Program-made: the position numbers and the translations under genes
From: Amycolatopsis sp. DSM 110486
Lineage (GTDB): Bacteria > Actinomycetota > Actinomycetes > Mycobacteriales > Pseudonocardiaceae
NCBI RefSeq assembly: GCF_019468465.1
Contig: NZ_CP080519.1
Location: 2,681,001-2,745,000 of the forward strand
DNA: 64,000 bases
Reading direction: 5' to 3'
Shown here: positions 1-64,000 of the stretch, in pieces
Layout of the letters: each line of letters begins with the position of its first letter
Position numbering within the stretch: position 1 is the first letter of the stretch
The notes under the pieces: model-generated
The model's database searches: none
What the model was told of the DNA's origin: nothing
Seen by the model: the letters and a program-made list of their open reading frames with translations, nothing else

Positions 1-334
1 TCTGCTTCTGCTCCTCGTTGGCGTGGAACAGGATGTTGTCCGCGGCGCCGCCGAAGCGGAACGGCACGAAGGTGCGACCCAGTTCGGCCTCCAGCAGCGC
101 GGCCATCACGGCCGAGAGCCCCATGCCGCCGTACTCCTCCGGCGTGAGCACGCCCCAGAAGCCGGATTCCTTGGCCTTGAGCTGCAGCTCCGTCAGCTCC
201 TCGGCCGTAACCCCCGGCCGGCCGGCGCGCTCGCGGCGAAGCACCTCCTGCTCACGCGGCACGAGCTCGCGCTGCACGAACGTGCGCACCCAGTCGCGCA
301 CTTCGCGTTCTTCGGTGCTCAGGGTGAAATCCAT
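1..334 (-). CDS. Acyl-CoA dehydrogenase, N-terminal part (runs off the left edge)
   Basis: Only the first 111 codons are inside the window; the rest lies beyond base 1. The visible protein begins MDFTLSTEER and continues through the N-terminal helical domain of the FAD-dependent acyl-CoA dehydrogenase family, including the typical segment with GVLTPEEYGGMGLS near residue 65-80. The ATG at 334 follows a purine-rich AAAGGGA seven bases upstream, which supports this start. The family oxidises acyl-CoA thioesters at the alpha-beta bond and passes electrons to ETF. Substrate chain length cannot be judged from this fragment. A perfect inverted repeat just upstream (360-379) probably controls it. 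Confidence 0.9.
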   Translation of the reverse strand, partial: MDFTLSTEEREVRDWVRTFVQRELVPREQEVLRRERAGRPGVTAEELTELQLKAKESGFWGVLTPEEYGGMGLSAVMAALLEAELGRTFVPFRFGGAADNILFHANEEQKQ

Positions 335-359
335 CGAGTCGTCCCTTTCCAAGCCGTCC

Positions 360-379
360 GGCTAAGCGCTTGCTTAGCC
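360..379. promoter_or_regulatory. Perfect 20-bp inverted repeat, TetR-type operator candidate
   Basis: The sequence reads GGCTAAGC, spacer GCTT, then GCTTAGCC: two perfect 8-bp arms. It sits 26 bp upstream of the acyl-CoA dehydrogenase start. Size and symmetry fit TetR-family operators that control fatty-acid or branched-chain catabolism in actinobacteria. No cognate regulator gene is adjacent inside the window. Confidence 0.55.
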
Positions 380-481
380 GAGGGTACCGCGTGGTCTTGG
401 GGTCCCCCTAGTACCTGGCCGGTTACCGTGACAACGCGCCCCGGCGCCGGGAAGATCGAGGGTGGACGAGGAGGGTGCCAG

Positions 482-1171
482 GTGACGCAGATCGTGGTCC
501 GGTGGTCGGAGCCGCTCGAAGCGGAGGACCGCTTCCTTCGGCTGCTCGACGAGCTCGAGCGCGGCCGCTTCGAGGCCTACCGGCTGGAGCTGGACAAGCG
601 CCGTTTCCTGACCGGCCGCGTACTGGCGAAGACGCTCACGGCGGCGCGCCTGGGCGTGCCGGTGGAGTCCGTGGTCTTCGACGCCACCTGCGAGGACTGC
701 GGCAAGCCCCACGGCCGGCCCCGCGTGCCCGGCTCGGACCTGACGTTGTCCATTTCGCACTCGGGCCAGCTGATCGGTGTGGCGGCCACGGACGGCGTGC
801 CGGTGGGGCTGGACGTCGAGACCTCTTCGCGCCGGGCCGACAAGTCGCTCATCGAGTACGCCCTGAGCCCGGCCGAACAGCAGGCCGTGGCGGAGCTGCC
901 CGAAGCCTCGCGATCCGCTGCCTTCTTCGTTTACTGGACCCGCAAGGAGGCCGTCATGAAGGCCACCGGCAAGGGCCTGAAGATCCCGCTGCAGAGCATC
1001 ACGTTCTCGCCCTACGACGCACCGGCCGAGCTCGTGTCCTCCGGCGACCCGGCGCTGGACCCGGCTCGCACCCGGCTGGCGGACCTCAAGGCGGCCGAGG
1101 GCCACCGCGCGGCCGTGGCTGCCCTCACCACGGAGGCGCTGGAGGTCACCGAGGAGCACTGGCTCCCCTGA
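482..1171 (+). CDS. 4'-phosphopantetheinyl transferase, Sfp/EntD type
   Basis: This enzyme would move the phosphopantetheine arm of CoA to a serine on carrier proteins of non-ribosomal peptide, polyketide or fatty-acid synthases. The 229-residue product has the family's two diagnostic blocks: VGLDVE (Asp and Glu near 111 and 113, Mg binding) and WTRKEAVMKATGKG (152-165, with the catalytic Lys/Glu pair). The GTG at 482 was chosen because GAGGAGGG lies just upstream and the protein then has normal Sfp-type length; upstream extension in frame gives low-complexity sequence. It converges on an isochorismate synthase gene 31 bp away, so the pair may serve a siderophore pathway encoded elsewhere. 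The carrier-protein target cannot be told from sequence. Confidence 0.93.
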   Translation: MTQIVVRWSEPLEAEDRFLRLLDELERGRFEAYRLELDKRRFLTGRVLAKTLTAARLGVPVESVVFDATCEDCGKPHGRPRVPGSDLTLSISHSGQLIGVAATDGVPVGLDVETSSRRADKSLIEYALSPAEQQAVAELPEASRSAAFFVYWTRKEAVMKATGKGLKIPLQSITFSPYDAPAELVSSGDPALDPARTRLADLKAAEGHRAAVAALTTEALEVTEEHWLP

Positions 1172-1202
1172 GTGCCCCGAGCAGGCGGTGGGGTGGGGTG
1201 AG

Positions 1203-2357
1203 TCAGTCGAGACCCATCGCGCCCAGCAGGGTCCGGAACTTCGCGATCGTCTCGTCGAACTCCGCCTGCGGGTCCGACGCCGGCACGATCCCGCCGCCCG
1301 CGTACAGCCGCATCGACGTGTCCGCCACCTCCGCGCAGCGGATCGCCACGGCCCACTCGCCGTCGCCCACCGCGTCGACCCAGCCGACGCTGCCGGCGTA
1401 GTAGCCGCGGTCGAAGGGCTCCAGCTCTTGGACCAGGTCGCGCGCGGCAGCGGTCGGGGTGCCGCAGATGGCGGGCGTCGGGTGCAAGGCCGCGGCGAGG
1501 TCGAGGGCGGTGACGGCGCGGTCGACGAGCTCGCCGGTGATGGCCGTGCGCAGGTGCCAGATGGCGGGCGTCGACACGAGCTCCGGGGCCGGCGGCACGT
1601 CGAGCTTGCGGCAGAACGGCCGCAGGGCCTCCACGACGTAGTCGATCACCACGGCGTGCTCTTCCTGGTCCTTCGCGGACGCCAGGAGGGCCTCGCCGTT
1701 GGCGCGGTCCGCGACGGGATCCGCCGAGCGCGGCATGGACCCCGCGTGCGGGGTCGTGAACACGGAGTCGCCGGCGCGGGAGAGCAGCAGCTCGGGCGTG
1801 GCGCCCACGAGCGTGCGCCCGCCGGGCAGCTCGGCGGCGTAGGTGAAGTGGCGCGGGTTGCCGCGGGCCAGGTTGCGCACGATCTTCTCGACCGGCACCG
1901 GCGAGGCGAACTCGAGCTCCAGGGCCCGGGCGAGCACGGCTTTGCGCAGGCCACGGTCGCGCAGGGCCGCCACGGCGGCCCGCACGTTGGCCTTGTGGCC
2001 CTCCTCGGACGGCACCTCACGGGTGACGCTCGGGGCGGGCAGCTCTTCCGACGCGGCGACAGCACTGCCTTCGCCCTCGGCCTGCGCCCGGTGGACCGTG
2101 CGCGGCAGGACGAGATGACCCGGCGTGGTCGTGCCCGGGCCGGTGTCGAACGGCAGCGTCCCGACCGCGAGCGGCACGCCCGAGCTGGTCAGCTCTTCGG
2201 CCACGGTCCTGGCCAGCCGCCGTGGATCGGTATCGGTCACGACGGCGACCGAACCCTGGGCGAGGAGCGCTCGCCGGGCCGTCGCGAACAGGAAGTCGCC
2301 ACGCTGGTAGCGGACGGTTGTCTCGACCGGGGTCGCCGGTGCGGTACTGGTCGTCAC
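1203..2357 (-). CDS. entC: Isochorismate synthase (EntC/DhbC/MenF family)
   Basis: Converts chorismate to isochorismate, feeding either 2,3-dihydroxybenzoate/salicylate siderophores or menaquinone. The 384-residue product shows the conserved C-terminal chorismate-binding domain: GATPELLLSR, the KDQEEHAVV segment, the HPTPAICGTP block, FDRGYYAGSVGW, and a C-terminal YAGGGIV with metal-binding acidic residues after it. Length matches EntC/DhbC (about 390). The GTG at 2357 (VTTSTAP) is preferred over the in-frame ATG at 2414, which would add a low-complexity leader; the ribosome site is weak in either case, so the start is uncertain. Siderophore and menaquinone roles cannot be separated here, although the neighbouring Sfp-type transferase favours the former. 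Confidence 0.88.
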   Translation of the reverse strand: MTTSTAPATPVETTVRYQRGDFLFATARRALLAQGSVAVVTDTDPRRLARTVAEELTSSGVPLAVGTLPFDTGPGTTTPGHLVLPRTVHRAQAEGEGSAVAASEELPAPSVTREVPSEEGHKANVRAAVAALRDRGLRKAVLARALELEFASPVPVEKIVRNLARGNPRHFTYAAELPGGRTLVGATPELLLSRAGDSVFTTPHAGSMPRSADPVADRANGEALLASAKDQEEHAVVIDYVVEALRPFCRKLDVPPAPELVSTPAIWHLRTAITGELVDRAVTALDLAAALHPTPAICGTPTAAARDLVQELEPFDRGYYAGSVGWVDAVGDGEWAVAIRCAEVADTSMRLYAGGGIVPASDPQAEFDETIAKFRTLLGAMGLD

Positions 2358-2448
2358 CGCTCCAGCGTCCCAGGATCCGGGAGCTCCGCGGGGAAAGTGT
2401 TGCCGGAAGAACACCTTCGGCGCACTTCCCCCGCGGGAGACCGGGTTC

Positions 2449-2760
2449 TTACTTCAGCGCGTCGATAAGAGCTTCGCGCTGGCGCTCGCCGAGGCCCGCG
2501 GCCCGGCGGTCGGGGTCGATCCCCGCCTGCTCGAGCAGCGCGGCGACCTTGACCGCGCCCAGGCCGGGAACGGCCTTGAGCAGCTGGGTGACCTTCGTCT
2601 TCCCGATGGTCTTGTTCTCCTTGGCCTGCTTGAGCACCTTCTCGATGCTCGTGGTGCCGGACTTGATCGACGCGAGCAGCTCCGAACGCGCCTTACGCGC
2701 CTCTGCCGCCTTGGCGAGGGCGTCGGCGCGCTGCTCCGGAGTCAACGTGGGCAGAGCCAA
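2449..2760 (-). CDS. mihF: Integration host factor, mycobacterial type (mIHF/sIHF)
   Basis: A 103-residue basic nucleoid protein, unrelated in sequence to E. coli IHF, that binds and bends DNA with little specificity and affects supercoiling and recombination. The protein reads ALPTLTPEQRADALAKAA at its N-terminus and has the helix-two-turn-helix region VPGLGAVKVAALLEQAGI near residues 68-85, both hallmarks of the family. The start is TTG at 2760; AAAGGAC lies just upstream and homologues begin at this same residue. An in-frame ATG at 2937 would add 59 unrelated residues. The gene usually sits beside gmk (guanylate kinase), but here it stands alone between isochorismate synthase and an acyl-CoA ligase, so it may be a second copy. 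Confidence 0.93.
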   Translation of the reverse strand: MALPTLTPEQRADALAKAAEARKARSELLASIKSGTTSIEKVLKQAKENKTIGKTKVTQLLKAVPGLGAVKVAALLEQAGIDPDRRAAGLGERQREALIDALK

Positions 2761-3223
2761 CGTAGTGTCCTTTCCTCTCAGGTCTCCGCTTACGCGGCCG
2801 ACGGCTTTTCTCCGATGCTTGCAAGCGCAAGCGCTGGCCAGCCGTCTCTTACCACGGCCCCAGTAAACGCCACACCCTCGAAGAGCGCGCAACCGACACG
2901 CACTTATCACCCTCCGACCACCCGGTGGGCAAGTCACGAGATGACCCCTCGCGGCCTGCGGAAACGTCAGACGTCCCTCGTTTTCGACACCATTACCTCA
3001 CCCGAATGAGGCTCTATTTCGAGACGGTTACGACGCCATTTTTTGTTGTCCCGCAAGGAAAAGTCCGGTATTAAGTTGATCATGGACGCAGGAGGCCGCC
3101 ACCCGATACGGGGATGGCCGTGACCGAACGGTTGCCCGAGTTGACCATGCCCCCGCGTCCCGTCCGCCGTTAGAGTCGGCGGCACCCCAGTTCACCGGCG
3201 AACGAGCACCACGGGAGTCACCC
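2761..3223. other. 463-bp intergenic region, divergent promoters of mIHF and acyl-CoA ligase
   Basis: No coding sequence is convincing here. It must hold the promoters for the leftward mIHF gene and the rightward ligase. I see a 10-bp palindrome GCTTGCAAGC at 2817-2826 followed by a GCAAGCGC repeat, and a weak hairpin CCTCA/TGAGG near 2997-3012. A GGGAG ribosome site precedes the ligase ATG. GC content drops around 2975-3080, consistent with promoter DNA. Confidence 0.5.
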
Positions 3224-4852
3224 ATGTTGAGCACGATGCAGGACGGGCAGCTTTCGCTGGCGAAGCTCCTGCGGCACGGCACGAAGGTGCACGCGAAGAG
3301 CGAAGTCATCACCTGGACCGGTTCAGAAGCCCGCCGGGAGACCTACGCCGAGCTCGGGCAGCACGCCGCCCGCCTGGCCAACGCGCTGCGCACCCTCGGC
3401 GTGACCGGCGACCAGCGCGTCGGCACGTTCATGTGGAACAACGCGGAGCACCTGGCCGCCTACCTCGCGGTGCCGGCCATGGGCGCGGTGCTGCACACCC
3501 TGAACATCCGCCTGTTCCCCGAGCAGCTCACCTTCGTCGCGAACCACGCCGAGGACCACGTGGTGATCGTCGACGGCACGCTGGTGCCGCTGCTGGCCAA
3601 GCAGCTGCCGCACTTCACCACGGTCAAGCACGTGATCGTGGCCAACGGCGACGCCTCGACGCTGGAGGCGCCCAACGGCATCACCGTGCACTCCTACGAT
3701 GAGCTGCTGGCCGCCCAGCCGAGCGAGTTCGACTGGCCCGAGATCGACGAGCGTTCCGCCGCCGCGATGTGCTACACGTCCGGCACGACGGGCGACCCGA
3801 AGGGCGTCGTCTACTCGCACCGCTCGATCTGGCTGCACTCGATGCAGGTCTGCATGACCGACAGCATGCGGCTGGCCCAGGAGGACACCGCGCTGGCGAT
3901 CGTGCCGATGTTCCACGCGATGTCGTGGGGCCTGCCCTACGCCGCGATGATGGTCGGCGCGTCGCTGCTCATGCCCGACCGCTTCCTGCAGCCGGCCCCG
4001 ATCGCCGCGATGCTGGCGGCCGAGAAGCCGACGTTCGCGGCGGCCGTGCCCACGATCTGGCAGGGCCTGCTCGCCCACCTCGATGCGAACCCGCAGGACA
4101 TCTCCCACGTGCGCGAGGTCGTGGTCGGCGGGTCGGCCGCGCCGCCTTCGCTGATGCACGCGTTCGAGGAGCGCTACGACGTGCCGATCCTGCACGCGTG
4201 GGGCATGACCGAGACGTCGCCGCTGGGCAGCGTCGCGCGTCCGCCGGGCAGCGCGACCGGCGAGGAGCGCTGGGCCTACCGCTACACGCAGGGCCGGTTC
4301 CCCGCGTCGGTGGCCGCGCGGCTCATCGGCGACAACGGCGAGGAACTGCCGTGGGACAACGACGCCGTGGGCGAGCTCGAGGTGCAGGGCCCGTGGATCG
4401 CCGGCGCCTACTACGGCGGCAACGCCATCGACCCGGACAAGTTCCACGACGGCTGGCTGCGCACGGGTGACGTCGGCAAGATCAGCCCCGACGGCTACCT
4501 CACCCTCACCGACCGCGCCAAGGACGTGATCAAGTCCGGCGGCGAGTGGATCTCGTCGGTCGACCTGGAGAACCAGGTCATGGGCCACCCCGCCGTCGCC
4601 GAGGCGGCCGTGGTCGGGATCCCCGACGAGAAGTGGGACGAGCGCCCGCTGGTGACCGTCGTGGTGAAGGAAGGCCAGAGCGTGACGGCCGAACAGCTGC
4701 GCGACTACCTGACCGACAAGGTCGCGAAGTGGCAGCTGCCGGAGAACTGGACCTTCGTGGACGAAGTGCCCAAGACCAGCGTCGGCAAGTTCGACAAGAA
4801 GCGCATCCGCGCGTCCTACTCAGAGGGAAAGCTCGACATCTCACAGCTCTAA
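3224..4852 (+). CDS. Fatty-acyl-CoA ligase (AMP-forming, FadD/AlkK-like)
   Basis: Activates a carboxylic acid to acyl-AMP and then acyl-CoA. The 542-residue protein has the AMP-binding P-loop [12 protein letters not shown] (184-195), the WGMTETSP adenine-binding motif near 326, the hinge region GWLRTGDVG, and the C-terminal catalytic lysine in GKFDKKR. The absence of CoA-ligase/carrier fusions and the residues [12 protein letters not shown] suit medium- or long-chain acids (AlkK-type), but the exact substrate is unknown. The ATG at 3224 is preceded by GGGAG at good spacing. It is transcribed alone; a strong inverted repeat begins 34 bp after the stop. Confidence 0.92.
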
Positions 4853-4886
4853 CGGGTAATTCTCCGGCGAGTCGCGGATGATCCGG

Positions 4887-4925
4887 CGCCTGTCTTGAGA
4901 GAGTCTTGCGCTCTCAAGACAGGCG
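4887..4925. terminator. 15-bp perfect inverted repeat, terminator or attenuator
   Basis: Left arm 4887-4901 and right arm 4911-4925 are exact reverse complements (CGCCTGTCTTGAGAG), with a 9-nt loop. It lies between the acyl-CoA ligase stop and the sugar-binding lipoprotein gene. There is no T-tract, as is usual in actinobacteria. It ends only 27 bp before the lipoprotein ATG, so it could also be a leader hairpin or operator of the ABC operon. Confidence 0.55.
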
Positions 4926-4952
4926 TCGGAGCGCGTCGGAGGAAGTACGGGG

Positions 4953-6257
4953 ATGCAGTCACGCAGCAGGAGGTCGTTCCTCACTCTCGCGGGAACGGCA
5001 GCAGTGGGCGCGGTCGCGGCCGCGTGTGGTTCGAACACCGGGCGCCCAGGCGACCCGCCGCCGTCCACCGCGATGTCGGCCGGACCGCCGCCGTCGAAAC
5101 CGGCCGCGAAGGTGACGCTGCAGCAGTGGTACCACGCGTACGGCGAAGACGGCGTGCAGGACGCCGTGCGCGGCTACGCGGCCTCGTACCCGGGCGCGAC
5201 CGTGAAGGTGCAGTGGAACCCGGGTGACTACGACTCGAAGATCGTGACCGCGCTGCAGAACAGCGCCGTGCCCGACGTGTTCGAGGCCCAGGTGAAGATC
5301 GACTGGGTGCGCCAGAACCAGGTCGTGGCGCTCGACGACCTCATCGGCCCGGTGAAGAACGACTTCAGCCCCGCCGTGCTGGCCGCGCAGACCGTGGAGG
5401 GCAAGGTCTACGGCATCCCGCAGGCCACCGACACGCAGGTGCTCTTCTACCGCCCGAGCCTGCTGCAGGCCGCGGGCGTGCAGCCGCCGCAGACCGTCGA
5501 CGAGCTGGTGGACGCCGCCGGCAAGCTCTCGCGCGACGGCGTGAAGGGCTTGTTCGTGGGCAACGACGGCGGCGTCGCCACGCTGACCGGCCCGCTGCTG
5601 TGGTCGGCCGGGCTCGACTACCTCAAGCCCGGCGGCCGCGAGGTCGGCTTCGACGACCCGCGCGCGGCCACCGCGCTGGGCAAGCTGCGCGCGTTGAACG
5701 CCAACAGCTCCCTGCTGCTCGGCGCGCCCACCGACTGGTCCGACCCGGGCGCGTTCATCGACGGCCTGTGCGCGATGCAGTGGACCGGGCTGTGGAACAT
5801 GCCGAAGATCCGCGACGCGTTCAACGACGACTTCGCCGTGCTGCCCTTCCCCAAGCTGGACAACAGCGGCGCCCCTTCGGTGCCCGTGGGCGCGTACGGC
5901 GCGATGGTCAACGCGAAGAGCAAGCACGTGGCCGAGGCCAAGGCGTTCGTGAAGTGGCTGTGGGTCGACCAGACGACCGACCAGCTGGAGTTCGCCACGC
6001 GCTTCGGGTTCCACGTGCCGGCGCGCCAGAGCCTCATCGACAAGGCCGACACGCTGCGCTCGGGCCCGGCCGCCGACGTCGCGCGGTTCGTGAAGGAGAA
6101 CAGCCACCTCGTCGGCGGTCCCGTGTGGACCCAGCAGGCGAACACCGCGCTGTCCGACGCGGTCGCGAAGATCGCCAAGGAGGGCGCCGACCCGGTGGCG
6201 CAGACCAAGGCGGCGGTGACGGTCGCGCAGTCCGAGCTGAAGCGCTTGTTCGGGTGA
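4953..6257 (+). CDS. Sugar ABC transporter substrate-binding lipoprotein (Tat-exported)
   Basis: Extracytoplasmic receptor that captures a sugar or related solute and delivers it to the permease pair encoded next. The 434-residue protein begins with a twin-arginine signal (SRRSFL, Arg6-Arg7) and a lipobox VAAAC with the lipidated Cys at about 25, followed by a Pro/Ser-rich linker and a family-1 solute-binding fold (YDSKIVTALQNSAVPDVFEAQ). The ATG has GGAGGAAG upstream. It is the first gene of an operon with two permeases; no ATPase follows. The ligand cannot be inferred from sequence, though the arrangement is that of carbohydrate uptake systems. Confidence 0.92.
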   Translation: MQSRSRRSFLTLAGTAAVGAVAAACGSNTGRPGDPPPSTAMSAGPPPSKPAAKVTLQQWYHAYGEDGVQDAVRGYAASYPGATVKVQWNPGDYDSKIVTALQNSAVPDVFEAQVKIDWVRQNQVVALDDLIGPVKNDFSPAVLAAQTVEGKVYGIPQATDTQVLFYRPSLLQAAGVQPPQTVDELVDAAGKLSRDGVKGLFVGNDGGVATLTGPLLWSAGLDYLKPGGREVGFDDPRAATALGKLRALNANSSLLLGAPTDWSDPGAFIDGLCAMQWTGLWNMPKIRDAFNDDFAVLPFPKLDNSGAPSVPVGAYGAMVNAKSKHVAEAKAFVKWLWVDQTTDQLEFATRFGFHVPARQSLIDKADTLRSGPAADVARFVKENSHLVGGPVWTQQANTALSDAVAKIAKEGADPVAQTKAAVTVAQSELKRLFG

Positions 6258-6264
6258 AGCTGCT

Positions 6265-7197
6265 TTGAAAGCCCCAGCCCGGAAGACCCGGGACACGCTG
6301 GCGTTCTGGGGGTTCGTCGGCCCGTTCCTGATCGGGCTGGCCGTGTTCGCGTACCTGCCGATCGGCTGGAGCGTGTACCTGTCGTTCTTCGACGCGCGCA
6401 ACACCGTGACGCCGAGCGTGTTCGTGGGGCTGGACAACTACGCGCACATGCTCACCGACGGGCCGTTCCTGGCCAGTCTCGGCACGTTCAGTGTGTTCGC
6501 GGTGGTGATCGTGCCGCTCACGTTCGTGCTGTCGCTCGCGCTCGCGGTCGGCGTGCACCAGCTGAGGTTCGCGCGCGCGTTCTTCCGCTCGGTGTTCTTC
6601 CTGCCCTTCGCTTGCTCGTACGTGGTGGCTTCGCTGATCTGGAAGACGTCGCTGTTCTCAGGGGTGCGCTACGGCCTGGCGAACACCGTGCTGGGCCTGT
6701 TCGGCGCCGATCCGGTGGCGTGGACGGGCACGGTCGACCCGCCGCTGTACTGGATCGTGCTGGTGACCGCGCGGCTGTGGCTGCAGCTGGGCTTCTACAT
6801 GATCCTGTTCCTCGCCGCGCTGCAACGGATTCCGGTCCGGCTCTACGAAGCCGCGTGGCTCGACGGCGCGAAGCCGGGCTGGCAGGTGTTCCGCTACATC
6901 ACGCTGCCACAGCTGCGCGCGACTTCCGTGGCCGTGCTGCTGCTGAACCTGATCAACGCGTACCAGGCGTTCGACGAGTTCTACAACATCATGGGCGACT
7001 CCCGTGGTTATCCACCGTTCGCGCGGCCGCCGCTGGTGTACCTCTACTACACGTCGCTGGGTTCGGGCGGCCAGGACCTGGGCCGCGGCAGCGCGGGCGC
7101 GGTGCTGCTGGCGCTGCTCATCGCGCTCGTGACGTTGTCGCAGGGCAGGCTGTTCCGCTTCGACCGTGGTGCCCTCTCGTCAACGGCGCTGTCGTGA
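6265..7197 (+). CDS. Sugar ABC transporter permease, MalF/UgpA type
   Basis: Inner-membrane subunit forming half of the translocation pore. The 310-residue protein has about six membrane segments and the cytoplasmic EAA loop (EAAWLDGAKPGWQVFRYITLP, about 195-215) that docks the ATPase. The start is TTG at 6265, seven bases after the lipoprotein stop, with GGGTGAAG upstream overlapping the end of the previous gene; no nearby ATG or GTG is in frame. It is followed by the second permease with a 4-bp GTGA overlap, so the two are translationally coupled. Confidence 0.92.
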   Translation: MKAPARKTRDTLAFWGFVGPFLIGLAVFAYLPIGWSVYLSFFDARNTVTPSVFVGLDNYAHMLTDGPFLASLGTFSVFAVVIVPLTFVLSLALAVGVHQLRFARAFFRSVFFLPFACSYVVASLIWKTSLFSGVRYGLANTVLGLFGADPVAWTGTVDPPLYWIVLVTARLWLQLGFYMILFLAALQRIPVRLYEAAWLDGAKPGWQVFRYITLPQLRATSVAVLLLNLINAYQAFDEFYNIMGDSRGYPPFARPPLVYLYYTSLGSGGQDLGRGSAGAVLLALLIALVTLSQGRLFRFDRGALSSTALS

Positions 7198-8009
7198 AGG
7201 CCGCATTGCGCTGGACGGCGCTGATCGTGGCGGCGGTGCTGTTCCTGCTGCCGTTCTACCTGCTGCTGCGCAACGGGCTCGCCTCGCGCGCGGAGATCAC
7301 GGCTCCTGATTGGACGCTGTGGCCTCGGCAGGTGCACTGGGAGAACTTCACGCGCCTGTTCTCGCTGGAGGACGTGCCGTTCGCGCGAAGCCTGCTCAAC
7401 TCCGCGGTCGTGGCGACGCTGCAGACGTCGGGGCTGCTGGTGATCTGCTCACTCGCCGGCTACGGGTTCGCCCGGATCCCTTACCACCACTCGAAAACCG
7501 TGTTCTACGCGGTGCTCGCGACGCTGATGATCCCGACGTCGGTCACGTTCGTGCCGAGCTTCGTCGTGGTGTCCACGCTCGGCTGGCTCTCGGACCTGCG
7601 CGGCCTGGTGATCCCGGGGTTGTTCAGCGCGTTCAGCGCGTTCCTGTTCCGCCAGTACTTCCTGGACTTCCCGCGCGAGCTGGAGGAAGCCGGCCGCGTC
7701 GACGGGCTCACGCGCTGGGGCGTGTTCCGGCGCATCGTGGTGCCCAACTCGCGCGGCTTCTTCGCCGCGATCGCCGTGATCTCGGTGATCGGCAGCTGGA
7801 ACGCGTTCCTGTGGCCGCTGATCATCGCGCAGTCGCCGGACTCGTGGACGGTGCAGGTGGCGCTGTCGGGCCTGCTGACCTCACAGAACCCGCAGCTGAA
7901 CCTGCTCTTCCTGGCCGCGGCGGTGTCGATCCTGCCAATCGTGCTGCTGTTCGCCTTCCTGCAGCGTTACCTCGTGCGCGGGGTCACGGAGTCGGGTGTG
8001 AAGGGCTGA
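7194..8009 (+). CDS. Sugar ABC transporter permease, MalG/UgpE type
   Basis: Partner permease of the preceding gene. The 271-residue protein has an N-terminal membrane segment, the core transport domain and the EAA loop EEAGRVDGLTRWGVFRRIVVP (about 165-185). The GTG at 7194 overlaps the upstream TGA as GTGA. No ATP-binding subunit is encoded downstream; the next gene is unrelated. In actinobacteria such importers often borrow one shared ATPase of the MsiK type, which would have to lie outside the window. Confidence 0.92.
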   Translation: MKAALRWTALIVAAVLFLLPFYLLLRNGLASRAEITAPDWTLWPRQVHWENFTRLFSLEDVPFARSLLNSAVVATLQTSGLLVICSLAGYGFARIPYHHSKTVFYAVLATLMIPTSVTFVPSFVVVSTLGWLSDLRGLVIPGLFSAFSAFLFRQYFLDFPRELEEAGRVDGLTRWGVFRRIVVPNSRGFFAAIAVISVIGSWNAFLWPLIIAQSPDSWTVQVALSGLLTSQNPQLNLLFLAAAVSILPIVLLFAFLQRYLVRGVTESGVKG

Positions 8010-8036
8010 GCCGCCGCGGCAGCGGCACCGGCGGCT
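8009..8036 (+). terminator. Weak terminator candidate after the sugar ABC operon
   Basis: AGCCGCCG at 8009-8016 pairs with CGGCGGCT at 8029-8036 around a 12-nt loop, overlapping the last stop codon. No T-tract. The surroundings are rich in CGGC repeats, so the pairing could be fortuitous. Confidence 0.3.
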
Positions 8037-8159
8037 GCAGCGGCATTCGGGCTGACGCGCCACCCGATCGCGGCGGGTCAATCCGCCGATTCCGCCCCCA
8101 ACGACCACCGCATCCCCCATAAGCTCTTTGTACCCGACGCCCGGAACCTGGAGCACCCG

Positions 8160-8639
8160 ATGACCGATCCGTACCAGCAGCAGCCGCGCCAAGAGGGCCA
8201 GTACTACGGCGCCGACGGTTATCCGACGCCCCAGCAGCCCCCGCAGCAGCCCTCGGCGCCGCTGCCCGTGCCGTACTCCGCGCCGTATTCGGGGCCGTAC
8301 CCGACGCCGTACTCGGGACCGCAGCCCATGCCGTACGGGCCGTTCCCGGGTTACGTACCGCTGCGGACGAGCGGCATGGCGATCGCGGGGATGATCATCG
8401 GGATCCTCGCGCTGATCACGTTCTGGGTGCCGTTCTGGGACGTGATCGCGGCGTTCACCGCGATCGGGCTGTCGTGGGCGGGCATGGTGCAGGCGCAGAA
8501 GCCCGGCTACGCGGGCCAGGGCATGGGCATCGCCGGGCTCGTCTGCGGAATCATCGCCGCGATCCCCGCGGTGATCTTCCTGGTGCTGTTCTTCACGGCG
8601 ATCGCGGCGACGAGTACGTCGTGCGCGTTCTACTGCTGA
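8160..8639 (+). CDS. DUF4190 membrane protein with a Pro/Gln/Tyr-rich N-terminus
   Basis: A 159-residue protein of unknown function. The first 65 residues are rich in proline, glutamine and tyrosine (repeats of the form PYSGPYPTPYS), likely disordered. The remainder has two hydrophobic segments (about 75-110 and 120-150) and matches the DUF4190 pattern GMAIAGMIIGILAL ... GIAGLVCGIIA seen in many actinobacterial small membrane proteins. The ATG at 8160 has GGAG at good spacing. It is monocistronic. No role should be assumed beyond membrane localisation. Confidence 0.85.
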   Translation: MTDPYQQQPRQEGQYYGADGYPTPQQPPQQPSAPLPVPYSAPYSGPYPTPYSGPQPMPYGPFPGYVPLRTSGMAIAGMIIGILALITFWVPFWDVIAAFTAIGLSWAGMVQAQKPGYAGQGMGIAGLVCGIIAAIPAVIFLVLFFTAIAATSTSCAFYC

Positions 8640-8800
8640 AACTTTGCTTCTGAACCCACCTTCGTCGGGTAGTCGAACCGCGGTACCTGTGACAGAGTCA
8701 GCCGCACTGTCACGGTGAATGTGAGCGGGATTCATGTTTCGTTCACCGGAGGTCCACCGCCGTCCGGCAGCGTGCTGGGCAGCCGACACCGGGAGCGAAG

Positions 8801-10528
8801 ATGGCCCAGCTGACCAGGCGGACTTTCACCGCGGCGGGTGCCGCGGGCGTGGGGTTGCTGCTGTGCACCCCGACCGCCAACGCGCTGGACCGGGCGCTCA
8901 AGCGCACGGCCTCGCGCACCGTCAGCACCACGGGCACGACCCTCGAACAGGTCGCCGCAGCCGTCTCCCCCGGTACAGCCACGTACTCCCGCCTCACCGG
9001 CGGCCCGGGCTGGCCGCTCGTGGTCCGCGGCGACCTCACCGCGCCGAAGGACGGCCGCGACGACCGGCGGACGGCGCTGGGCGCGTTCGTGCAGTTCACC
9101 GACCTGCACATCACCGACACCGAGTCGCCCGCGCGGTTCGAGTACCTGCACCCGTACGTCAGCTCGGCGCACCGGCCGCAGGAAGCCCTCGGCACGGCCG
9201 CGACGAGCGCGCTGGTGCAGCGGGTGAACAGCGTCGCGAAGGGACCGTTCACCGGCCGGCCGTTCGACTTCCTCGTGACCACCGGCGACAACACCGACAA
9301 CCACGAGCTGCTGGAGCTCGACTGGTTCCTGACCAGCCTCAACGGCGGCGCCATCACGCCGAACTCCGGCGACCCCAGCCGGTACGAAGGCGTGCAGGCC
9401 TCGGGCAACGACGCGTTCTGGAACCCGTCGACCCCGCTCGCCGACGACTACTCGAAGAAGGGCTTCCCGCAGCTGCCGGGCCTGCTCGAAGCGGGCATCG
9501 CGCCGTTCACCGCGCCGGGGCTCGACGTGCCGTGGTTCTGCACGTTCGGCAACCACGACGACAGCGTGGTCGGCACGCTGCCGGAAGGTATCCCGGGCAT
9601 CGAGAGCTGGTACACGAGCCGGTACAAGGTGATCGGCAAGGACGAGGACACCGCGAAGAAGCTCGGCGCGGCCATCAACAGCGGCAAGAGCGTGCCGCTG
9701 ATCGAGCTGTTCGGCGGCACCGGCACGATCCGCGAGGTCACACCCGACGCGCGCCGGCGGCCGTTCACCACGGCGGAGTTCGTGACCGCGCATCTCGAGT
9801 CCGGCAACACCGGTCCGGGTCCGGTCGGCCACGGCTTCTCGGCGAACAACGCCGACGGTCGCAACGTCTACTACACGTTCCGCATCGCCCCTGGCGTCAC
9901 CGGCATCAGCCTCGACACCACCACGCTGGGCGGTTTCGCGGACGGTTCGATCGGGCTCGGCCAGTTCAACTGGGTGGAGTCGACGCTCAAGCGCAACTCC
10001 TCGACGTACTACGACTTCTTCGGCCGCAAGGTCGCCCAATCGGTGACCGACGAGCTGTTCGTGCTGTTCAGCCACCACACGAGCGACACCATGGGCAACC
10101 TCCTGCCCGACTCGCGCCACCTGCTGGAGCCGCGCCTGAACGGCGACACGTTCGTGGGGCTGCTCAACCGCTTCCCGAACGTCGTGGCATGGGTCAACGG
10201 CCACACGCACCTCAACAAGATCACCCCGCACGTCGGCAAGACGCCCGCGCAGAGCTTCTGGGAGATCAACACCGCCTCCCACGTCGACTTCCCGCAGCAC
10301 GCCCGCATCCTCGAACTGGCCGACAACGGCGACGGCACTCTGTCGATCTTCACCACGCTGATCGAGGCTTCCGCGCCCTACGCGGTGGACTACTCCGCGC
10401 GCACGCCTTCCGCCCTGGCTTCGCTGTACCGCGAGCTGTCATACAACGACATCCACGTGGACCTGGGCCGCGTCGGCTCGGCGGGCGACCACAACACCGA
10501 ACTGCTGCTCACCAACCCGCTCGGTTGA
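8801..10528 (+). CDS. Secreted metallophosphoesterase (TIGR03767-like), Tat signal
   Basis: A calcineurin-type phosphoesterase of 575 residues. The N-terminus has a twin-arginine signal (LTRRTFT, then a hydrophobic stretch), so it is probably exported folded. Metal-binding motifs appear in order: FTDLHITD (about 100), TTGDNTDN (about 165), FGNHDDSV (about 248), FSHHTSD (about 424) and NGHTHLN (about 467). These are the five blocks of the dimetal site. The large size with inserts fits a family restricted to actinobacteria whose substrate is unknown. The ATG at 8801 is preceded by GGGAGCGAAG. It is monocistronic, with a 7-bp-arm dyad at its stop. Confidence 0.88.
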   Translation: MAQLTRRTFTAAGAAGVGLLLCTPTANALDRALKRTASRTVSTTGTTLEQVAAAVSPGTATYSRLTGGPGWPLVVRGDLTAPKDGRDDRRTALGAFVQFTDLHITDTESPARFEYLHPYVSSAHRPQEALGTAATSALVQRVNSVAKGPFTGRPFDFLVTTGDNTDNHELLELDWFLTSLNGGAITPNSGDPSRYEGVQASGNDAFWNPSTPLADDYSKKGFPQLPGLLEAGIAPFTAPGLDVPWFCTFGNHDDSVVGTLPEGIPGIESWYTSRYKVIGKDEDTAKKLGAAINSGKSVPLIELFGGTGTIREVTPDARRRPFTTAEFVTAHLESGNTGPGPVGHGFSANNADGRNVYYTFRIAPGVTGISLDTTTLGGFADGSIGLGQFNWVESTLKRNSSTYYDFFGRKVAQSVTDELFVLFSHHTSDTMGNLLPDSRHLLEPRLNGDTFVGLLNRFPNVVAWVNGHTHLNKITPHVGKTPAQSFWEINTASHVDFPQHARILELADNGDGTLSIFTTLIEASAPYAVDYSARTPSALASLYRELSYNDIHVDLGRVGSAGDHNTELLLTNPLG

Positions 10529-10545
10529 TTACCTCCCGGGTAATC
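10527..10545. terminator. Inverted repeat at the phosphoesterase stop
   Basis: GATTACC and GGTAATC flank a 5-nt spacer (TCCCG); the left arm begins inside the TGA stop. It could end the phosphoesterase transcript, or act as an operator for the thioesterase gene that starts 30 bp later. Confidence 0.4.
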
Positions 10546-10575
10546 GACGCGCCTCCCCCCGGCTGCGGTTAGGTC

Positions 10576-10983
10576 ATGAACATGACCGACGCCGAGGGCA
10601 CTTCGCTGTTCCACCAGACCATGCCGTTCGCCTCCCGGCTCGGCATCGAAGCCCTCTCGCACGCCCCCGACCTGGTCCGCAGCCGGCTGGCGTGGTCCGA
10701 GTCGCTGTGCACCCTCGGCGGCGTCCTGCACGGCGGCGCGCTCATGTCCCTGGCCGACGCGACCGGCGCCGTGTGCGCCTTCCTCAACCTCCCTTCGGGC
10801 GCTTCGGGCACCACGACCCTGGAGTCGAAGACCAACTTCCTGCGCGCCGTCCGTTCGGGGCATGCGATCGCGTCGTCCCGCCCGCTCCACGCGGGCCGCC
10901 GCGTGGTCGTCGTCGAGACGGAAATCCACGACGACGAGGGCAAGCTGGTCGCGAAAGTGACCCAGACGCAAGCGGTGCTCTAG
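10576..10983 (+). CDS. Hotdog-fold thioesterase, PaaI family
   Basis: Probably hydrolyses aryl- or acyl-CoA thioesters. The 135-residue product contains the PaaI signature LGGVLHGGALMSLADATGA (about 46-65) with the catalytic His-Gly-Gly and downstream Asp/Glu, and a C-terminal strand KVTQTQAVL. Length is typical. There are two candidate starts, ATG at 10576 and ATG at 10582; the first is used, but neither has a strong ribosome site. The stop codon shares the palindrome CTAG with the stop of the convergent next gene. Confidence 0.88.
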   Translation: MNMTDAEGTSLFHQTMPFASRLGIEALSHAPDLVRSRLAWSESLCTLGGVLHGGALMSLADATGAVCAFLNLPSGASGTTTLESKTNFLRAVRSGHAIASSRPLHAGRRVVVVETEIHDDEGKLVAKVTQTQAVL

Positions 10984-11768
10984 GCGGCCCAGGGGAGCCG
11001 GATGGCTTCGATCTCGGTGTCGTTGAGCAGTGCTTCGATCAGCCCTGGTGAGCCGACGACTTTGGTGCCCCAGAGGTCGTAGTCGGTGCAGAGGCACCAC
11101 GAGCGGTCTTCGGCCCAGAGGTTGGACGGGCTGAAGTCGGTCTCGGGGTCGTTGTAGAGGACCGCGGCGTCGCCGAGGCGCCCGGTGAGTACCCGGACCG
11201 TTTCGCAGTCCTCGAACCCGCGAGTCGCCGGGCCGAAGAAGGCAACGCACGGGGTGTCGGGACCGCTGTGTTCGGCGAGGAGGCCGATCAGCCGGGTCCA
11301 GGTCTCGCGATCCAGGCTGCCCTCGGTGGGCGGAATGATGCCAAGGGGCCAGCTGCGATCTTTCTTGGCCGAGGAAAAGCACCGGAAACAGGGCAGCAGC
11401 CCTTCCGGCACGATCGGATCGCCGACGCGTTCGGCGAGTTCCGCCCAGCGCAGCCGCCTCCAGCCGGGTCCCGGATGCTCCGGACGGCCCAGTCCACCGC
11501 CCATGGTCACCGAGACGGCGTCGAGGTCGAGGTCGCCGATGATGTGCGGTTCGACGACGCCCTCGGCGATCTGCGCCTGGTGGCGTTCGTGATAGGTGAT
11601 GTCCGCCGGGCCTCGCTCGTGCTCGTAGATGGCGTTGAGCACCCAGGCCGCGTCCGGCATCGCCGGCTGCATGAATCCGGTCAGGCCGTCTTCGCCGGAC
11701 AGCTCGCGCAGCCAGTCGACAGCAGCGGCCGGCGCGGGTAGCCACAGGTCGGTGAACGAATTCAGCAC
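10980..11768 (-). CDS. Protein of unknown function, 262 residues
   Basis: I do not recognise this protein. It is acidic and soluble, with no signal peptide or membrane segment. Visible features are a paired cysteine motif PCFRCFSS near residue 125, a second Cys pair in SWCLCTDYDLWG near 225, and a conserved-looking C-terminus where a GLIEALLNDTEIEAIRLP segment ends the protein. The YDLWGTKVVG segment resembles proteins that bind or sense small ligands, but this is not enough to assign a function. GC-rich third positions throughout support real coding. It converges on the thioesterase gene with a 4-bp overlap and is divergent from a secreted peptidase gene. Confidence 0.75.
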   Translation of the reverse strand: MLNSFTDLWLPAPAAAVDWLRELSGEDGLTGFMQPAMPDAAWVLNAIYEHERGPADITYHERHQAQIAEGVVEPHIIGDLDLDAVSVTMGGGLGRPEHPGPGWRRLRWAELAERVGDPIVPEGLLPCFRCFSSAKKDRSWPLGIIPPTEGSLDRETWTRLIGLLAEHSGPDTPCVAFFGPATRGFEDCETVRVLTGRLGDAAVLYNDPETDFSPSNLWAEDRSWCLCTDYDLWGTKVVGSPGLIEALLNDTEIEAIRLPWAA

Positions 11769-11843
11769 ATCTCATTGTCCCGGCGACCACCACCGATTTC
11801 ACAGCCTTGCTCTGGTCGGCTCTTTACGAACCTGTCCCAACCG

Positions 11844-11858
11844 GCGAAAATCTTTCGC
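11844..11858. promoter_or_regulatory. Small dyad upstream of the C39-like peptidase
   Basis: GCGAAA and TTTCGC flank the spacer ATC, 31 bp before the peptidase ATG and in the divergent region with the unknown gene. Possible operator; it may be chance. Confidence 0.3.
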
Positions 11859-11889
11859 TATCACTGGGGTCTCGGGGACGGAGCACGGC

Positions 11890-13152
11890 ATGCGGGTGCG
11901 GAGCTTGATCACGCTATTGTCCATCGCCATGGTGACGGCAGGAGCGACGCAGGTCGCCGACGCGGCGCCGGCGCACCCGGCGAACGACGAGGCGATCAAC
12001 TACCACGAGTGGTCCGGCGGGACGTTCTACGCGGGCCGGCTCGACGGGCTGGCGCTGGGCCGCGACGGGCTGCGCATCACGCGGCCCGCGGGCACCGTCG
12101 AGCACACCGAGCCGGGGCTGGGCACGTCGAGGACCTACGAGTACGGCTCGTGGACGTCGCCGGTGTTCCGGCAGGGGTTCGACGCGACGCAGCTCATCGC
12201 GTCGTGGAACGCGCAGACGCCGGCGAAGACGTGGCTGGAGGTCGAGGCGAAGGGCCGCACGTCGGCCGGCGTCGAGACGACCTGGTACGTGATGGGCCGC
12301 TGGGCCAGCGGCGACACCGACATCCAGCGCACGAGCGTCGACGGTCAGAGCGACGACAACGCGTCGGTGGACGTCGACACGCTGGCCACGAAGACCGGCG
12401 TCACGCTGCGTTCGTACCAGCTGCGTGTGAGCCTCTACCGCGAGGCGGGCACGCGGGTGACGCCGACGGTGTCCACGCTGGGCGCCGTGACCTCGAACGT
12501 CCCGGACCGCTTCGACGTGGCGGCCACCAAGCCGGGCCGCGCGCGGGGCATCGAGCTGAAGGTGCCGGCGTACGCGCAGAACATCCACAAAGGACAGTTC
12601 CCGCAGTACGGCGGCGGCGGTGAGGCCTGGTGCAGCCCGACGTCCACCGAGATGGTCGCCGAGTACTGGGGCAAGAAGCCGACCGCGCAGCAGATGAGCT
12701 GGATCCCTTCGGACTACCTCGACCCGTCCGTCGTCTACGCCGCGCGCAACACCTACGACTACGCCTACGACGGCACCGGCAACTGGCCGTTCAACACCGC
12801 GTACGCCGCTTCGCTCGGCCTGCGCGGCCACATCACGCGCCTGCACGACCTCAACGAGCTCGAGGACTACATCGCCCGCGGCATCCCCGTGATCACGTCG
12901 CAGTCGTTCCTCTCCGACGAGCTCGACGGTGCCGGCTACGGCACGTCCGGCCACATCATGGTCGTCGTCGGCTTCACCCAGGCCGGCGACGTGATCGTCA
13001 ACGACCCGGCCTCCAGCACCGACGCACGCGTCCGCAACGTGTACAAGCGCGACCAGTTCGAGAAGATCTGGCAGCGCACGAAGCGCTACACGGCCGACGG
13101 CAGCGTGGCGAGCGGGCCGGGCGGAGTGGTGTACATCGTGACGCCGGCCTGA
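11890..13152 (+). CDS. Secreted C39-like cysteine peptidase
   Basis: A 420-residue exported protein. Residues 1-26 form a Sec signal peptide ending ADAAPA. The middle is a beta-rich region with no known catalytic motif (EYGSWTSPVFRQGFDATQLIASWNA). The C-terminal half is a peptidase C39-like domain: the nucleophile in GGEAWCSPTSTEMV (about Cys 248), the His in SGHIMVVVGF (about 355) and the Asn/Asp in VNDPAS. The ATG at 11890 has GGGACGGAG upstream and gives a proper signal peptide; in-frame codons further upstream belong to the divergent region. Family members cleave peptides or isopeptides at the cell surface; the substrate here is unknown. Confidence 0.87.
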   Translation: MRVRSLITLLSIAMVTAGATQVADAAPAHPANDEAINYHEWSGGTFYAGRLDGLALGRDGLRITRPAGTVEHTEPGLGTSRTYEYGSWTSPVFRQGFDATQLIASWNAQTPAKTWLEVEAKGRTSAGVETTWYVMGRWASGDTDIQRTSVDGQSDDNASVDVDTLATKTGVTLRSYQLRVSLYREAGTRVTPTVSTLGAVTSNVPDRFDVAATKPGRARGIELKVPAYAQNIHKGQFPQYGGGGEAWCSPTSTEMVAEYWGKKPTAQQMSWIPSDYLDPSVVYAARNTYDYAYDGTGNWPFNTAYAASLGLRGHITRLHDLNELEDYIARGIPVITSQSFLSDELDGAGYGTSGHIMVVVGFTQAGDVIVNDPASSTDARVRNVYKRDQFEKIWQRTKRYTADGSVASGPGGVVYIVTPA

Positions 13153-13158
13153 ACGGGC

Positions 13159-13174
13159 TTTCCAGGAGTGGAAA
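13159..13174 (+). terminator. Short hairpin after the C39-like peptidase
   Basis: TTTCCA and TGGAAA flank a GGAG loop, starting 7 bp after the stop. Six base pairs only, so a weak candidate. Confidence 0.3.
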
Positions 13175-13257
13175 CCGACGCATCGTGGTATGGCCACGCG
13201 TGCATGTTCCGTGATTAGCTGCCCCGGCAAAGCAAGGGTGCCGGAAAGGGTGAGCGC

Positions 13258-14355
13258 ATGCCGTACGAGGTCCAGGGAGTCGTGTCCCGCGCGAAGGGCG
13301 AGCCGGTGGCGCTCGAGACCGTGGTGGTGCCGGACCCGGGTCCGGGCGAGGCGGTCGTATCGGTGCAGGCCTGCGGGGTCTGCCACACCGACCTGCACTA
13401 CCGCGAGGGCGGGATCAACGACGACTTCCCGTTCCTGCTCGGCCACGAGGCCGCGGGTCGGGTCGACAAGGTCGGTGCCGGGGTCACGGACATCGCGCCG
13501 GGCGACTACGTGATCCTCAACTGGCGCGCCGTCTGCGGCACCTGCCGGGCGTGCAAGCGCGGCAAGCCGTGGTACTGCTTCTCCACGTTCAACGCCGAGC
13601 AGCCGATGACGCTCACCGACGGCACGAAGCTGTCGCCCGCGCTGGGCATCGGGGCGTTCCTCGAGAAGACGCTCGTCCACAGTGGACAGTGCACGAAGGT
13701 GGACGAGCGGGCCGAACCCGCCGTGGCGGGCCTGCTCGGCTGCGGTGTGATGGCGGGCCTCGGCGCGGCCATCAACACCGGCGCCGTGACGCGCGGTGAC
13801 TCCGTGGCCGTGATCGGCTGCGGCGGCGTGGGCGACGCGGCCATCGCCGGCGCCAACCTCGCGGGCGCGACCACGATCATCGCCATCGACACCGACGACC
13901 GGAAGCTCGAGTGGGCCAAGGGCTTCGGCGCCACGCACACCGTGAACAGCAAGGGCCTCAGCCAGGACGAGGTGGTGGCGGCCATGCAGGACGCCACGCG
14001 CTCGTTCGGCCCCGACGTGGTCATCGACGCCGTCGGCCGGCCCGAGACGTGGAAGCAGGCCTTCTACGGCCGCGACCTCGCGGGCACCGTCGTGCTGGTC
14101 GGCGTGCCGACGCCGGACATGCGCCTGAACGACCTGCCCCTCATCGACTTCTTCGGCCGTGGCGGCTCGCTAAAGTCGTCCTGGTACGGCGACTGCCTGC
14201 CCTCGCGCGACTTCCCCATGCTCGTGGACCTGTACCTGCAGGGCCGCCTGCCGCTGGACAAGTTCGTGACCGAGCGCATCGGCGTCGGCGACGTGGAGCG
14301 GGCGTTCGAGCGCATGCACCACGGCGACGTCCTGCGCAGCGTGGTGGAGTTCTGA
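13258..14355 (+). CDS. mscR: S-(hydroxymethyl)mycothiol dehydrogenase / nitrosomycothiol reductase
   Basis: Zinc- and NAD-dependent class III-like alcohol dehydrogenase that oxidises the formaldehyde-mycothiol adduct and can reduce S-nitrosomycothiol. The 365-residue product has the catalytic zinc motif [14 protein letters not shown] (about 38-51) with GHEAAGRV, four structural-zinc cysteines in [16 protein letters not shown] (about 91-106), and the Rossmann motif GCGGVGDAA near 185. Length and sequence match actinobacterial mycothiol-dependent formaldehyde dehydrogenases. The ATG follows GGAAAGGGTG. In many relatives an MBL-fold hydrolase gene follows; here a GGCT-like gene takes that place. 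It implies that the host makes mycothiol. Confidence 0.93.
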
Positions 14356-14978
14356 GGCTTTTCACCGACGCCGACTACCCGGCCGTCCCCTACCCCGGGG
14401 CACGGCCGGGTACGTCGTTCGTCCACCTCGACGGCGTCGGGTGGTCGCTGGACACCGCGCCGGCCGGCTGGCGCGACCGGCTGCCCGTGCTGGCGTACGG
14501 GTCCAACGCTTGCCCGTCGAAGATCACGTGGCTGCGTGACGAGCTCGGCCTGACCGGTCCCGTCGTGGCGGCTCGCGTGCGCTGCACCGGCCTGGCCGCG
14601 GTGTGGGCCTCGGGCCTGCGCAAGGTCGACGACCAGCGCCCCGCCACCCTCACCGCACTGCCCGACGTCGAACACCACTTCCTGTGGTTCGTCACGCCCG
14701 AGCAGCGCGCGGTCCTCGACGTCTGCGAAGGCCGCGGCACCCGCTACCACCTCGCCCAGCTGGACGGCTACTCCGTCGAGACCTCCGATGGCACGCGTGT
14801 CGAGGGTGTCCACGCCTACGTCGGCGCCTCCGCCGTCCGCTACCCACTCCTCGTCGACGGCCACCCGGTCCGCGTCGCCGACGTCGCCCAGTCCGAAGCC
14901 GCCCTCCTCCTCGGCGACCCGGCGGGTGAGCACGGCCTGAAGTGCACGATTGTGGAGCCGGAGCAGATCTTCACCTGA
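14352..14978 (+). CDS. Gamma-glutamylcyclotransferase/AIG2-like protein, start uncertain
   Basis: About 208 residues. The diagnostic piece is [12 protein letters not shown] near residue 46, the YGSN substrate loop of the GGCT/AIG2 fold, followed by an acidic residue in [11 protein letters not shown]. Function in this subgroup is unknown; the fold often acts on gamma-glutamyl amines. No ATG, GTG or TTG lies between the upstream frame limit and the conserved N-terminal segment [11 protein letters not shown]. The best candidate is CTG at 14352, which overlaps the mscR stop as CTGA with GGTGGAG just upstream; otherwise translation begins at GTG 14487, next to YGSN. It overlaps the convergent methyltransferase by 8 bp. 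Confidence 0.7.
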
Positions 14979-15675
14979 CGCGCGGGTCGGGAATCGCCCG
15001 GATGGCGAGGAACCCGGTCGGCTCGCAGGAAAGCCGCTCGTACCGCACGGGATCCACCTCGGCCCCGGCGACCTGCGGCCGAGGCTCGACCAGCCGCTCG
15101 ATCAGGAACCCCGCCTCCCGCAGCTCGGCGCACGTGTCCTGAAGCGGCGAGAGCCAGAACCGCACGTGCCAGCCGTTGACCCACGTCTCCTCCACCACGC
15201 GCGGCTCGAAGTAGTTGCCACCGTGGCGAAGCCAGTCGGCCGTCGGGTGTATCCGCGAGAGCACCAGCGCACCACCGGGCCGCAGCACGCGGTGCAGCTC
15301 ACGCAACATCGCGACCCGGTCGTCCACGTACTCGAAAACCAGCGCCAGCAAAACGAGATCCACCGACGCGTCGGCCAGCCAGCCGAGTGGCGCGCCGAGG
15401 TCGTGCACGCGGAACGCCGCGCCCGGCACCCGCGCCCGGCTCAGCTCCACCATGCGCGGGCTCAGGTCGAACCCGGTCACGCGCGCGCCCCGAGCCGCCA
15501 GCTCTTCCGCGTACAGCCCGGGGCCGCATGCGGCGTCGAGCACGTCGCGGCCGGCGACGTCACCGAGCAGCTCCAGGCAGGCGGGGCGGTCGACGTGCGC
15601 GTTGTAGAACCCGTCGCGGGCGTGGTCGAGGAACTCGTCGGCGAACTGTTCGTACTGCGGGAACGATCCGATCAT
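14971..15675 (-). CDS. SAM-dependent class I methyltransferase
   Basis: A 234-residue soluble methyltransferase. Motif I is VLDAACGPGLYAEEL (about 44-58), the acidic residue closing strand beta-2 is in VTGFDLSPRMVE, and the post-motif region is VDLVLLALVFEYVDD followed by LHRVLRPGGALVLS. This is the UbiE/Methyltransf_11 pattern. The substrate is unknown. ATG 15675 is the only sensible start. It lies 28 bp after the end of the leftward flavoprotein gene, so both may be on one transcript. Confidence 0.88.
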   Translation of the reverse strand: MIGSFPQYEQFADEFLDHARDGFYNAHVDRPACLELLGDVAGRDVLDAACGPGLYAEELAARGARVTGFDLSPRMVELSRARVPGAAFRVHDLGAPLGWLADASVDLVLLALVFEYVDDRVAMLRELHRVLRPGGALVLSRIHPTADWLRHGGNYFEPRVVEETWVNGWHVRFWLSPLQDTCAELREAGFLIERLVEPRPQVAGAEVDPVRYERLSCEPTGFLAIRAIPDPRVR

Positions 15676-15703
15676 GCCGGTCAGTCTTCCGGCCGCGCCC
15701 GAA

Positions 15704-17314
15704 TCAGCCGAGCAGTTTTCCCGGGTTCAGGATCCCCGTCGGGTCGACCACGGACTTCGCGGCGCGCAGCACGGACAACCCCAGCGAGCCGATCTCCGGC
15801 TCCAAGTAAGGCGCGTGGTCGGCGCCCACGGCGTGGTGGTGGGTGATCGTGCCGAGGCCGACGATCGCCTCCGAGGCGGCGTGCTTGGCGCGCTGCCATT
15901 GGCCGACGGGGTCGGCGTCGTCGCGGGAGGTGAGGACCGTGAAGTACAGCGAAGCGCCCGTCTCGTAGACGTGCGAAACGTGGCACATCACGATCGCGCG
16001 GCCGAGCGAAGCCACGAGGGCCGCCCGGACGGCGTCGTGCAGGTCGTCCAGCCGAGACCAGTACGCGGCGGTCTCCAGGGTCTCGACGCACACCCCCAGG
16101 TCCATCAACGCGTCGCGCTGGCGCGGGCCCGAGAACCGGCCGTGCCGCCACGACTCGCCGAGCGCGGTGCCGATGCGCAGGGCGCCCGCGCGACGCAGGA
16201 ACCGCGTCGTGCGGTGGCGGCGGGCCTGCACGTCCCTTTCCCAGCCGACGATCAGCAGACACGGGTGCTTCACACCCCGCGCGGTGAGGTACGCCCGCAG
16301 CGCGGACGTCTTCAGGCCAGCGTTCAGCGCGAACGACACCGCCGTCTCGTCCACATCGGACAGTCGCGTGACGTCGGCCGTCGCGTGGTTCTGGGCGAGG
16401 GTGCGCATGGCCTCAGAACCAAGATCCCAGCCGTCGATCACCCAGCCTTCGTACCGGCGCGCGACAGGCACCGGCCGCACCCGCAGAGCAACCTCCGTGA
16501 TCACACCCAGCGTGCCTTCGCTGCCCACCGCGAGCTGCCGCAGATCCGGCCCCGCCGCCGACGCGGGCGCGACCCCGAGCCGCCATTCGCCCTGGGGCGT
16601 CGCCACGCGCACGCCCGCCACCATGTCCTCGAAGCGGCCGTAACCCGCCGACGCCTGCCCAGCCGAGCGCGTGGCCGCGAACCCGCCGATGGTCGCTCGC
16701 TCGAACGACTGCGGCACGTGGCCGAGGGTAAACCCGTGCTCACCCAGCAGCCGCTCGGCCTCGGGCCCGCGCACGCCGGCCTGCAGCACGGCCAGGTGCG
16801 ACTGCTCGTCCACCGACACCAGCGCGTCGAGCCGCACCAGGTCGAGCGCGATCACGGCTTCCTTGTCGCCGCGCAGCGCCGCGACGCCGCCGACCACCGA
16901 CGTGCCGCCGCCGAACGGCACGACCCCCACGTCGTGGCGCACGCAGACCTCGAGCACGGCCTGCACCTGCTCGGGCGAAGCGGGCAGCACCACCGCGTCG
17001 GGCGCCGGCACCGAGTCGCCGAGCCGGCGGTGCAGCAGGTCCAGATAGGACAGACCGCCCGCGCGCTCGAGGCGCGAGTCGGCGTCGACCAGCACGTTCT
17101 CCTCGCCGACCACGGCCGAAAGGTCCTCGCGAGCCTGGCCGGGAAGGGCAGAACCGGTCAGGTTCGGGACGAAATCCGGCTTACGCCCTCGATCAGCACC
17201 CACCGGGCCGATACGCTGGCCGAGCCACCGGACCGCCCGATCGGGCAGCGAGGCGGTGCCAGCGCCGTCGCCGGTCCACGACTGCCGGATACGGTGGTTT
17301 ATGAGATCACTCAC
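15704..17314 (-). CDS. FAD-binding oxidase, alkyldihydroxyacetonephosphate synthase-like
   Basis: A flavoprotein of the FAD_binding_4/FAD-oxidase_C family (536 residues). The FAD-binding PP-loop is visible as VVPFGGGTSVVGG (about 135-147), with RATIGGFAATRSAGQASAGYG near 205 and GSEGTLGVITEVALRV near 265. The C-terminal domain contains ITHHHAVGADHAPYL, matching the His-rich active-site segment of AGPS enzymes, and ends in VDPTGILNPGKLL. AGPS swaps an acyl for an alkyl chain on DHAP, but bacterial relatives may simply oxidise a hydroxy acid. The GTG at 17314 is only 16 bp from the divergent tetR ATG. The same trio (flavoprotein, TetR, GlpD) occurs as Rv2251-Rv2249c in M. tuberculosis, as I recall. 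Confidence 0.87.
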   Translation of the reverse strand: MSDLINHRIRQSWTGDGAGTASLPDRAVRWLGQRIGPVGADRGRKPDFVPNLTGSALPGQAREDLSAVVGEENVLVDADSRLERAGGLSYLDLLHRRLGDSVPAPDAVVLPASPEQVQAVLEVCVRHDVGVVPFGGGTSVVGGVAALRGDKEAVIALDLVRLDALVSVDEQSHLAVLQAGVRGPEAERLLGEHGFTLGHVPQSFERATIGGFAATRSAGQASAGYGRFEDMVAGVRVATPQGEWRLGVAPASAAGPDLRQLAVGSEGTLGVITEVALRVRPVPVARRYEGWVIDGWDLGSEAMRTLAQNHATADVTRLSDVDETAVSFALNAGLKTSALRAYLTARGVKHPCLLIVGWERDVQARRHRTTRFLRRAGALRIGTALGESWRHGRFSGPRQRDALMDLGVCVETLETAAYWSRLDDLHDAVRAALVASLGRAIVMCHVSHVYETGASLYFTVLTSRDDADPVGQWQRAKHAASEAIVGLGTITHHHAVGADHAPYLEPEIGSLGLSVLRAAKSVVDPTGILNPGKLLG

Positions 17315-17349
17315 GACTACAGTGTGACATATGGACGTCAAACGTCACT
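17315..17349. promoter_or_regulatory. Very short divergent control region with a dyad
   Basis: Only 16 bp separate the two divergent start codons. AGTGTGAC at 17321-17328 and GTCACT at 17344-17349 form an imperfect dyad across the tetR start. Rightwards, TACAGT lies 7 nt before the tetR ATG, which fits a -10 element for a leaderless mRNA. The TetR product is the likely repressor of both directions. Confidence 0.35.
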
Positions 17350-17975
17350 CCCCACCGGGAGAGACTCCCTCGGCCCTCGCGGGGGCCCGCAGCCGCCAGA
17401 CCTCAGCGCGCGTTGCCGACGACGTGCTGCTCGACGCCGCGCGCGAGTGCGTGCTCGCGGTCGGTGTCCGGCGCACCACGCTCGCCGAGATCGCGCGCAC
17501 CGCGCGCGTGAGCCGCATGACCGTGTATCGCCGGTTCCCTGACGTACGCAGTGTGCTCGCCGCGCTGATGACGCGCGAGTTCAGCGGGCTGCTCCAACAC
17601 GCCAGCCACGCGGGCGACGACGCGGCCAACACCCGCGAGCGCCTCGTGCTCATCGCGGCGGCCGGCGTCAGCGCACTCGCGGCCGACCCGCTGTTCCGCA
17701 CGCTGCTCGACGTCGACCCGGAGCTCGTGCTGCCCTACATCGTGGAGCGGCTCGGGGCCACGCAGATCTTCGCCGAACAGGTGCTGCGCCAGCTGCTCGA
17801 GGCCGGGCACCGCGACGGTTCCGTGCGCCAGGCCGAGGTCACCGCGCAGGCGCGCTCGATCCTGCTGGTCGTGCAGTCGTTCGCGTTCTCACTGCGGCCC
17901 GCCACCGCGGACCTCGACGAGCAGGCGTTGCTCGACGAGTTCCGGTACCTCGTCGACGCGGCCCTCAAGCCATGA
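17331..17975 (+). CDS. TetR-family transcriptional regulator of the AGPS-like/glpD cluster
   Basis: A 214-residue regulator. The N-terminal helix-turn-helix is ARECVLAVGVRRTTLAEIARTARVS followed by MTVYRRFPD (about 38-72), standard TetR_N. The C-terminal ligand domain is unclassified. The first 25 residues are a basic, probably disordered tail. The gene is divergent from the AGPS-like flavoprotein and its TGA overlaps the first ATG of the tandem units that lead into glpD, so tetR and glpD are one transcript. A repressor of glycerol-phosphate or lipid-related metabolism is likely from context; the ligand is unknown. Confidence 0.9.
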   Translation: MDVKRHSPPGETPSALAGARSRQTSARVADDVLLDAARECVLAVGVRRTTLAEIARTARVSRMTVYRRFPDVRSVLAALMTREFSGLLQHASHAGDDAANTRERLVLIAAAGVSALAADPLFRTLLDVDPELVLPYIVERLGATQIFAEQVLRQLLEAGHRDGSVRQAEVTAQARSILLVVQSFAFSLRPATADLDEQALLDEFRYLVDAALKP

Positions 17976-18085
17976 GCACCGCCGACGTTCTCCTCCCCGC
18001 GGAGGCGGCATGAGCACCGCCGACGCACTCCTCCCCGCGGAGGCGGCATGATCACCGCCGACGCACTCCTCCCCGCGGAGGCGGC
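17972..18085 (+). repeat. Three tandem 38-bp units, each a complete mini-ORF with its own ribosome site
   Basis: Units start at 17972, 18010 and 18048 and differ at only three positions. Each begins ATG and encodes 13 residues (MSTADVLLPAEAA, MSTADALLPAEAA, MITADALLPAEAA), then TGA. Each TGA overlaps the next ATG as ATGA; the first ATG overlaps the tetR stop and the last TGA overlaps the glpD ATG at 18086. Each unit has GGAGG four bases before the following ATG, and a CCTCC nine bases upstream that can pair with it (loop CCGC), hiding the ribosome site unless the unit is translated. This is a chain of coupled re-initiation steps, or a slippage expansion of an intercistronic leader. Peptide expression is unproven. 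Confidence 0.9.
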
Positions 18086-19621
18086 ATGAGCACCGGCTCG
18101 CTGAACGCACGCCGGCGCGAGCGTGAGCTGGACCGGCTCACGAACGGTGAGCGAGTCGATGTCATAGTGGTCGGCGGCGGCGTCACCGGCGCCGGCATCG
18201 CGCTCGACGCGGCGGCCCGCGGATTGTCGGTCGCGCTGGTCGAGGCCCACGACCTGGCATTCGGCACGTCACGCTGGTCGAGCAAGCTCGTGCACGGCGG
18301 CCTGCGCTACCTCGCGAAGGGCGAGTTCGGCCTCGCGCACGAAAGCGCTGTCGAGCGCGGGATCCTGATGACGCGCACGGCGCCACACCTCACGCGCGCG
18401 ATGCCGCAGCTGTTCCCCTTGTACCCCAGTACTTCCCGCCCGCAGCAGGCCGTGATCGCCACCGGTCTGCGCGCGGGTGACGCGCTGCGCCGGACCGCGC
18501 GCACGCCATCGTCGGTGCTGCCGAGGCCCCGGCAGATCCCGGTGGCCGAGGCCGTGGCGCTGGCTCCGGGCCTCGCGCCCGCCGGTCTGCGCGGCGCGCT
18601 GCTCGCCTATGACGGCGCCCTCGTCGACGACGCGCGCCTGGTCGTGAACCTCGCCCGCACGGCCGCGATGCTGGGCGCGCGGATCCTCACGCACGTGGAA
18701 GCCGTGTCGCTTTCGGGCACCGGCGTGCGCGTGCGCGAAGGCTCGGCCGAGTACGAACTCCACGCGCGCCAGGTCGTCAACGCGACCGGTGTGTGGGCGG
18801 GCACGCTCACCGACGCCGTGCGGCTGCGGCCGTCGCGCGGTTCGCACCTGGTCCTCTCGCCGGGCGCCGCCGCGGTGGGCGGGACGTCGGTGAACGTCGC
18901 CGTGCCCGGGGAGAGCAACCGGTTCGTCTTCCTGCTCCCGCAGGTCGACGGCCGCGTCTACTTGGGACTCACCGACGAGCCCATCGAGGGTGAGATCCCG
19001 CCGGTGCCCGAGGTGCCGGAGTCCGATGTGGACTTCCTGCTGTCCGTGGCGTCCTCCGTGCTCGCCCGGCCGCTGTCCCGCGCCGATGTGATCGGCTCCT
19101 ACGCCGGCCTGCGCCCCCTGGTCGCCGGCTCCGCCGGCAGCAGCGCCGATCTTTCGCGCAAACACGCCGTGGTCACCGGCACCGACGGCGTACTCACCGT
19201 GGTCGGCGGCAAGCTCACCACCTACCGCCGCATGGCCGAGGACGCCGTCGACGCCACGCTGGTGCACTCGGGCCTGCACGCCGGCCCGTCGCGCACCTCG
19301 CGGTTGCCGTTGCTGGGCGCCGCCCCACGCGCCCGGCTGTCCCTTGTGGACGCTCCGGCCCGCCTGGTCGCAAAGTACGGCACGGAAGCTCCCCGCGTCG
19401 CCGCCCTCGGCGAGGTCGACCGGACGTTCGCCGCCCCGCTGTTCGACGGCACGCAGATCACCGCGGCCGAGGTCGTCTGGGCCGTCCGCCACGAGGGCGC
19501 GCTGGACGTCGAAGACGTACTCGAACGCCGCACCCGCCTGTCGCTCGTCCCCGCCGAAGCCGACGCCGCGCGCGCCCGCGTGGCGGAGCTCGTGGAGAAG
19601 GCCCTGGCCGGACTGTCCTGA
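18086..19621 (+). CDS. glpD: Glycerol-3-phosphate dehydrogenase, FAD-dependent
   Basis: Membrane-associated flavoenzyme that oxidises sn-glycerol 3-phosphate to DHAP and reduces quinone. The 511-residue protein has the Rossmann FAD motif VIVVGGGVTGAGIALDAA (about 26-43), the GlpD signature SRWSSKLVHGGLRYL (about 62-76), GSYAGLRPLV near 350 and GGKLTTYRRMAEDA near 372, plus the C-terminal DAO_C domain. Its start context is supplied by the tandem unit before it, which provides GGAGG at 4-nt spacing and an ATGA overlap. It shares a transcript with tetR. Neighbouring AGPS-like flavoprotein could use DHAP-derived lipid precursors. Confidence 0.95.
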   Translation: MSTGSLNARRRERELDRLTNGERVDVIVVGGGVTGAGIALDAAARGLSVALVEAHDLAFGTSRWSSKLVHGGLRYLAKGEFGLAHESAVERGILMTRTAPHLTRAMPQLFPLYPSTSRPQQAVIATGLRAGDALRRTARTPSSVLPRPRQIPVAEAVALAPGLAPAGLRGALLAYDGALVDDARLVVNLARTAAMLGARILTHVEAVSLSGTGVRVREGSAEYELHARQVVNATGVWAGTLTDAVRLRPSRGSHLVLSPGAAAVGGTSVNVAVPGESNRFVFLLPQVDGRVYLGLTDEPIEGEIPPVPEVPESDVDFLLSVASSVLARPLSRADVIGSYAGLRPLVAGSAGSSADLSRKHAVVTGTDGVLTVVGGKLTTYRRMAEDAVDATLVHSGLHAGPSRTSRLPLLGAAPRARLSLVDAPARLVAKYGTEAPRVAALGEVDRTFAAPLFDGTQITAAEVVWAVRHEGALDVEDVLERRTRLSLVPAEADAARARVAELVEKALAGLS

Positions 19622-19708
19622 ACACCGGGAGAGGACCCGCGCCGTTCGCTAGAGTTGGCGACGCGCGGCTCACCACTGTCCACACAGGTGTTCGGAGAGG
19701 GGGCGGTT

Positions 19709-20620
19709 TTGCCCGGAGGAGCACTCGAGATCGACGCGATCTCCAAGCGCTACGGCCGCAAGCTCGCCCTCGACGGCGTGACGTTCGATGTGCGGCCGGG
19801 TGAGCTGTTCGGCTTCGTCGGCAGCAACGGCGCCGGCAAGACCACCACCATGCGCATCGCGCTCGGCGTGCTCGCCGCCGACTCCGGGGAGGTCCGGTTC
19901 GCGGGCGAGCCGGTGACGCACGAAACCCGCACGCGCTTCGGGTACATGCCCGAGGAGCGCGGTTTGTACCCGAAGATGAAGGTGCTCGACCAGCTCGTCT
20001 TCCTCGCGGAGCTCCACGGCCTGAGCACCAACGACGCCCACCGCGCCACCGAGCTGTGGCTCGCGCGGCTCGGGCTGGGCGAGCGCCGCAAGGACGAGGT
20101 GCAGAAGCTCAGCCTCGGCAACCAGCAGCGCGTGCAGCTCGCGGCCGCGCTCGTGCACGACCCCGACGTGCTGGTGCTCGACGAGCCGTTCTCCGGCCTC
20201 GACCCGATCGCCGTCGACGTGATGAGCGTGGTGCTGCGGGAGAAGGCGGCCACCGGCGTGCCCGTGGTGTTCTCCAGCCACCAGCTCGACCTGGTCGAGC
20301 GCCTGTGCGACCGCGTCGGGATCATCCGCGACGGGCGCATGGTCGCCGTCGGCACGGTCGAGGACCTCACGCGCGGCGCCGGCAGCCGGCTCGTGGTCAC
20401 GGCGCCGGGCGCGCGGCCCGGCTGGGCGTCGACCGTGCCCGGCGCGCGCGTGGTCGAGTCTTCCGGCGCGACGACGGTGCTGGAGCTGGCATCGAGCGCC
20501 GACGACCAGGCCGTGCTCGCCGCCGCGCTGGCCACCGGGCCGGTCACGGAGTTCAGCCGGCAGCGGCGATCGCTGACCGAGCTGTTCCGCGACGCCGTCG
20601 CCCAGGGAGGCCCGGCGTGA
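19709..20620 (+). CDS. ABC exporter ATP-binding protein, NatA-like with DUF4162
   Basis: ATPase of an ABC-2 type export system. The 303-residue protein carries Walker A GSNGAGKTTTMR (about 35-46), the signature LSLGNQQRVQLA (about 135-146), Walker B VLVLDEPFSGLDP and the H-loop SSHQLD, then a C-terminal DUF4162 domain typical of NatA/YhaQ. TTG at 19709 was chosen because GGAGAGGGGGCGG precedes it and the protein then starts just before the conserved LEIDAISKRYG; an earlier TTG at 19655 or GTG at 19688 is possible. A 4-bp GTGA overlap joins it to its permease. Substrate unknown; related systems export Na+ or drugs. Confidence 0.9.
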   Translation: MPGGALEIDAISKRYGRKLALDGVTFDVRPGELFGFVGSNGAGKTTTMRIALGVLAADSGEVRFAGEPVTHETRTRFGYMPEERGLYPKMKVLDQLVFLAELHGLSTNDAHRATELWLARLGLGERRKDEVQKLSLGNQQRVQLAAALVHDPDVLVLDEPFSGLDPIAVDVMSVVLREKAATGVPVVFSSHQLDLVERLCDRVGIIRDGRMVAVGTVEDLTRGAGSRLVVTAPGARPGWASTVPGARVVESSGATTVLELASSADDQAVLAAALATGPVTEFSRQRRSLTELFRDAVAQGGPA

Positions 20621-21810
20621 GCCGCATCAGCGCCGTGCGGGCCGTGCGGCTCGTGGCGAAACGCGAGGTGAACACGCGGCTGCGCACGCGAGCGTTCGTG
20701 GTCAGCACGGCGGTGTTGTTGCTGCTGCTTGTCGGATATGTTGCGCTGCAGGCGTTTCTCCTCGGGTCCGCCACCACGACCAAGGTCGCGCTGACCGGTC
20801 AGGCACAAGGGATCGCGCAGCAGCTACAGCTGGCCGGGAAGGCCGGCGGGGAGACGATCGACGTGGTCACCGTCGCGTCCGAACAGGACGGTCTTGCGCA
20901 GGTACGCAGCGGCGACGTCGACGCGCTCGTGTCCGGCAGCGCCTCGCGGCTGCGGGTCACCGTTAAGTCTACTGTGAACCCGACGCTGCAGCACACCCTC
21001 GACGGGATCGTTCAGCAGCAGGTGCTCGACGCACAGCTCTCGGCCGCACACCTCGACCCGGTCGCCGTGCACCAGGCGGTGTCCGCGGCCCACGTCGACG
21101 TGCTGCCGCTGGAGCAACGCGATCCGCGGGCCGGGCAGAAGCTCGTGGTCGGCGTGGTGGTGGCGGTGTTGCTGTACCTGAGCATCATCACGTACGGGAT
21201 GCTCGTGGCTCAGGGCGTGGTCGAGGAGAAGTCGAGCCGGGTCGTGGAGATCCTGCTGGCGGCCGTGCGGCCGTGGCACCTGTTGCTGGGCAAGGTGATC
21301 GGGCTCGGGCTGGTCGGGCTGGCGCAGCTCGGGATCCTCGCCGTGGTCGGGCTCCTCGCGGCGCTGGGCACCGGTGTACTGGGGTCGATCTCGGGCATCG
21401 CCGTCGGCGCCGTGGTGTGGGGCGTCGTGTGGTACCTGCTCGGTTTCCTGCTCTACGCCATGATTTACGGCGCGGCGGGCTCGCTCGTCTCGCGCCAGGA
21501 AGACACGCAGACGGTGGTGGCGCCGGTGAACATCGCGCTGGTCATCGGGTTCGTAGCGGGCATCAACCTCCTCACGCAGTCACCCGACGGCGCGGCGACG
21601 AAGATCCTCTCGCTCATCCCGCTGCTGTCGCCGATCCTGATGCCGGCGCGCATTGCCACGGGTTCGGCCGAGCTGTGGGAGATCGTGCTGTCACTGGTGT
21701 TGACGGCGGCGCTGATCGCCCTCGTGACGTGGGTCGGGGCGCGGATCTACCGCAACGGCGTGCTGCGCGTGGGCAGCCGGCTGAAGCTGCTCGAGGCCCT
21801 GCGCGGCTGA
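20617..21810 (+). CDS. ABC-2 type exporter permease, NatB-like
   Basis: Membrane partner of the preceding ATPase. The 397-residue protein has one N-terminal transmembrane helix (about 27-47), an extracytoplasmic domain of about 140 residues rich in Gln, Ala and Val, then five or six C-terminal helices from about 175. The GVVEEKSSRVVEILLAAVRPWHLLLGKVIG segment is the hallmark of NatB/ABC2_membrane_3 proteins. GTG 20617 overlaps the ATPase stop; GGGAGG lies upstream. Substrate unknown. Confidence 0.9.
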   Translation: MSRISAVRAVRLVAKREVNTRLRTRAFVVSTAVLLLLLVGYVALQAFLLGSATTTKVALTGQAQGIAQQLQLAGKAGGETIDVVTVASEQDGLAQVRSGDVDALVSGSASRLRVTVKSTVNPTLQHTLDGIVQQQVLDAQLSAAHLDPVAVHQAVSAAHVDVLPLEQRDPRAGQKLVVGVVVAVLLYLSIITYGMLVAQGVVEEKSSRVVEILLAAVRPWHLLLGKVIGLGLVGLAQLGILAVVGLLAALGTGVLGSISGIAVGAVVWGVVWYLLGFLLYAMIYGAAGSLVSRQEDTQTVVAPVNIALVIGFVAGINLLTQSPDGAATKILSLIPLLSPILMPARIATGSAELWEIVLSLVLTAALIALVTWVGARIYRNGVLRVGSRLKLLEALRG

Positions 21811-21884
21811 CAGTGCACGAATGACCCCGCCCGGCTGACCCTTAGGTAGCCGAGCCCGGGTTTCTCCCCGATGGCAGGTCGTTC

Positions 21885-21902
21885 GCGAGTCGAAAGACTC
21901 GC
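21885..21902 (+). promoter_or_regulatory. GAAA-capped hairpin just before the serine hydrolase start
   Basis: GCGAGTC, GAAA, GACTCGC: a perfect 7-bp stem with a GNRA tetraloop, ending 4 nt before the ATG at 21907 and standing where a ribosome site should be. It may control translation, or the mRNA may begin downstream of it. Confidence 0.45.
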
Positions 21903-21906
21903 TGTC

Positions 21907-23073
21907 ATGAAGAGAAACCCGCTGATCCGCATCGCCGCGGCCGCGAGCGCCGCCCTCCTGCTCACCGCCGCCGTGACCCCGGCCGCGCTCGCCGAGCCCG
22001 CCGCGCCGGGACATTCAGCGCCGGCGCGGTCCACGCTGCCGCCGATGAACCCGGCCTCGCTGGCGGGCGCCATCGCCGGCCTGCCCAACGCCCAGGCCAC
22101 CGGCGCGCTCGTGCAGGTCCGCGGCTCGGCCGGCGCGTGGAGCGGCGTCTCCGGGACAGCCGACCTGAGCACCGGGGCACCCGTCCCGGCGAACGCGCAC
22201 TTCCGCATCGGCAGCATCACCAAGACGTTCACTGCTGTCGTCGTACTGCAGCTCGCCGCCGAGCACCGCCTCGACCTCGACGCGCCCGTTCAGCGCTACC
22301 TACCGGGCCTGCTGCCGGCGAACTACCCGCGGATCACCGTCGCGCAGCTGCTCAACCACACCAGCGGCCTGCCCGGCGTCGACCTGCCCGAGGATCCACA
22401 GTGGATCGTCGACCACCGCTACACCGTCTTCACGCCGCAGCAGGTGCTGGCCACGGCGTTCCAGCACGACCTGGTCTTCGCGCCCGGCACGAGCCAGCAG
22501 TACACGAACACCAACTACCTCGTCGCCGGGCTGCTCGTCGAGAAGCTCACGCACCACTCCTACGGCGACGAGGTGCGCGACCGCATCCTGCGCCCGCTCG
22601 GCCTGCGCGACACCTCCGTGCCCGGCAACGACCCGAACCTGCCCGCGCCGTACGCCCACGGCTACCAGCTCGTGAACGGGCAGCTCGTGGACCTGACCCG
22701 CATGAACCAGTCCATCCCCTGGGCCGCGGGCGAGATGATCTCCACCACCGCCGACCTCGACAAGTTCCTGATCGCCCTCTTCCAGGGCCGGCTGGTGCCG
22801 AAACCCGTGCTGCAGCGCATGTTCACCGTGCCGGCCGTGACCACCTTCGGCACCGACGACCCCGCGATCTACAGCCAGGGCCTCATGACCGAGACCGTCA
22901 ACGGCGTCACCGTCTGGGGCAAGACCGGCAGCCGCTACGGCTACACCAATGGCATCTGGGCCACCCGCGATCTGCAACGCAGGGTCGTCTACTCGATTAA
23001 CACGGCCGACAAGGACTTCGACGGCCAGCCGGAGATCGTGCAGAAGCTCGCGCTCGCGATCGCCGGTCTCTGA
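21907..23073 (+). CDS. Secreted serine hydrolase, beta-lactamase/DD-peptidase (class C) family
   Basis: A 388-residue exported penicillin-binding-protein-like hydrolase. Residues 1-29 form a Sec signal peptide ending AALA. The active-site triad of the family is present: SxxK as SITK (in FRIGSITKTFTA, about 96-99), YxN as YTN in QQYTNTNYLV (about 200), and the KTG box in GKTGSRYGYTNG (about 338). It may be a D-Ala-D-Ala carboxypeptidase or esterase; class C beta-lactamase activity cannot be excluded. ATG 21907 gives a proper signal peptide; no Shine-Dalgarno is visible and a GNRA hairpin occupies its place. Terminated by a strong stem-loop shared with the photolyase gene. Confidence 0.9.
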   Translation: MKRNPLIRIAAAASAALLLTAAVTPAALAEPAAPGHSAPARSTLPPMNPASLAGAIAGLPNAQATGALVQVRGSAGAWSGVSGTADLSTGAPVPANAHFRIGSITKTFTAVVVLQLAAEHRLDLDAPVQRYLPGLLPANYPRITVAQLLNHTSGLPGVDLPEDPQWIVDHRYTVFTPQQVLATAFQHDLVFAPGTSQQYTNTNYLVAGLLVEKLTHHSYGDEVRDRILRPLGLRDTSVPGNDPNLPAPYAHGYQLVNGQLVDLTRMNQSIPWAAGEMISTTADLDKFLIALFQGRLVPKPVLQRMFTVPAVTTFGTDDPAIYSQGLMTETVNGVTVWGKTGSRYGYTNGIWATRDLQRRVVYSINTADKDFDGQPEIVQKLALAIAGL

Positions 23074-23074
23074 C

Positions 23075-23119
23075 CCTGAGTGGACGGCCCGGTCCGGGGG
23101 TCCGGGCCGTCCACTCAGG
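23075..23119. terminator. Bidirectional terminator, 18-bp perfect stem
   Basis: Arms 23075-23092 and 23102-23119 are perfect reverse complements with a 9-nt loop. It sits between two convergent stop codons (serine hydrolase at 23073, photolyase at 23131). No T-tract, as common in actinobacteria. Confidence 0.88.
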
Positions 23120-23130
23120 ACCTCAGAACT

Positions 23131-24471
23131 TCAAGAGCCCGTGATCGCCCCATACCGCTGCAATGCCACCTGCCGCTCGTGCGCGTGATCCACCAACGGC
23201 TCCGGATAGCCCGACGGCCGATCCTTCAGCTTGTGCACCGCTTTCCCCGCCACCCCACGCAGCTCCGGCACATAACGCCGTACATAATCGCCGTCGGGAT
23301 CGAACTTCTCCCCCTGCGTGGTCGGGTTGAAGACGCGGAAGTAAGGCGCCGCGTCGGTACCCGAGCCTGCGACCCACTGCCAGTTCAGCTGGTTGGACGC
23401 GAGATCGCCGTCCACCAGATGACGCATGAAGTGCCGCGCGCCCCACCACCAAGGCAAGTGCAGGTCCTTCACGAGGAAGCTCGCGACGACCATCCGGACC
23501 CGGTTGTGCATCCAGCCCTCGGCCAGCAGCTGGCGCATGCCGGCGTCGACGATCGGGTAGCCGGTGCGGCCGGCGCACCACGCGTCGAACGCGTCCGAAT
23601 CGGAGTCGTGGTCCATGCGGTCGAAGCGAGAGTCGTAGTTTTCACGGGCGGTTTCGGGGCGGTGCCACAGAACATCCGCGTGGAACTCGCGCCAGCACAG
23701 CTCCGAGCGCAGCGCCTGGGCGCCGTCGCTGGAATCACCCGACAAGTCGGCGAGCATCGTGCGTGGATGGATGGCGCCCCAGCGCAGGTAGGGCGACATC
23801 CGCGTGGTGCCCGGACGGTCGGGGCGGTCGCGGTCGGTGGCATAGGAACGCACGCCCGAGTCCAGGAAATCGTGCCAAACCGAGAGTGCCGCCGGTTCGC
23901 CGGGCGCAGGCAACGCCATCTCCCCGAGGTCCGGAAGTGCGGGGAGCTTCCGCGACGCAGCAGGCGTCACCCAGTCCACAAGGGACGCACCCGTATCCGC
24001 CGACCGCCGCCAGCCGTGCCGTGTCCACGCGCGGTGGAACGGCGTGAACACCCGGTACGGATCACCGTCCGGTTTGGTCACCCGCCCCGGCGCCACCGCG
24101 TAGGGCGACCCGGTGACCACCCACGAAATGTCGTGCTCCGCCAAGGCTTCCGCCACGGCGGCGTCACGGCGCCGGCCATAAGGACCGGCATCGGCGCTGA
24201 CGTGCACCGCCGAAGCGCCCACCGACCGCGCCACCCGCACGACTTCCCGCACCGGATCGCCGTGGACCACCATCAGCCGGCCGTCCAGCGCGGCGTCCAG
24301 CGATTCCAGACACCCCAACAGAAACGCCCGTCTCGGCGCGCCCGATGGCTTCAGCAGCTTCTCGTCCAGCACGTACAACGCCAGCACCGGCTCGCCGGCC
24401 TCCGCGGCCGCCAGCAGCGCCGCGTGGTCGCCGAGCCGCAGGTCTCGCCGGAACCACAGCAGGCTCGTCAT
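23131..24471 (-). CDS. phrB: Deoxyribodipyrimidine photolyase
   Basis: Light-driven repair of cyclobutane pyrimidine dimers. The 446-residue protein has the N-terminal antenna domain starting TSLLWFRRDLRLGDH and the C-terminal FAD domain with TRMSPYLRWGAIHPR (about 223-237), ELCWREFHADVLWHRP (about 260-275), WCAGRTGYPIVDAGMRQL (about 300-317), WMHNRVRMVVASFLVKDL and LNWQWVAGSGTDAAPYFRVFNP, all class I CPD photolyase blocks. ATG 24471 is used; a TTG three codons earlier is also possible and neither has a clear ribosome site. The second chromophore (MTHF or 8-HDF) cannot be determined. Confidence 0.94.
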   Translation of the reverse strand: MTSLLWFRRDLRLGDHAALLAAAEAGEPVLALYVLDEKLLKPSGAPRRAFLLGCLESLDAALDGRLMVVHGDPVREVVRVARSVGASAVHVSADAGPYGRRRDAAVAEALAEHDISWVVTGSPYAVAPGRVTKPDGDPYRVFTPFHRAWTRHGWRRSADTGASLVDWVTPAASRKLPALPDLGEMALPAPGEPAALSVWHDFLDSGVRSYATDRDRPDRPGTTRMSPYLRWGAIHPRTMLADLSGDSSDGAQALRSELCWREFHADVLWHRPETARENYDSRFDRMDHDSDSDAFDAWCAGRTGYPIVDAGMRQLLAEGWMHNRVRMVVASFLVKDLHLPWWWGARHFMRHLVDGDLASNQLNWQWVAGSGTDAAPYFRVFNPTTQGEKFDPDGDYVRRYVPELRGVAGKAVHKLKDRPSGYPEPLVDHAHERQVALQRYGAITGS

Positions 24472-24485
24472 ACCCGCCAACGCTA

Positions 24486-24519
24486 AACGCCCCGCCGTGC
24501 GGCTGCACGGCGGGGCGTT
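24486..24519 (-). terminator. Terminator after gltA, 15-bp perfect stem
   Basis: Arms 24486-24500 and 24505-24519 (AACGCCCCGCCGTGC and its complement) flank the loop GGCT. It lies 24 bp beyond the gltA stop on the minus strand and just upstream of the photolyase start; a short GTTTAGCG follows the stem in the gltA direction. Confidence 0.85.
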
Positions 24520-24542
24520 CAGAACAGTCCAGAGCGGGGAAC

Positions 24543-25859
24543 TCAGCGCTCCGAGATCGACTTGTAGTCGCGCGACGCGTGACCGGTGTAGATCTGGCGC
24601 GGGCGCCCGATCTTGGTCTGCGGGTCGTTGATCATCTCGCGCCAGTGCGCGATCCAGCCGGGGAGCCGGCCGAGCGCGAAGAGCACGGTGAAGAACTTCG
24701 TCGGGAACCCGAGCGCCCGGTAGATGAGGCCGGTGTAGAAGTCCACGTTCGGGTACAGCTTGCGCTCGACGAAGTAGTCGTCGGAAAGCGCCGTCTCCTC
24801 GAGCTTCTTGGCGATGTCGAGCAGCTGGTCGCCGCCCGCGATCTTGCCGAGGATCTCGTCGGCGGTGTTCTTGATGATCTTCGCGCGCGGGTCGTAGTTC
24901 TTGTAGACCCGGTGCCCGAAGCCCATGAGCTTGACACCCTTTTCCTTGTTCTTCACGCGGTTCACGAACGAGGCGACGTCGCCGCCCTCGTCGCGAATGC
25001 CCTCGAGCATGTCGAGAACGGCCGCGTTGGCACCGCCGTGGAGCGGGCCGAACAGCGCGTTGATGCCCGCCGAGATGCTGGCGAACAGGTTCGCCTCCGA
25101 CGAGCCGACCAGACGCACCGTCGACGTCGAGCAGTTCTGCTCGTGGTCGGCATGCAGGATGAACAGCAGGTCGAGCGCCTTGGCGACGGCCGGGTCCACC
25201 TCGTACGGCTCCGCGGGGAAGCCGAAGGTCATCCGCAGGAAGTTCTCCACCAGGCCCAGCGAGTTGTCCGGGTACAGCAGCGGCTGGCCCACGGACTTCT
25301 TGTACGCGTAGGCAGCCAGGGTCGGCACCTTCGCGAGCAGGCGGATGGTGGACAGCTCCACGTTGGGCTCGTCGAACGGGTTCAGCGAGTCCTGGTAGAA
25401 GGTCGACAGCGCCGAGACCGCGCTCGAGAGCACGGGCATCGGGTGCGCGTCGCGCGGGAAGCCCGAGAAGAAGGCCTTGAGGTCCTCGTGCAGCAGCGTG
25501 TGCCGCTGGACCTTCTCGGTGAAGTCGGCGAGCTGGGCCTCGGTGGGCAGCTCACCGTAGATGAGCAGGTAGGACACCTCGATGAAGCTGGACTTCTCGG
25601 CGAGCTGCTCGATCGGGTACCCGCGGTAGCGCAGGATGCCAGCATCACCGTCGATGTAGGTGATGGCCGACGACGCGGCACCGGTGTTCACGAACCCGGG
25701 GTCGTAAGTGATGTACCCCGTCTGCGCGAGCAGCTTCCCCAGCTCGATCCCGGGTGCGCCCTCCACCGGGTGGACGACCTTGAATTCGTGCTCGCCACTC
25801 GGCAGGCGCAGCGTCGCGGTTTCGCCGCCGGACTGCCCCGCATTCGTCGCGTCGGACAT
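24543..25859 (-). CDS. gltA: Citrate synthase (type II, hexameric)
   Basis: Condenses acetyl-CoA and oxaloacetate, the entry step of the TCA cycle. The 438-residue protein carries the active-site segments LHADHEQNCSTSTVRLVGS (about 235-253), INALFGPLHGGANAAVL (His near 272), VKLMGFGHRVYKNYDPRAKI (His near 312) and FYTGLIYRALGFP (with Asp at its start near 370). Length and the N-terminal beta-strand region fit NADH-regulated type II enzymes. ATG 25859 (MSDATNAG) has GAGAGGGA upstream; an in-frame ATG 15 bp earlier lacks one. This is probably the main citrate synthase, with a shorter paralogue at 43.3 kb. A stem-loop terminator follows. Confidence 0.96.
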   Translation of the reverse strand: MSDATNAGQSGGETATLRLPSGEHEFKVVHPVEGAPGIELGKLLAQTGYITYDPGFVNTGAASSAITYIDGDAGILRYRGYPIEQLAEKSSFIEVSYLLIYGELPTEAQLADFTEKVQRHTLLHEDLKAFFSGFPRDAHPMPVLSSAVSALSTFYQDSLNPFDEPNVELSTIRLLAKVPTLAAYAYKKSVGQPLLYPDNSLGLVENFLRMTFGFPAEPYEVDPAVAKALDLLFILHADHEQNCSTSTVRLVGSSEANLFASISAGINALFGPLHGGANAAVLDMLEGIRDEGGDVASFVNRVKNKEKGVKLMGFGHRVYKNYDPRAKIIKNTADEILGKIAGGDQLLDIAKKLEETALSDDYFVERKLYPNVDFYTGLIYRALGFPTKFFTVLFALGRLPGWIAHWREMINDPQTKIGRPRQIYTGHASRDYKSISER

Positions 25860-26050
25860 GCAGGTCCCTCTCACGTTGGCACGGGCCGGCGGCGCCTGTA
25901 CGTTCCACAGGTAGCCACGTGTTCACGCGAGGAAACACGCGCCTCGCTGCACACCGCCCCGCTGGGGTATGAATTCCCCCCTACGCTAGTCGAAATAAGG
26001 GTGTGCGCGCAGCCGCTGCGTTGCCCTCAATAGCCCCTTTGGGACCAGGT

Positions 26051-26992
26051 TCACACGGTGGAAGCCATTTCCCGCGCCGTCGGCGGCTCCGCGCCGCTGC
26101 GCGAGACGGTGATCGAGGCCGCTTTCGCGGCGTAGCCGAGAGCCTCGCGCCACGCGTCGGCGTCGAGTGCGGCCAGGTCACGGACCTCGCGGGTGTGCAA
26201 CCACGCCAGCAGCGCGCCCTGAACGGTGTCGCCCGCCCCGATCGTGTCGACCACCGGTACCCGCCGCGAAGGCACGTGGGCCAGCTCACCTGCGGCGGTG
26301 ATCACGGACAGCCCTTCGGCGCCGCGGGTCAGGACGACCGCGTCCACACCGGACTCGACCCACGTCTTCGCGGCCGCCACCGGATCGGCTCCTTCGGTGA
26401 GCCACGCCGCGTCGTCGTCGGAGATCTTCAGCAACCGGACATCGGGCAGCCACGACGCGAACCGTGCGCGGTAGGCGGCCGGGTCGGCGATGAGCGCCTC
26501 GCGGATGTTCGGGTCGAGCGCGGTGAGCGTGCCGCGCGCGGCCTCTCGGCGCAGCATCGCTTCGTACGCGCTGGCGCCGGGCTCCAGCACCAGGCCGAGC
26601 GTGCCGAGCGAAAGGGCGGTGGCGTCGTCGGGCAGCGTGCCCGGGTCGGTCACGAGCCGGTCGGCCGTGCCCTCGACGTAGAAGGTGTAGCGAGCGGCAC
26701 CCGTTTGGTCCAGTGCCACCACGGCGAGCGTGGTCGGCTCGTCGCCGCGCTGCAGCAGCGAGGTGTCCACGCCGGAGTCGACGAGCCGGTCGACGAGCGC
26801 GACACCGAACCGGTCGGTGGACACGCGGGACAGGAAGGACGCCGGCACACCGAGCCGCGCGGCGGCCAGCGCGACGTTGTAGGGCCCGCCACCCAGCCGT
26901 GGCAGCAGAGCGCGCAGCCCACCGTCCACATTGGAGTCCAGCAGTTCACCCGGAACGAGGTCGACCAGCGCCTCTCCACCCACCACGATCAC
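26051..26992 (-). CDS. PfkB-family carbohydrate kinase (fructokinase-like)
   Basis: ATP-dependent sugar kinase of the ribokinase fold, 313 residues. The N-terminal signature is LPRLGGGPYNVALAAARLG (about 31-49) and the catalytic C-terminal motif is VVDTIGAGDTVQGALLAWL (about 250-268), with the catalytic Asp in DTIGAGD. Overall it most resembles bacterial fructokinases, but 2-keto-3-deoxygluconate kinases are close relatives, so the sugar is not certain. It starts ATG VVGGEALVDLVPG at 26992. It is 42 bp downstream of a leftward TetR gene and may be co-transcribed with it. Confidence 0.9.
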   Translation of the reverse strand: MIVVGGEALVDLVPGELLDSNVDGGLRALLPRLGGGPYNVALAAARLGVPASFLSRVSTDRFGVALVDRLVDSGVDTSLLQRGDEPTTLAVVALDQTGAARYTFYVEGTADRLVTDPGTLPDDATALSLGTLGLVLEPGASAYEAMLRREAARGTLTALDPNIREALIADPAAYRARFASWLPDVRLLKISDDDAAWLTEGADPVAAAKTWVESGVDAVVLTRGAEGLSVITAAGELAHVPSRRVPVVDTIGAGDTVQGALLAWLHTREVRDLAALDADAWREALGYAAKAASITVSRSGAEPPTAREMASTV

Positions 26993-27033
26993 GAGCGCGA
27001 GTGTAGAGGACGGTTTCGTGACAAATCCTGTCC

Positions 27034-27630
27034 TCAGTCCTTGTTCAACCCACCGAGGAGGAGCTCGCCGAGCGCGGTGAACGCCTCGGCGTCGGACACG
27101 TCGGTGCGGCGTCCGAGCACCCCGGTCTGGATGCCCTCGACGATCAGCCCCGTCATCTCGGCGACGAGGCGGGCGTGCACGTCGCGGAACACACCGTCGG
27201 CCACGCCCTTGTCGATGAACGCGCGGATGCGGCGGGCGGCGGCGCGGCTGTTGAGCTGGTAGGTGTCGCGGGCCGGCTCGAACTGCGCGATGTCGGTCAT
27301 GAAGGCGGGCGACGCGCGGTTCAGGTGCTCCGAGACGCCGGCGAGGTACTCCCCGATCAGCTTGCGCGCGTCGTCGATGCCCTCAATGCGGGTCTCGATG
27401 CGCTTCGCGGCGCCCCTGAAGAAGTGGGCGACGACCTTCACCGCGAGCTGCTCCTTGCTGGGGGCGAGCGCGTAGAGGGTCGACTTGGAGCAGCGCAGGC
27501 GGGCGGCCAGGTCGTCGAGCGTGAAGCCGGCGAAACCCTCCGCGAGGAACAGCGCCTCTAGCTCGGCGAGCAACGCCTGCTGCCGCGCCGTCGGGCGACG
27601 TCGGGCTTCGGGGTCAGACGGTACTGCCAT
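27034..27630 (-). CDS. TetR-family regulator divergent from an acyl-CoA dehydrogenase
   Basis: A 198-residue regulator. TetR_N covers LLAELEALFLAEGFAGFTLDDLAARLRCSKSTLYALAPSKEQL (about 20-62), with the recognition helix SKSTLYALAPSKE. The C-terminal part (RRIRAFIDKGVADGVFRDVHARLVAEMTGLIVEGI) matches regulators that sense acyl-CoA or other hydrophobic ligands. ATG 27630 is chosen because it precedes the conserved domain by a normal distance. The 126-bp divergent region contains a clear operator candidate. Expected role is local control of the neighbouring acyl-CoA dehydrogenase. Confidence 0.9.
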   Translation of the reverse strand: MAVPSDPEARRRPTARQQALLAELEALFLAEGFAGFTLDDLAARLRCSKSTLYALAPSKEQLAVKVVAHFFRGAAKRIETRIEGIDDARKLIGEYLAGVSEHLNRASPAFMTDIAQFEPARDTYQLNSRAAARRIRAFIDKGVADGVFRDVHARLVAEMTGLIVEGIQTGVLGRRTDVSDAEAFTALGELLLGGLNKD

Positions 27631-27720
27631 CGGGGGGCCACCAGCTTTCCTGATCGCGTCACTATCCCTCATTAACGCAGGACAGCTCCCACCTCCGTAC
27701 GGTACTCTCAAACGGCCCCC

Positions 27721-27738
27721 AGTACTGTTTTCAGTACT
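27721..27738. promoter_or_regulatory. Operator candidate with two AGTACT palindromes
   Basis: AGTACT, GTTTTC, AGTACT: two identical 6-bp palindromes 12 bp apart, 18 bp before the acyl-CoA dehydrogenase ATG, with further GTAC cores at 27708 and 27713. It would overlap the start region of the dehydrogenase promoter and suits the adjacent TetR protein. Confidence 0.5.
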
Positions 27739-27756
27739 CCTGCCACTGGAGGAGCC

Positions 27757-28902
27757 ATGCCGGCGGAACGTTTGCTGCCCACCCCCGAGGCCGAGGACCT
27801 GCTCGCGCTGGTCAGGGAGATCGCGCGCGACGAGTTGAAGCCCCGCGCCGCGGCGGCCGAGGAGGCTGAGGAGTTCCCGCGCGACGCGTTCACGCTGCTG
27901 GGCAAGTCCGGGCTGCTGGGGCTGCCGTACGCCGAGCGCTGGGGTGGCTCCGACCTGCCGTACGAGGTGTATCTGCAAGCGCTGGAGGAGATCTCCGCCG
28001 CGTGGATGACCGTCGGCGTGGGGCTGTCGGTGCACACGATGTCCTGCTACGCGCTGGCCCACCACGGGTCCGACGAGCAGCGCTCCCGCTGGCTGCCGGA
28101 CATGCTCGGCGGCGCACTGCTGGGCGCCTACGCCCTGTCGGAGACGCAGGCCGGCTCCGACGCGGCCGCTTTGTCGACCCGCGCGCGCCGCGACGGCGAC
28201 GACTACGTGGTCAACGGCACCAAGGCCTGGATCACCCACGCCGGCGCCGCCGACTTCTACACCACCATGGTCCGCACGAGCGACGACGGCGGCCACGGCA
28301 TCTCGTGCCTGCTCGTCGACGCCGCCACTGCCGGTCTGTCCGCGGCTCCTCGCGAACGCAAGATGGGCCTCACGGGCTCCCCGACGGCGCAGATGATCTT
28401 CGACAACGCGCGGGTGCCGGTCTCCCGCCGGATCGGCGACGAGGGTTCCGGCCTGAAGATCGCCCTGTCGTCACTGAGCTCCGGCCGCCTCGGCATCGCC
28501 GCGTGCGCCGTGGGTCTGGCGCAGGCCGCGCTGGACGAGGCCGTGGCCTACGCCAAGGGCCGCACCCAGTTCGGCAAGCCGATCATCGAGTTCCAGGGCC
28601 TGGAGTTCCTGCTCGCCGACATGGCCGCCACCGTCGAATCCGCCCGCGCGACCTACCTCGACGCCGCCCGCCGCCGCGACCGCGGCCTCGACTTCCAGCG
28701 TCAGTCGTCCGTTGCGAAACTCGTCGCCACCGACGGCGCCATGCAGGTGACCACCGACGCCGTCCAGGTCCTCGGCGGCGCCGGCTATACGCGCGACTTC
28801 CCGGTCGAGCGATACATGCGCGAGGCGAAGGTCCCGCAGATCTTCGAGGGGACGAACCAGATCCAGCGGATGCTGATCGCGAGGGCGCTGAAGGCTGCCT
28901 GA
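27757..28902 (+). CDS. Acyl-CoA dehydrogenase
   Basis: FAD enzyme for alpha-beta oxidation of an acyl-CoA, 381 residues, the usual size. Signatures present: GAYALSETQAGSDAAALSTRA (about 126-146), VNGTKAWITHAGAADFYTTMVRT (about 152-174), RTQFGKPIIEFQGLEFLLADMA (about 269-290) and the C-terminal catalytic glutamate in QIFEGTNQIQRMLIAR (about 362-377), which is the short/medium-chain-type location. ATG 27757 has GGAGGAG upstream. Probably repressed by the divergent TetR. Substrate class is unknown. Confidence 0.94.
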   Translation: MPAERLLPTPEAEDLLALVREIARDELKPRAAAAEEAEEFPRDAFTLLGKSGLLGLPYAERWGGSDLPYEVYLQALEEISAAWMTVGVGLSVHTMSCYALAHHGSDEQRSRWLPDMLGGALLGAYALSETQAGSDAAALSTRARRDGDDYVVNGTKAWITHAGAADFYTTMVRTSDDGGHGISCLLVDAATAGLSAAPRERKMGLTGSPTAQMIFDNARVPVSRRIGDEGSGLKIALSSLSSGRLGIAACAVGLAQAALDEAVAYAKGRTQFGKPIIEFQGLEFLLADMAATVESARATYLDAARRRDRGLDFQRQSSVAKLVATDGAMQVTTDAVQVLGGAGYTRDFPVERYMREAKVPQIFEGTNQIQRMLIARALKAA

Positions 28903-28911
28903 CCCCCGCTT

Positions 28912-28947
28912 CGTGGGTGCTGCCGGCCGAAGCGGGCAGCACCCACG
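28912..28947. terminator. Bidirectional terminator, 13-bp stem
   Basis: Arms CGTGGGTGCTGCC at 28912-28924 and its complement at 28935-28947 flank a 10-nt loop, between two convergent stop codons (28902 and 28954). Confidence 0.82.
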
Positions 28948-28953
28948 CGCAGG

Positions 28954-30174
28954 TCAGCGGGTTTCGCGGTACCGGCGGTCCGCCGCGACGCCCTCGCCCG
29001 TGGACTCGTCGTAGTGGTAGACATCGCGGCCCCGGACGAAGACGCGCAGGGCGCGGTTCATGACGTCCAGCGGGTCGCCCGACCAGAGGACCACGTCGGC
29101 GTCCAGGCCGGGCGCCAGGGAGCCGATGCGGTCGTCCAGGCCCAGCATCTCGGCCGGGTGCACGGTGAGCGAGCGCAGCGCCGTCTCGGGGTCCAGGCCG
29201 TCCTTCACGGCGAGGGCGGCCTGGTAGACGAGGAAGTTGATCGGCACCACGGGGTGGTCGGTGGTGATGGCGATCTTCACGCCCGCGCGCGCCAGGATGC
29301 CGGCCGAGCGCAGGGAGCGGTTGCGCAGCTCGACCTTGGACTTGGTGGTGAACAGGGGGCCCAGGATGACGGGCACGCCGCGTTCGGCCAGCAGGTCGGC
29401 GATGAGGTGGCCCTCGGTGCCGTGGTTGATCACGAGCTTGTAGCCGAACTCGTCGGCCAGCCGGATGGCCGTGACCATGTCGTCGGCGCGGTGCACGTGC
29501 TGGTCCCAGTACAGCTCGCCGTCGAGGACCTTCGACAGCGTCTCGTGCGTCAGGTCGACCTCGTGCGGCTTGCCTTCCGCGAGGGCGTGCTCGCGCTTGG
29601 CCTGATAGTTGCGGGCCTTCGTGAACGCCTCACGCAGGATCGCGGCCACGCCGAGGCGGGTCGACGGCGTCTGCTTCTTGTCGCCGTACACGCGCTTCGG
29701 GTTCTCGCCCAGTGCGCTCTTCACGCTCACCTGCTCGGCGAACGTCATGTCCAGGATGCTGCGGCCCCACGTCTTCACGCCGATGGTCTGGCCGCCGATC
29801 GGGTTGCCCGACCCCGGCTTGATCACCACGCTCGTGACGCCGCCGGCCAGCGCGTCGTCGAAGCCCGGCTCGTACGGGTCGATGCCGTCGACCGCGCGGA
29901 AGCGCGCGCCGTTCGGGTCGGTCATCTCGTTGGTGTCGTTGCCGGCCCAGCCTTCGCCGTCCTCGTGGACGCCGAGGTGCGCGTGCGCGTCGATGAAGCC
30001 GGGCAGAACCCAGCTGCCGGACGCGTCGACGAGCTCGGCGTCCTCCGGCACGTCCACGTCGGCGGCGGCGCCGACCTGGACGATCCGGCCGTCTTCGATG
30101 AGCACGGTGCCGTCTTCGATGGGAGCCGAACCGACGGGGACGACGTAGCCCCCCACAATCGCCTTAGAAGCCAT
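28954..30174 (-). CDS. Amidohydrolase-family metalloenzyme (imidazolonepropionase-like)
   Basis: A 406-residue TIM-barrel hydrolase. The metal ligands are visible: GFIDAHAHLGVHEDG (about 59-73), VINHGTEGH (about 245) and the Asp in AITTDHPVVPINFL (about 297). The C-terminal composite strand domain is SLAPGLDADVVLWSGDP. The PNGARFRAVDGIDPYEPGFDDALAGGVTSVVIKPGSGNPIGG region is characteristic of a widespread uncharacterised cytoplasmic subfamily. Substrate unknown. ATG 30174 has no Shine-Dalgarno; a TAGCGT hexamer lies shortly upstream, so the mRNA may be leaderless or nearly so. Confidence 0.88.
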   Translation of the reverse strand: MASKAIVGGYVVPVGSAPIEDGTVLIEDGRIVQVGAAADVDVPEDAELVDASGSWVLPGFIDAHAHLGVHEDGEGWAGNDTNEMTDPNGARFRAVDGIDPYEPGFDDALAGGVTSVVIKPGSGNPIGGQTIGVKTWGRSILDMTFAEQVSVKSALGENPKRVYGDKKQTPSTRLGVAAILREAFTKARNYQAKREHALAEGKPHEVDLTHETLSKVLDGELYWDQHVHRADDMVTAIRLADEFGYKLVINHGTEGHLIADLLAERGVPVILGPLFTTKSKVELRNRSLRSAGILARAGVKIAITTDHPVVPINFLVYQAALAVKDGLDPETALRSLTVHPAEMLGLDDRIGSLAPGLDADVVLWSGDPLDVMNRALRVFVRGRDVYHYDESTGEGVAADRRYRETR

Positions 30175-30185
30175 AGTTTGACACG

Positions 30186-30674
30186 CTAACGAATTGCCGC
30201 CGGTGCCCGCTCGCGGGGTTTCTCCAGGTGGATGAGCTCGTAGTCCGCCTCGGGGCTGCGGTGGGTCTCGCGGTAGCCCAGCTTCGCGTACAGCCGCAGC
30301 GGCCCGGCGGAACGTTCGCCGGTGAACAGCCGGAACCGCGCGACCTCCGCAGGTGCCAGCTCCTCCGCCACGAGCAGCAAAGCCGTGCCGAGGCCCTCGC
30401 CCTGCCGGTCCGGCGCCACGGCCAGCCGGCCGACCTCGCCGACGTCGCCGTTCACCCGGACCCGCACCGTCGCGATCAGCCGCGAGCCGGCGCGCACGCC
30501 CCACACCGGCAGCGACGGGTCGGCGAGCGCCGCGCGCACGCTCTCCAACGGCTCCACCAGCGGCGGGAGCTCGAAGTTGTCGTGCGCGCGGGCCTCGCTG
30601 AGGTACGCGGCGCGCTGCAGCGTGAGCAGCTCACCGGCGTCGGCCCCGGTCAGCAGCTCGGGCGACACGGTCAC
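30186..30674 (-). CDS. GNAT-family N-acetyltransferase
   Basis: A 162-residue acetyltransferase. The acetyl-CoA pyrophosphate-binding motif is LAVAPDRQGEGLGTALLLVAEE (about 95-116), preceded by the beta-4 strand VGEVGRLAV, and followed by RLYAKLGYRETHRS. Substrate unknown. GTG 30674 overlaps the aldose epimerase TGA as GTGA, so translation is coupled and the two form an operon read leftward. Confidence 0.88.
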   Translation of the reverse strand: MTVSPELLTGADAGELLTLQRAAYLSEARAHDNFELPPLVEPLESVRAALADPSLPVWGVRAGSRLIATVRVRVNGDVGEVGRLAVAPDRQGEGLGTALLLVAEELAPAEVARFRLFTGERSAGPLRLYAKLGYRETHRSPEADYELIHLEKPRERAPAAIR

Positions 30675-31576
30675 GGAACGCGGATGCCCCAGCTGCCCGA
30701 CCACGACGTCGCGGGCTCCAGCTCGATCAGGTCGGTGCCGGTGTTGAGCGCGTCGGCCGGGCAGGTCATCGGCTCGAGCGCGACAGCGCGGCCACGGCCG
30801 GTCAGGTCGTCGGGCGTGAACACCTGCACCCAGCGGAAGTCGGGGCCGGTCCAGACCACCAGCCGCTGGTCCTCGTACGAGAGCACGTGGTGGTGCGTGC
30901 CGTCGTCGGCCAGGGAAAGCGAGCCGAACGCCGTGTCGAGGTCGACGCCCGCAAGCACCCGGCCGCTGCGGAAGTCGTACTCGGTGTCCGCGACATCCTG
31001 CTCGTCCGCGTACGGCATCTGCTGGTCACCGACGTACGGGCGCACGCGCGAAGCCGGCAGCGTGAGCGTGAGCTCGTCGGTCGGCACGTCGCCGATGCGG
31101 AAGTACGGGTGCGTGCCCACGCCAACGCCGATGGGTTGCTCACCCTCGTTGCGGATCTCGTGCGTGATCGTGAGCTCGCGCGGCTGCAGTTCGTAGGTGA
31201 TGGTGGCGCGCAACGGCACCGGCCAGCCCGGCTGCACCTCGACGTCGACCGCGAGCGTGATCGACGATTCCGCGTGCTCCAGCAGCTCCCACTCCTTGTG
31301 GCGAGTGAGGCCGTGGATCGCGTTGCCACGCGCGGCTTCCGTGATCTCCAGCTGCTGCATCTCGCCCTGGAACTCCCACTCGCCGCCCTTCGTGCGGTTC
31401 GGCCACGGGAGCAGCACCTGGCCGAGGCCCTTCGGCGGCATCTCATCGGCCGCGTACTCCTCGACGTAGGGCACGCCGCCGACCTCGAACGCACGCAGGC
31501 CGGCACCGATCTCGGTGACGATGGCGCGCGCGTTGCCGCGGGTGATTTCGAACTGCTCTCCGGTGGGGTTGGCCAT
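30671..31576 (-). CDS. Aldose 1-epimerase family protein
   Basis: Interconverts alpha and beta anomers of a sugar; 301 residues. The galactose mutarotase-like fold shows PWPNRTKGGEWEFQG (about 57-71), the catalytic His in GNAIHGLTRHKEW (about 83-95) and GVGVGTHPYFRIGD (about 159-172), and a C-terminal glutamate in VALEPMTCPADALNTG (about 270). The MTCPADALNTG ending is typical of the YihR-like actinobacterial subgroup. ATG 31576 is preceded by TAATGT seven nucleotides upstream, consistent with a leaderless transcript. Divergent from a TetR gene. Confidence 0.9.
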   Translation of the reverse strand: MANPTGEQFEITRGNARAIVTEIGAGLRAFEVGGVPYVEEYAADEMPPKGLGQVLLPWPNRTKGGEWEFQGEMQQLEITEAARGNAIHGLTRHKEWELLEHAESSITLAVDVEVQPGWPVPLRATITYELQPRELTITHEIRNEGEQPIGVGVGTHPYFRIGDVPTDELTLTLPASRVRPYVGDQQMPYADEQDVADTEYDFRSGRVLAGVDLDTAFGSLSLADDGTHHHVLSYEDQRLVVWTGPDFRWVQVFTPDDLTGRGRAVALEPMTCPADALNTGTDLIELEPATSWSGSWGIRVP

Positions 31577-31617
31577 GCCGCAGACATTACCGGCGGACAC
31601 CACGTGGATGCGGCCGG

Positions 31618-31649
31618 TCAAACTAACTAGACCGGTCGTCATAGTTTGA
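31618..31649. promoter_or_regulatory. Nested operator, LmrA/YxaF-like core
   Basis: Outer arms TCAAACTA (31618-31625) and TAGTTTGA (31642-31649) are perfect complements; inside them lies the palindrome GACCGGTC (31630-31637). AGACCGGTC is the core of the Bacillus LmrA/YxaF box as I recall it, and the adjacent TetR protein resembles that group. It sits between aldose epimerase and tetR starts and could repress both. Confidence 0.55.
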
Positions 31650-31664
31650 GCTACGGTGAGCCGC

Positions 31665-32243
31665 ATGGTCCGCCGCACCGACTCCCGCCGCCGCATGCTC
31701 GACTCCGCCGCCGAGCTGTTCCAGGCGCAGGGTTACCACGCCACCGGCCTCACGCAGCTCGTCGCCGCGGGCGGAGCCCCGAAGGGCTCGCTGTACTTCC
31801 ACTTCCCCGGCGGCAAGGAGCAGCTGGCGGCCGAGGCCGTACGGCTGTCGAGCGAACGGGTGGCCGACGTGCTGACCGCCGTGGTCGCGGCCGCGCCGGA
31901 TCCGGCGTCGGCGATCGACGCGGTGGTCGACGCCTTGGCCGCCTCGCTCACCGAGTCCGACTTCCGGCGCGGGTGTCCACTTGCGACAGTCGCACTGGAG
32001 GCCGCCGCGGAGAGCGAACCGATCCGCGAGGCCTGCCAGGACGGTTACGCCGGCTGGCACACGCGGCTGGCCGAGTACTTCACCGCCCAGGGTCTTGCGG
32101 TTGACCGCGCTGCCTCCCTGGCCACCGTGGTGCTCGCGTCGATCGAAGGCGCGCTGCTGTTCGCCAAGACCCGCCGCGACGTCACGCCTCTTCGCGACAT
32201 CGCCGCCCACCTGCACACCACCGTCGAGAGGGAGTTCGCCTGA
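31665..32243 (+). CDS. TetR-family regulator, LmrA/YxaF type
   Basis: A 192-residue regulator. The helix-turn-helix region reads ELFQAQGYHATGLTQLVAAGGAPKGSLYFHFPGGKEQLAAEAV (about 15-57), which is the LmrA/YxaF pattern, and the C-terminal domain has GCPLATVALEAAAESEPIREAC, also typical. Bacillus members sense flavonoids; the ligand here is unknown. ATG 31665 is used; GTG 31656 three codons earlier is possible. It overlaps the following MBL hydrolase gene by ATGA-type coupling, so it probably controls that gene and itself through the nested operator upstream. Confidence 0.9.
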   Translation: MVRRTDSRRRMLDSAAELFQAQGYHATGLTQLVAAGGAPKGSLYFHFPGGKEQLAAEAVRLSSERVADVLTAVVAAAPDPASAIDAVVDALAASLTESDFRRGCPLATVALEAAAESEPIREACQDGYAGWHTRLAEYFTAQGLAVDRAASLATVVLASIEGALLFAKTRRDVTPLRDIAAHLHTTVEREFA

Positions 32244-33052
32244 TGCGCGTGCACCACCTGAACTGCGGCACCATGACCCCGATCGGCGGCCGGCTCGTCG
32301 ACGGCCGCCCCGGCCTGTTCCGGCACGCCACACTCGTGTGCCACTGCCTGCTGCTCGAGACCGCCACCGGCCTCGTCCTGATCGAGACGGGCATGGGCAC
32401 GCCCGCCGTCGCCGACCCGGAACGCTGGCTGGGCCGCCGGTTCCTCACCCTGTCGAAGCCCGTGTCCCGGGCCGAGGAAACCGCCGTGAGCCAGATCCGC
32501 GCCCTCGGCCTCGACCCGGCCGACGTGCGCGACATCGTGCTGACCCACCTCGACCTCGACCACGCGGGCGGCCTCGTCGACTTCCCGCAGGCCCGCGTGC
32601 ACGTCTACGCGGCCGAGCTGGCGGCATACCACGCGGGCAACCCGCGGTACCGGCGCGCGCAGCTCGCCCACGGTCCACAGTGGACGCCCTACGAAGACGC
32701 CGGCGACGACTGGTTCGGCTTCTCCGCCGTCCGCGAGCTCGACGGCGTGCCCGACGTCGCGCTGATCCCCCTGGCCGGCCACACCACCGGCCACGCCGGC
32801 GTCGCCGTCCACACCGACACCGGCTGGCTCCTCAACGCCGGCGACGCCTACTTCTACCACTCCGAAATCGACGAACCGGCCCGGATCCCGCCGGGCCTGA
32901 AGCTTTTCGAACGGTTGGTGCAGACAGTGCCCGAGCAGCGCATCGAGAACCAGCAGCGCCTCCGCGAGCTGCGGCTGACGAGCGACGTCACCATCTTCGC
33001 CGCCCACGACCTCACCGACTTCGAACGCCTCAGCCGACCGGCTCACGCTTGA
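32243..33052 (+). CDS. MBL-fold metallo-hydrolase
   Basis: A 269-residue dinuclear-metal hydrolase of the metallo-beta-lactamase fold. The HxHxDH motif appears as LTHLDLDHAGGL (about 100-111), the third His in PLAGHTTGHAG (about 174-184), the bridging Asp in LNAGDAYFYH (about 195-204) and the final His in IFAAHDLTDF. The sequence resembles AHL-lactonase-like enzymes, but lactonase activity is only one possibility. Its ATG overlaps the tetR stop (TGATG). It ends with a 23-bp convergent overlap with the amino-acid permease gene. Confidence 0.9.
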   Translation: MRVHHLNCGTMTPIGGRLVDGRPGLFRHATLVCHCLLLETATGLVLIETGMGTPAVADPERWLGRRFLTLSKPVSRAEETAVSQIRALGLDPADVRDIVLTHLDLDHAGGLVDFPQARVHVYAAELAAYHAGNPRYRRAQLAHGPQWTPYEDAGDDWFGFSAVRELDGVPDVALIPLAGHTTGHAGVAVHTDTGWLLNAGDAYFYHSEIDEPARIPPGLKLFERLVQTVPEQRIENQQRLRELRLTSDVTIFAAHDLTDFERLSRPAHA

Positions 33053-34400
33053 CGTCGCGCCGGTCAAGACCCCGCTTGACCAGCCAGTTCACGAACCACA
33101 GCACCACACCCACCCCGAGCAGGATGGCCGCCACGCGGTAGTCGCTCGCCGGGCGGCCCGACAGTGGGCTCACGAGGTAGAGGCAGAAGATCGCCGCGAG
33201 CACGGGGATCACGGTGGGCGCGCGGAAGTGCTTGTGCGCCACCTTGTCCTTGCGCAGCACGAGCAGTGCGACGTTGACGATGGCGAACACCACGAGCAGC
33301 AGCAACGCCGTGGTGCCGCCGAGCGCACTGATGTCCACAAAGGACACCAGGAGGATCGCGATGGCGCTCGTGAAGATGATCGACACCCACGGCGTGCGGC
33401 GCGTCGGGTGCACGCGGCCGAAGACCGACGGCAGCACGCGCTCGTTGGCAAGGCCGTAGAGCAGGCGGCTGGCCATGAGCATGTTGATCAGCGCCGAGTT
33501 GATGACCGCGAACAGGCCGATGGCCGAGAAGATTTCGCGCGGGAAGCCGGGGGCGCCGACGTCGAGCACGGTGAGCAGCGCGCTGCTCTTGGCCGCGGCC
33601 AGGTCGTCGGCCGGGACGAGCAGCGAGGATGTGATGGACACCAGCACGTAGATCGTCGCCGCGATGACCATGCCCCAGAGCATCGCCTTCGGGAAGATGC
33701 GGACCGGGTCGTGGCATTCCTCGGCCATGTTCACGGAGTCCTCGAAGCCGACCATCGCGAAGAAGGCCAGCGAGGTGGCCGACGTGATGGCCACCAGCCA
33801 CGTCTTGTCAGCCGTGTTGATCTCGACCAGCCGCGAAGGTTCGCCGTCGCCGTTGATCACGGCCCACACGCCGACGCCGATGATGATCAGCAGACCGGAC
33901 AGTTCGATGCAGGTGAGCACCGCGTTGGCCTTCACCGATTCGCCCACGCCGCGGAAGTTGATCAGTCCCAGCGCGATCACGAACACGATCCCGACCAGCA
34001 CCATCGGCAGCTTCACGAACGCCGCCAGGTACGTCGCACCGAACGCGACCGCGGCCGACGACGCCGACGTGATGCCGGAGCACATCACCGCGAACGCGAC
34101 CATGAACGTCAGGAACGGCACCCCGAACGCCTTGTTCGTGTACAGCGCGGCGCCCGCGGCCCGCGGATACTTGCCGACCAGCTCCAGGTAGCTGAACGCG
34201 GTCATGAACGCGACCACGAAAGCCAGCAGGAACGGCAGCCACAGCGCACCGCCGACCCGGCCGGCGACCTGGCCGGTCAGCGCGTAGATCCCCGTACCGA
34301 TGATGTCGCCGACCACGAAGAACAACAGGAGCTTCGGCCCCATCACGCGCCGGAGACCCGGTCCACCCACCTGCGGACCGTCCGCCTCAACGTCCGTCAT
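33030..34400 (-). CDS. APC-family amino acid permease
   Basis: A 456-residue secondary transporter with about 12 predicted membrane helices. The first helix contains the unwound substrate-binding motif VVGDIIGTGIYALTG (about 29-43), and the FAMVGFEDSVNMAEECHDPVRIFPKAM segment (about 216-242) is a strong APC signature. Likely takes up an amino acid or polyamine by proton symport; the substrate is unknown. ATG 34400 (MTDVEADGPQ) starts just before the first helix. It is followed at its 3' end by the overlapping MBL gene on the other strand. Confidence 0.9.
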   Translation of the reverse strand: MTDVEADGPQVGGPGLRRVMGPKLLLFFVVGDIIGTGIYALTGQVAGRVGGALWLPFLLAFVVAFMTAFSYLELVGKYPRAAGAALYTNKAFGVPFLTFMVAFAVMCSGITSASSAAVAFGATYLAAFVKLPMVLVGIVFVIALGLINFRGVGESVKANAVLTCIELSGLLIIIGVGVWAVINGDGEPSRLVEINTADKTWLVAITSATSLAFFAMVGFEDSVNMAEECHDPVRIFPKAMLWGMVIAATIYVLVSITSSLLVPADDLAAAKSSALLTVLDVGAPGFPREIFSAIGLFAVINSALINMLMASRLLYGLANERVLPSVFGRVHPTRRTPWVSIIFTSAIAILLVSFVDISALGGTTALLLLVVFAIVNVALLVLRKDKVAHKHFRAPTVIPVLAAIFCLYLVSPLSGRPASDYRVAAILLGVGVVLWFVNWLVKRGLDRRDVKREPVG

Positions 34401-34438
34401 GGGCGAATAGTCTGCCTTGTCCGGCCGCCTCGCGAAAG

Positions 34439-34969
34439 TCAGACGGCGGTGACAGCCGTTTTGACCAGCGGAACCATCATCTGCTGGGTCATCTTCACCG
34501 GACCGGTGTAGTTGACGAGCACGGGCACGCCCTTGGCGATCTTGGCCGTGGCGAGCGTCGCGGTCTTCTGCTCGTCGATGTAGTACACGGCGCCGTTGGC
34601 GAAGCCCGGCACGTCGACGGCGCCCGGCTTGGCCTTCTTGATCGCCGCGACCATCTCGGCCGGGTCGGCCTGGCGGCCCTCGTACCGGGTCACGGCCAGC
34701 GCGCCGGCCTGCTTGTCGCCGACGAGGTATTCGCAGCTCGTGGCCTTGCCCCCGTTGGCGGCGTTTTCCTGGTTCGGGCCGACCTTCGACGTCACGCCGG
34801 GGATCTTGATCGCGTTGCCGACCTCGCTGGCCGACAGGAGCGAGCACGTCGAACCCGGCGGCGCGGGCGTCGTGGAAGACGGTTTCGGCGGAGCGGCCTG
34901 CTGCTCACCCGAGGAGCAGGCAGTGAGCGCGGCGGCGGTGAGCAACAGGGCGACCGGGTAAACACGCAT
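34439..34969 (-). CDS. DUF3558 lipoprotein
   Basis: A 176-residue lipoprotein of unknown function, a family confined to mycolic-acid and related actinobacteria. The signal is MRVYPVALLLTAAALTACSSG with the lipidated Cys at about 18, then a Pro/Ser/Thr linker. The DUF3558 domain shows CSLLSASEVGNAI (about 42) and CEYLV (about 79), a likely disulfide pair. A start three codons upstream (34978) is equally possible; neither has a clear ribosome site. Anchored outside the membrane, 24 bp downstream of an MFS gene read in the same direction. Confidence 0.82.
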   Translation of the reverse strand: MRVYPVALLLTAAALTACSSGEQQAAPPKPSSTTPAPPGSTCSLLSASEVGNAIKIPGVTSKVGPNQENAANGGKATSCEYLVGDKQAGALAVTRYEGRQADPAEMVAAIKKAKPGAVDVPGFANGAVYYIDEQKTATLATAKIAKGVPVLVNYTGPVKMTQQMMVPLVKTAVTAV

Positions 34970-34993
34970 GCCCGGCATGTTAGGCCGTTCGGA

Positions 34994-36334
34994 CTATTCT
35001 CCCGCGACCGGTTCGGCACCCTTCGCCGCGACCGGCTCCGGCTTGGCCTCTCCCGTGGGCGCGCGATAGCGCCAGAACGCGGGCAGCACCAGCATCGCCG
35101 CGAGCACCAGCACGATCACCAGCAGCCCACCGCCCGTCGCGGCGGCTTCGGTGCCCCACTCGGCGCCGGCCCAGCCGTGCGTCAGGTCGGCCAGCCGCGG
35201 CCCGCCCGCGACGACGACCGTGAACACGCCCTGGAGGCGGCCGCGCATCTCGTCGGTGGTGGCGGTCTGCAGGATGGCCTGGCGGTAGACGGAGCTGACC
35301 ATGTCGGCGCCGCCTGCCAGCGCCATGAAGATCACCGCGAGCCACAGCGAGTGCGCGAGCCCGAACGCCGCGACCGCCGCGCCCCACAGGCAGATCGAGA
35401 CCACGACGGCCACGCCCTGCCGCGAAACGCGGTGCAGCCAGCCGGAGAACAGGCCGATCAGCATCGCGCCGGCCGGGAGTGCCGCGTAGAGCAGACCCAG
35501 CGCCGGACCGCCGCCCGGCGGGTCGCCGAACGTCCGCTCGGCCATCTCCGGGATCAGCGCGCGCGGCATGCCGGCGACCATCGCGATGATGTCGGCGACG
35601 AACGACGCGAGCAGCACCTTCTGCTTGGCCAGGTAGCGGAACCCGTCGACCACGTCGCCGAACCCCGCGCGCCGCGACGGCCCGTTCAGCGGCGGGATCG
35701 GCGGCAGCCGCCACACGGAGATGAGCGTGATCAGCAACGCGCACACGTCGACGAGGTACAGCGTCGACAGGCCGATCACGGGGATCAGCGCCCCACCGAA
35801 CAGCGGCCCGAACACCGCGCCGAATGTCGACATCGTCGTGTTCAGCGCATTGGCTGACGGCAGGAGTTCAGGGGGCACCAGCCGCGCGACGACGGCGCCG
35901 CGCGTGGGCATGTTGATCGCGAAGAACGCCTGGTTGGCCGCGAGCAGCACCAGCACGAGCGTCACGGAGCGGAAGTTCGCGAAGGCCTGCAACCACAGCA
36001 GCGCCGAGGAGACCGCCACACCGATGTTCGTGACCAGCAGCAGCTTCCGCCGGTCGACCGCGTCGGCGATCGCCCCGCCCCACAACCCGAACACGAGCAG
36101 CGGCACCAGCGCCACGGCCCCGGTCAGCCCCACATACCCGGACGACCCCGTCAGGTCGAACACCTGCTTCGGCACCGCCACCGCCGTCAGCTGCGACCCG
36201 ACCGCGGTCACCGCCGTCGACATCCACAACCGCCGGAACGCCGGAATCTTCAACGGCCGCGTATCGACCACGATGCGCCCGAGGACTCCCCGCGCCCCCC
36301 GACGAGGGCGCGCCGCCCCCGGATCAGAACTCAC
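34994..36334 (-). CDS. MFS transporter (multidrug-type exporter family)
   Basis: A 446-residue permease with about 12 helices of the EntS/MFS_3 type. Visible: PKQVFDLTGSSGYVGLTGAVALVPLLVFGLWGGAIADAVDRRKLLL (about 55-100), where GGAIADAVDRRK is the loop 2-3 motif, and FGAVFGPLFGGALI (about 173). Substrate unknown; the family exports drugs or siderophores. GTG 36334 has TAAGAT eight nucleotides upstream, suggesting a leaderless or near-leaderless mRNA. A small dyad overlaps that hexamer. Confidence 0.9.
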   Translation of the reverse strand: MSSDPGAARPRRGARGVLGRIVVDTRPLKIPAFRRLWMSTAVTAVGSQLTAVAVPKQVFDLTGSSGYVGLTGAVALVPLLVFGLWGGAIADAVDRRKLLLVTNIGVAVSSALLWLQAFANFRSVTLVLVLLAANQAFFAINMPTRGAVVARLVPPELLPSANALNTTMSTFGAVFGPLFGGALIPVIGLSTLYLVDVCALLITLISVWRLPPIPPLNGPSRRAGFGDVVDGFRYLAKQKVLLASFVADIIAMVAGMPRALIPEMAERTFGDPPGGGPALGLLYAALPAGAMLIGLFSGWLHRVSRQGVAVVVSICLWGAAVAAFGLAHSLWLAVIFMALAGGADMVSSVYRQAILQTATTDEMRGRLQGVFTVVVAGGPRLADLTHGWAGAEWGTEAAATGGGLLVIVLVLAAMLVLPAFWRYRAPTGEAKPEPVAAKGAEPVAGE

Positions 36335-36345
36335 GACTCACTATC

Positions 36346-36358
36346 TTAGCCGCGCTAA
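36346..36358. promoter_or_regulatory. Dyad overlapping the MFS -10-like hexamer
   Basis: TTAGC, CGC, GCTAA, 12 bp before the MFS start. It covers the TAAGAT hexamer read on the minus strand, so a bound protein would block initiation. Small, hence low confidence. Confidence 0.35.
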
Positions 36359-36628
36359 CTATCGCCCCGCGGGTGATTTTGATCGCCGGACATTCGTCCG
36401 GAATGCCGCTTTCAGTAGATCTCACCCACCACAACCCGGCAGCCGAACCCACCTACCCCACGGCCATCGATGCACCCAACTCACCCGTGCACCCAGACCC
36501 GCCCCTGCACCTCGATCCCCGCGCCCTTCACAATCAAAGATCGGGGTGCCCACCGCTCACCGGAACGGCGACGTACCCACCCTAAGCAACCAGCAGCCAC
36601 CCACCCACTCAGCCAAAGAAGCGATGGA

Positions 36629-37312
36629 TCAGGGAGCCAACCTCTCCACCTGCCACCCATCATCCGTCCGCCTGAACCTCAACCGGTCATGCATCCGGTC
36701 TTCCCGCCCCTGCCAGAACTCAACGAAGTCAGGCCGGATCCGCCAGCCACCCCAGTGCGGCGGCGCCGGAATCTGCTCCACATCCCCGAACCGCCGCTCG
36801 ATCCCGCGCAGCGCGTTCTCCAACGCCCGCCGGCCGTCGACGATCCGCGACTGCGGCGAAGCCCAAGCCCCAAGCTGAGACCCGCGCGGACGCTGCGCCC
36901 AGTACGCGGCCGTCTCCGCGGAGCCGACCTTCTCCACCTCACCCCGCACCGTGACCTGCCGCTGCAGCGAGTACCAGGGGAACGTGGCCGACGCGTACCG
37001 CGTGGCCGTGAGGTCGTGACTCTTCGCCGACGTGTAGTTCGTGTAGAACACCACGCCGCGTTCGTCCAGCCCCTTGCACAGCACCGTGCGCGACGAGGGG
37101 TGACCCTCGTGGTCCGCCGTGGCGAGGACCATCGCGTTGGGTTCGGCGACGCCTTCGGAGATCGCCTGGCCCAGCCAGTTCTGCAGTTGCTCGGTCCAGG
37201 TGGCCGCGAGCGCCGTCTCGTCGAACGGAGCGCCGTCGTAGGCCACCCGCATCCCAGGCAGCCGGACCACCGCGTCGGCTACGTCGGCCACCTCGTCGGT
37301 CTCCGGCATCAT
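36629..37312 (-). CDS. pdxH: Pyridoxamine/pyridoxine 5'-phosphate oxidase
   Basis: FMN enzyme making pyridoxal phosphate. The 227-residue product has the N-terminal entry MRVAYDGAPFDETALAATW, the FMN-binding SSRTVLCKGLDERGVVFYTNYTSAKSHDL (about 72-100) with the RxVLxK motif, ATFPWYSLQRQVTVRGEVE (about 108-126) and the C-terminal substrate block WGGWRIRPDFVEFWQGREDRMHDRL (about 187-211) with the RxH pair. ATG 37312 has GGAGGTTGGGG upstream; the ATG immediately after it (37309) cannot be excluded. Monocistronic, with an unassigned 294-bp gap before the MFS gene. Confidence 0.94.
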   Translation of the reverse strand: MMPETDEVADVADAVVRLPGMRVAYDGAPFDETALAATWTEQLQNWLGQAISEGVAEPNAMVLATADHEGHPSSRTVLCKGLDERGVVFYTNYTSAKSHDLTATRYASATFPWYSLQRQVTVRGEVEKVGSAETAAYWAQRPRGSQLGAWASPQSRIVDGRRALENALRGIERRFGDVEQIPAPPHWGGWRIRPDFVEFWQGREDRMHDRLRFRRTDDGWQVERLAP

Positions 37313-37472
37313 GGGCCCCAACCTCCGTACCCCTGGTGAGGGTGTCGACTCATCGGTATCCGGAGACGGTATTGGCTCCTCAGCTGCGGCGAAACCCACC
37401 GAACGGTGACTCCTGCCACCCTCACCGGACCGGGTGGCGTAACCCGCGGTTAACCCCGTGGCCCCGAATCGA

Positions 37473-38090
37473 TCAAGATCGCGTAATCGCCGCCAGCATC
37501 AACCCCCGCAGCTCGGTGCCGACGGCCTCTACCGGCAACGGCGGTTCGTGCGCCTGCCATTCGCGCAGCAGACCCGTGGCGGCGCCGACGAGCGCGATCG
37601 CCGTGAGCCGGTAGTCCCGATCGGGCGCGGCGCCGGCTTCGGCCGCGCGGCGCGCCTCCGTCTCGATGAACGTGGCCCAGCGGTCCACCCACACCTGGTG
37701 CTGCGCCTCCAGCTCCGGGCTCACGCCCACGGCCTCGACGTAGTTCAGCCGTGGCATGCGCGGGTCGATGGTCACGGTCGCGACGAAGACGTCGAGCAGC
37801 TTCGCGATGCGCGTCATCGCGTCGGCGTCCTTGACCTCCTCCAGCGCGGCGGAGACGTGCGTGAGCGCGAGCGAGTTGATCCGGTCGTGCAGGGTCCGCA
37901 GCACCTCTTCCTTGCTGCCGAACTCCTCGTAGAAATTCCGGGTGGAGACCCCGGCACGAGTACACAACTGGGTGATCTTCGCCTGCCGGAAGCCCGTCGA
38001 GGTGAACAGCTCCAGTGCGGCCGTCAGCAGCCGCTCCCGGCGCTCGGCGCGTCTCTGCTCCGGCGGGACGCCACCGTAGGTACGGGCCAC
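37473..38090 (-). CDS. TetR-family regulator
   Basis: A 205-residue regulator with helix-turn-helix ALELFTSTGFRQAKITQLCTRAGVSTRNFYEEFGSKEEVL (about 25-64). The SxRNFYEEFGSKEE recognition region is a common TetR subgroup with unknown ligands. GTG 38090 has a strong AAGGAGGG ribosome site, which decides the start. It lies alone between pdxH and the urease operon on the same strand as both; a 498-bp gap separates it from ureD, and related ATTACCG/CGGTAAT boxes lie 65-115 bp upstream. Its target is unknown. Confidence 0.88.
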   Translation of the reverse strand: MARTYGGVPPEQRRAERRERLLTAALELFTSTGFRQAKITQLCTRAGVSTRNFYEEFGSKEEVLRTLHDRINSLALTHVSAALEEVKDADAMTRIAKLLDVFVATVTIDPRMPRLNYVEAVGVSPELEAQHQVWVDRWATFIETEARRAAEAGAAPDRDYRLTAIALVGAATGLLREWQAHEPPLPVEAVGTELRGLMLAAITRS

Positions 38091-38588
38091 CGGCCCTCCT
38101 TCCCGCCGCGCGCCGCCCAGGGGCGGCACCGACGTCCATCTTGTGAAAATCCCAATTACCGATCGAACGGACGCGGGAGCGCTTGAAAATTGATTCCGGT
38201 AATCGCGGTGGCCACTCCGCCGAGCATTCACGAAACGCGGCCCACGCGCACGGTCCGGCGGACGGTCGCGCCGTCGAACCCGCGGCGATCACGGTATCGA
38301 GCAGCGGAACACCGGCTCGCGCAGGCCCCATCACAGGCGATCACCGAACGCTAAGTCGTTGCCACCCCTGGGAATCGTCCCTGCACCTCGCGCTTGAACA
38401 TTGTTCTGCACCGGTGCGTCACGGCGGCACGCGCCGATCCGCGGTCCGGCGTGCGCGACACAGCGCGGACGCCGCCGCGCGCTCGGTACCGACGTGGACT
38501 GGCAGGGCTTCCCCTCGCTGGAACACCGTGTCGGCGTTCCCGGTCGACGTGCGCTGGCTGGGCACGAAGTTTTAGCAGCCCAAGCGTT
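38091..38588. other. 498-bp region without a recognisable gene
   Basis: Between the tetR start and the ureD stop, both read leftward. Open frames here have no family resemblance. It contains ATTACCG at 38155-38161 and CGGTAAT at 38197-38203, complementary boxes 35 bp apart inside otherwise AT-richer DNA (38140-38205), plausibly the tetR promoter and operator. The part nearer ureD (38350-38580) is GC-rich and may hold remnants, but I cannot identify any. Confidence 0.5.
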
Positions 38589-39287
38589 TCAAGGCAACAG
38601 CCGCAAAGCAACCACGGCGTCTTCCGCCAGCGCCGTGGTGAGCGTGACCCCGACGGCCGGCGAGGTGCACGCCCACCAGTCGCCCGAAGCCGTGGGACGC
38701 GCGGGAAAACCCACCTCGAGGTCCGTCGCGAGCACCCGCTTGCCCGCCAGCACCGCCAGTCCGCCGTCCAGCGCGGGGTCGCCGATCGTCTGCGTCTGGC
38801 GCAGCAGCGGCACTCCGCCGCGGAGCACGTGCGTGGACGTGGTGAGCCGGCCGGGCCGTTCGCCCGCGCGGCCCAGTACCAGGACTTCCCGGGTGTGGAA
38901 ACGGGAATTTTCCCCGAGCCTCGCGTGCAGCACGGCCACGTGGTCCGCGCGGGCGGTGACGACCGTCGGCTCGGGCAGGTAGGCCAGCGAACCACCGTCG
39001 GCCACCTCGATGTCCACAGTGGACGAACTGCGGCCACCGGACGGCCCCGGCAACGCGAGCGTCGCCGCCACCCCGGACAGCCGCAGCTCCGCGCCGGGCC
39101 CGACGCGGACGTCGAGCAGCAGCTCGTCGCCGCCCAGCGGCGCGGTGGCGGAGCTGACGAGGTGCACCACGGCTTGCCGCCCGGTGCGGCGGCGCGGGAA
39201 CAACGTCAGCGGCGCCATCGAGCGCAGCTCACGCAGCACCGTGCGGCCGTCCTCGAAGCACGCGACCACCCGCGCGTGGGCCTTCAC
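38589..39287 (-). CDS. ureD: Urease accessory protein UreD (UreH)
   Basis: Scaffold protein that binds apo-urease and, with UreF and UreG, lets nickel reach the active site. The 232-residue product shows the family pattern [46 protein letters not shown] (about 26-71). It is the last gene of the ureABCFGD operon. GTG 39287 overlaps the ureG TGA as GTGA. The protein is short for the family (E. coli-type UreD is about 270 residues), common among actinobacterial forms. Confidence 0.9.
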
Positions 39288-39997
39288 CCCGCGCGCACCG
39301 GCAGCACCGACCGCACCCACTGCGCGACGGCGTGCGCGTCCGGCGTGTCCACGAGCGACTGCGCGATGACCGGCAGCTCGCCGCGCATGCGGTGCGCGTC
39401 GGAGGTCATCACGTCGAGGTCCGCGCCGACGAGGTGGGCGATGTCGATCTTGTTGATCACCAGCAGGTCGGCCGTCGTCACGCCGGGGCCGCCCTTGCGC
39501 GGCACCTTGTCGCCGCCGGCGACGTCGACCACGAACACCTGGCTGTCGGCGAGGCCGCGGCTGAACACGGCGGTGAGGTTGTCGCCGCCGCTCTCGATGA
39601 TGACCAGGTCCAGACCGGGGAAGCGCTCCTCGAGCTGCTCGACCGCGTCGAGGTTGGCGGTGATGTCGTCGCGGATCGCGGTGTGCGGGCAGGCGCCGGT
39701 CTGCACGGCCGCGATGCGCTCGGGCGCGAGGACGCCGGCCTTGCGCAGGAAGTCGGCGTCTTCGGTGGTGTAGATGTCGTTGGTGACCACAGCGAGGTTG
39801 AGCTCACCGCCGAGCGCGCGGCACAGTGCCGCCGTCAACGCCGTCTTGCCGCTGCCGACGGGCCCGCCGATGCCGATGCGGTAAGCGCGCCCAGCCGTCG
39901 GGGCGGGTTCGTAGTGGTCCGGTTCGGTCTCCGTCGGATCGAAGCTGACCGGATGGGCGTGACCGTGACCATGACCGTGGCCGTGTTCAGCTGGCAA
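39284..39997 (-). CDS. ureG: Urease accessory GTPase UreG
   Basis: SIMIBI-class GTPase that delivers nickel to urease. The product of 237 residues opens with a histidine-rich stretch (alternating His-Gly, about residues 4-15) that may store nickel, then Walker [15 protein letters not shown] (about 43-56), the CPH nickel site in [12 protein letters not shown] (about 99-110), IIESGGDNL (about 136) and NKID. No ureE gene is present, so the His-rich tail may take over nickel handling. The TTG start at 39997 has GAGGTG upstream; ATG 40030 would overlap ureF further and is the alternative. Confidence 0.93.
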
Positions 39998-40673
39998 AGA
40001 GACGCACCTCTTCCTCGTGGTGCCGGGCATGCGCCTCGGCGAACAGGTCCAACGCGGGTGAGCCCGGCGCGGGCAGGTCCGCCGGGTCCAGCCCGGCGAC
40101 GCCGGCGGCGGCCCCGGCCACGGCGCGCACCTCGGCGCCGAGCCGGGCCACCACGGCGTTGACGGCGAACGGGTCGAGCCCCAGCAGCCGCACGGCCGCG
40201 CTCGCCGGCCCGCTCACGGCCAGGTACGCCACGGCCGCCGCGGCCTCGGCCGGCTCGCCACCGGCGATGCCCACCAGCGCTCCGCAGACGATCGGGTGGT
40301 GCGGCCGCGGCGTCTCGGCGAGCAGCGTGGTCAGCACCGGCGACGGCCACGCGACGGCCCCGGCCCGTGCGGTGCCCCGGCCCTGGGCCCGCGACGCCAC
40401 GCGTTGGGCCGGAGAGGGCGTGCGCGCGTCGAGCTCCTGGTCGAGCCGCCGCCAGTGTCCACTATGGACGCCACGGCCGGCGGCGTGGGCCGAGGCCGCG
40501 GCGAACGCGGCCGACAGCGCGCCCGCCGTGCGCAGGCGGCTGAGCAGGAAGCCCGGCAGGTCGGCCTCGGTCCTCACGAGCTTGCGGCTCACGGCTTCCT
40601 CCAGGCCGCCGGAGTGCACGTGGCCGCCCCCGGGGAACCGGGAGTCGGCGAGGATCAGCGCTGAGAGGTCCAT
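39987..40673 (-). CDS. ureF: Urease accessory protein UreF
   Basis: All-helical activator that binds UreD and gates UreG GTPase activity. The 228-residue product begins with the family signature [23 protein letters not shown] (about 6-28) and ends with the conserved [28 protein letters not shown] tail. Its ATG overlaps the ureC stop as ATGA and its end overlaps the ureG start. Alanine-rich over the central region, as in relatives. Confidence 0.93.
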
Positions 40674-42394
40674 CAGAACAAGAAGTAGCGTTGGGCCATC
40701 GGCAGCTCCGTCACCGGCATCGGCTCGATCAGCTCACCGTCCACGAGCACCGCGAAGCTGTCGGGCTCCACGCGCACGTCCGGGGTCGCGTCGTTGAGCA
40801 CCATGTCGGCCTTGGTCCGCACCCGCGTGTTCGCGACGGCGACCAGCGGCCGGTTGATGCCGAACGTCTCCGCGAGCCCCGAATCGAGGGCCTCCGGCGC
40901 CACGAAATGGAGACTCGACGCGGCGGCCACCCGCGGCACGGCGCCGAACATCGGCCGCCCCAGCACCGGCTGCGGAGTGGGGATCGACGCGTTCGCGTCC
41001 CCCATCGCCGCCCACGCCGGGAAACCGCCCTTGAGCACCACGTGCGGGCGCACGCCGAAGAACTTCGGTTCCCACAGCACGAGGTCCGCGAGCTTGCCGA
41101 CCTCCACCGAGCCGATCTCGTCGTCCATGCCGTGGGCGATGGCGGGGTTGATCGTGTACTTGGCGACATAACGACGCGCGCGCAGGTTGTCGGCCGCGCC
41201 GTCGCCGGGCAGGGCGCCGCGGCGGCGTTTCATCACGTGTGCGGTCTGCCAGGTCCGGATGATCACCTCGCCGATGCGGCCCATGGCCTGCGAGTCGGAG
41301 CTCATCATCGAGATGGCGCCGAGGTCGTGCAGCACGTCCTCGGCGGCGATGGTGCTCGGCCGGATCCGGCTCTCGGCGAACGCCAGGTCCTCGGGCACCG
41401 ACGGGTTGAGGTGGTGGCAGACCACGAGCATGTCGAGGTGCTCGTCGAGCGTGTTGACGGTGTGCGGGCGCGTCGGGTTGGTCGAGGACGGCAGGATGTG
41501 GGGCAGCGAGACGACCTGGATGATGTCCGGCGCGTGGCCGCCGCCGGCGCCTTCGGTGTGGTACGCGTTGATCGAGCGGCCGCGGATCGCCTCCACAGTG
41601 GACTCGAGGAAGCCGGCCTCGTTCAGCGTGTCGGTGTGGATGGCCACCTGCACGCCGGACTCGTCGGCCACGGTGAGGCACGCGTCGATGGCGGCGGGGG
41701 TGGTGCCCCAGTCCTCGTGCAGCTTGAACCCGCCGGCACCGCCGGCCAGCTGTTCGCGCAGAGCCTCGTGCCGGACGGTGTTCCCCTTGCCCAGCAGCAG
41801 GACGTTGACCGGGTAACCGTCCATTGCGGACAGCATGCGGCCAAGGTTCCACGCGCCGGGCGTGACGGTGGTGGCCTTGGTTCCCTCGTTCGGCCCGGTG
41901 CCGCCACCCACGAGCGTGGTCAGGCCCGCGGCGAGCGCGGTGTCCACGAGCTGCGGGCAGACGAAGTGCACGTGGCAGTCGATGCCGCCCGCGGTGAGGA
42001 TCTTCCCGTTGCCCGACAGGACTTCCGTCGCCGGACCGATCACGAGCGCCGGGTCGACACCGTCCATCGTGTCGGGGTTGCCGGCCTTGCCGATGCCGAC
42101 GATCCGCCCGTCGCGCACGCCGACATCGGCCTTCACCACACCCCAGTGGTCGAGGATCACGGCACCGGTGATGACCAGGTCGGGGGCGCCTTCCGCGCGC
42201 GTGGCCATGCCCTGGCCCATCGACTCGCGGATGACCTTGCCGCCGCCGAAGAGCACCTCGTCGCCGGAACCCGACGGGCCCATCGACCGGTCTTCGGTCA
42301 CCTCGATGAGCAGGTCCGTGTCGGCCAGCCGGATCCGATCACCGGTGGTCGGACCGAACAATTCCGCATAACGCTCACGATCGATTCGGGGCAT
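40673..42394 (-). CDS. ureC: Urease subunit alpha (catalytic)
   Basis: Nickel metallo-amidohydrolase that splits urea into ammonia and carbamate; 573 residues, full length. Active-site parts visible: the His pair in [12 protein letters not shown] (141 and 143), the lysine to be carbamylated in [10 protein letters not shown] (Lys224), [10 protein letters not shown] (His 253) and H279 region in [14 protein letters not shown], and the mobile flap [22 protein letters not shown] (Cys326, His327). ATG 42394 has GGGGAG eight bases upstream and is two bases from the ureB stop. The enzyme should be active once loaded with nickel. Confidence 0.97.
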
Positions 42395-42395
42395 T

Positions 42396-42701
42396 TCAGA
42401 ACTCCCCGGCATATTCGGTGCGCAACCCCGGCACCCGCCGGTTTCCCCGCAGCGGAACAAGATCGACTTCCCGCTCCACGCCGGGCTCGAACCGCACCGA
42501 CGTCCCGGCCGGCACGTCGAGCCGGTGCCCTCGCGCGGCTTCGCGGTCGAACTCCAGACCCGGGTTCACCGCCGCGAAGTGGTAGTGCGAACCCACCTGC
42601 ACGGGCCGGTCACCGAGGTTGCGCACGAGCAGCCGCGCCCTCTCCCGTCCGGGGTTCAGCTCCACGGGCTCATCGCCGGGAATGATCTCGCCTGGCCGCA
42701 C
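42396..42701 (-). CDS. ureB: Urease subunit beta
   Basis: Structural subunit, 101 residues, with the conserved start [20 protein letters not shown] and the [15 protein letters not shown] block (about 40-54). It packs against UreC and helps position the flap. GTG 42701 follows AGGAGAA at ideal spacing. It is 9 bp downstream of ureA. Confidence 0.96.
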
Positions 42702-42710
42702 GCGCTTCTC

Positions 42711-43013
42711 CTAGACGATCGGGTCGTGCACGGTGACGAGTTTCGTCCCGTCCGGGAAAGTGGCCTCCACCTGCACGGAGTCGACCATTTCGGGCACTCC
42801 GGAAAGCACCTGCGCACGCGAGAGCACGCTGCGTCCGCTCGATGCGAGCTCGCTCACGGAAAGCCCGTCGCGCGCCCCTTCGAGCACGTGGTCGGTGATC
42901 AGCGCGACGGCCTCGGGGTAGTTCAGCAGCACGCCGCGGTCAAGCCGGCGGCGCGCGACATCGGCGGCGACGTGGACCAGCAGCTTGTCGCGTTCCTGCG
43001 GGCTCAGGTGCAT
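42711..43013 (-). CDS. ureA: Urease subunit gamma
   Basis: Smallest structural subunit, 100 residues, matching the family end to end: [41 protein letters not shown] and [27 protein letters not shown]. First gene of the operon. Separate gamma and beta genes (not fused) are usual in actinobacteria. The promoter must lie in the 304-bp gap upstream that it shares with the second citrate synthase. Confidence 0.96.
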
Positions 43014-43317
43014 GCGACAGGTTGTATCACCGGGCCCGCCGCGTCGCCGGGTTCGGAAACACAGGATTTACCTCCGGTACACCGCGCGTCTTCGGGCTCG
43101 GTCACAGCCCGTTGCCGAAGAACTTGCCGCGACACGCCTTCCTGGACTGAATCGTTCTCGGAATCGTGACCGAAACCACCACATCTTTCATTGCCCACGG
43201 CTCGGCAGAGGAGCAAAGTTTGTCCAAACGTGCGATGAGGCGCGCCGAGTTGCGTGTATCCCGTCAGCGCGAGTGGTCAGACAAAGCCGGGGAAATGCGC
43301 ATCGAAAGGTTCGCGAA
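43014..43317. other. 304-bp divergent promoter region (ureA / second citrate synthase)
   Basis: No gene is seen. Two signals stand out: a perfect dyad GTTTG-TC-CAAAC at 43218-43229, about 90 bp before the citrate synthase start, and a direct repeat GAATCGT at 43149-43155 and 43161-43167. Either may bind regulators of urease or citrate synthase. The dyad loosely recalls carbon-metabolism regulator sites in corynebacteria, which is a weak analogy only. Confidence 0.45.
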
Positions 43318-44463
43318 GTGACTACCTCCACCATCAAGCAGACGAACTCCGACCAGGCCGACGACGGCTTCCGCCCCGGCCTCGAAGGCGTGGTGGCGTT
43401 CCGCACCGAAATCGCCGAACCCGACCGGGACGGCGGCGCGCTGCGGTACCGCGGTGTCGACATCGAGGACCTCGCCGGCAAGGTGAGCTTCGGGGACGTG
43501 TGGGGCCTGCTCGTAGACGGCCGGTTCGGCAACGGGCTCCCGCCTGCCGAGCCGTTCCCGCTTCCGGTGCACACCGGCGACGTACGCGTGGACGTGCAGG
43601 CGGCGCTGCCGATGCTCGCGCCGATCTGGGGTTACGAACCGCTGCTCGACATCACCGACGAGCAGGCCCGCGACCAGCTCGCGCGCGCGTCGGTGATGGC
43701 GCTGTCCTACATCGCGCAGTCGGCGCGCGGCATTTCGCAGCCGGCCGTGCCGGAGTCGAAGGTCGACGAGGCCGCGACGATTACCGAGCGCTTCATGGTC
43801 CGATGGCGCGGCGAACCGGACCCGGCCCATGTGAAGGCGCTCGACGCCTACTGGGTCTCGGCCGCCGAGCACGGCCTCAACGCGTCGACCTTCACCGCGC
43901 GCGTGATCGCGTCGACGGGCGCCGACGTGGCCGCCGCGCTCTCGGGTGCCATCGGCGCGATGTCGGGCCCGCTGCACGGTGGTGCGCCCGCGCGCGTGCT
44001 GCCGATGATCGAAGAGGTCGAGCGGACCGGTGACGCCGCCGGCCTGGTCAAGGGCATCCTCGACCGCAAGGAACGCCTGATGGGCTTCGGCCACCGCGTG
44101 TACCGCGCGGAGGACCCGCGCGCCCGCGTGCTGCGCCGCACCTGCCAGGAGCTCGGCTCCGAGCGCTACGAGGTCGCCGCGGCGCTGGAGCAGGCCGCGC
44201 TGACCGAGCTGCGCGAGCGCCGCCCGGACCACCCGATCGAGACCAACGTGGAGTTCTGGGCCGCCGTGATCCTGGACTTCGCGAAGGTGCCGCCGCACAT
44301 GATGCCCGCGATGTTCTCCTCCGCGCGCACCGCCGGCTGGGCGGCGCACATCCTGGAGCAGAAGCGGACCGGCCGCCTCGTGCGCCCGTCGGCGAAGTAC
44401 GTGGGCCCGGAGCCCCGCAAGCCCGAGGACGTCGAGGGCTGGGAAACCGTCACCAAGCACTGA
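43318..44463 (+). CDS. citA: Citrate synthase 2 (possibly 2-methylcitrate synthase)
   Basis: A second member of the family, 381 residues, shorter than the type II enzyme at 24.5 kb and lacking its N-terminal extension. Active-site blocks: AAEHGLNASTFTARVIASTGAD (about 181-202), IGAMSGPLHGGAPARVL (His near 222), RLMGFGHRVYRAEDPRARVL (His near 258) and ETNVEFWAAVILDFAKVP (about 305-322). This short form is the CitA/Rv0889c type; activity with propionyl-CoA is possible but there are no prpB or prpD genes nearby. GTG 43318 has AAAGG upstream; ATG codons earlier in frame lie in poor sequence. Confidence 0.92.
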   Translation: MTTSTIKQTNSDQADDGFRPGLEGVVAFRTEIAEPDRDGGALRYRGVDIEDLAGKVSFGDVWGLLVDGRFGNGLPPAEPFPLPVHTGDVRVDVQAALPMLAPIWGYEPLLDITDEQARDQLARASVMALSYIAQSARGISQPAVPESKVDEAATITERFMVRWRGEPDPAHVKALDAYWVSAAEHGLNASTFTARVIASTGADVAAALSGAIGAMSGPLHGGAPARVLPMIEEVERTGDAAGLVKGILDRKERLMGFGHRVYRAEDPRARVLRRTCQELGSERYEVAAALEQAALTELRERRPDHPIETNVEFWAAVILDFAKVPPHMMPAMFSSARTAGWAAHILEQKRTGRLVRPSAKYVGPEPRKPEDVEGWETVTKH

Positions 44464-44472
44464 CCCGCGTTT

Positions 44473-44517
44473 GGCGTGAAGGGCACTTCGAGGGACTCTC
44501 GAGGTGCCCTTCACGCC
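44473..44517. terminator. Bidirectional terminator, 20-bp stem
   Basis: Arms 44473-44492 and 44498-44517 pair with a single G-U exception around a 5-nt loop (GGACT). It lies exactly between the convergent stops of citrate synthase 2 (44463) and a TetR gene (44521). The GAAGGGCA core is found again in a hairpin at 61535-61566. Confidence 0.9.
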
Positions 44518-44520
44518 GTT

Positions 44521-45126
44521 TCACGGGGAAACGCGCGCCGGATCGTGGGCGGCGGTCGTGGTGAGCATCGCCGTGAGCTGGTCGACGAGCCAGCCGTCGA
44601 GGATTTCGCGGGGCACGTCGCGTTCCTGAAGCCACGACAGCAGCGCGCCCTCGACCACGGCCGTCCAGCACCGCAGTGTGAGCAGCACGAGTGGCGACGG
44701 CTCGGCGAGGCCCAGCGCGTCGAGGATCAGCTCCACGGAGCGGTTGCGCACCTCGTCGATGGCCGCGTCCGTCTCCGAGGTCGCGATCACGGAACCGCTG
44801 CGGAGCAAGGCGACGTAGCCCGCGCGGTAGTGGTCGGCCACGTCGATGAGGCTCCGCACGGCCGTGCGCAGCCGGTCCTCCGGCGGCCCTTTCTCGAGGT
44901 GCGCGAGGCCGTCGACGAGGCCGTCGGTCACCGTGCGCAGCGCCTCGACCTGCAGTTCGCGCAGGCTCGGAAAGTAGCGGTAGAACAGCGGCCGCGACAC
45001 CTCGGCGTGCGCGACGATGTCGTCCACCGTAACCAGTTCCGGGGCGCGGCTGCCGAACAGGTCCAGCGCGGCGGCGATCAGGTCGTCGCGCCGGGCCTGC
45101 GGGGTCATCCGGCGCGGGCGGCTCAC
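44521..45126 (-). CDS. TetR-family regulator co-transcribed with the EphD-like gene
   Basis: A 201-residue regulator; TetR_N region LIAAALDLFGSRAPELVTVDDIVAHAEVSRPLFYRYFPSLREL (about 16-58). The remaining domain is of the TetR_C type found beside lipid and hydrocarbon enzymes. GTG 45126 overlaps the TGA of the upstream hydrolase/reductase gene (GTGA), so it is the second gene of that operon and probably autoregulates it through the palindromes at 46844-46864. Confidence 0.9.
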   Translation of the reverse strand: MSRPRRMTPQARRDDLIAAALDLFGSRAPELVTVDDIVAHAEVSRPLFYRYFPSLRELQVEALRTVTDGLVDGLAHLEKGPPEDRLRTAVRSLIDVADHYRAGYVALLRSGSVIATSETDAAIDEVRNRSVELILDALGLAEPSPLVLLTLRCWTAVVEGALLSWLQERDVPREILDGWLVDQLTAMLTTTAAHDPARVSP

Positions 45127-46841
45127 GGGGTGACGTCCAGTTTCGCCGCCGCGCGCAGCAGGCCGGGCGTGAGGCGTGACAGGACCAGCGCGACCTTCGC
45201 CTCCGGCGTCGACGGCTGGATCGCGCGGTCGCGCTCGACGGCCCGCAGGATGTCGCGCGCCACCTTCTCCGGGCCGAAGCCGCGCCGCGCGTAGAGCTTC
45301 GTCGACGCCTTCTGCCGCCGCGCTTCCTCGTCCGGTGCGACGCCGACGAATCGCGTGGTGCTGGTGATGTTGGTGTTCACCAGACCCGGGCAGATCGCCG
45401 TGACACCGATGCCGTCACCCGCCAGTTCCGCCCGGAGCCCGACGCTCAGCGCGAGCACGGCGGCTTTCGTCGTGCCATACGCGGTGAGCACCTTCGACGG
45501 CAGGTACGCGGCGGCTGACGCGAGGTTCACGATCTGCCCGCCCTCGGCGCGCTCGACCATCATCGGCGCGAACGCGCGGCACCCGTGGATCACGCCCCAC
45601 AGGTTCACGTCCACCACCTTCTCCCAGTCGGCGAGCGACGTGGCCAGGAACGGCCCGGACATTCCGATCCCGGCGTTGTTCACCACGATGTCGGGCACCC
45701 CGAACTCCGCGCGCACCTGCTCGGCGAACCGGGCCACGGCGTCGCCGTCGGCAGCGTCCACTGTGTACTCGCCGGCTTCGACACCCTTGTCCCGCACCAG
45801 CTTCGCCGTCTCCGTCGCCGCGACCTCGTCCACGTCGGTGACGATCACGTCGGCACCTTCGTCGGCGAACGCCAGCGCGGTCGCGCGCCCGATGCCACTG
45901 CCGGCCCCGGTGACGACCACAAGCTGGTTGGCGAAGCGGCCACGCCCGGCGTCGCCGACGCGAGCGCGTTTCAACGCCCGGCTCTCCTCGCCGCCCTCGA
46001 CGTGGTCGATCAGCTCCGCCGTCGCCGAGGCGATGACGTCCGGATTGCTGCGGGCGATCCAGTGCGAACCGGTCAGCCGCCGCACGCGCAGGTCCGGCAC
46101 CCAGCGCGAGATCTCCGTCTGCAGCGGCGTGGTCACGAACGCGTCGCGCGACGGCGCGAGCACCTGCACCGGCACGTCGGCCGAACGCGGCGCGGGCCGG
46201 GAAAGGCGCGTGAACATGTTGGCGCGGTACAGCTTCAGCCCGTGCACGGCGTCGGCCGTCGAGATGTGTCCCTCGGCCGGGTCCAGCCGGCGGATCAACG
46301 CGGGCACGATCCCCGAGCGCCAGCCCAGCTCCGGCACGAGCGGGAGCTGGAAGAGCAGGATGTAGTACGAGTGCAGGAATTGCCTCAGTGCACGCGGCAG
46401 ACCCGACGGCCGCCGCAGCTGCGAGCGGAACCACGCACCGGCGTGATCGAGGCTCGGGCCCGAGATCGACGTGTACGACGCGATCCGCCCGCGCAGCTCG
46501 TCGCCGGTGACCGCGTGCCAGGTCTGGATCGAGCCCCAGTCGTGGGCGAGCAGGTGGACCTTGCCGGTCGGCTGCACGGCGTCGACGACCGCGGCGAGGT
46601 CGGACGCGAGCTGGTCGAGGAGGTACGCGCTGCGCGCCTTCGGCTTGTCGGACTCGCCCGCACCGCGCACGTCGTAGACCACGACGCGGTGGCGGCGGCC
46701 GAGCTCGGCGGCCACGCCGTCCCACATCGAGCCGTTGTCCGGGTAGCCGTGCACGAGCACGACCGTGGGTCCGTCCGCGGCGCCGGTCACGCGGACCGAG
46801 AGGCGGACACCGTCACTGGCGGTCACCTGCTTGTGAGACAT
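45123..46841 (-). CDS. ephD: Alpha/beta hydrolase fused to short-chain dehydrogenase (EphD-like)
   Basis: A 572-residue two-domain protein. Residues 1-285 are an epoxide-hydrolase-like alpha/beta hydrolase: oxyanion HGYPDNGSMWD (about 31-41), the Asp nucleophile in LLAHDWGSIQ (about 97-106) and the late His in GSHWIARS (about 260). Residues 300-572 are a classical SDR: TGAGSGIGRA (about 312-321), NNAG (about 388) and the YxxxK pair in AYGTTKAAV (about 455). M. tuberculosis EphD (Rv2214c) has this architecture and modifies mycolic acids. Substrate here is unknown. ATG 46841 follows TAACAT by six nucleotides, so the mRNA is probably leaderless. Confidence 0.92.
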   Translation of the reverse strand: MSHKQVTASDGVRLSVRVTGAADGPTVVLVHGYPDNGSMWDGVAAELGRRHRVVVYDVRGAGESDKPKARSAYLLDQLASDLAAVVDAVQPTGKVHLLAHDWGSIQTWHAVTGDELRGRIASYTSISGPSLDHAGAWFRSQLRRPSGLPRALRQFLHSYYILLFQLPLVPELGWRSGIVPALIRRLDPAEGHISTADAVHGLKLYRANMFTRLSRPAPRSADVPVQVLAPSRDAFVTTPLQTEISRWVPDLRVRRLTGSHWIARSNPDVIASATAELIDHVEGGEESRALKRARVGDAGRGRFANQLVVVTGAGSGIGRATALAFADEGADVIVTDVDEVAATETAKLVRDKGVEAGEYTVDAADGDAVARFAEQVRAEFGVPDIVVNNAGIGMSGPFLATSLADWEKVVDVNLWGVIHGCRAFAPMMVERAEGGQIVNLASAAAYLPSKVLTAYGTTKAAVLALSVGLRAELAGDGIGVTAICPGLVNTNITSTTRFVGVAPDEEARRQKASTKLYARRGFGPEKVARDILRAVERDRAIQPSTPEAKVALVLSRLTPGLLRAAAKLDVTP

Positions 46842-46843
46842 TC

Positions 46844-46864
46844 TGTCATGTTAGACAATTTGTC
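46844..46864. promoter_or_regulatory. Two overlapping palindromes covering the ephD promoter
   Basis: TGTC-N6-GACA at 46844-46857 overlaps GACAA-T-TTGTC at 46854-46864. Read leftward, the N6 is TAACAT, a good -10 placed six nucleotides before the ATG. A TetR dimer bound here would block transcription; the co-transcribed TetR protein is the obvious candidate. Confidence 0.55.
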
Positions 46865-46977
46865 AATAGGGGCGGTTCACCTCGGCGGCGGTTGCCGTCT
46901 GCCGGGCGTTCGTGCAGTGGGTGATCTCCGGGGTTCGCAACGGCGTTTTCGCTGGTTCCACGGGAAACACCGGCTCG

Positions 46978-46997
46978 TGTCCACCGTTCGGTGGACA
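46978..46997. promoter_or_regulatory. Perfect inverted repeat upstream of the ABC/two-component operon
   Basis: TGTCCACC, GTTC, GGTGGACA: 8-bp arms, 59 bp before the first ABC gene. Possible binding site of the NarL-type regulator encoded at the end of the same operon, or of another regulator. Confidence 0.45.
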
Positions 46998-47055
46998 GCC
47001 GGATTCCACTGGCCGGACGTTCCGCGGCGACACTGCGTGGCCGCAGGATTGAGCC

Positions 47056-47895
47056 ATGACCACAGCAGTGAGGGTGCGCGGACTGCGCAAGGAGTACCCC
47101 GGCCACGTCGCCGTGGGTGGGCTCGACCTCGACATCCACCACGGCGAGGTATTCGCGCTTCTGGGGCCCAACGGCGCGGGCAAGACCACCACCGTCGAGA
47201 TCCTCGAAGGACACCGGCAGCGCACGTCCGGCGAAGCCGACGTGCTCGGCGAAGACCCCGGCAAGGCCGGCCGTGCGTGGCGCTCCCGGCTCGGCATCGT
47301 GCTGCAGACGGCGACCGACGCGGCGGAGTTGAGCGTCACGGAAACCGTGCGCCACTTCGCGAAGTACTACCCCAACCCGCGAGACCCGGAGGCGGTGATC
47401 GACCAGGTCGGCCTCACCGAGAAGGCCGGCGCCCGCGTGAAGTCGCTTTCGGGCGGGCAGCGCCGTCGCGTCGACGTAGCGCTCGGCATCATCGGCCGAC
47501 CCGAGCTGCTCTTCCTCGACGAGCCCACCACGGGGTTCGACCCGGAGGCGCGGCGGCAGTTCTGGGGCCTGATCGAAGGTCTCGCGAAGGAGGGCACCAC
47601 GATCCTGCTCACCTCGCACTACCTCGACGAGGTGGAGGCTCTGGCCGACCGGCTCGTGGTGATCGCCGACGGCAGCGCGGTCGCGGAGGGGACCCCGGAA
47701 ACGCTCGGGGGCCGCGGCCAGGCCGAGGCAATCGTGCGGTGGAGCGACGAAACCGGGGAGCACGAGGAACGCACCGCGTACCCGACGAAACTCGTCACGC
47801 AGGTGTCCGGTGGGACGAGGGAGCTCACCGGCCTCACCGTGACGCGCCCCAGCCTGGAGGACATCTACCTTGAACTGATCGGGGAGAAATCGTGA
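47056..47895 (+). CDS. ABC exporter ATP-binding protein
   Basis: A 279-residue ATPase of the drug-export type: Walker A GPNGAGKTTTVEILEG (about 38-53), Q-loop ending at LQTATD, signature LSGGQRRRVDVA (about 131-142), Walker B LLFLDEPTTGFDP (about 151-163) and H-loop TSHYLDEVEAL. First gene of a four-gene operon with permease, histidine kinase and response regulator, each joined by a 4-bp overlap. Such sets usually respond to and expel membrane-active compounds; substrate unknown. Confidence 0.93.
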   Translation: MTTAVRVRGLRKEYPGHVAVGGLDLDIHHGEVFALLGPNGAGKTTTVEILEGHRQRTSGEADVLGEDPGKAGRAWRSRLGIVLQTATDAAELSVTETVRHFAKYYPNPRDPEAVIDQVGLTEKAGARVKSLSGGQRRRVDVALGIIGRPELLFLDEPTTGFDPEARRQFWGLIEGLAKEGTTILLTSHYLDEVEALADRLVVIADGSAVAEGTPETLGGRGQAEAIVRWSDETGEHEERTAYPTKLVTQVSGGTRELTGLTVTRPSLEDIYLELIGEKS

Positions 47896-48707
47896 CCACC
47901 GCACTCGCCCTCCCGGGCACCTTCACCCTCGGCGCCGCGCGAGGCAGCTTCGAGCTGCGGCAGTTCTTCCGCAACAAGGAACAGGTGGTCTTCACCTTCT
48001 CCCTGCCCGCGGTGCTGATGATCCTGCTCGGGTCCATTCTGGACGGACCGACCGGACAGGCCGGCGTCTCGTCGGGACAGCTGCTCGCCGCGAGCATGAT
48101 CGGCGCGGGCATCGTGTCGACATCGTTCAACAGCGTCGGCATCGGGATCGCGGCCGACCGCGAGGTGGGCGCGCTCAAACGCCTGCGCGGCACGCCGATG
48201 CCCGCCGCGTCGTACTTCATCGGCAAGATGATCATGGTGCTCGTGACGAGCGTGGCGCAGACGGTGATCATGGCCGCGGTCGCGATGCTGCTGTTCGGGC
48301 TGAAGCTGCCGGCCGACGGCGAGAAGTGGGCCACGCTGGTCTGGGTGATGCTGCTGGGCGTGATCTCCTCGACGCTGCTCGGCATCTCGATCAGCTCGCT
48401 CACCCGCACCGCCAACGGCACGGTGGCCGTGGTGCAATTGGTCTACCTGGTGCTGCAGTTCATCTCGGGCGTGTTCGTCACGCCGATCACGCACCTGCCG
48501 AAAATCATGGTCGACATCGCGTCCTTCTTCCCGCTGAAATGGATCTGCCAGGGTTTCCGGTCGGTCTTCCTCCCGGAGGCGGCCGCGAGTCAGGAGATGG
48601 CGGGGTCATGGGAACTTCCGATGGTGGCGCTGGTGCTCGGCGCCTGGTGCGTGGCTGGGCTCGTGCTCGCGAGGCTCACGTTCCGGTGGACGAACGAAGC
48701 GAAGTGA
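47892..48707 (+). CDS. ABC-2 type exporter permease
   Basis: Membrane subunit of the preceding ATPase: 271 residues with six predicted helices from about residue 38. It has the ABC-2 signature region DREVGALKRLRGTPMPAASYFIGKM (about 94-118) and YLVLQFISGVFVTPITHLPKIM (about 188-209). GTG 47892 overlaps the ATPase stop as GTGA. Function follows from the pair. Confidence 0.92.
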   Translation: MTTALALPGTFTLGAARGSFELRQFFRNKEQVVFTFSLPAVLMILLGSILDGPTGQAGVSSGQLLAASMIGAGIVSTSFNSVGIGIAADREVGALKRLRGTPMPAASYFIGKMIMVLVTSVAQTVIMAAVAMLLFGLKLPADGEKWATLVWVMLLGVISSTLLGISISSLTRTANGTVAVVQLVYLVLQFISGVFVTPITHLPKIMVDIASFFPLKWICQGFRSVFLPEAAASQEMAGSWELPMVALVLGAWCVAGLVLARLTFRWTNEAK

Positions 48708-49876
48708 CACCCCCGGACGACGCGTGGGAGCGCTCGTTCTGGGTCTGGGAGGTGCTGTTCGCGGTCGTCTACCTGGCGACCGCCCTCCTGGTGTTCTTCG
48801 ACGACGTCTCCCTGGCGGAGAAGGTGGTCGCGGAGACCGTGCTCGCGGCGCTGCTGCTCGGCTACTTCGCGGCGGGGCGCCGGATCGTGCGCACCGACGA
48901 CAACCCCGTTCCCCGCGCTGCCGCGACGAGTGTGCTCGTGGTGCTCGTGGCCACGGCGATCTTCTCCGACACCACGGCCTCGTTCATCCTGTTCATGGCG
49001 TGCCCGATGCTGTTCATGCTGCAGGAGATCCGCCCGGGCATCGTGCTCACGACGGTGCTGATCCTGCTGGACCCGGTAGCCGCAGTCGTCCGTGGCGGCT
49101 GGGAGAACCCGAGCCTGCCGATCCTGCTGCCGATGACCGCGATCCTCGTGGTGTTCAGCGTGCTGGCGGGCAAGTTCACCACCGACGTCATCAAGCAGAG
49201 CGCCGCGCGCGCCGAGCTCATCCGACAGCTGGAAGACAGCCAGGCCGAGGTCTCGCGGCTCTCGCGCGAAGCCGGCACGGCGGCCGAACGCGAACGCCTG
49301 GCGCGCGAAATCCACGACACGCTGGCGCAGGGGTTCACCAGCATCGTCACGCTCGCGCAGGCCATCGAGTCCGAACTGGACACCGACCTGGTGGCGGTCC
49401 GCCGGCACCTCGCGCTGGCGTCGTCCACGGCCCGCGAGAACCTCGCCGAGGCCCGCGCGATGGTTGCGGCTCTCGCACCTTCGGACCTCGCGGCCGGGAC
49501 CCTCACCAACGCGGTGCGCCGCGCGGCCGAGCGCCTCGCCGACGAAGCCGGCCTCCACGTCGAGTACGAAGTGGACGATCCCCTGCCACCGCTGGCCATG
49601 GCGTCCGAGGTCGTGCTGCTGCGCGGCGCGCAGGAGGCGCTGGCCAACGTCCGCAAGCACTCGGGCGCCGACTCGGTGCTGGTGCGGTTGTCCGCTGTGG
49701 ACGGAACGGTACGGTTGCGCGTGCGCGACGACGGCCGCGGCTTCTCCCCCGACGCGCCCACCGAGGGCTTCGGCCTGCGCGGGATGCGCTCACGCGTCGA
49801 GCAGGTGGGCGGCCGGCTGAGCCTGCGCGGCGGCGCGGACGGCGGTACGGAACTCGAGCTGGAGGTACCCGCGTGA
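48704..49876 (+). CDS. Sensor histidine kinase, NarL-class (HisKA_3)
   Basis: A 390-residue kinase. Residues 10-155 contain about five membrane helices with very little extracellular sequence, so the signal is probably sensed in the membrane. The dimerisation/phosphoacceptor helix is ERERLAREIHDTLAQGFTSIV (about 195-215, His near 204), and the ATPase domain shows GAQEALANVRKHSGA (N-box) and RDDGRGFSPDAPTEGFGLRGMRSR (G-boxes). GTG 48704 overlaps the permease TGA. The kinase-with-exporter arrangement resembles antibiotic-detoxification modules. Confidence 0.93.
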   Translation: MTPPDDAWERSFWVWEVLFAVVYLATALLVFFDDVSLAEKVVAETVLAALLLGYFAAGRRIVRTDDNPVPRAAATSVLVVLVATAIFSDTTASFILFMACPMLFMLQEIRPGIVLTTVLILLDPVAAVVRGGWENPSLPILLPMTAILVVFSVLAGKFTTDVIKQSAARAELIRQLEDSQAEVSRLSREAGTAAERERLAREIHDTLAQGFTSIVTLAQAIESELDTDLVAVRRHLALASSTARENLAEARAMVAALAPSDLAAGTLTNAVRRAAERLADEAGLHVEYEVDDPLPPLAMASEVVLLRGAQEALANVRKHSGADSVLVRLSAVDGTVRLRVRDDGRGFSPDAPTEGFGLRGMRSRVEQVGGRLSLRGGADGGTELELEVPA

Positions 49877-50496
49877 TCACGATCATGCTGGTCGACGACC
49901 ACCCCGTGGTGCGCGAAGGCCTGCGCGGGATGCTCGAGGCCGAGGCCGATCTGACCGTCGTCGGTGAGGCGGGCTCGGGCCACGAAGCCATCGCGCTCGA
50001 CCGCGTGAAGCAGCCCGACGTCGTGCTGATGGACCTGCGCATGCCGGGTCTCGACGGCGTCGGCGCGATCCGCGGCATCCTCAAGGAGACGCCGAAGCGG
50101 CGGATCGTCGTGCTCACCACGTATGAGACCGACGCCGACATCCTGCGGGCCGTCGAGGCGGGCGCAGCGGGGTACCTGCTCAAGGACGCGTCCCGCGCCG
50201 AGCTGGCCGGCGCGATCCGGGCGGCGGCGCGCGGCGAGACGGTGCTGGCGCCGTCGGTGGCGGGCAAGCTCGTGAACCGCGTGCGGAACCCGGAACCCGC
50301 GTCGCCGCTGTCGGCGCGCGAGGTCGAGGTGCTGCGGCTCGTCGCGAAGGGACTGACGAACGCCGAAATCGGGCGCTCGCTGCACATCGGCGAGGCGACG
50401 GTGAAAACGCACCTGCTGCGGGTGTTCGGCAAGCTCGGCGTGTCCGACCGCACCGCGGCCGTGACCACGGCTCTGGACCGGCAGCTGCTGGGCTGA
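49873..50496 (+). CDS. Response regulator, NarL/FixJ family
   Basis: A 207-residue partner of the histidine kinase. The receiver has the acidic pair DD near 8-9, the phosphoacceptor Asp in VLMDLRMPG (about 54) and the conserved Lys in YLLKDA. The C-terminal LuxR helix-turn-helix is LSAREVEVLRLVAKGLTNAEIGRSLHIGEATVKTHLLRVFGKLGV (about 145-189). GTG 49873 overlaps the kinase stop as GTGA. It probably activates the operon it belongs to; the inverted repeat at 46978-46997 is a candidate site. Confidence 0.95.
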   Translation: MITIMLVDDHPVVREGLRGMLEAEADLTVVGEAGSGHEAIALDRVKQPDVVLMDLRMPGLDGVGAIRGILKETPKRRIVVLTTYETDADILRAVEAGAAGYLLKDASRAELAGAIRAAARGETVLAPSVAGKLVNRVRNPEPASPLSAREVEVLRLVAKGLTNAEIGRSLHIGEATVKTHLLRVFGKLGVSDRTAAVTTALDRQLLG

Positions 50497-50511
50497 GCCG
50501 CGCGGGGCAGA

Positions 50512-51867
50512 ATGGCCCGCATGCTCGCTTCCACCGAACTCGCCCTGTACCGCCGGCTCGCGCGGGAGCAGGCGTCCTCCCGCACGCCGTCCCTCGTCGC
50601 CGCCGTGGTGCGCGACGGGAACCTCGTGTGGTCCGGCGCGCGCGGCCGCGTCGGCTCCGCGCGCCCCGACGACGACACGCAGTACCGCCTCGGCTCGATC
50701 ACCAAGACGATGATCGCCACGGCCGTGCTGCGCCTGCGCGACGAGGGCCGGCTCGAGCTCACCGACCCGATCGAGAAGCACCTGCCCGGCACGGCGTTCG
50801 CCACGGCGACGGTGGCGCAGCTGCTCTCGCACACCTCCGGCCTCACGTCAGAGTCGCCGGGCCAGTGGTGGGAACGCACGCCGGGCGGCGACTGGGGCGC
50901 GCTCGTGGCGAGCCTCGACAAGGACGCGACGAAACTGCGTCCCGGCTTCAAGTTCCACTACTCCAACGTCGGCTTCGGCGTGCTGGGTGAGCTGGTGGCG
51001 CGCCTGCGTGGGAAGCCGTGGTTCGACGTCGTGCGCGAGGAGATCCTCACGCCGCTGGGCATGACCCGCACAACGCCGCACCCCCAGGGCGCGCACGCGG
51101 AGGGCTTCGCCGTGCACCCGTTCGCCGACGTCCTGCTGCCCGAGCCCTCGCCCGACGCCGGCGCGATGGCCCCGGCCGGCCAGCTCTGGTCGACGGTCAA
51201 GGACCTCGGCCGCTGGACCTCGTTCATCGGCGGCCACACCGGTGGCGTGCTGAGCGAGGACACCGTCGCCGAGATGCGGATGATGAACACCGTCGACGAC
51301 ACCGAGGTCTGGACCACGGGCTTCGGCCTCGGCGTGATGGTGGTGCGCTACGAGGGCCGCCACCTCGCGGGCCACACCGGCTCGATGCCGGGCTTCCTCG
51401 CCGCGTCGCTCGTCGACCCGGCCACCGGCACCGGCGCGCTGTGCCTCACCAACGCGACCGCGGGCGTCGGCATCACGCAGCTGACCCTCGACCTGCTCAC
51501 GATGACCGACGAGCTCGAGCCCGCGCTGCCCGACGAGTGGGAGCCGTCCACTGTGGACCCGGCACTGCTCGCGCTCACGGGCCTGTGGCACTGGGGCCCG
51601 ACGCCGTACCACCTGCGCGTGCTGGGGTCGGACCTCATCTCGCTCGACCCCGCCAACGGCGGCGGGCGCGCGTCCCGCTTCCGGCCCACCGGCCCGGACA
51701 CCTGGCTCGGCCTCGACGGGTACTACACCGGCGAGACCCTCACCGTCGGCCGCGACGCGTCGGGCACGGCGAACCACCTCGACCTCGCGACGTTCATCTT
51801 CACCCGCACCCCGTACGACCCCGCCGCGCCGGTTCCGGGCGGTGTCGACGAGAACGGGTGGCGCTGA
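50512..51867 (+). CDS. Cytoplasmic serine hydrolase, beta-lactamase family
   Basis: A 451-residue member of the beta-lactamase/esterase family (class C fold) with no signal peptide, unlike the exported paralogue at 21.9 kb. Active-site motifs: SITK in YRLGSITKTMIA (about 62-65), YSN in FHYSNVGFG (about 150) and HTGS in LAGHTGSMPGF (about 288), replacing KTG. A C-terminal domain of about 110 residues with no motif I recognise follows. Probably an esterase or peptidase. The ATG at 50512 is used; a second ATG lies three codons on. GGGGCAG precedes it. Confidence 0.87.
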   Translation: MARMLASTELALYRRLAREQASSRTPSLVAAVVRDGNLVWSGARGRVGSARPDDDTQYRLGSITKTMIATAVLRLRDEGRLELTDPIEKHLPGTAFATATVAQLLSHTSGLTSESPGQWWERTPGGDWGALVASLDKDATKLRPGFKFHYSNVGFGVLGELVARLRGKPWFDVVREEILTPLGMTRTTPHPQGAHAEGFAVHPFADVLLPEPSPDAGAMAPAGQLWSTVKDLGRWTSFIGGHTGGVLSEDTVAEMRMMNTVDDTEVWTTGFGLGVMVVRYEGRHLAGHTGSMPGFLAASLVDPATGTGALCLTNATAGVGITQLTLDLLTMTDELEPALPDEWEPSTVDPALLALTGLWHWGPTPYHLRVLGSDLISLDPANGGGRASRFRPTGPDTWLGLDGYYTGETLTVGRDASGTANHLDLATFIFTRTPYDPAAPVPGGVDENGWR

Positions 51868-51909
51868 GCGTTCCGGCCTGGGTGTGTCCCGTTCGCCGGG
51901 AGCGGCCGG

Positions 51910-51936
51910 GGTGTCCGATTCCACATGTCGGACACC
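51910..51936. terminator. Inverted repeat between the serine hydrolase and serC
   Basis: GGTGTCCGA and TCGGACACC (9 bp) flank a 9-nt loop. It may end the hydrolase transcript or lie in the serC promoter, whose start is 48 bp further on. Confidence 0.45.
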
Positions 51937-51971
51937 TCCCCACCGCATTGAGCAGGCGCATCCCGACCTGA

Positions 51972-53151
<1,180 letters not shown>

Positions 53152-53152
<1 letters not shown>

Positions 53153-53186
53153 GACGGGCCCCTCTCACTCCGGGAGGGGCCCGTCG
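53152..53186 (+). terminator. Terminator after serC, 13-bp stem
   Basis: CGACGGGCCCCTC (53152-53164) pairs perfectly with 53174-53186 around a 9-nt loop. It lies 41 bp after the serC stop and separates serC from sepH. Confidence 0.8.
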
Positions 53187-53397
53187 TGCGTTGCGCGACG
53201 AACACGGAACACCACTCATTCGTGACGGAACGTGGTCGGCGTGTCCCACGGGTGCCCGGTGAGCGGGCCCGGGAGGATGACGGAGACCGTCGCCAAAAAG
53301 GTGACGGTTGGGTGATGCATCGGCGCGCCTCGCACGTCAAGCCGACGCGCCGTTCTAACGTGAGCACCCACAAAGGTGAAGATCGGGGAGGCGAGAA

Positions 53398-54246
53398 ATG
53401 CGGGCGCTACGGGTGGTCGGTCTGCACGAGGACGGCAAGTCCATCGTGCTCGAGGACCCGGCGAGCCGTACCCGCTTCCTGCTCCCGGCCGATGAAACAC
53501 TGCGAGCGGCGGCTAGGGGGGACATCGCCCGGCTGGGCCAGATCGAAATCGAGTTGGAGAGCCAGATGCGGCCACGCGAGATCCAGGCGCGAATCCGCGC
53601 CGGCGAGTCCGTCGAACAGGTCGCGAGCGGCGCCGGCGTCTCGGCGCAGCGCGTGGAGAGGTACGCCTACCCCGTACTGCTGGAGCGCTCGCGCACGGCC
53701 GACCTCGCCCAGAGCGCCCACCCCGTCCGCGAAGACGGCCCCGACGTGCAGACGCTCGGTGAGGTGATCGCGTACGCGTTCGGCGTCCGCGGCCACGACT
53801 ACAGCCAGGCCCGCTGGGACTCCTGGCGCGGCGACGACGGCAAGTGGGTCGTCGTCCTGCAGTGGAAGGCCGGGCGCTCCGACAACCGCGCCCACTGGTC
53901 CTTCTCGCCCGGCGCCCACGGCGGCACCGTGCACGCCCTCGACGAGAACGCCGAGGTGCTGCTCAACCCCAACTCCTACCGCCCGCCGCGCACGGTCCGC
54001 GCCCTCGACCCGGCGCGTGACGCCGTCGTGCAGCCGACGCTGGACTCGGCCGAGGACGAGCGGCTGGCGATCGAGGCGCCCACCGAGCCGCACGAGGAGG
54101 ACGACGACACCCGGGAGATCCCGCGCGTCCCGTCCGACGACGAGGCCGCCGACGACGACCAGCCGCGCGCGAAGCCCAAGAAGAACCACCCCATCGTGCC
54201 TTCGTGGGAAGACGTCCTGCTGGGCGTGCGTTCCCAGCGCGGCTAG
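53398..54246 (+). CDS. sepH: Septation protein SepH (DUF3071)
   Basis: Actinobacterial cell-division factor that stimulates FtsZ assembly. The 282-residue protein has the N-terminal DUF3071 domain with a helix-turn-helix-like segment RIRAGESVEQVASGAGVSAQRVERYAYPVLLER (about 66-98), a domain ending near residue 180, an acidic disordered linker (EEDDDTREIPRVPSDDEAADDD) and a basic C-terminal tail ending SWEDVLLGVR, the part thought to contact FtsZ. The ATG at 53398 follows GGGAGGCG. The position after serC is conserved. Confidence 0.93.
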   Translation: MRALRVVGLHEDGKSIVLEDPASRTRFLLPADETLRAAARGDIARLGQIEIELESQMRPREIQARIRAGESVEQVASGAGVSAQRVERYAYPVLLERSRTADLAQSAHPVREDGPDVQTLGEVIAYAFGVRGHDYSQARWDSWRGDDGKWVVVLQWKAGRSDNRAHWSFSPGAHGGTVHALDENAEVLLNPNSYRPPRTVRALDPARDAVVQPTLDSAEDERLAIEAPTEPHEEDDDTREIPRVPSDDEAADDDQPRAKPKKNHPIVPSWEDVLLGVRSQRG

Positions 54247-54599
54247 TCCTCGAGGAGCACGGCCAGCGACTTCGGCGCGACCAGCCGGTAGGCGTCGCGC
54301 ACGATGTGGTCGATCTCGGCCCAGTCGACGTCCACGTCAAGGCGTACGCCGAGCCAGCCGCGGTGCCCGACGTAGGGCGGGCGGAAGAAGCGTTCCGGCT
54401 CGGTGCGCACGAGATCCTCCTGCGCACCGGGCGGCGCCGGGCACCAGAAGCCCAGGCGCCCGTCGTCGTGGTGGTGGTTCGCGAACGTCACGAACGTCTT
54501 CTTGCCGCGCACGAACCACGTCGGCTCGCCGTGGCTGAGCCGTTCGGTCGCCTCGGGCAGGGCGAGGCACAGCTTGCGCAACTCGTCGAGGGGCGCCAT
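54243..54599 (-). CDS. MmcQ/YjbR-family protein
   Basis: A 118-residue protein of the YjbR fold (double-wing-like DNA-binding fold; function poorly known). Visible: LCLALPEATERLSHGEPTWFVRGKKTFVTF (about 10-39), RFFRPPYVGHRGWLGVRLD (about 70-88) and a C-terminal helix HIVRDAYRLVAPKSL. Its stop codon and the sepH stop share the palindrome CTAG. It and the DUF2537 gene run in the same direction 18 bp apart. Confidence 0.85.
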   Translation of the reverse strand: MAPLDELRKLCLALPEATERLSHGEPTWFVRGKKTFVTFANHHHDDGRLGFWCPAPPGAQEDLVRTEPERFFRPPYVGHRGWLGVRLDVDVDWAEIDHIVRDAYRLVAPKSLAVLLED

Positions 54600-54617
54600 C
54601 GGGCCAGTATCGGCCGG

Positions 54618-55214
54618 TCAGAGCACGATCGCCAGCACACCCAGCCACGCCGCGATGATCCCGGCACTCGCGCCGTAGACCGCCCACCGCACGATCGGCA
54701 GCCGCCGCCCGAGCCACAGCGACGGCCCGATCCCTGCGGTCACCACGACCGACGCCACCAGCGCGATCCACTTGTTCGTCTCTTGCGCGAGCGTTCCTGC
54801 CAACGCCAGCATCGCCACGGCCACGAGCACCGCGGCGAACGCCGACACCGTCAGCCCGGTCACCCAAGGCGTCGGCTCAGTCGCGGCTCCAGGCACCCCA
54901 CGCCGCCGCGCCACCACGCGCGCGGGCGGGTCGATCACCGTCTCGACGCCGGACACCGGATCCACGAACCGCACCGTCGTCCCCATCACCGTCGCCAGCC
55001 GCCCGGCCAGCTGCCGCCCCCGCTGCGACACGACGGACGTCGCGACCTCCGCGTCGCCCCCCGCCCGCGACACCGCCGACGCGACGCGTGCCCACTCGTG
55101 CAGCGCCTGCGCCAGGTCCGGCCCGATCGCCAACCGCCGCGGGTCGACTTCGCGCGCACCCTCGCCACCCGGGCCGGCGAGCACCGCGCGCTCGCCCCGG
55201 ATCCGCAGCTCCAC
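54618..55214 (-). CDS. DUF2537 membrane protein
   Basis: A 198-residue protein of unknown function found next to sepH and serC in many actinobacteria (Rv0882-like in M. tuberculosis). The N-terminal 110 residues are soluble; from about residue 117 there are four hydrophobic segments (TGLTVSAFAAVLVAVAMLAL, KWIALVASVVVTAGIG, and two more). GTG 55214 (VELRIRGERAV) has GGGAGG seven bases upstream; ATG 55235 is the alternative. Confidence 0.82.
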   Translation of the reverse strand: MELRIRGERAVLAGPGGEGAREVDPRRLAIGPDLAQALHEWARVASAVSRAGGDAEVATSVVSQRGRQLAGRLATVMGTTVRFVDPVSGVETVIDPPARVVARRRGVPGAATEPTPWVTGLTVSAFAAVLVAVAMLALAGTLAQETNKWIALVASVVVTAGIGPSLWLGRRLPIVRWAVYGASAGIIAAWLGVLAIVL

Positions 55215-55606
55215 TGACGTCCTCCCGCTGGGCATTTCCCACCTGCAGGTGCTTGCCCTCGAACGCGACTGCGTCTGCCCGCACCTGCCCGCAGCAGCGT
55301 AAGCCCCGCGAGCCTCCCGGCGGGACCGGCACCCGGCGCGGAAACCGACCGAAATCAGAGCCGCACGTCGAGCAGCTCCTCCACGGCCGCGGCGACCTCG
55401 AAGTCGTCCGACTCCGTCGCGTAGATCAACAACCGGCGAAATCCGGCTCACCCGAATGTTGATCACCGCGCGAAAATAGCCGCGCCGGCCCGCCGATGCC
55501 AGGGACTGCCGCGCGGGCGGGGCCGGATGGGCCACGGTCGTTGACCGATCGACATCTCCGCCTGTGGTTACCGGCGCGAAATGGGTATCCCGGAAAGGTG
55601 AGCACC
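55215..55606. other. Gap of about 390 bp with a 25-codon coding-like fragment
   Basis: Mostly without signals, but 55355-55432 on the minus strand reads LLIYATESDDFEVAAAVEELLDVRL then TGA, with strongly GC-biased third positions and an in-frame TGA just upstream. It looks like the C-terminal end of a lost gene or a very small ORF beginning at TTG 55432. I cannot assign a family. Nothing else in the gap is recognisable. Confidence 0.4.
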
Positions 55607-56410
55607 TCAACGCGTGGCGGCGACCTCGTGGAACGCGACCGCGGCGGCGGTGGCGACGTTCAGCGAGTCGACGCCCGGCACCATCTCGATGCGCACGACC
55701 AGATCCGCGGCCGTGATCGCCTCTTCAGTGAGCCCGGGTCCCTCGGCGCCGAGCATCAGCGCCACCCGCTCGCCGACCTTCTCGCGCAGTCCGCGCAGCG
55801 GAACGGATCCCGGCCGCGGTGTGAGCGCCGCCACGGTGAAACCGCTTACCCGCAAGAGGTTCAGTCCGTCGGGCCACCCGTCCAGCGGAGCGAAGGGCAC
55901 GCGGAGCACGTGCCCCATCGACACGCGCACGCTGCGCCGGTACAGCGGATCCGAGCAGCCCGGCCCGAGCAGGACACCGTCGACACCGAGCGCGGACGCG
56001 TTGCGGAAGATCGAACCGAGGTTCTCGTGGTCGCCGACCCCTTCGAGCACGGCGAGCACTTGCGCCCCGGCGATGATCTCCGAAACCGCAGGCGGCGCCG
56101 GACGATCGGCCACCGCCAGCACCCCGCGGTTGAGGTGGAACCCCACCACGGAAGCCATCGTTGCCGCCGAAGTCACGTACGCGGGCGCGTCGACGCCGGA
56201 AAGGTCGAGGTCACGCACCCGCCGTTCCACGCCGAGCAACGCGCGCAGGGGGTACCGCGAAGCGAGCATCCGCTCGACCACCACGGTGCCTTCCGCGATC
56301 ACGAGCCCCCGCCCACCGGGACGGTCCGGCCGCCGGTCCGCAGTGGACAAGTCGCGGAAATCGTCGAGCCGGGGATCTTCGGGATCCTCGGTGAAGATCA
56401 GTTCAGCCAC
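55607..56410 (-). CDS. TrmH/SpoU-family RNA 2'-O-methyltransferase
   Basis: SPOUT-fold methyltransferase acting on rRNA or tRNA riboses; 267 residues. The three SpoU motifs are VLEGVGDHENLGSIFRNASALGVDGVLL (about 119-146), VALMLGAEGPGLTEE (about 223-237) and VRIEMVPGVDSLNVATAAAVAFHE (about 240-263), which form the trefoil knot that binds SAM. The N-terminal substrate-binding domain includes VIAEGTVVVERML. GTG 56410 is chosen as the start of the conserved region; no strong ribosome site. Its relative Rv0881 occupies the same place in M. tuberculosis. Confidence 0.92.
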   Translation of the reverse strand: MAELIFTEDPEDPRLDDFRDLSTADRRPDRPGGRGLVIAEGTVVVERMLASRYPLRALLGVERRVRDLDLSGVDAPAYVTSAATMASVVGFHLNRGVLAVADRPAPPAVSEIIAGAQVLAVLEGVGDHENLGSIFRNASALGVDGVLLGPGCSDPLYRRSVRVSMGHVLRVPFAPLDGWPDGLNLLRVSGFTVAALTPRPGSVPLRGLREKVGERVALMLGAEGPGLTEEAITAADLVVRIEMVPGVDSLNVATAAAVAFHEVAATR

Positions 56411-56636
56411 ACCGCACAGTGTGACATCCGCATGCCGGGACCCCGCCCGGTACAAAGCTGGTCCGAACGACCGGATAACTCTGGTACGAATGGGCCATTT
56501 TTGCGGACAGTCAACCTCCCGTGACGGAGAGCACCAGTTTGGCCGCTAGCCCGGATGCGCCGCTCTGTGCGACGGTTGGCGGCCTGGCAGTCCCCGCCCG
56601 GACACCCGCGGACAGCAGCCAAGGAGCGCGTCAGAC

Positions 56637-58136
56637 ATGGGTACCGACCTTTCGGCGAAACCTTTCGACCAGCTGGACCGAGGACGGTACCGCCGCAAAG
56701 TCCAACGCTGTCTCGACACGCTCGCCCGGATGCTCACGGACGGCAGTTTTTCCTTTCCCCGCAAGAATATCGGGCTCGAAGTGGAGCTGAACCTCGTCGA
56801 TGGGCAACTGCGCCCGTCGATGACCAACACCGCGGTGCTGGAAGCGCTCGACGACCCGTCGTTCACCACCGAACTCGGGCAGCACAACCTCGAGCTGAAC
56901 GTGCCGCCGCGCCCGCTCGCCGGCGATTCGGCTCTGCAGCTGGAAGACGATCTGCGCGCGTACCTCGGCAAAGCGTCCGCCAAGGCCGCCGACGCCGGTT
57001 CGACGCTCGCGATGATCGGGATCCTGCCGACACTGCGTCAAGAACACTTCGACCAGAAATGGCTCACCAACAACGCGCGGTATTCGTCGCTGAACGACCA
57101 GATCTTCGCCGCGCGCGGTGAGCGAATCGCGCTTTCCATGGACGGCGCCGCGCTTCCGGGCGAACAGCCCGAAAGGCTGCGCAGTTTCGCGGAATCCATC
57201 CTGCCGGAAGCCGCGTGCACGTCGGTTCAGCTGCATCTCCAGGTGGCGCCTGAGGAATTCGCGGCGCACTGGAACGCGGCGCAGTGCCTCGCCGGCGTGC
57301 AGACGGCGCTGGCCGCCAACTCGCCCTTCCTGCTGGGCAAGGCGTTGTGGCACGAGACGCGCATCCCGCTGTTCCAGCAGGCCACCGACACCCGCCCGGA
57401 AGAGCTGAAGAACCAGGGCGTTCGCCCGCGGGTGTGGTTCGGCGAGCGGTGGATCACGTCGATCTTCGACCTGTTCGAGGAGAACGTGCGGTACTTCCCC
57501 GGCCTGCTGCCGCAGACCGACACGGAAGACCCGATCGAGACGCTGGAGTCGGGCCAGGCGCCGAAGCTCACCGAGCTGCGCATGCACAACGGCACGATCT
57601 GGCGCTGGAACCGGCCGGTGTACGACGTCGTCGACGGCCTGCCGCACCTGCGCGTCGAGAACCGCGTGCTGCCGGCCGGGCCCACGGTCGTGGACATCGT
57701 GGCCAACGCCGCGTTCTTCTACGGCGCCCAGCGCGCGCTGGCCGAGCAGGAGCGACCGGTGTGGACGCAGATGTCGTTCCAGGCCGCGGAGGAGAACCTC
57801 TACGCGGGCGCGCGCAAGGGCTTCGAGGCGCAGCTGTACTGGCCGGGCATCGGGTGGATCCCGCCCGACGAGCTCGCGCTGCGCGTGCTCCTGCCGCTCG
57901 CCCACGAGGGCCTGCGCCGCTCCGGCGTGTCCGACGAGGCCCGCGTGAAATACCTCGGCGTGATCGAACGGCGCTGCCTCGCGCGGCGCAGCGGCGCCAC
58001 CTGGCAGCGCGACTACGTGCTGCGCGCGCAGGACCGCGGCGCCGACCGCGAGACGGCGCTCAACCGCATGCTGGGCCGCTACCTCGAGCTCTCGGCCGCC
58101 GGCGAACCCGTGCACACCTGGTCGCTCACCGACTGA
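56637..58136 (+). CDS. Glutamate-cysteine ligase family protein (GCS2-like)
   Basis: A 499-residue member of the carboxylate-amine/thiol ligase fold. Conserved signatures include GLEVELNLVDGQLRPS (about 46-61), GQHNLELNVPPRPLAGD (about 81-97) with its glutamate for Mg, SVQLHLQVAPEEFAAHWNAAQ (about 197-217), FLLGKALWHETRIPLFQQATD, and PHLRVENRVLPAGPTVVD near 338. The family makes gamma-glutamyl bonds, but organisms using mycothiol do not normally make glutathione, so the true acceptor may differ. The ATG follows CCAAGGAGCG. Monocistronic. Confidence 0.85.
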   Translation: MGTDLSAKPFDQLDRGRYRRKVQRCLDTLARMLTDGSFSFPRKNIGLEVELNLVDGQLRPSMTNTAVLEALDDPSFTTELGQHNLELNVPPRPLAGDSALQLEDDLRAYLGKASAKAADAGSTLAMIGILPTLRQEHFDQKWLTNNARYSSLNDQIFAARGERIALSMDGAALPGEQPERLRSFAESILPEAACTSVQLHLQVAPEEFAAHWNAAQCLAGVQTALAANSPFLLGKALWHETRIPLFQQATDTRPEELKNQGVRPRVWFGERWITSIFDLFEENVRYFPGLLPQTDTEDPIETLESGQAPKLTELRMHNGTIWRWNRPVYDVVDGLPHLRVENRVLPAGPTVVDIVANAAFFYGAQRALAEQERPVWTQMSFQAAEENLYAGARKGFEAQLYWPGIGWIPPDELALRVLLPLAHEGLRRSGVSDEARVKYLGVIERRCLARRSGATWQRDYVLRAQDRGADRETALNRMLGRYLELSAAGEPVHTWSLTD

Positions 58137-58199
58137 GTACGAGCCCCCGTTCGGCCTTATGGTGGCTGGAGCAGGTCTCAGGCAGGCAGGGGAACAACG

Positions 58200-58817
58200 G
58201 TGCCGAAGGTACTCGGCGGCTCGCTCGAAGCGCACCGGCGCGAGGTTCGCGCGCGGGTGTTCGAGGTGCTGCGCGCGCAGCTGTACGAGCGTGGCTTCGA
58301 CGCGATCACGCTCGCCGGCGTCGCCGCCGAGGCCGGGCTGGGCCGCACCGCGCTGTACAACCACTTCCCCGACAAGGAAAGCCTGCTCGTCGCGTTCGTC
58401 GAGGATGAGGCGGCGCGCTACGTCGAGCGGCTGCGCGCGGCCGTGGAAGCCGAGACGGACCCGATCGCGCAGCTGGCGACGTTCGTCCGGCTGCAGTTGC
58501 GCGTGCTCGCCGAGCACCACCTGCCGCCCGGCGGCGCGCTGGAGTCGGCGCTCGCACCCGCGGCCTACCGGCGCATCAGCGCCCACGCCGACCCGATCAC
58601 CGGGCAGCTGCGCGCGGTACTGCTCGCCGGCGTCGACGCGGGCAGCTGGCCCGCGCAGGACGTGGACGTGGTGGTCCCCATGATCACCGCGGCGCTGGGG
58701 ACGCGGCAGGTGATCGACGTGCCCGCCGAGCGGCTGGCCGGCGTGATCGAGGCGGCCGTGCGGTTCGTCTTGCAGGCTGTCGGTTCGAGTGAACTTCCGG
58801 ATCACCGTCCGATTTAG
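58200..58817 (+). CDS. TetR-family regulator upstream of heme oxygenase
   Basis: A 205-residue regulator with helix-turn-helix FEVLRAQLYERGFDAITLAGVAAEAGLGRTALYNHFPDKESLL (about 21-63), recognition helix GRTALYNHFPDKE. The C-terminal ligand domain is unclassified. GTG 58200 has AGGGGAAC upstream. The next gene, heme oxygenase, starts 66 bp after its stop, with a TetR-like palindrome between them, so it may repress heme oxygenase. Confidence 0.9.
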   Translation: MPKVLGGSLEAHRREVRARVFEVLRAQLYERGFDAITLAGVAAEAGLGRTALYNHFPDKESLLVAFVEDEAARYVERLRAAVEAETDPIAQLATFVRLQLRVLAEHHLPPGGALESALAPAAYRRISAHADPITGQLRAVLLAGVDAGSWPAQDVDVVVPMITAALGTRQVIDVPAERLAGVIEAAVRFVLQAVGSSELPDHRPI

Positions 58818-58832
58818 GGTAGCCTAAGCCCT
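58814..58832. promoter_or_regulatory. Partial IdeR/DtxR iron box before heme oxygenase
   Basis: TTAGGGTAGCCTAAGCCCT matches the 19-bp consensus TTAGGTTAGGCTAACCTAA at about 13 positions, with the left and central parts best conserved. It begins inside the end of the TetR gene, 52 bp before the heme oxygenase ATG. Confidence 0.55.
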
Positions 58833-58851
58833 CGTCGTGGCCTACGCTCTA

Positions 58852-58868
58852 TCTGACAGCTTGTCAGA
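58852..58868. promoter_or_regulatory. TetR-type palindrome before heme oxygenase
   Basis: TCTGACA, GCT, TGTCAGA: perfect 7-bp arms, 15 bp before the heme oxygenase ATG and 20 bp downstream of the iron box. Best candidate operator for the adjacent TetR protein. Confidence 0.6.
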
Positions 58869-58883
58869 AAGAGGGAGGCCGCC

Positions 58884-59567
58884 ATGTCGGTGACCACTGA
58901 GCTCGAAGCCCGGCCGTTCTCCGGACGGCTGCGGGAGTCGACCAGGGGCGTGCACGAGCGGGCCAACCACTCCACGTACATGAACGCGCTGCTCGGCGGC
59001 GAGCTCTCGCTGGAGGGCTACACGCAGCTCGCGATCCAGTACTACTTCATCTACCAGGCCATCGAGCGCGTCAGCGACACGATGACCGGCGACGCCGTCG
59101 GCCGCGAGTTCGTGTTCGACGAGCTGCGCCGGCTGCCCGCGCTCGAGCGCGACCTCGCGCGCCTCGCCGGCCCGGCCTGGCGCACCGAGATCCGGCCGCT
59201 CGCCAGCACCGAGGCGTACGCCGCGCGCATCGCCGAGGCCTCGGCGTGGGCCGGCGGGTACGTGGCGCACCACTACACGCGCTACCTGGGCGACATCGCC
59301 GGCGGTCAGATCATCCGGCGGCTGCTGGAGAAGAACTTCGACCTCGCCGAGGCGGGCTCGCTGTTCTACCACTTCGACGAGATCGGCAGCGCACCCGCGT
59401 TCCGCGACCGCTACCGCGCGAAGCTCGACGCCGCCCCGTGGGACGACGACGCCCGCGCCCGGGTGATCAACGAGACACTGGTCGCCTTCGAGCACAACGT
59501 CGCCGTGTTCGACGAGCTGGCGCTCGAACTGGACCGCTACCGGCTCGCCGGACGCCCGGGCGGATGA
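58884..59567 (+). CDS. hmuO: Heme oxygenase (biliverdin-producing)
   Basis: Cleaves heme to biliverdin, CO and iron, providing iron from host or environmental heme. The 227-residue all-helical protein contains the proximal His in LRESTRGVHERANHSTYM (about 17-34), and the distal helix AHHYTRYLGDIAGGQIIRRLL (about 131-151) with the flexible Gly pair. ATG 58884 has GAGGGAGGCC upstream. It lies downstream of a TetR gene and of an iron box, and a superoxide dismutase gene follows 194 bp on. Confidence 0.93.
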   Translation: MSVTTELEARPFSGRLRESTRGVHERANHSTYMNALLGGELSLEGYTQLAIQYYFIYQAIERVSDTMTGDAVGREFVFDELRRLPALERDLARLAGPAWRTEIRPLASTEAYAARIAEASAWAGGYVAHHYTRYLGDIAGGQIIRRLLEKNFDLAEAGSLFYHFDEIGSAPAFRDRYRAKLDAAPWDDDARARVINETLVAFEHNVAVFDELALELDRYRLAGRPGG

Positions 59568-59761
59568 GGCTGATCACAAGAAGTTGACCTCCAGTTTGGT
59601 GGAGGTACAAAGCTCGGTTTCGCACCGTGCCCACCCGGGTACGCCGTAGTCGAACGAGTGGGTCCACCCTGTGGCACGGAGGCCGCCCCCGGTCGCCGCG
59701 AACCCGGGTGTGCTACTAGGTTCGGTAGTAGGAACTTGTGTCGAAGACTGAAGGAGGGCCA

Positions 59762-60385
59762 ATGGCCCGGTACAACCTGCCCGATCTCGACTACGACTAC
59801 AGCGCCCTCGCGCCCCACATCTCGGGTCAGATCAACGAGCTGCACCACAGCAAGCACCACGCGACCTACGTCAAGGGCGCGAACGACACCCTCGACAAGA
59901 TCGCCGAGGCTCGCGAAGCCGGCGACTTCAGCAACATCGTCGGTCTCGAGACCACGCTGGCCTTCAACCTGGCCGGCCACGCGAACCACGTCGTCTGGTG
60001 GAAGATCCTTTCCCCGGAAGGCGGCGACAAGCCGACCGGTGAACTGGCCGCGGCGATCGACGAGGCGTTCGGCTCCTTCGACAAGTTCAAGGCGCAGTTC
60101 ACCGCCGTCTCCACCACGATCCAGGGCAACGGCTGGGGCGCGCTCTCCTGGGACCCGATCGGCAAGACGCTGATCACCCAGCAGCTGCGCGACCACCACA
60201 ACAACCTGATCCTGCCGACCACGCCGATCCTGCTGGTCGACGTGTGGGAGCACGCGTTCTACCTGGACTACAAGAACGTGAAGCCGGACTACGTCAAGGC
60301 CCTGTGGAACATTTTCAACTGGGCTGAGATCAGCAAGCGCTTCGACAACGCCGTCGCCGGCGGCAACGGCCTGCTGCTCAGCTGA
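59762..60385 (+). CDS. sodA: Superoxide dismutase, Fe/Mn type
   Basis: Removes superoxide. The 207-residue protein has the four metal ligands: His in [10 protein letters not shown] (about 28), His in [11 protein letters not shown] (about 77), Asp and His in [16 protein letters not shown] (about 160-164). Whether iron or manganese is used cannot be told from sequence. ATG 59762 (MARYNLPDL) follows GAAGGAGGG at ideal spacing; earlier starts lack this. A textbook Rho-independent terminator follows. Confidence 0.96.
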
Positions 60386-60405
60386 GCCTGCTGCTTCGGC
60401 AAAAG

Positions 60406-60437
60406 CGGGGTTCTCCTTCACGGAGGGCCCCGTTTTT
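60406..60437 (+). terminator. Rho-independent terminator after superoxide dismutase
   Basis: CGGGGTTCTCC (60406-60416) pairs with GGAGGGCCCCG (60422-60432) including two G-U pairs, loop TTCAC, followed by TTTTT. The only terminator in the window with a clear T-tract. Confidence 0.93.
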
Positions 60438-60447
60438 CGTTTCTCGC

Positions 60448-60478
60448 TTGACTTCGAGTGCACTCCAGGTGTGAGGCT
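60448..60478 (+). promoter_or_regulatory. MerR-type promoter of the N-acetyltransferase gene
   Basis: TTGACT at 60448-60453 and GAGGCT at 60473-60478 are separated by 19 bp, the stretched spacing characteristic of MerR-family activators. The spacer holds the dyad centre GAGTGCACTC within ACTTCGAGTG/CACTCCAGGT. It ends 6 bp before the ATG at 60485. Confidence 0.65.
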
Positions 60479-60484
60479 GGGGTC

Positions 60485-61297
60485 ATGGACGTCGACGCCT
60501 ACCTCGCCCGCCTCGACCTCGCATTGCCCGCCAAGGCCGACCTCGCGGCCCTGCGGCAGCTGCAGGAGCGCCACCTCGAACGCGTGCCGTTCGAAAACCT
60601 GAGCGTGCACCTCGGTGAACCCATCGAGCTGGCCGAGGAAGCGCTGTTCGACAAGATCGTGCGCCGCCGGCGCGGCGGCTTCTGCTACGAGCTCAACGGG
60701 CTCTTCTCGGCCCTGCTGCGCGAGCTCGGCTTCGACGCCGCGTTGCGCGGCGCGCAGGTTTTCACCGACGAGGGCGAGCCAGGGCCGCCGCTGGACCACG
60801 CGACCGTGGTCGTGAAGCTCGACGGCGAGCATTGGCTGGTGGACGTCGGCTTCGGCCGCTTCAGCCGTGGCCCGCTGCGCCTGTCGGCCGTGGAGGTCCA
60901 GTCCGATCCGGACGGCGAGTTCCTCTTCCTGGACGCCCCGTTCGGCGACGTGGACGTGGTCATGGACGGCACGCCCGTCTACCGCCTGGAGGCGCGCACG
61001 CGGCCGCTGACGGACTTCGTGCCGATGGCGTGGTGGCAGTCGACGTCGCCGCTTTCGGGCTTCACCCGGCGGCTCACGTGCTCGCGCCCGACCTCCCAGG
61101 GCCGCGTGACGCTGTCGGGGAACCGGCTGATCGAAACGGTCGACGGCGTGCGCAACGAGGTACTGCTGGGCACCGACAACGCCGTGCGCACCGCGTACCG
61201 CGTGTACTTCGGCCTGGAGCTCTCGCGGCTGCCGACCCCACCAGGTGGGCACCTCTTGACGGAGCCCTCGGCCGACCCGACCATGAACCCGTCATGA
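60485..61297 (+). CDS. nat: Arylamine N-acetyltransferase
   Basis: Transfers acetyl groups from acetyl-CoA to arylamines or hydrazines by a Cys-His-Asp triad; 270 residues, the standard length. The catalytic Cys is in RRGGFCYELNGLF (about 63-75), the His in DHATVVVKLDGEHWLVDVGFG (about 105-125) with the Asp in DVGFG. The N-terminal VPFENLSVHLGEPI is also conserved. ATG 60485 is the first codon compatible with homologues. The promoter looks MerR-dependent, so drug- or stress-responsive expression is likely. A strong hairpin follows. Confidence 0.93.
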   Translation: MDVDAYLARLDLALPAKADLAALRQLQERHLERVPFENLSVHLGEPIELAEEALFDKIVRRRRGGFCYELNGLFSALLRELGFDAALRGAQVFTDEGEPGPPLDHATVVVKLDGEHWLVDVGFGRFSRGPLRLSAVEVQSDPDGEFLFLDAPFGDVDVVMDGTPVYRLEARTRPLTDFVPMAWWQSTSPLSGFTRRLTCSRPTSQGRVTLSGNRLIETVDGVRNEVLLGTDNAVRTAYRVYFGLELSRLPTPPGGHLLTEPSADPTMNPS

Positions 61298-61350
61298 GCC
61301 GGTGAAGGACGCTTTGCCCGAGACCCTCGTTTGTGAACCCTCGTAAATGA

Positions 61351-61390
61351 ACGGAGCCCCGCTCCTGGGGTTCCCAGGGCGGGGCTCCGT
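61351..61390. terminator. Long terminator hairpin after nat
   Basis: ACGGAGCCCCGC-T-CCTGGG pairs with CCCAGG-GCGGGGCTCCGT around the loop GTT: 18 bp with one bulge. It can end transcription from nat, and also from the other side. Confidence 0.85.
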
Positions 61391-61435
61391 CCGTTCCCGA
61401 ACTGACTGCCGCTCCCACCACGAAGCGGACACATA

Positions 61436-61454
61436 TGAGGTTAGCCTAACCTCA
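61436..61454. promoter_or_regulatory. Strong IdeR/DtxR iron box with no gene start beside it
   Basis: TGAGGTTAGCCTAACCTCA is a near-perfect 19-bp palindrome and matches the IdeR/DtxR consensus TTAGGTTAGGCTAACCTAA at 17 of 19 positions. It lies between convergent genes (nat ends 61297, MFS ends 61579) and between two hairpins. Leftward, TTGCCG and TAACCT stand 18 bp apart across it as a promoter. Confidence 0.8.
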
Positions 61455-61534
61455 GCAGCCCCGGCAAGCCCTCTCTTGCGGAGACCCACCTCTCACTCGT
61501 CCGGGGGAGGGCGTGAAAAGTCCCTGAAATGCTT

Positions 61535-61566
61535 GAAGGGCACCCCGGCGAACCGAGATGCCCTTC
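61535..61566. terminator. Hairpin near the MFS stop
   Basis: GAAGGGCA at 61535-61542 pairs with TGCCCTTC at 61559-61566 around a 16-nt loop. It lies 13 bp beyond the MFS stop on the minus strand and shares its GAAGGGCA stem core with the terminator at 44473-44517. Confidence 0.65.
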
Positions 61567-61578
61567 GAAAGCCGCAGG

Positions 61579-63042
61579 TCAGACGCGTTCGCGCTTGAGC
61601 ACACGCAGGCCGTTGCCGAAGCGGCGCACGGGCAGCGAGACGCCGCCTCGCCGGATAAGCACCAGAGCGCACACCACGGCGGCAATCAGCGAGATCGCGC
61701 CGCCGATGTAGAACGGCGAGCGGCCGCCGAACGCGTCGGCCATCCAGCCGGTCATCGGACCGCCGATCGGGTTGCCGCCGATGAGCACCAGCACGTAGAT
61801 GCCCATCACGCGGCCGCGCATCTCGGGCGAGACGGACGTCTGCACCAGCGCGTTGGCCGTGTTCAGGAACGTGATGGTGGCGAAGCCGAGCGGGATGAGG
61901 CCGAGGCCGAAGGTCAGGTAGGTCGGCATGAACGCCGTGACGAACTCGAACAGGCCGAGCAGCGCGCCGGAGATCAGCATGAGCCGCACGCGGGGCCGGC
62001 TCTTGATCCCGCGGCGCGCGGACAACAGCGCGCCCACGAAGGTCCCCACGGCGACGAGCGTGGACAACAGACCGTAACCGTCGGCCTGGGTGTGGAAGAC
62101 GTTGGCGGCGACGATCGGCAGCGACGTGAAGTAGGTGATGCCGAACGTGCTGACGAAGAACATCAGCACCATCACCGTGACCAGGTCGGAGCGGTGGCGC
62201 ACATAGCGCAGGCCCTCCATGAGCTGGCCCTTCGCGCGGGGGATCGCGGGGCCGCGGAAAAGCTTGGCGGGGTTCATCATCGCCAGCCCGGTGACCACGG
62301 CGATCGTGCTCACCGCGTTGGCGATGAAGAGCCAGCCGGTGCCCACCCAGGTGATCGCGAACCCGGCGATGGCCGGGCCGACGATGCGCGCCAGGTTGAA
62401 GATCGACGAGTTCAGCGCCACGGCGTTGGCGATCTGGTCGCGGCCCACCATCTCGGCCACGAACGACTGCCGCGTCGGCACCTCCATCGCCGAGGTGATG
62501 CCGAGCATCATGCACAACAGGTACACGTGCCAGATCTGCACGACACCGGTCAGATTCAGCACGCCCAGCAACGTCGCCTGCAGGCAGTTGACGCTCTGGA
62601 TGAGGATCAGCAGCCGCCGCTTGTCCACGCGGTCCGCGATCACGCCGGCCTGCAGCGACAGCAGCAGTGTCGGCGTGAACTGGAACGCGACGGCGATCCC
62701 CAGTGCGACCGGGTTGTTCCCCGAGAGCTGGAACACCAGCCAGTCCTGGGCAATGCGCTGCATCCAGGTGCCGACGTTGGAGATGACCTGGCCGGTGAAG
62801 AACAGCCGGTAGTTGCGCACGCGCAGCGACGCGAACATGCCCTTGCCGCGCTTCGGCTCCGCGGGTCTGTCGGGTTCGGCCGGCTCCTTGCGCACGCGAT
62901 CGGCGCCGTCGGGCAGGCTCGGGGTGCGCTGTGTTGGGGTGCCGGGTGGTCCGGAGACAGGCGGGCTGGCCGGCTGTGGCGCCGTGTCCCGGGTAGCAAT
63001 GGGTTCGGTCGTACGCTCTGCTTCGCTACCCGTGGTCGCCAC
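61579..63042 (-). CDS. MFS transporter (EntS/drug-export type)
   Basis: A 487-residue permease with about 12 helices and a long, Pro/Glu-rich cytoplasmic N-terminal tail (about 65 residues). The core begins LRVRNYRLFFTGQVISNVGTWMQRIAQDWLVFQLSG (about 74-109); the loop motif is AGVIADRVDKRRLLIL. Related to enterobactin exporter EntS and to MFS_3 drug pumps; substrate unknown. GTG 63042 is 5 bp after the MarR gene's stop, so the two form an operon and the MarR protein is the probable repressor. Confidence 0.9.
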   Translation of the reverse strand: MATTGSEAERTTEPIATRDTAPQPASPPVSGPPGTPTQRTPSLPDGADRVRKEPAEPDRPAEPKRGKGMFASLRVRNYRLFFTGQVISNVGTWMQRIAQDWLVFQLSGNNPVALGIAVAFQFTPTLLLSLQAGVIADRVDKRRLLILIQSVNCLQATLLGVLNLTGVVQIWHVYLLCMMLGITSAMEVPTRQSFVAEMVGRDQIANAVALNSSIFNLARIVGPAIAGFAITWVGTGWLFIANAVSTIAVVTGLAMMNPAKLFRGPAIPRAKGQLMEGLRYVRHRSDLVTVMVLMFFVSTFGITYFTSLPIVAANVFHTQADGYGLLSTLVAVGTFVGALLSARRGIKSRPRVRLMLISGALLGLFEFVTAFMPTYLTFGLGLIPLGFATITFLNTANALVQTSVSPEMRGRVMGIYVLVLIGGNPIGGPMTGWMADAFGGRSPFYIGGAISLIAAVVCALVLIRRGGVSLPVRRFGNGLRVLKRERV

Positions 63043-63047
63043 CGGTG

Positions 63048-63479
63048 TTAGTTCCCCGCCATCCTGTCGATGATCTCAGCGGCGCGGGAGAGCACTTCCA
63101 GCTCTTCCTCGCCGAGTTCGGCCAGTTGCCGATCCAGCCACGCCTCCCGGACGGAAATGGCCTGCTTCACGTAGGCCATGCCGCTGTCGGACAGCTCCAC
63201 GATGGCCTGCCGGCCATCCGTCGGGTGCGGGCGCCGCTCGACGAACCCCATCTCCTCGAGCGCGGCGATGACCCTCGTCATCGAGGGCGGCTGGACGCCT
63301 TCCTTGGCGGCCAGCTGACCAGGCGTCAGCGGGCCGCACTTGTGCAAGGTGGACAGCGCCGCGGTCTGCGTCAACGTCACGTCGTCGCCCACGCGCTGTG
63401 CCCGGAGCCGGCGGTTGAGCCGGACCACCGCGAGACGCAGGCGGCTCGCGAGGGAGCGCTCATGCGTGTCACCGGACAT
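63048..63479 (-). CDS. MarR-family regulator
   Basis: A 143-residue winged-helix regulator. The DNA-binding region is LTPGQLAAKEGVQPPSMTRVIAALEEMGFVERRPHPTDGRQAIVELSDSG (about 51-100), with wing residues RRPHPTDGR. MarR proteins typically sense phenolic compounds. ATG 63479 follows TAAGCT by six nucleotides, so a leaderless mRNA is likely. It precedes and probably represses the MFS pump. A relative (Rv0880) lies in the same neighbourhood in M. tuberculosis, as I recall. Confidence 0.92.
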   Translation of the reverse strand: MSGDTHERSLASRLRLAVVRLNRRLRAQRVGDDVTLTQTAALSTLHKCGPLTPGQLAAKEGVQPPSMTRVIAALEEMGFVERRPHPTDGRQAIVELSDSGMAYVKQAISVREAWLDRQLAELGEEELEVLSRAAEIIDRMAGN

Positions 63480-63482
63480 ATA

Positions 63483-63492
63483 GTTAGCTTAC
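63483..63492. promoter_or_regulatory. Near-palindrome at the marR promoter
   Basis: GTTAGCTTAC covers the TAAGCT hexamer (minus strand) that stands six nucleotides before the marR ATG. Likely autoregulatory site; short, so moderate to low confidence. Confidence 0.35.
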
Positions 63493-63597
63493 CTCACGAA
63501 AATGGCGCCGGAGGGTGAACCCCGCCACCCTCCGCGATCACGCTCAGCTCAGCGCCGACCGCTTTCGGCACCGGTCAGTGCGACGCCCTTTCCACGC

Positions 63598-64000
63598 TCA
63601 GCTCAACGCGGCCTGGATCGGACCCACCGCGAAGTACGCCACGAACGCCACCGCGATCACCCACATCAGCGGGTGGACCTGGCGGGCCTTGCCGGTGGCG
63701 GCGCGGATGACGACGTAGCTCACGAAGCCCGCGCCGACGCCGTTGGCGATGGAGTAGGTGAACGGCATGACGACGATCGTCAGGAAGGCCGGCAGCGCGA
63801 TCGAGAAGTCCGTGAAGTCGATTTCGCGGACCTGTCCCATCATCAGCGCGCCCACGACCACCAGCGCCGGCGCGGCGGCCTCGACGGGCACGATCTGGTA
63901 GAGCGGCGTCAGGAACATGGCGGCGAGGAAGAGCACGCCGGTGACGACGTTGGCGAGGCCCGTGCGTGCGCCCTCCGCGATGCCGGAGGCGGACTCGACG
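63598..64000 (-). CDS. NCS2-family purine permease (AzgA-like), C-terminal part
   Basis: The gene runs off the right edge; about 133 C-terminal residues are visible. The segment VESASGIAEGARTGLANVVTGVLFLAAMFLTPLYQIVP is characteristic of the AzgA (guanine/hypoxanthine) branch of NCS2 transporters, followed by ALMMGQVREIDFTDFSIALPAFLTIVVMPFTYSIANGVGAGFVSYVVI and helical C-terminal segments. Proton-coupled uptake of hypoxanthine or guanine is the family role; the substrate is not proved. It ends 118 bp upstream of the marR start region. Confidence 0.9.
   Translation of the reverse strand, partial: VESASGIAEGARTGLANVVTGVLFLAAMFLTPLYQIVPVEAAAPALVVVGALMMGQVREIDFTDFSIALPAFLTIVVMPFTYSIANGVGAGFVSYVVIRAATGKARQVHPLMWVIAVAFVAYFAVGPIQAALS

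Follow-up and report, generated by a model that had tools for sequence, protein, structure and literature searches.

A dispersed 38-bp repeat at stop/start junctions of Amycolatopsis, probably a well-tolerated insert, and its three-unit array between tetR and a glpD-like gene

Contingency loci and variable-number tandem repeats (VNTRs) consist of tandem units the number of which can be changed by slippage, and in leader-peptide attenuators and coupled upstream open reading frames (ORFs), a short ORF lies directly before a gene such that the translation of one can affect that of the other. MITEs are typically far longer than the 38-bp repeat that is the subject of this work. The mycobacterial interspersed repetitive units (MIRUs), the described system nearest to this repeat in form, were reportedly described by Supply et al. 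in 1997. According to the excerpted text of PMC12548453, MIRUs are short, apparently mobile repeats that insert at start codons and contain an internal ORF coupled at -4 nt, and their insertion probably has little effect on expression. The excerpts of PMC4213456 describe the arrays of the senX3-regX3 region, which consist of three 77-bp units in H37Rv and of two 77-bp units plus one 53-bp unit in CDC1551, and restrict the MIRUs of this region to M. leprae and the tuberculosis complex.

Here we analyze a window of 64,000 nucleotides (the whole stretch of DNA examined) from Amycolatopsis sp. DSM 110486, in which three 38-bp units at positions 17972-18085 bridge the stop codon of a tetR gene and the start codon of a glpD-like gene (Table 1). 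TRF delineates the array as 17971-18095, with a period of 38, 3.3 copies and 95% matches, and a repeat search of the window returned three copies spaced by 38 and 38 bases; together with the sequence itself, these results bear out the first-pass annotation, which had seen three near-identical units at this place. Its description of four successive ATGA overlaps between self-contained units, each with its own start, stop and GGAGG, likewise holds in the sequence: the overlaps lie at 17972, 18010, 18048 and 18086; the ATG of unit 1 overlaps the tetR TGA (17973-17975), the TGA of unit 1 (18011-18013) is inside unit 2, and the ATGA at 18086 joins the stop of unit 3 to the glpD-like start. The mini-ORFs of the three units encode the peptides MSTADVLLPAEAA, MSTADALLPAEAA and MITADALLPAEAA, and both CCTCC and GGAGG are present in 3/3 units. 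The downstream gene is called glpD-like because its product scores 260 bits against the NCBIfam GlpD model, under the cutoff of 360. At the other end of tetR, an inverted repeat, GTGAC-N15-GTCAC (17324-17348, found by eye), spans the start codon and adjoins a divergent FAD-oxidase gene; it is a candidate operator for the TetR protein.

Table 1. Features of the tetR-glpD junction in the window
Feature	Position	Strand	Evidence
TetR-family regulator gene, upstream partner	17331..17975	+	ORF; Pfam TetR_N, 38.9 bits; orthologue in 80/80 genus genomes
Unit 1: ATG overlap, 13-codon mini-ORF, GGAGG	17972..18009	+	sequence, TRF, repeat search
Unit 2, two substitutions relative to unit 1	18010..18047	+	sequence, TRF, repeat search
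Unit 3, one substitution relative to unit 2	18048..18085	+	sequence, TRF, repeat search
GGAGG four bases 5' of the glpD-like ATG; predicted anti-SD duplex -10.1 kcal/mol	18075..18079	+	sequence, duplex prediction
glpD-like gene (FAD-dependent glycerol-3-phosphate dehydrogenase family), downstream partner	18086..19621	+	ORF; Pfam DAO, DAO_C

The same junction was read in all 80 Amycolatopsis genomes, each representing one species. A bare (A/G)TGA overlap of the tetR TGA with the glpD ATG or GTG is found in 76 of these, including locus L076 (genome G004), and an insert is present in four: 3 x 38 bp (114 bp) in DSM 110486, 1 x 38 bp in G010 and in G047, and 23 bp in G056. The G056 insert is 15 bp shorter than one unit and therefore still of the form 3n+2, such that all four inserts are 3n+2 or whole multiples of 3n+2 units. 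Comparison of unit numbers in relatives, the check proposed in the first-pass annotation, thus found numbers that vary (3, 1, 1, shortened) and 76 of the 80 genomes with no unit at all; across species, these states, including the zero, support the claim that unit number can change without a glpD frameshift. A tree built from tetR and glpD for 50 of the 80 genomes (G073 and G031 sit on long branches there) groups the four filled genomes with the empty G068 in a single clade (SH-aLRT 80). The site requires at least two changes on the tree, either two gains or a gain plus an exact loss; given that two changes suffice, one gain and one loss would do, which counts against a reading of this site in terms of mobility.

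These data bear on the role that had been proposed for the array, namely, that of a glpD-specific stepwise attenuator or contingency tuner, in which the number of units, changed by slippage under selection, would set the GlpD/TetR ratio. Unit number does vary among close species, with three, one or a shortened unit within one clade and none in the neighbor G068, and the units lie directly 5' of the glpD start, each with a strong predicted Shine-Dalgarno (SD) site. Against this, the repeat is missing before glpD in 76/80 genus genomes, and it occurs, also in tandem, between unrelated genes. We reject a glpD-specific attenuator on account of its absence before glpD in most of the genus, and regard a tuner of this kind as quite improbable.

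A second junction was examined in the same manner. The junction between two mce genes, another site occupied in DSM 110486, was matched by the query in 79/80 genus genomes, of which 37 were read: 6 are filled with one 38-bp unit (G000, G009, G016, G018, G049 and G056, the left third of the unit being diverged in G056), 27 have a bare TGA overlap, and 4 have another arrangement (G022 has an unrelated insert, G012 and G036 a palindromic one, and G028 lacks the overlap). On the tree of the 33 filled or bare genomes, this site accounts for at least 6 changes, and G010, the sister of DSM 110486, is bare at mce-mce and filled at tetR-glpD. Thus, at the sequence level, filled and exactly empty alleles of one site are shown both at tetR-glpD and at mce-mce: at the two sites, the 38-bp unit, preceded by TGA and followed by ATGA, sits where the stop and start codons overlap as (A/G)TGA, and relatives lack exactly this unit. 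From these alleles, we infer that the repeat would have moved; no transposase or transposition was seen for it. The mce-mce junction also accommodates other sequences. The insert in L358 and L359 (G012 and G036) is another sequence, an almost perfect palindrome of about 40 bp, GTGAGTGTTTATGCCGG...CCGGCATAAACACTCAC, and in L335 (G022) about 44 unrelated bases are inserted, which contain a direct repeat of CCCGCCACAGCCAC and end in GGGAGGGCGACATGACC, an SD site followed by ATGA.

Beyond these two junctions, the repeat is widely dispersed. A degenerate 42-base pattern of the unit, allowing up to 3 mismatches, yielded 78 matches in 35/80 genus genomes and none when read backwards, so the unit is not a chance sequence. 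A sequence model built from 43 aligned pattern copies, the invariant columns of which include a GGAG stretch, has at least one match in 72/80 genus genomes; in the DSM 110486 genome, there are 12 matches at E<=0.01, 9 of these at E<1e-8, including 3 in the tetR-glpD array. Each 38-bp unit comprises a core of about 31 bp that the copies share and, in addition, bases of the junction; unit number in tandem arrays differs between species, from 1 to 4. Model matches were detected in 227/390 Pseudonocardiaceae genomes, representing 31/46 genera. In an even sample at the order level, 36/397 genomes match at E<=0.001, 27 inside the family and 9 (among 370) outside it; of the latter, only G400, with 16 matches, and G402, with 10, are strong, and the other seven have one marginal match each. 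Thus, two genomes from other families of the order hold 16 and 10 copies (loci L326 and L327), and most of the sampled order holds none, a distribution that either common descent or transfer could account for; by eye, one three-unit array of G400 and one copy of G402 also start at TGA and end in ATGA. Collections of plasmids and phages searched at E<=0.01 gave no match, and carriage of the repeat by either is accordingly rejected.

Many of the copies lie at gene junctions. Among 109 distinct arrays, 84 are flanked by an ORF that closes at the element and another that opens at its end; of the rest, 9 show the upstream feature alone, 8 the downstream feature alone, and 8 lack both. The downstream start is exactly ATGA in 80 of the 84, and the downstream genes fall into 43 clusters. 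This sample, in which clustering merged two arrays of L211 into one, was ranked with a model that has TGA and ATGA in its ends, and the underlying scan was gapless, so the uniform length of 38 nt is partly built in. Because the sample favors the stop/start context, a model of the 31-position core without the ends was built and applied in a census of six genomes chosen by us, several of them for high copy number (L317 and L320 have no array at the census threshold). Of the 53 arrays in this census, 25 are at stop/start junctions, 7 have the upstream side only, 3 the downstream side only and 18 neither. By a loose rule, 25/53 arrays have a closing ORF on one side and an opening ORF on the other, compared to 0.67% of random placements in the same loci, and by a strict rule, 18/53 compared to 0/17,928; on the opposite strand, 1/53 meets the loose rule. 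An unbroken chain of overlapping stops and starts runs through 64 of the 66 strict arrays of the first sample, and in the remaining 2, a C precedes the TGA, reading TGATG. One stop/start array, L315, has a period of 39, and its units do not relay singly. The flanking gene pairs are unrelated, also where the repeat is in tandem, and in DSM 110486 alone, the pairs at five junctions comprise rraA-prpF, ABC ATPase-amidohydrolase, roadblock-DUF742, mce-mce and tetR-glpD.

The conservation of GGAG raises the possibility that the unit is kept as a useful portable ribosome-binding site, which, at any landing site, would strengthen the gene that follows or uncouple it. The anti-SD duplex predicted 5' of glpD, with GGAGG four bases from the start, is -10.1 kcal/mol in DSM 110486, G010 and G047 and -6.4 in G056; the 75 bare junctions evaluated (L076 left out) have a median of -1.9 (range -9.0 to 0.4), and only 2 of them have a GGAG or AGGA-type motif in the 20 bases upstream. 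The predicted pairing is nevertheless strong, down to -9.0, in some bare junctions (at least 5/75). The GGAG stretch is indeed among the invariant columns of the 43 aligned copies. However, copies located elsewhere than in front of a start codon have the same GGAGGCGGC, which may thus be conserved because the copying was recent; in addition, the mce copies differ between close relatives, with the changes counted above, a pattern that does not resemble steady retention. We therefore consider a retained ribosome-binding site unlikely.

The first-pass annotation had noted a CCTCC/GGAGG hairpin in every unit; both motifs are there, but in the predicted fold of the unit, CCGCC pairs with GGCGG, together with an inner three-pair stem. 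None of the six folded sequences is clearly more stable than its shuffles (z from -0.28 to -1.61). Among 42 aligned rows, one of which is a typing error, CCTCC/GGAGG pairing occurs in 88.1% of cells compared to 87.8% of shuffled ones (212/500 shuffles are as high), CCGCC/GGCGG pairing in 96.1% compared to 96.2%, and there is no covariation in either candidate stem; a conserved hairpin that sequesters the SD site is rejected on these grounds. The hairpin arm is lost at the tetR-glpD junction in G047 and G056, and this lack of conservation, along with pairing no better than shuffled, speaks further against the glpD tuner. An Rfam scan gave two matches, both far below the gathering scores (26.5 of 46 and 23.7 of 58.8), and we reject membership in a known RNA family. 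The array could also be a promoter or RNA element for glpD, in line with the claim, in the excerpted text of PMC4213456, that regX3 can be expressed independently of senX3 from the intergenic region that holds the MIRUs. Within 17900-18200, a scan that covers actinobacterial promoters poorly found no sigma-70-type site and no terminator-like site, so a promoter or terminator in the array is rejected; in view of this result, the weak Rfam matches and the lack of covariation in both candidate stems, we consider such an element very improbable.

The 28 census arrays outside stop/start junctions include a second recurrent arrangement. Twelve of them are in antisense orientation and share the frame of a start codon at most 25 codons upstream, 4 are antisense in frame without such a start, and 12 are elsewhere, neither at a junction nor in the antisense class; the antisense frames were chosen by GC3, and several are uncertain, among them L310, L311, L322 and L314. 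In 8 of the 12 antisense arrays (L153, L284, L297, L300, L308, L309, L318 and L324), the distance from an ATG to the array is exactly five codons, and the peptide continues as ..ASAG.. or a close variant. Where antisense in-frame units are in tandem, their period is 39 bp (two units in L284, four in L290, three in L293). The same period occurs in sense orientation outside start codons (L225, L294) and in the junction array L315, so the rule of 38 at junctions and 39 in frame is strong, not absolute. L293 (G063, three units) and L286 (G008, one unit) appear to represent the same antisense site within a gene, differing in 39-bp steps with the frame kept. One gene with antisense copies encodes a product whose 116 residues used for the comparison match the Der GTPase model; in the 30 loci read from the 79 matching genomes (L366-L383 among them), copies counted by eye from the peptides number two in L366, one in nine loci and none in twenty. 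The core is poor in stops on both strands, with a stop in any of the six frames in 9/42 rows compared to 54% of shuffled cores, which would ease its life in either orientation. A broader interpretation, which we advance as a tentative possibility, is that of a minimal non-autonomous mobile element that is translationally tolerable both ways: sense copies would rebuild stop, SD site and start (3n+2), antisense copies would add an in-frame peptide rich in Ala, Ser, Gly and Lys (3n) at a fixed position near the start of the protein, even in the ribosome-assembly GTPase Der, and the element would have spread family-wide in operons and genes by near-harmlessness.

Taken together, we consider it quite likely that a small, dispersed, mobile-looking repeat, which occurs in much of the Pseudonocardiaceae, has expanded locally to form the array, and the array itself is probably a well-tolerated insert and not a special switch for the glpD-like gene. 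As the filled and empty alleles suggest, an element of about 31 bp would enter a TGA-containing site and duplicate a few target bases, including the TGA. A sense insertion at an ATGA overlap would place a start over the old stop, followed by a stop-free mini-ORF frame, GGAGG and a new ATGA, that is, a working junction, and would be tolerated for this reason. Ribosomes ending tetR could resume translation first at the 13-codon mini-ORF and then at glpD, or new ribosomes could bind at GGAGG; the unit may raise initiation at glpD, the bare overlap of which usually comes without an SD site. In the lineage of DSM 110486, slippage or unequal recombination could have expanded one unit to three with a whole-unit period, which leaves every junction intact. 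The null model of slippage thus fits the growth of the array but not its origin, which would be an insertion into the bare overlap, and a regulated, glpD-specific role would be unnecessary.

How does the repeat compare with the known systems? Like contingency loci and VNTRs, the array consists of tandem units of changeable number, but it never alters the downstream frame, and the data comprise one genome per species. With MITEs and REP-type elements, the repeat shares short length, dispersal, the lack of genes, inverted-repeat-like ends (CCGCC, GGCGG) and apparent short target duplications, but it is also far shorter than typical MITEs and is directional at stop/start junctions. As in leader-peptide attenuators, a short ORF is placed directly 5' of a gene, where coupling is possible in principle; in contrast to these, there is no conserved RNA structure and no conserved link to gene function, and the repeat is missing in most relatives. 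The first-pass annotation knew of no described system of this form, but as the excerpts of PMC12548453 make clear, mycobacterial MIRUs have it. So far as the partial descriptions in that source and in PMC4213456 go, both are dispersed, mobile-looking repeats at start codons, with an ORF coupled at -4 nt (ATGA) and tandem arrays, and the 77- and 53-bp units of senX3-regX3 are 3n+2, as are the 38, 41 and 23 bp of the Amycolatopsis repeat; on the same partial descriptions, the unit is shorter (38 bp against 53-77 bp) and the antisense in-frame coding mode is absent from the MIRU accounts. The repeat has the many loci, the -4 nt coupling at starts (not in the other 28 of the 53 census arrays), the filled and empty alleles and the tandem arrays of a MIRU; its hosts are Amycolatopsis and the family Pseudonocardiaceae, not mycobacteria. 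By its described form, the repeat appears to work like a MIRU, but we do not file it as one because the host group differs and the likeness is one of form. Among open-licence full texts, we found no paper that names such a repeat in Amycolatopsis or Pseudonocardiaceae.

What remains new is a MIRU-like family with an antisense coding mode. Its existence raises the question of what mobilizes a gene-free repeat of some 38 bp. One junction that occurs naturally with 0, 1 or 3 units is material for measuring the effects of such inserts on coupled translation. In general, these observations would mean that MIRU-like translational-relay repeats are not confined to mycobacteria and also occur in a family of actinomycetes that produce antibiotics.
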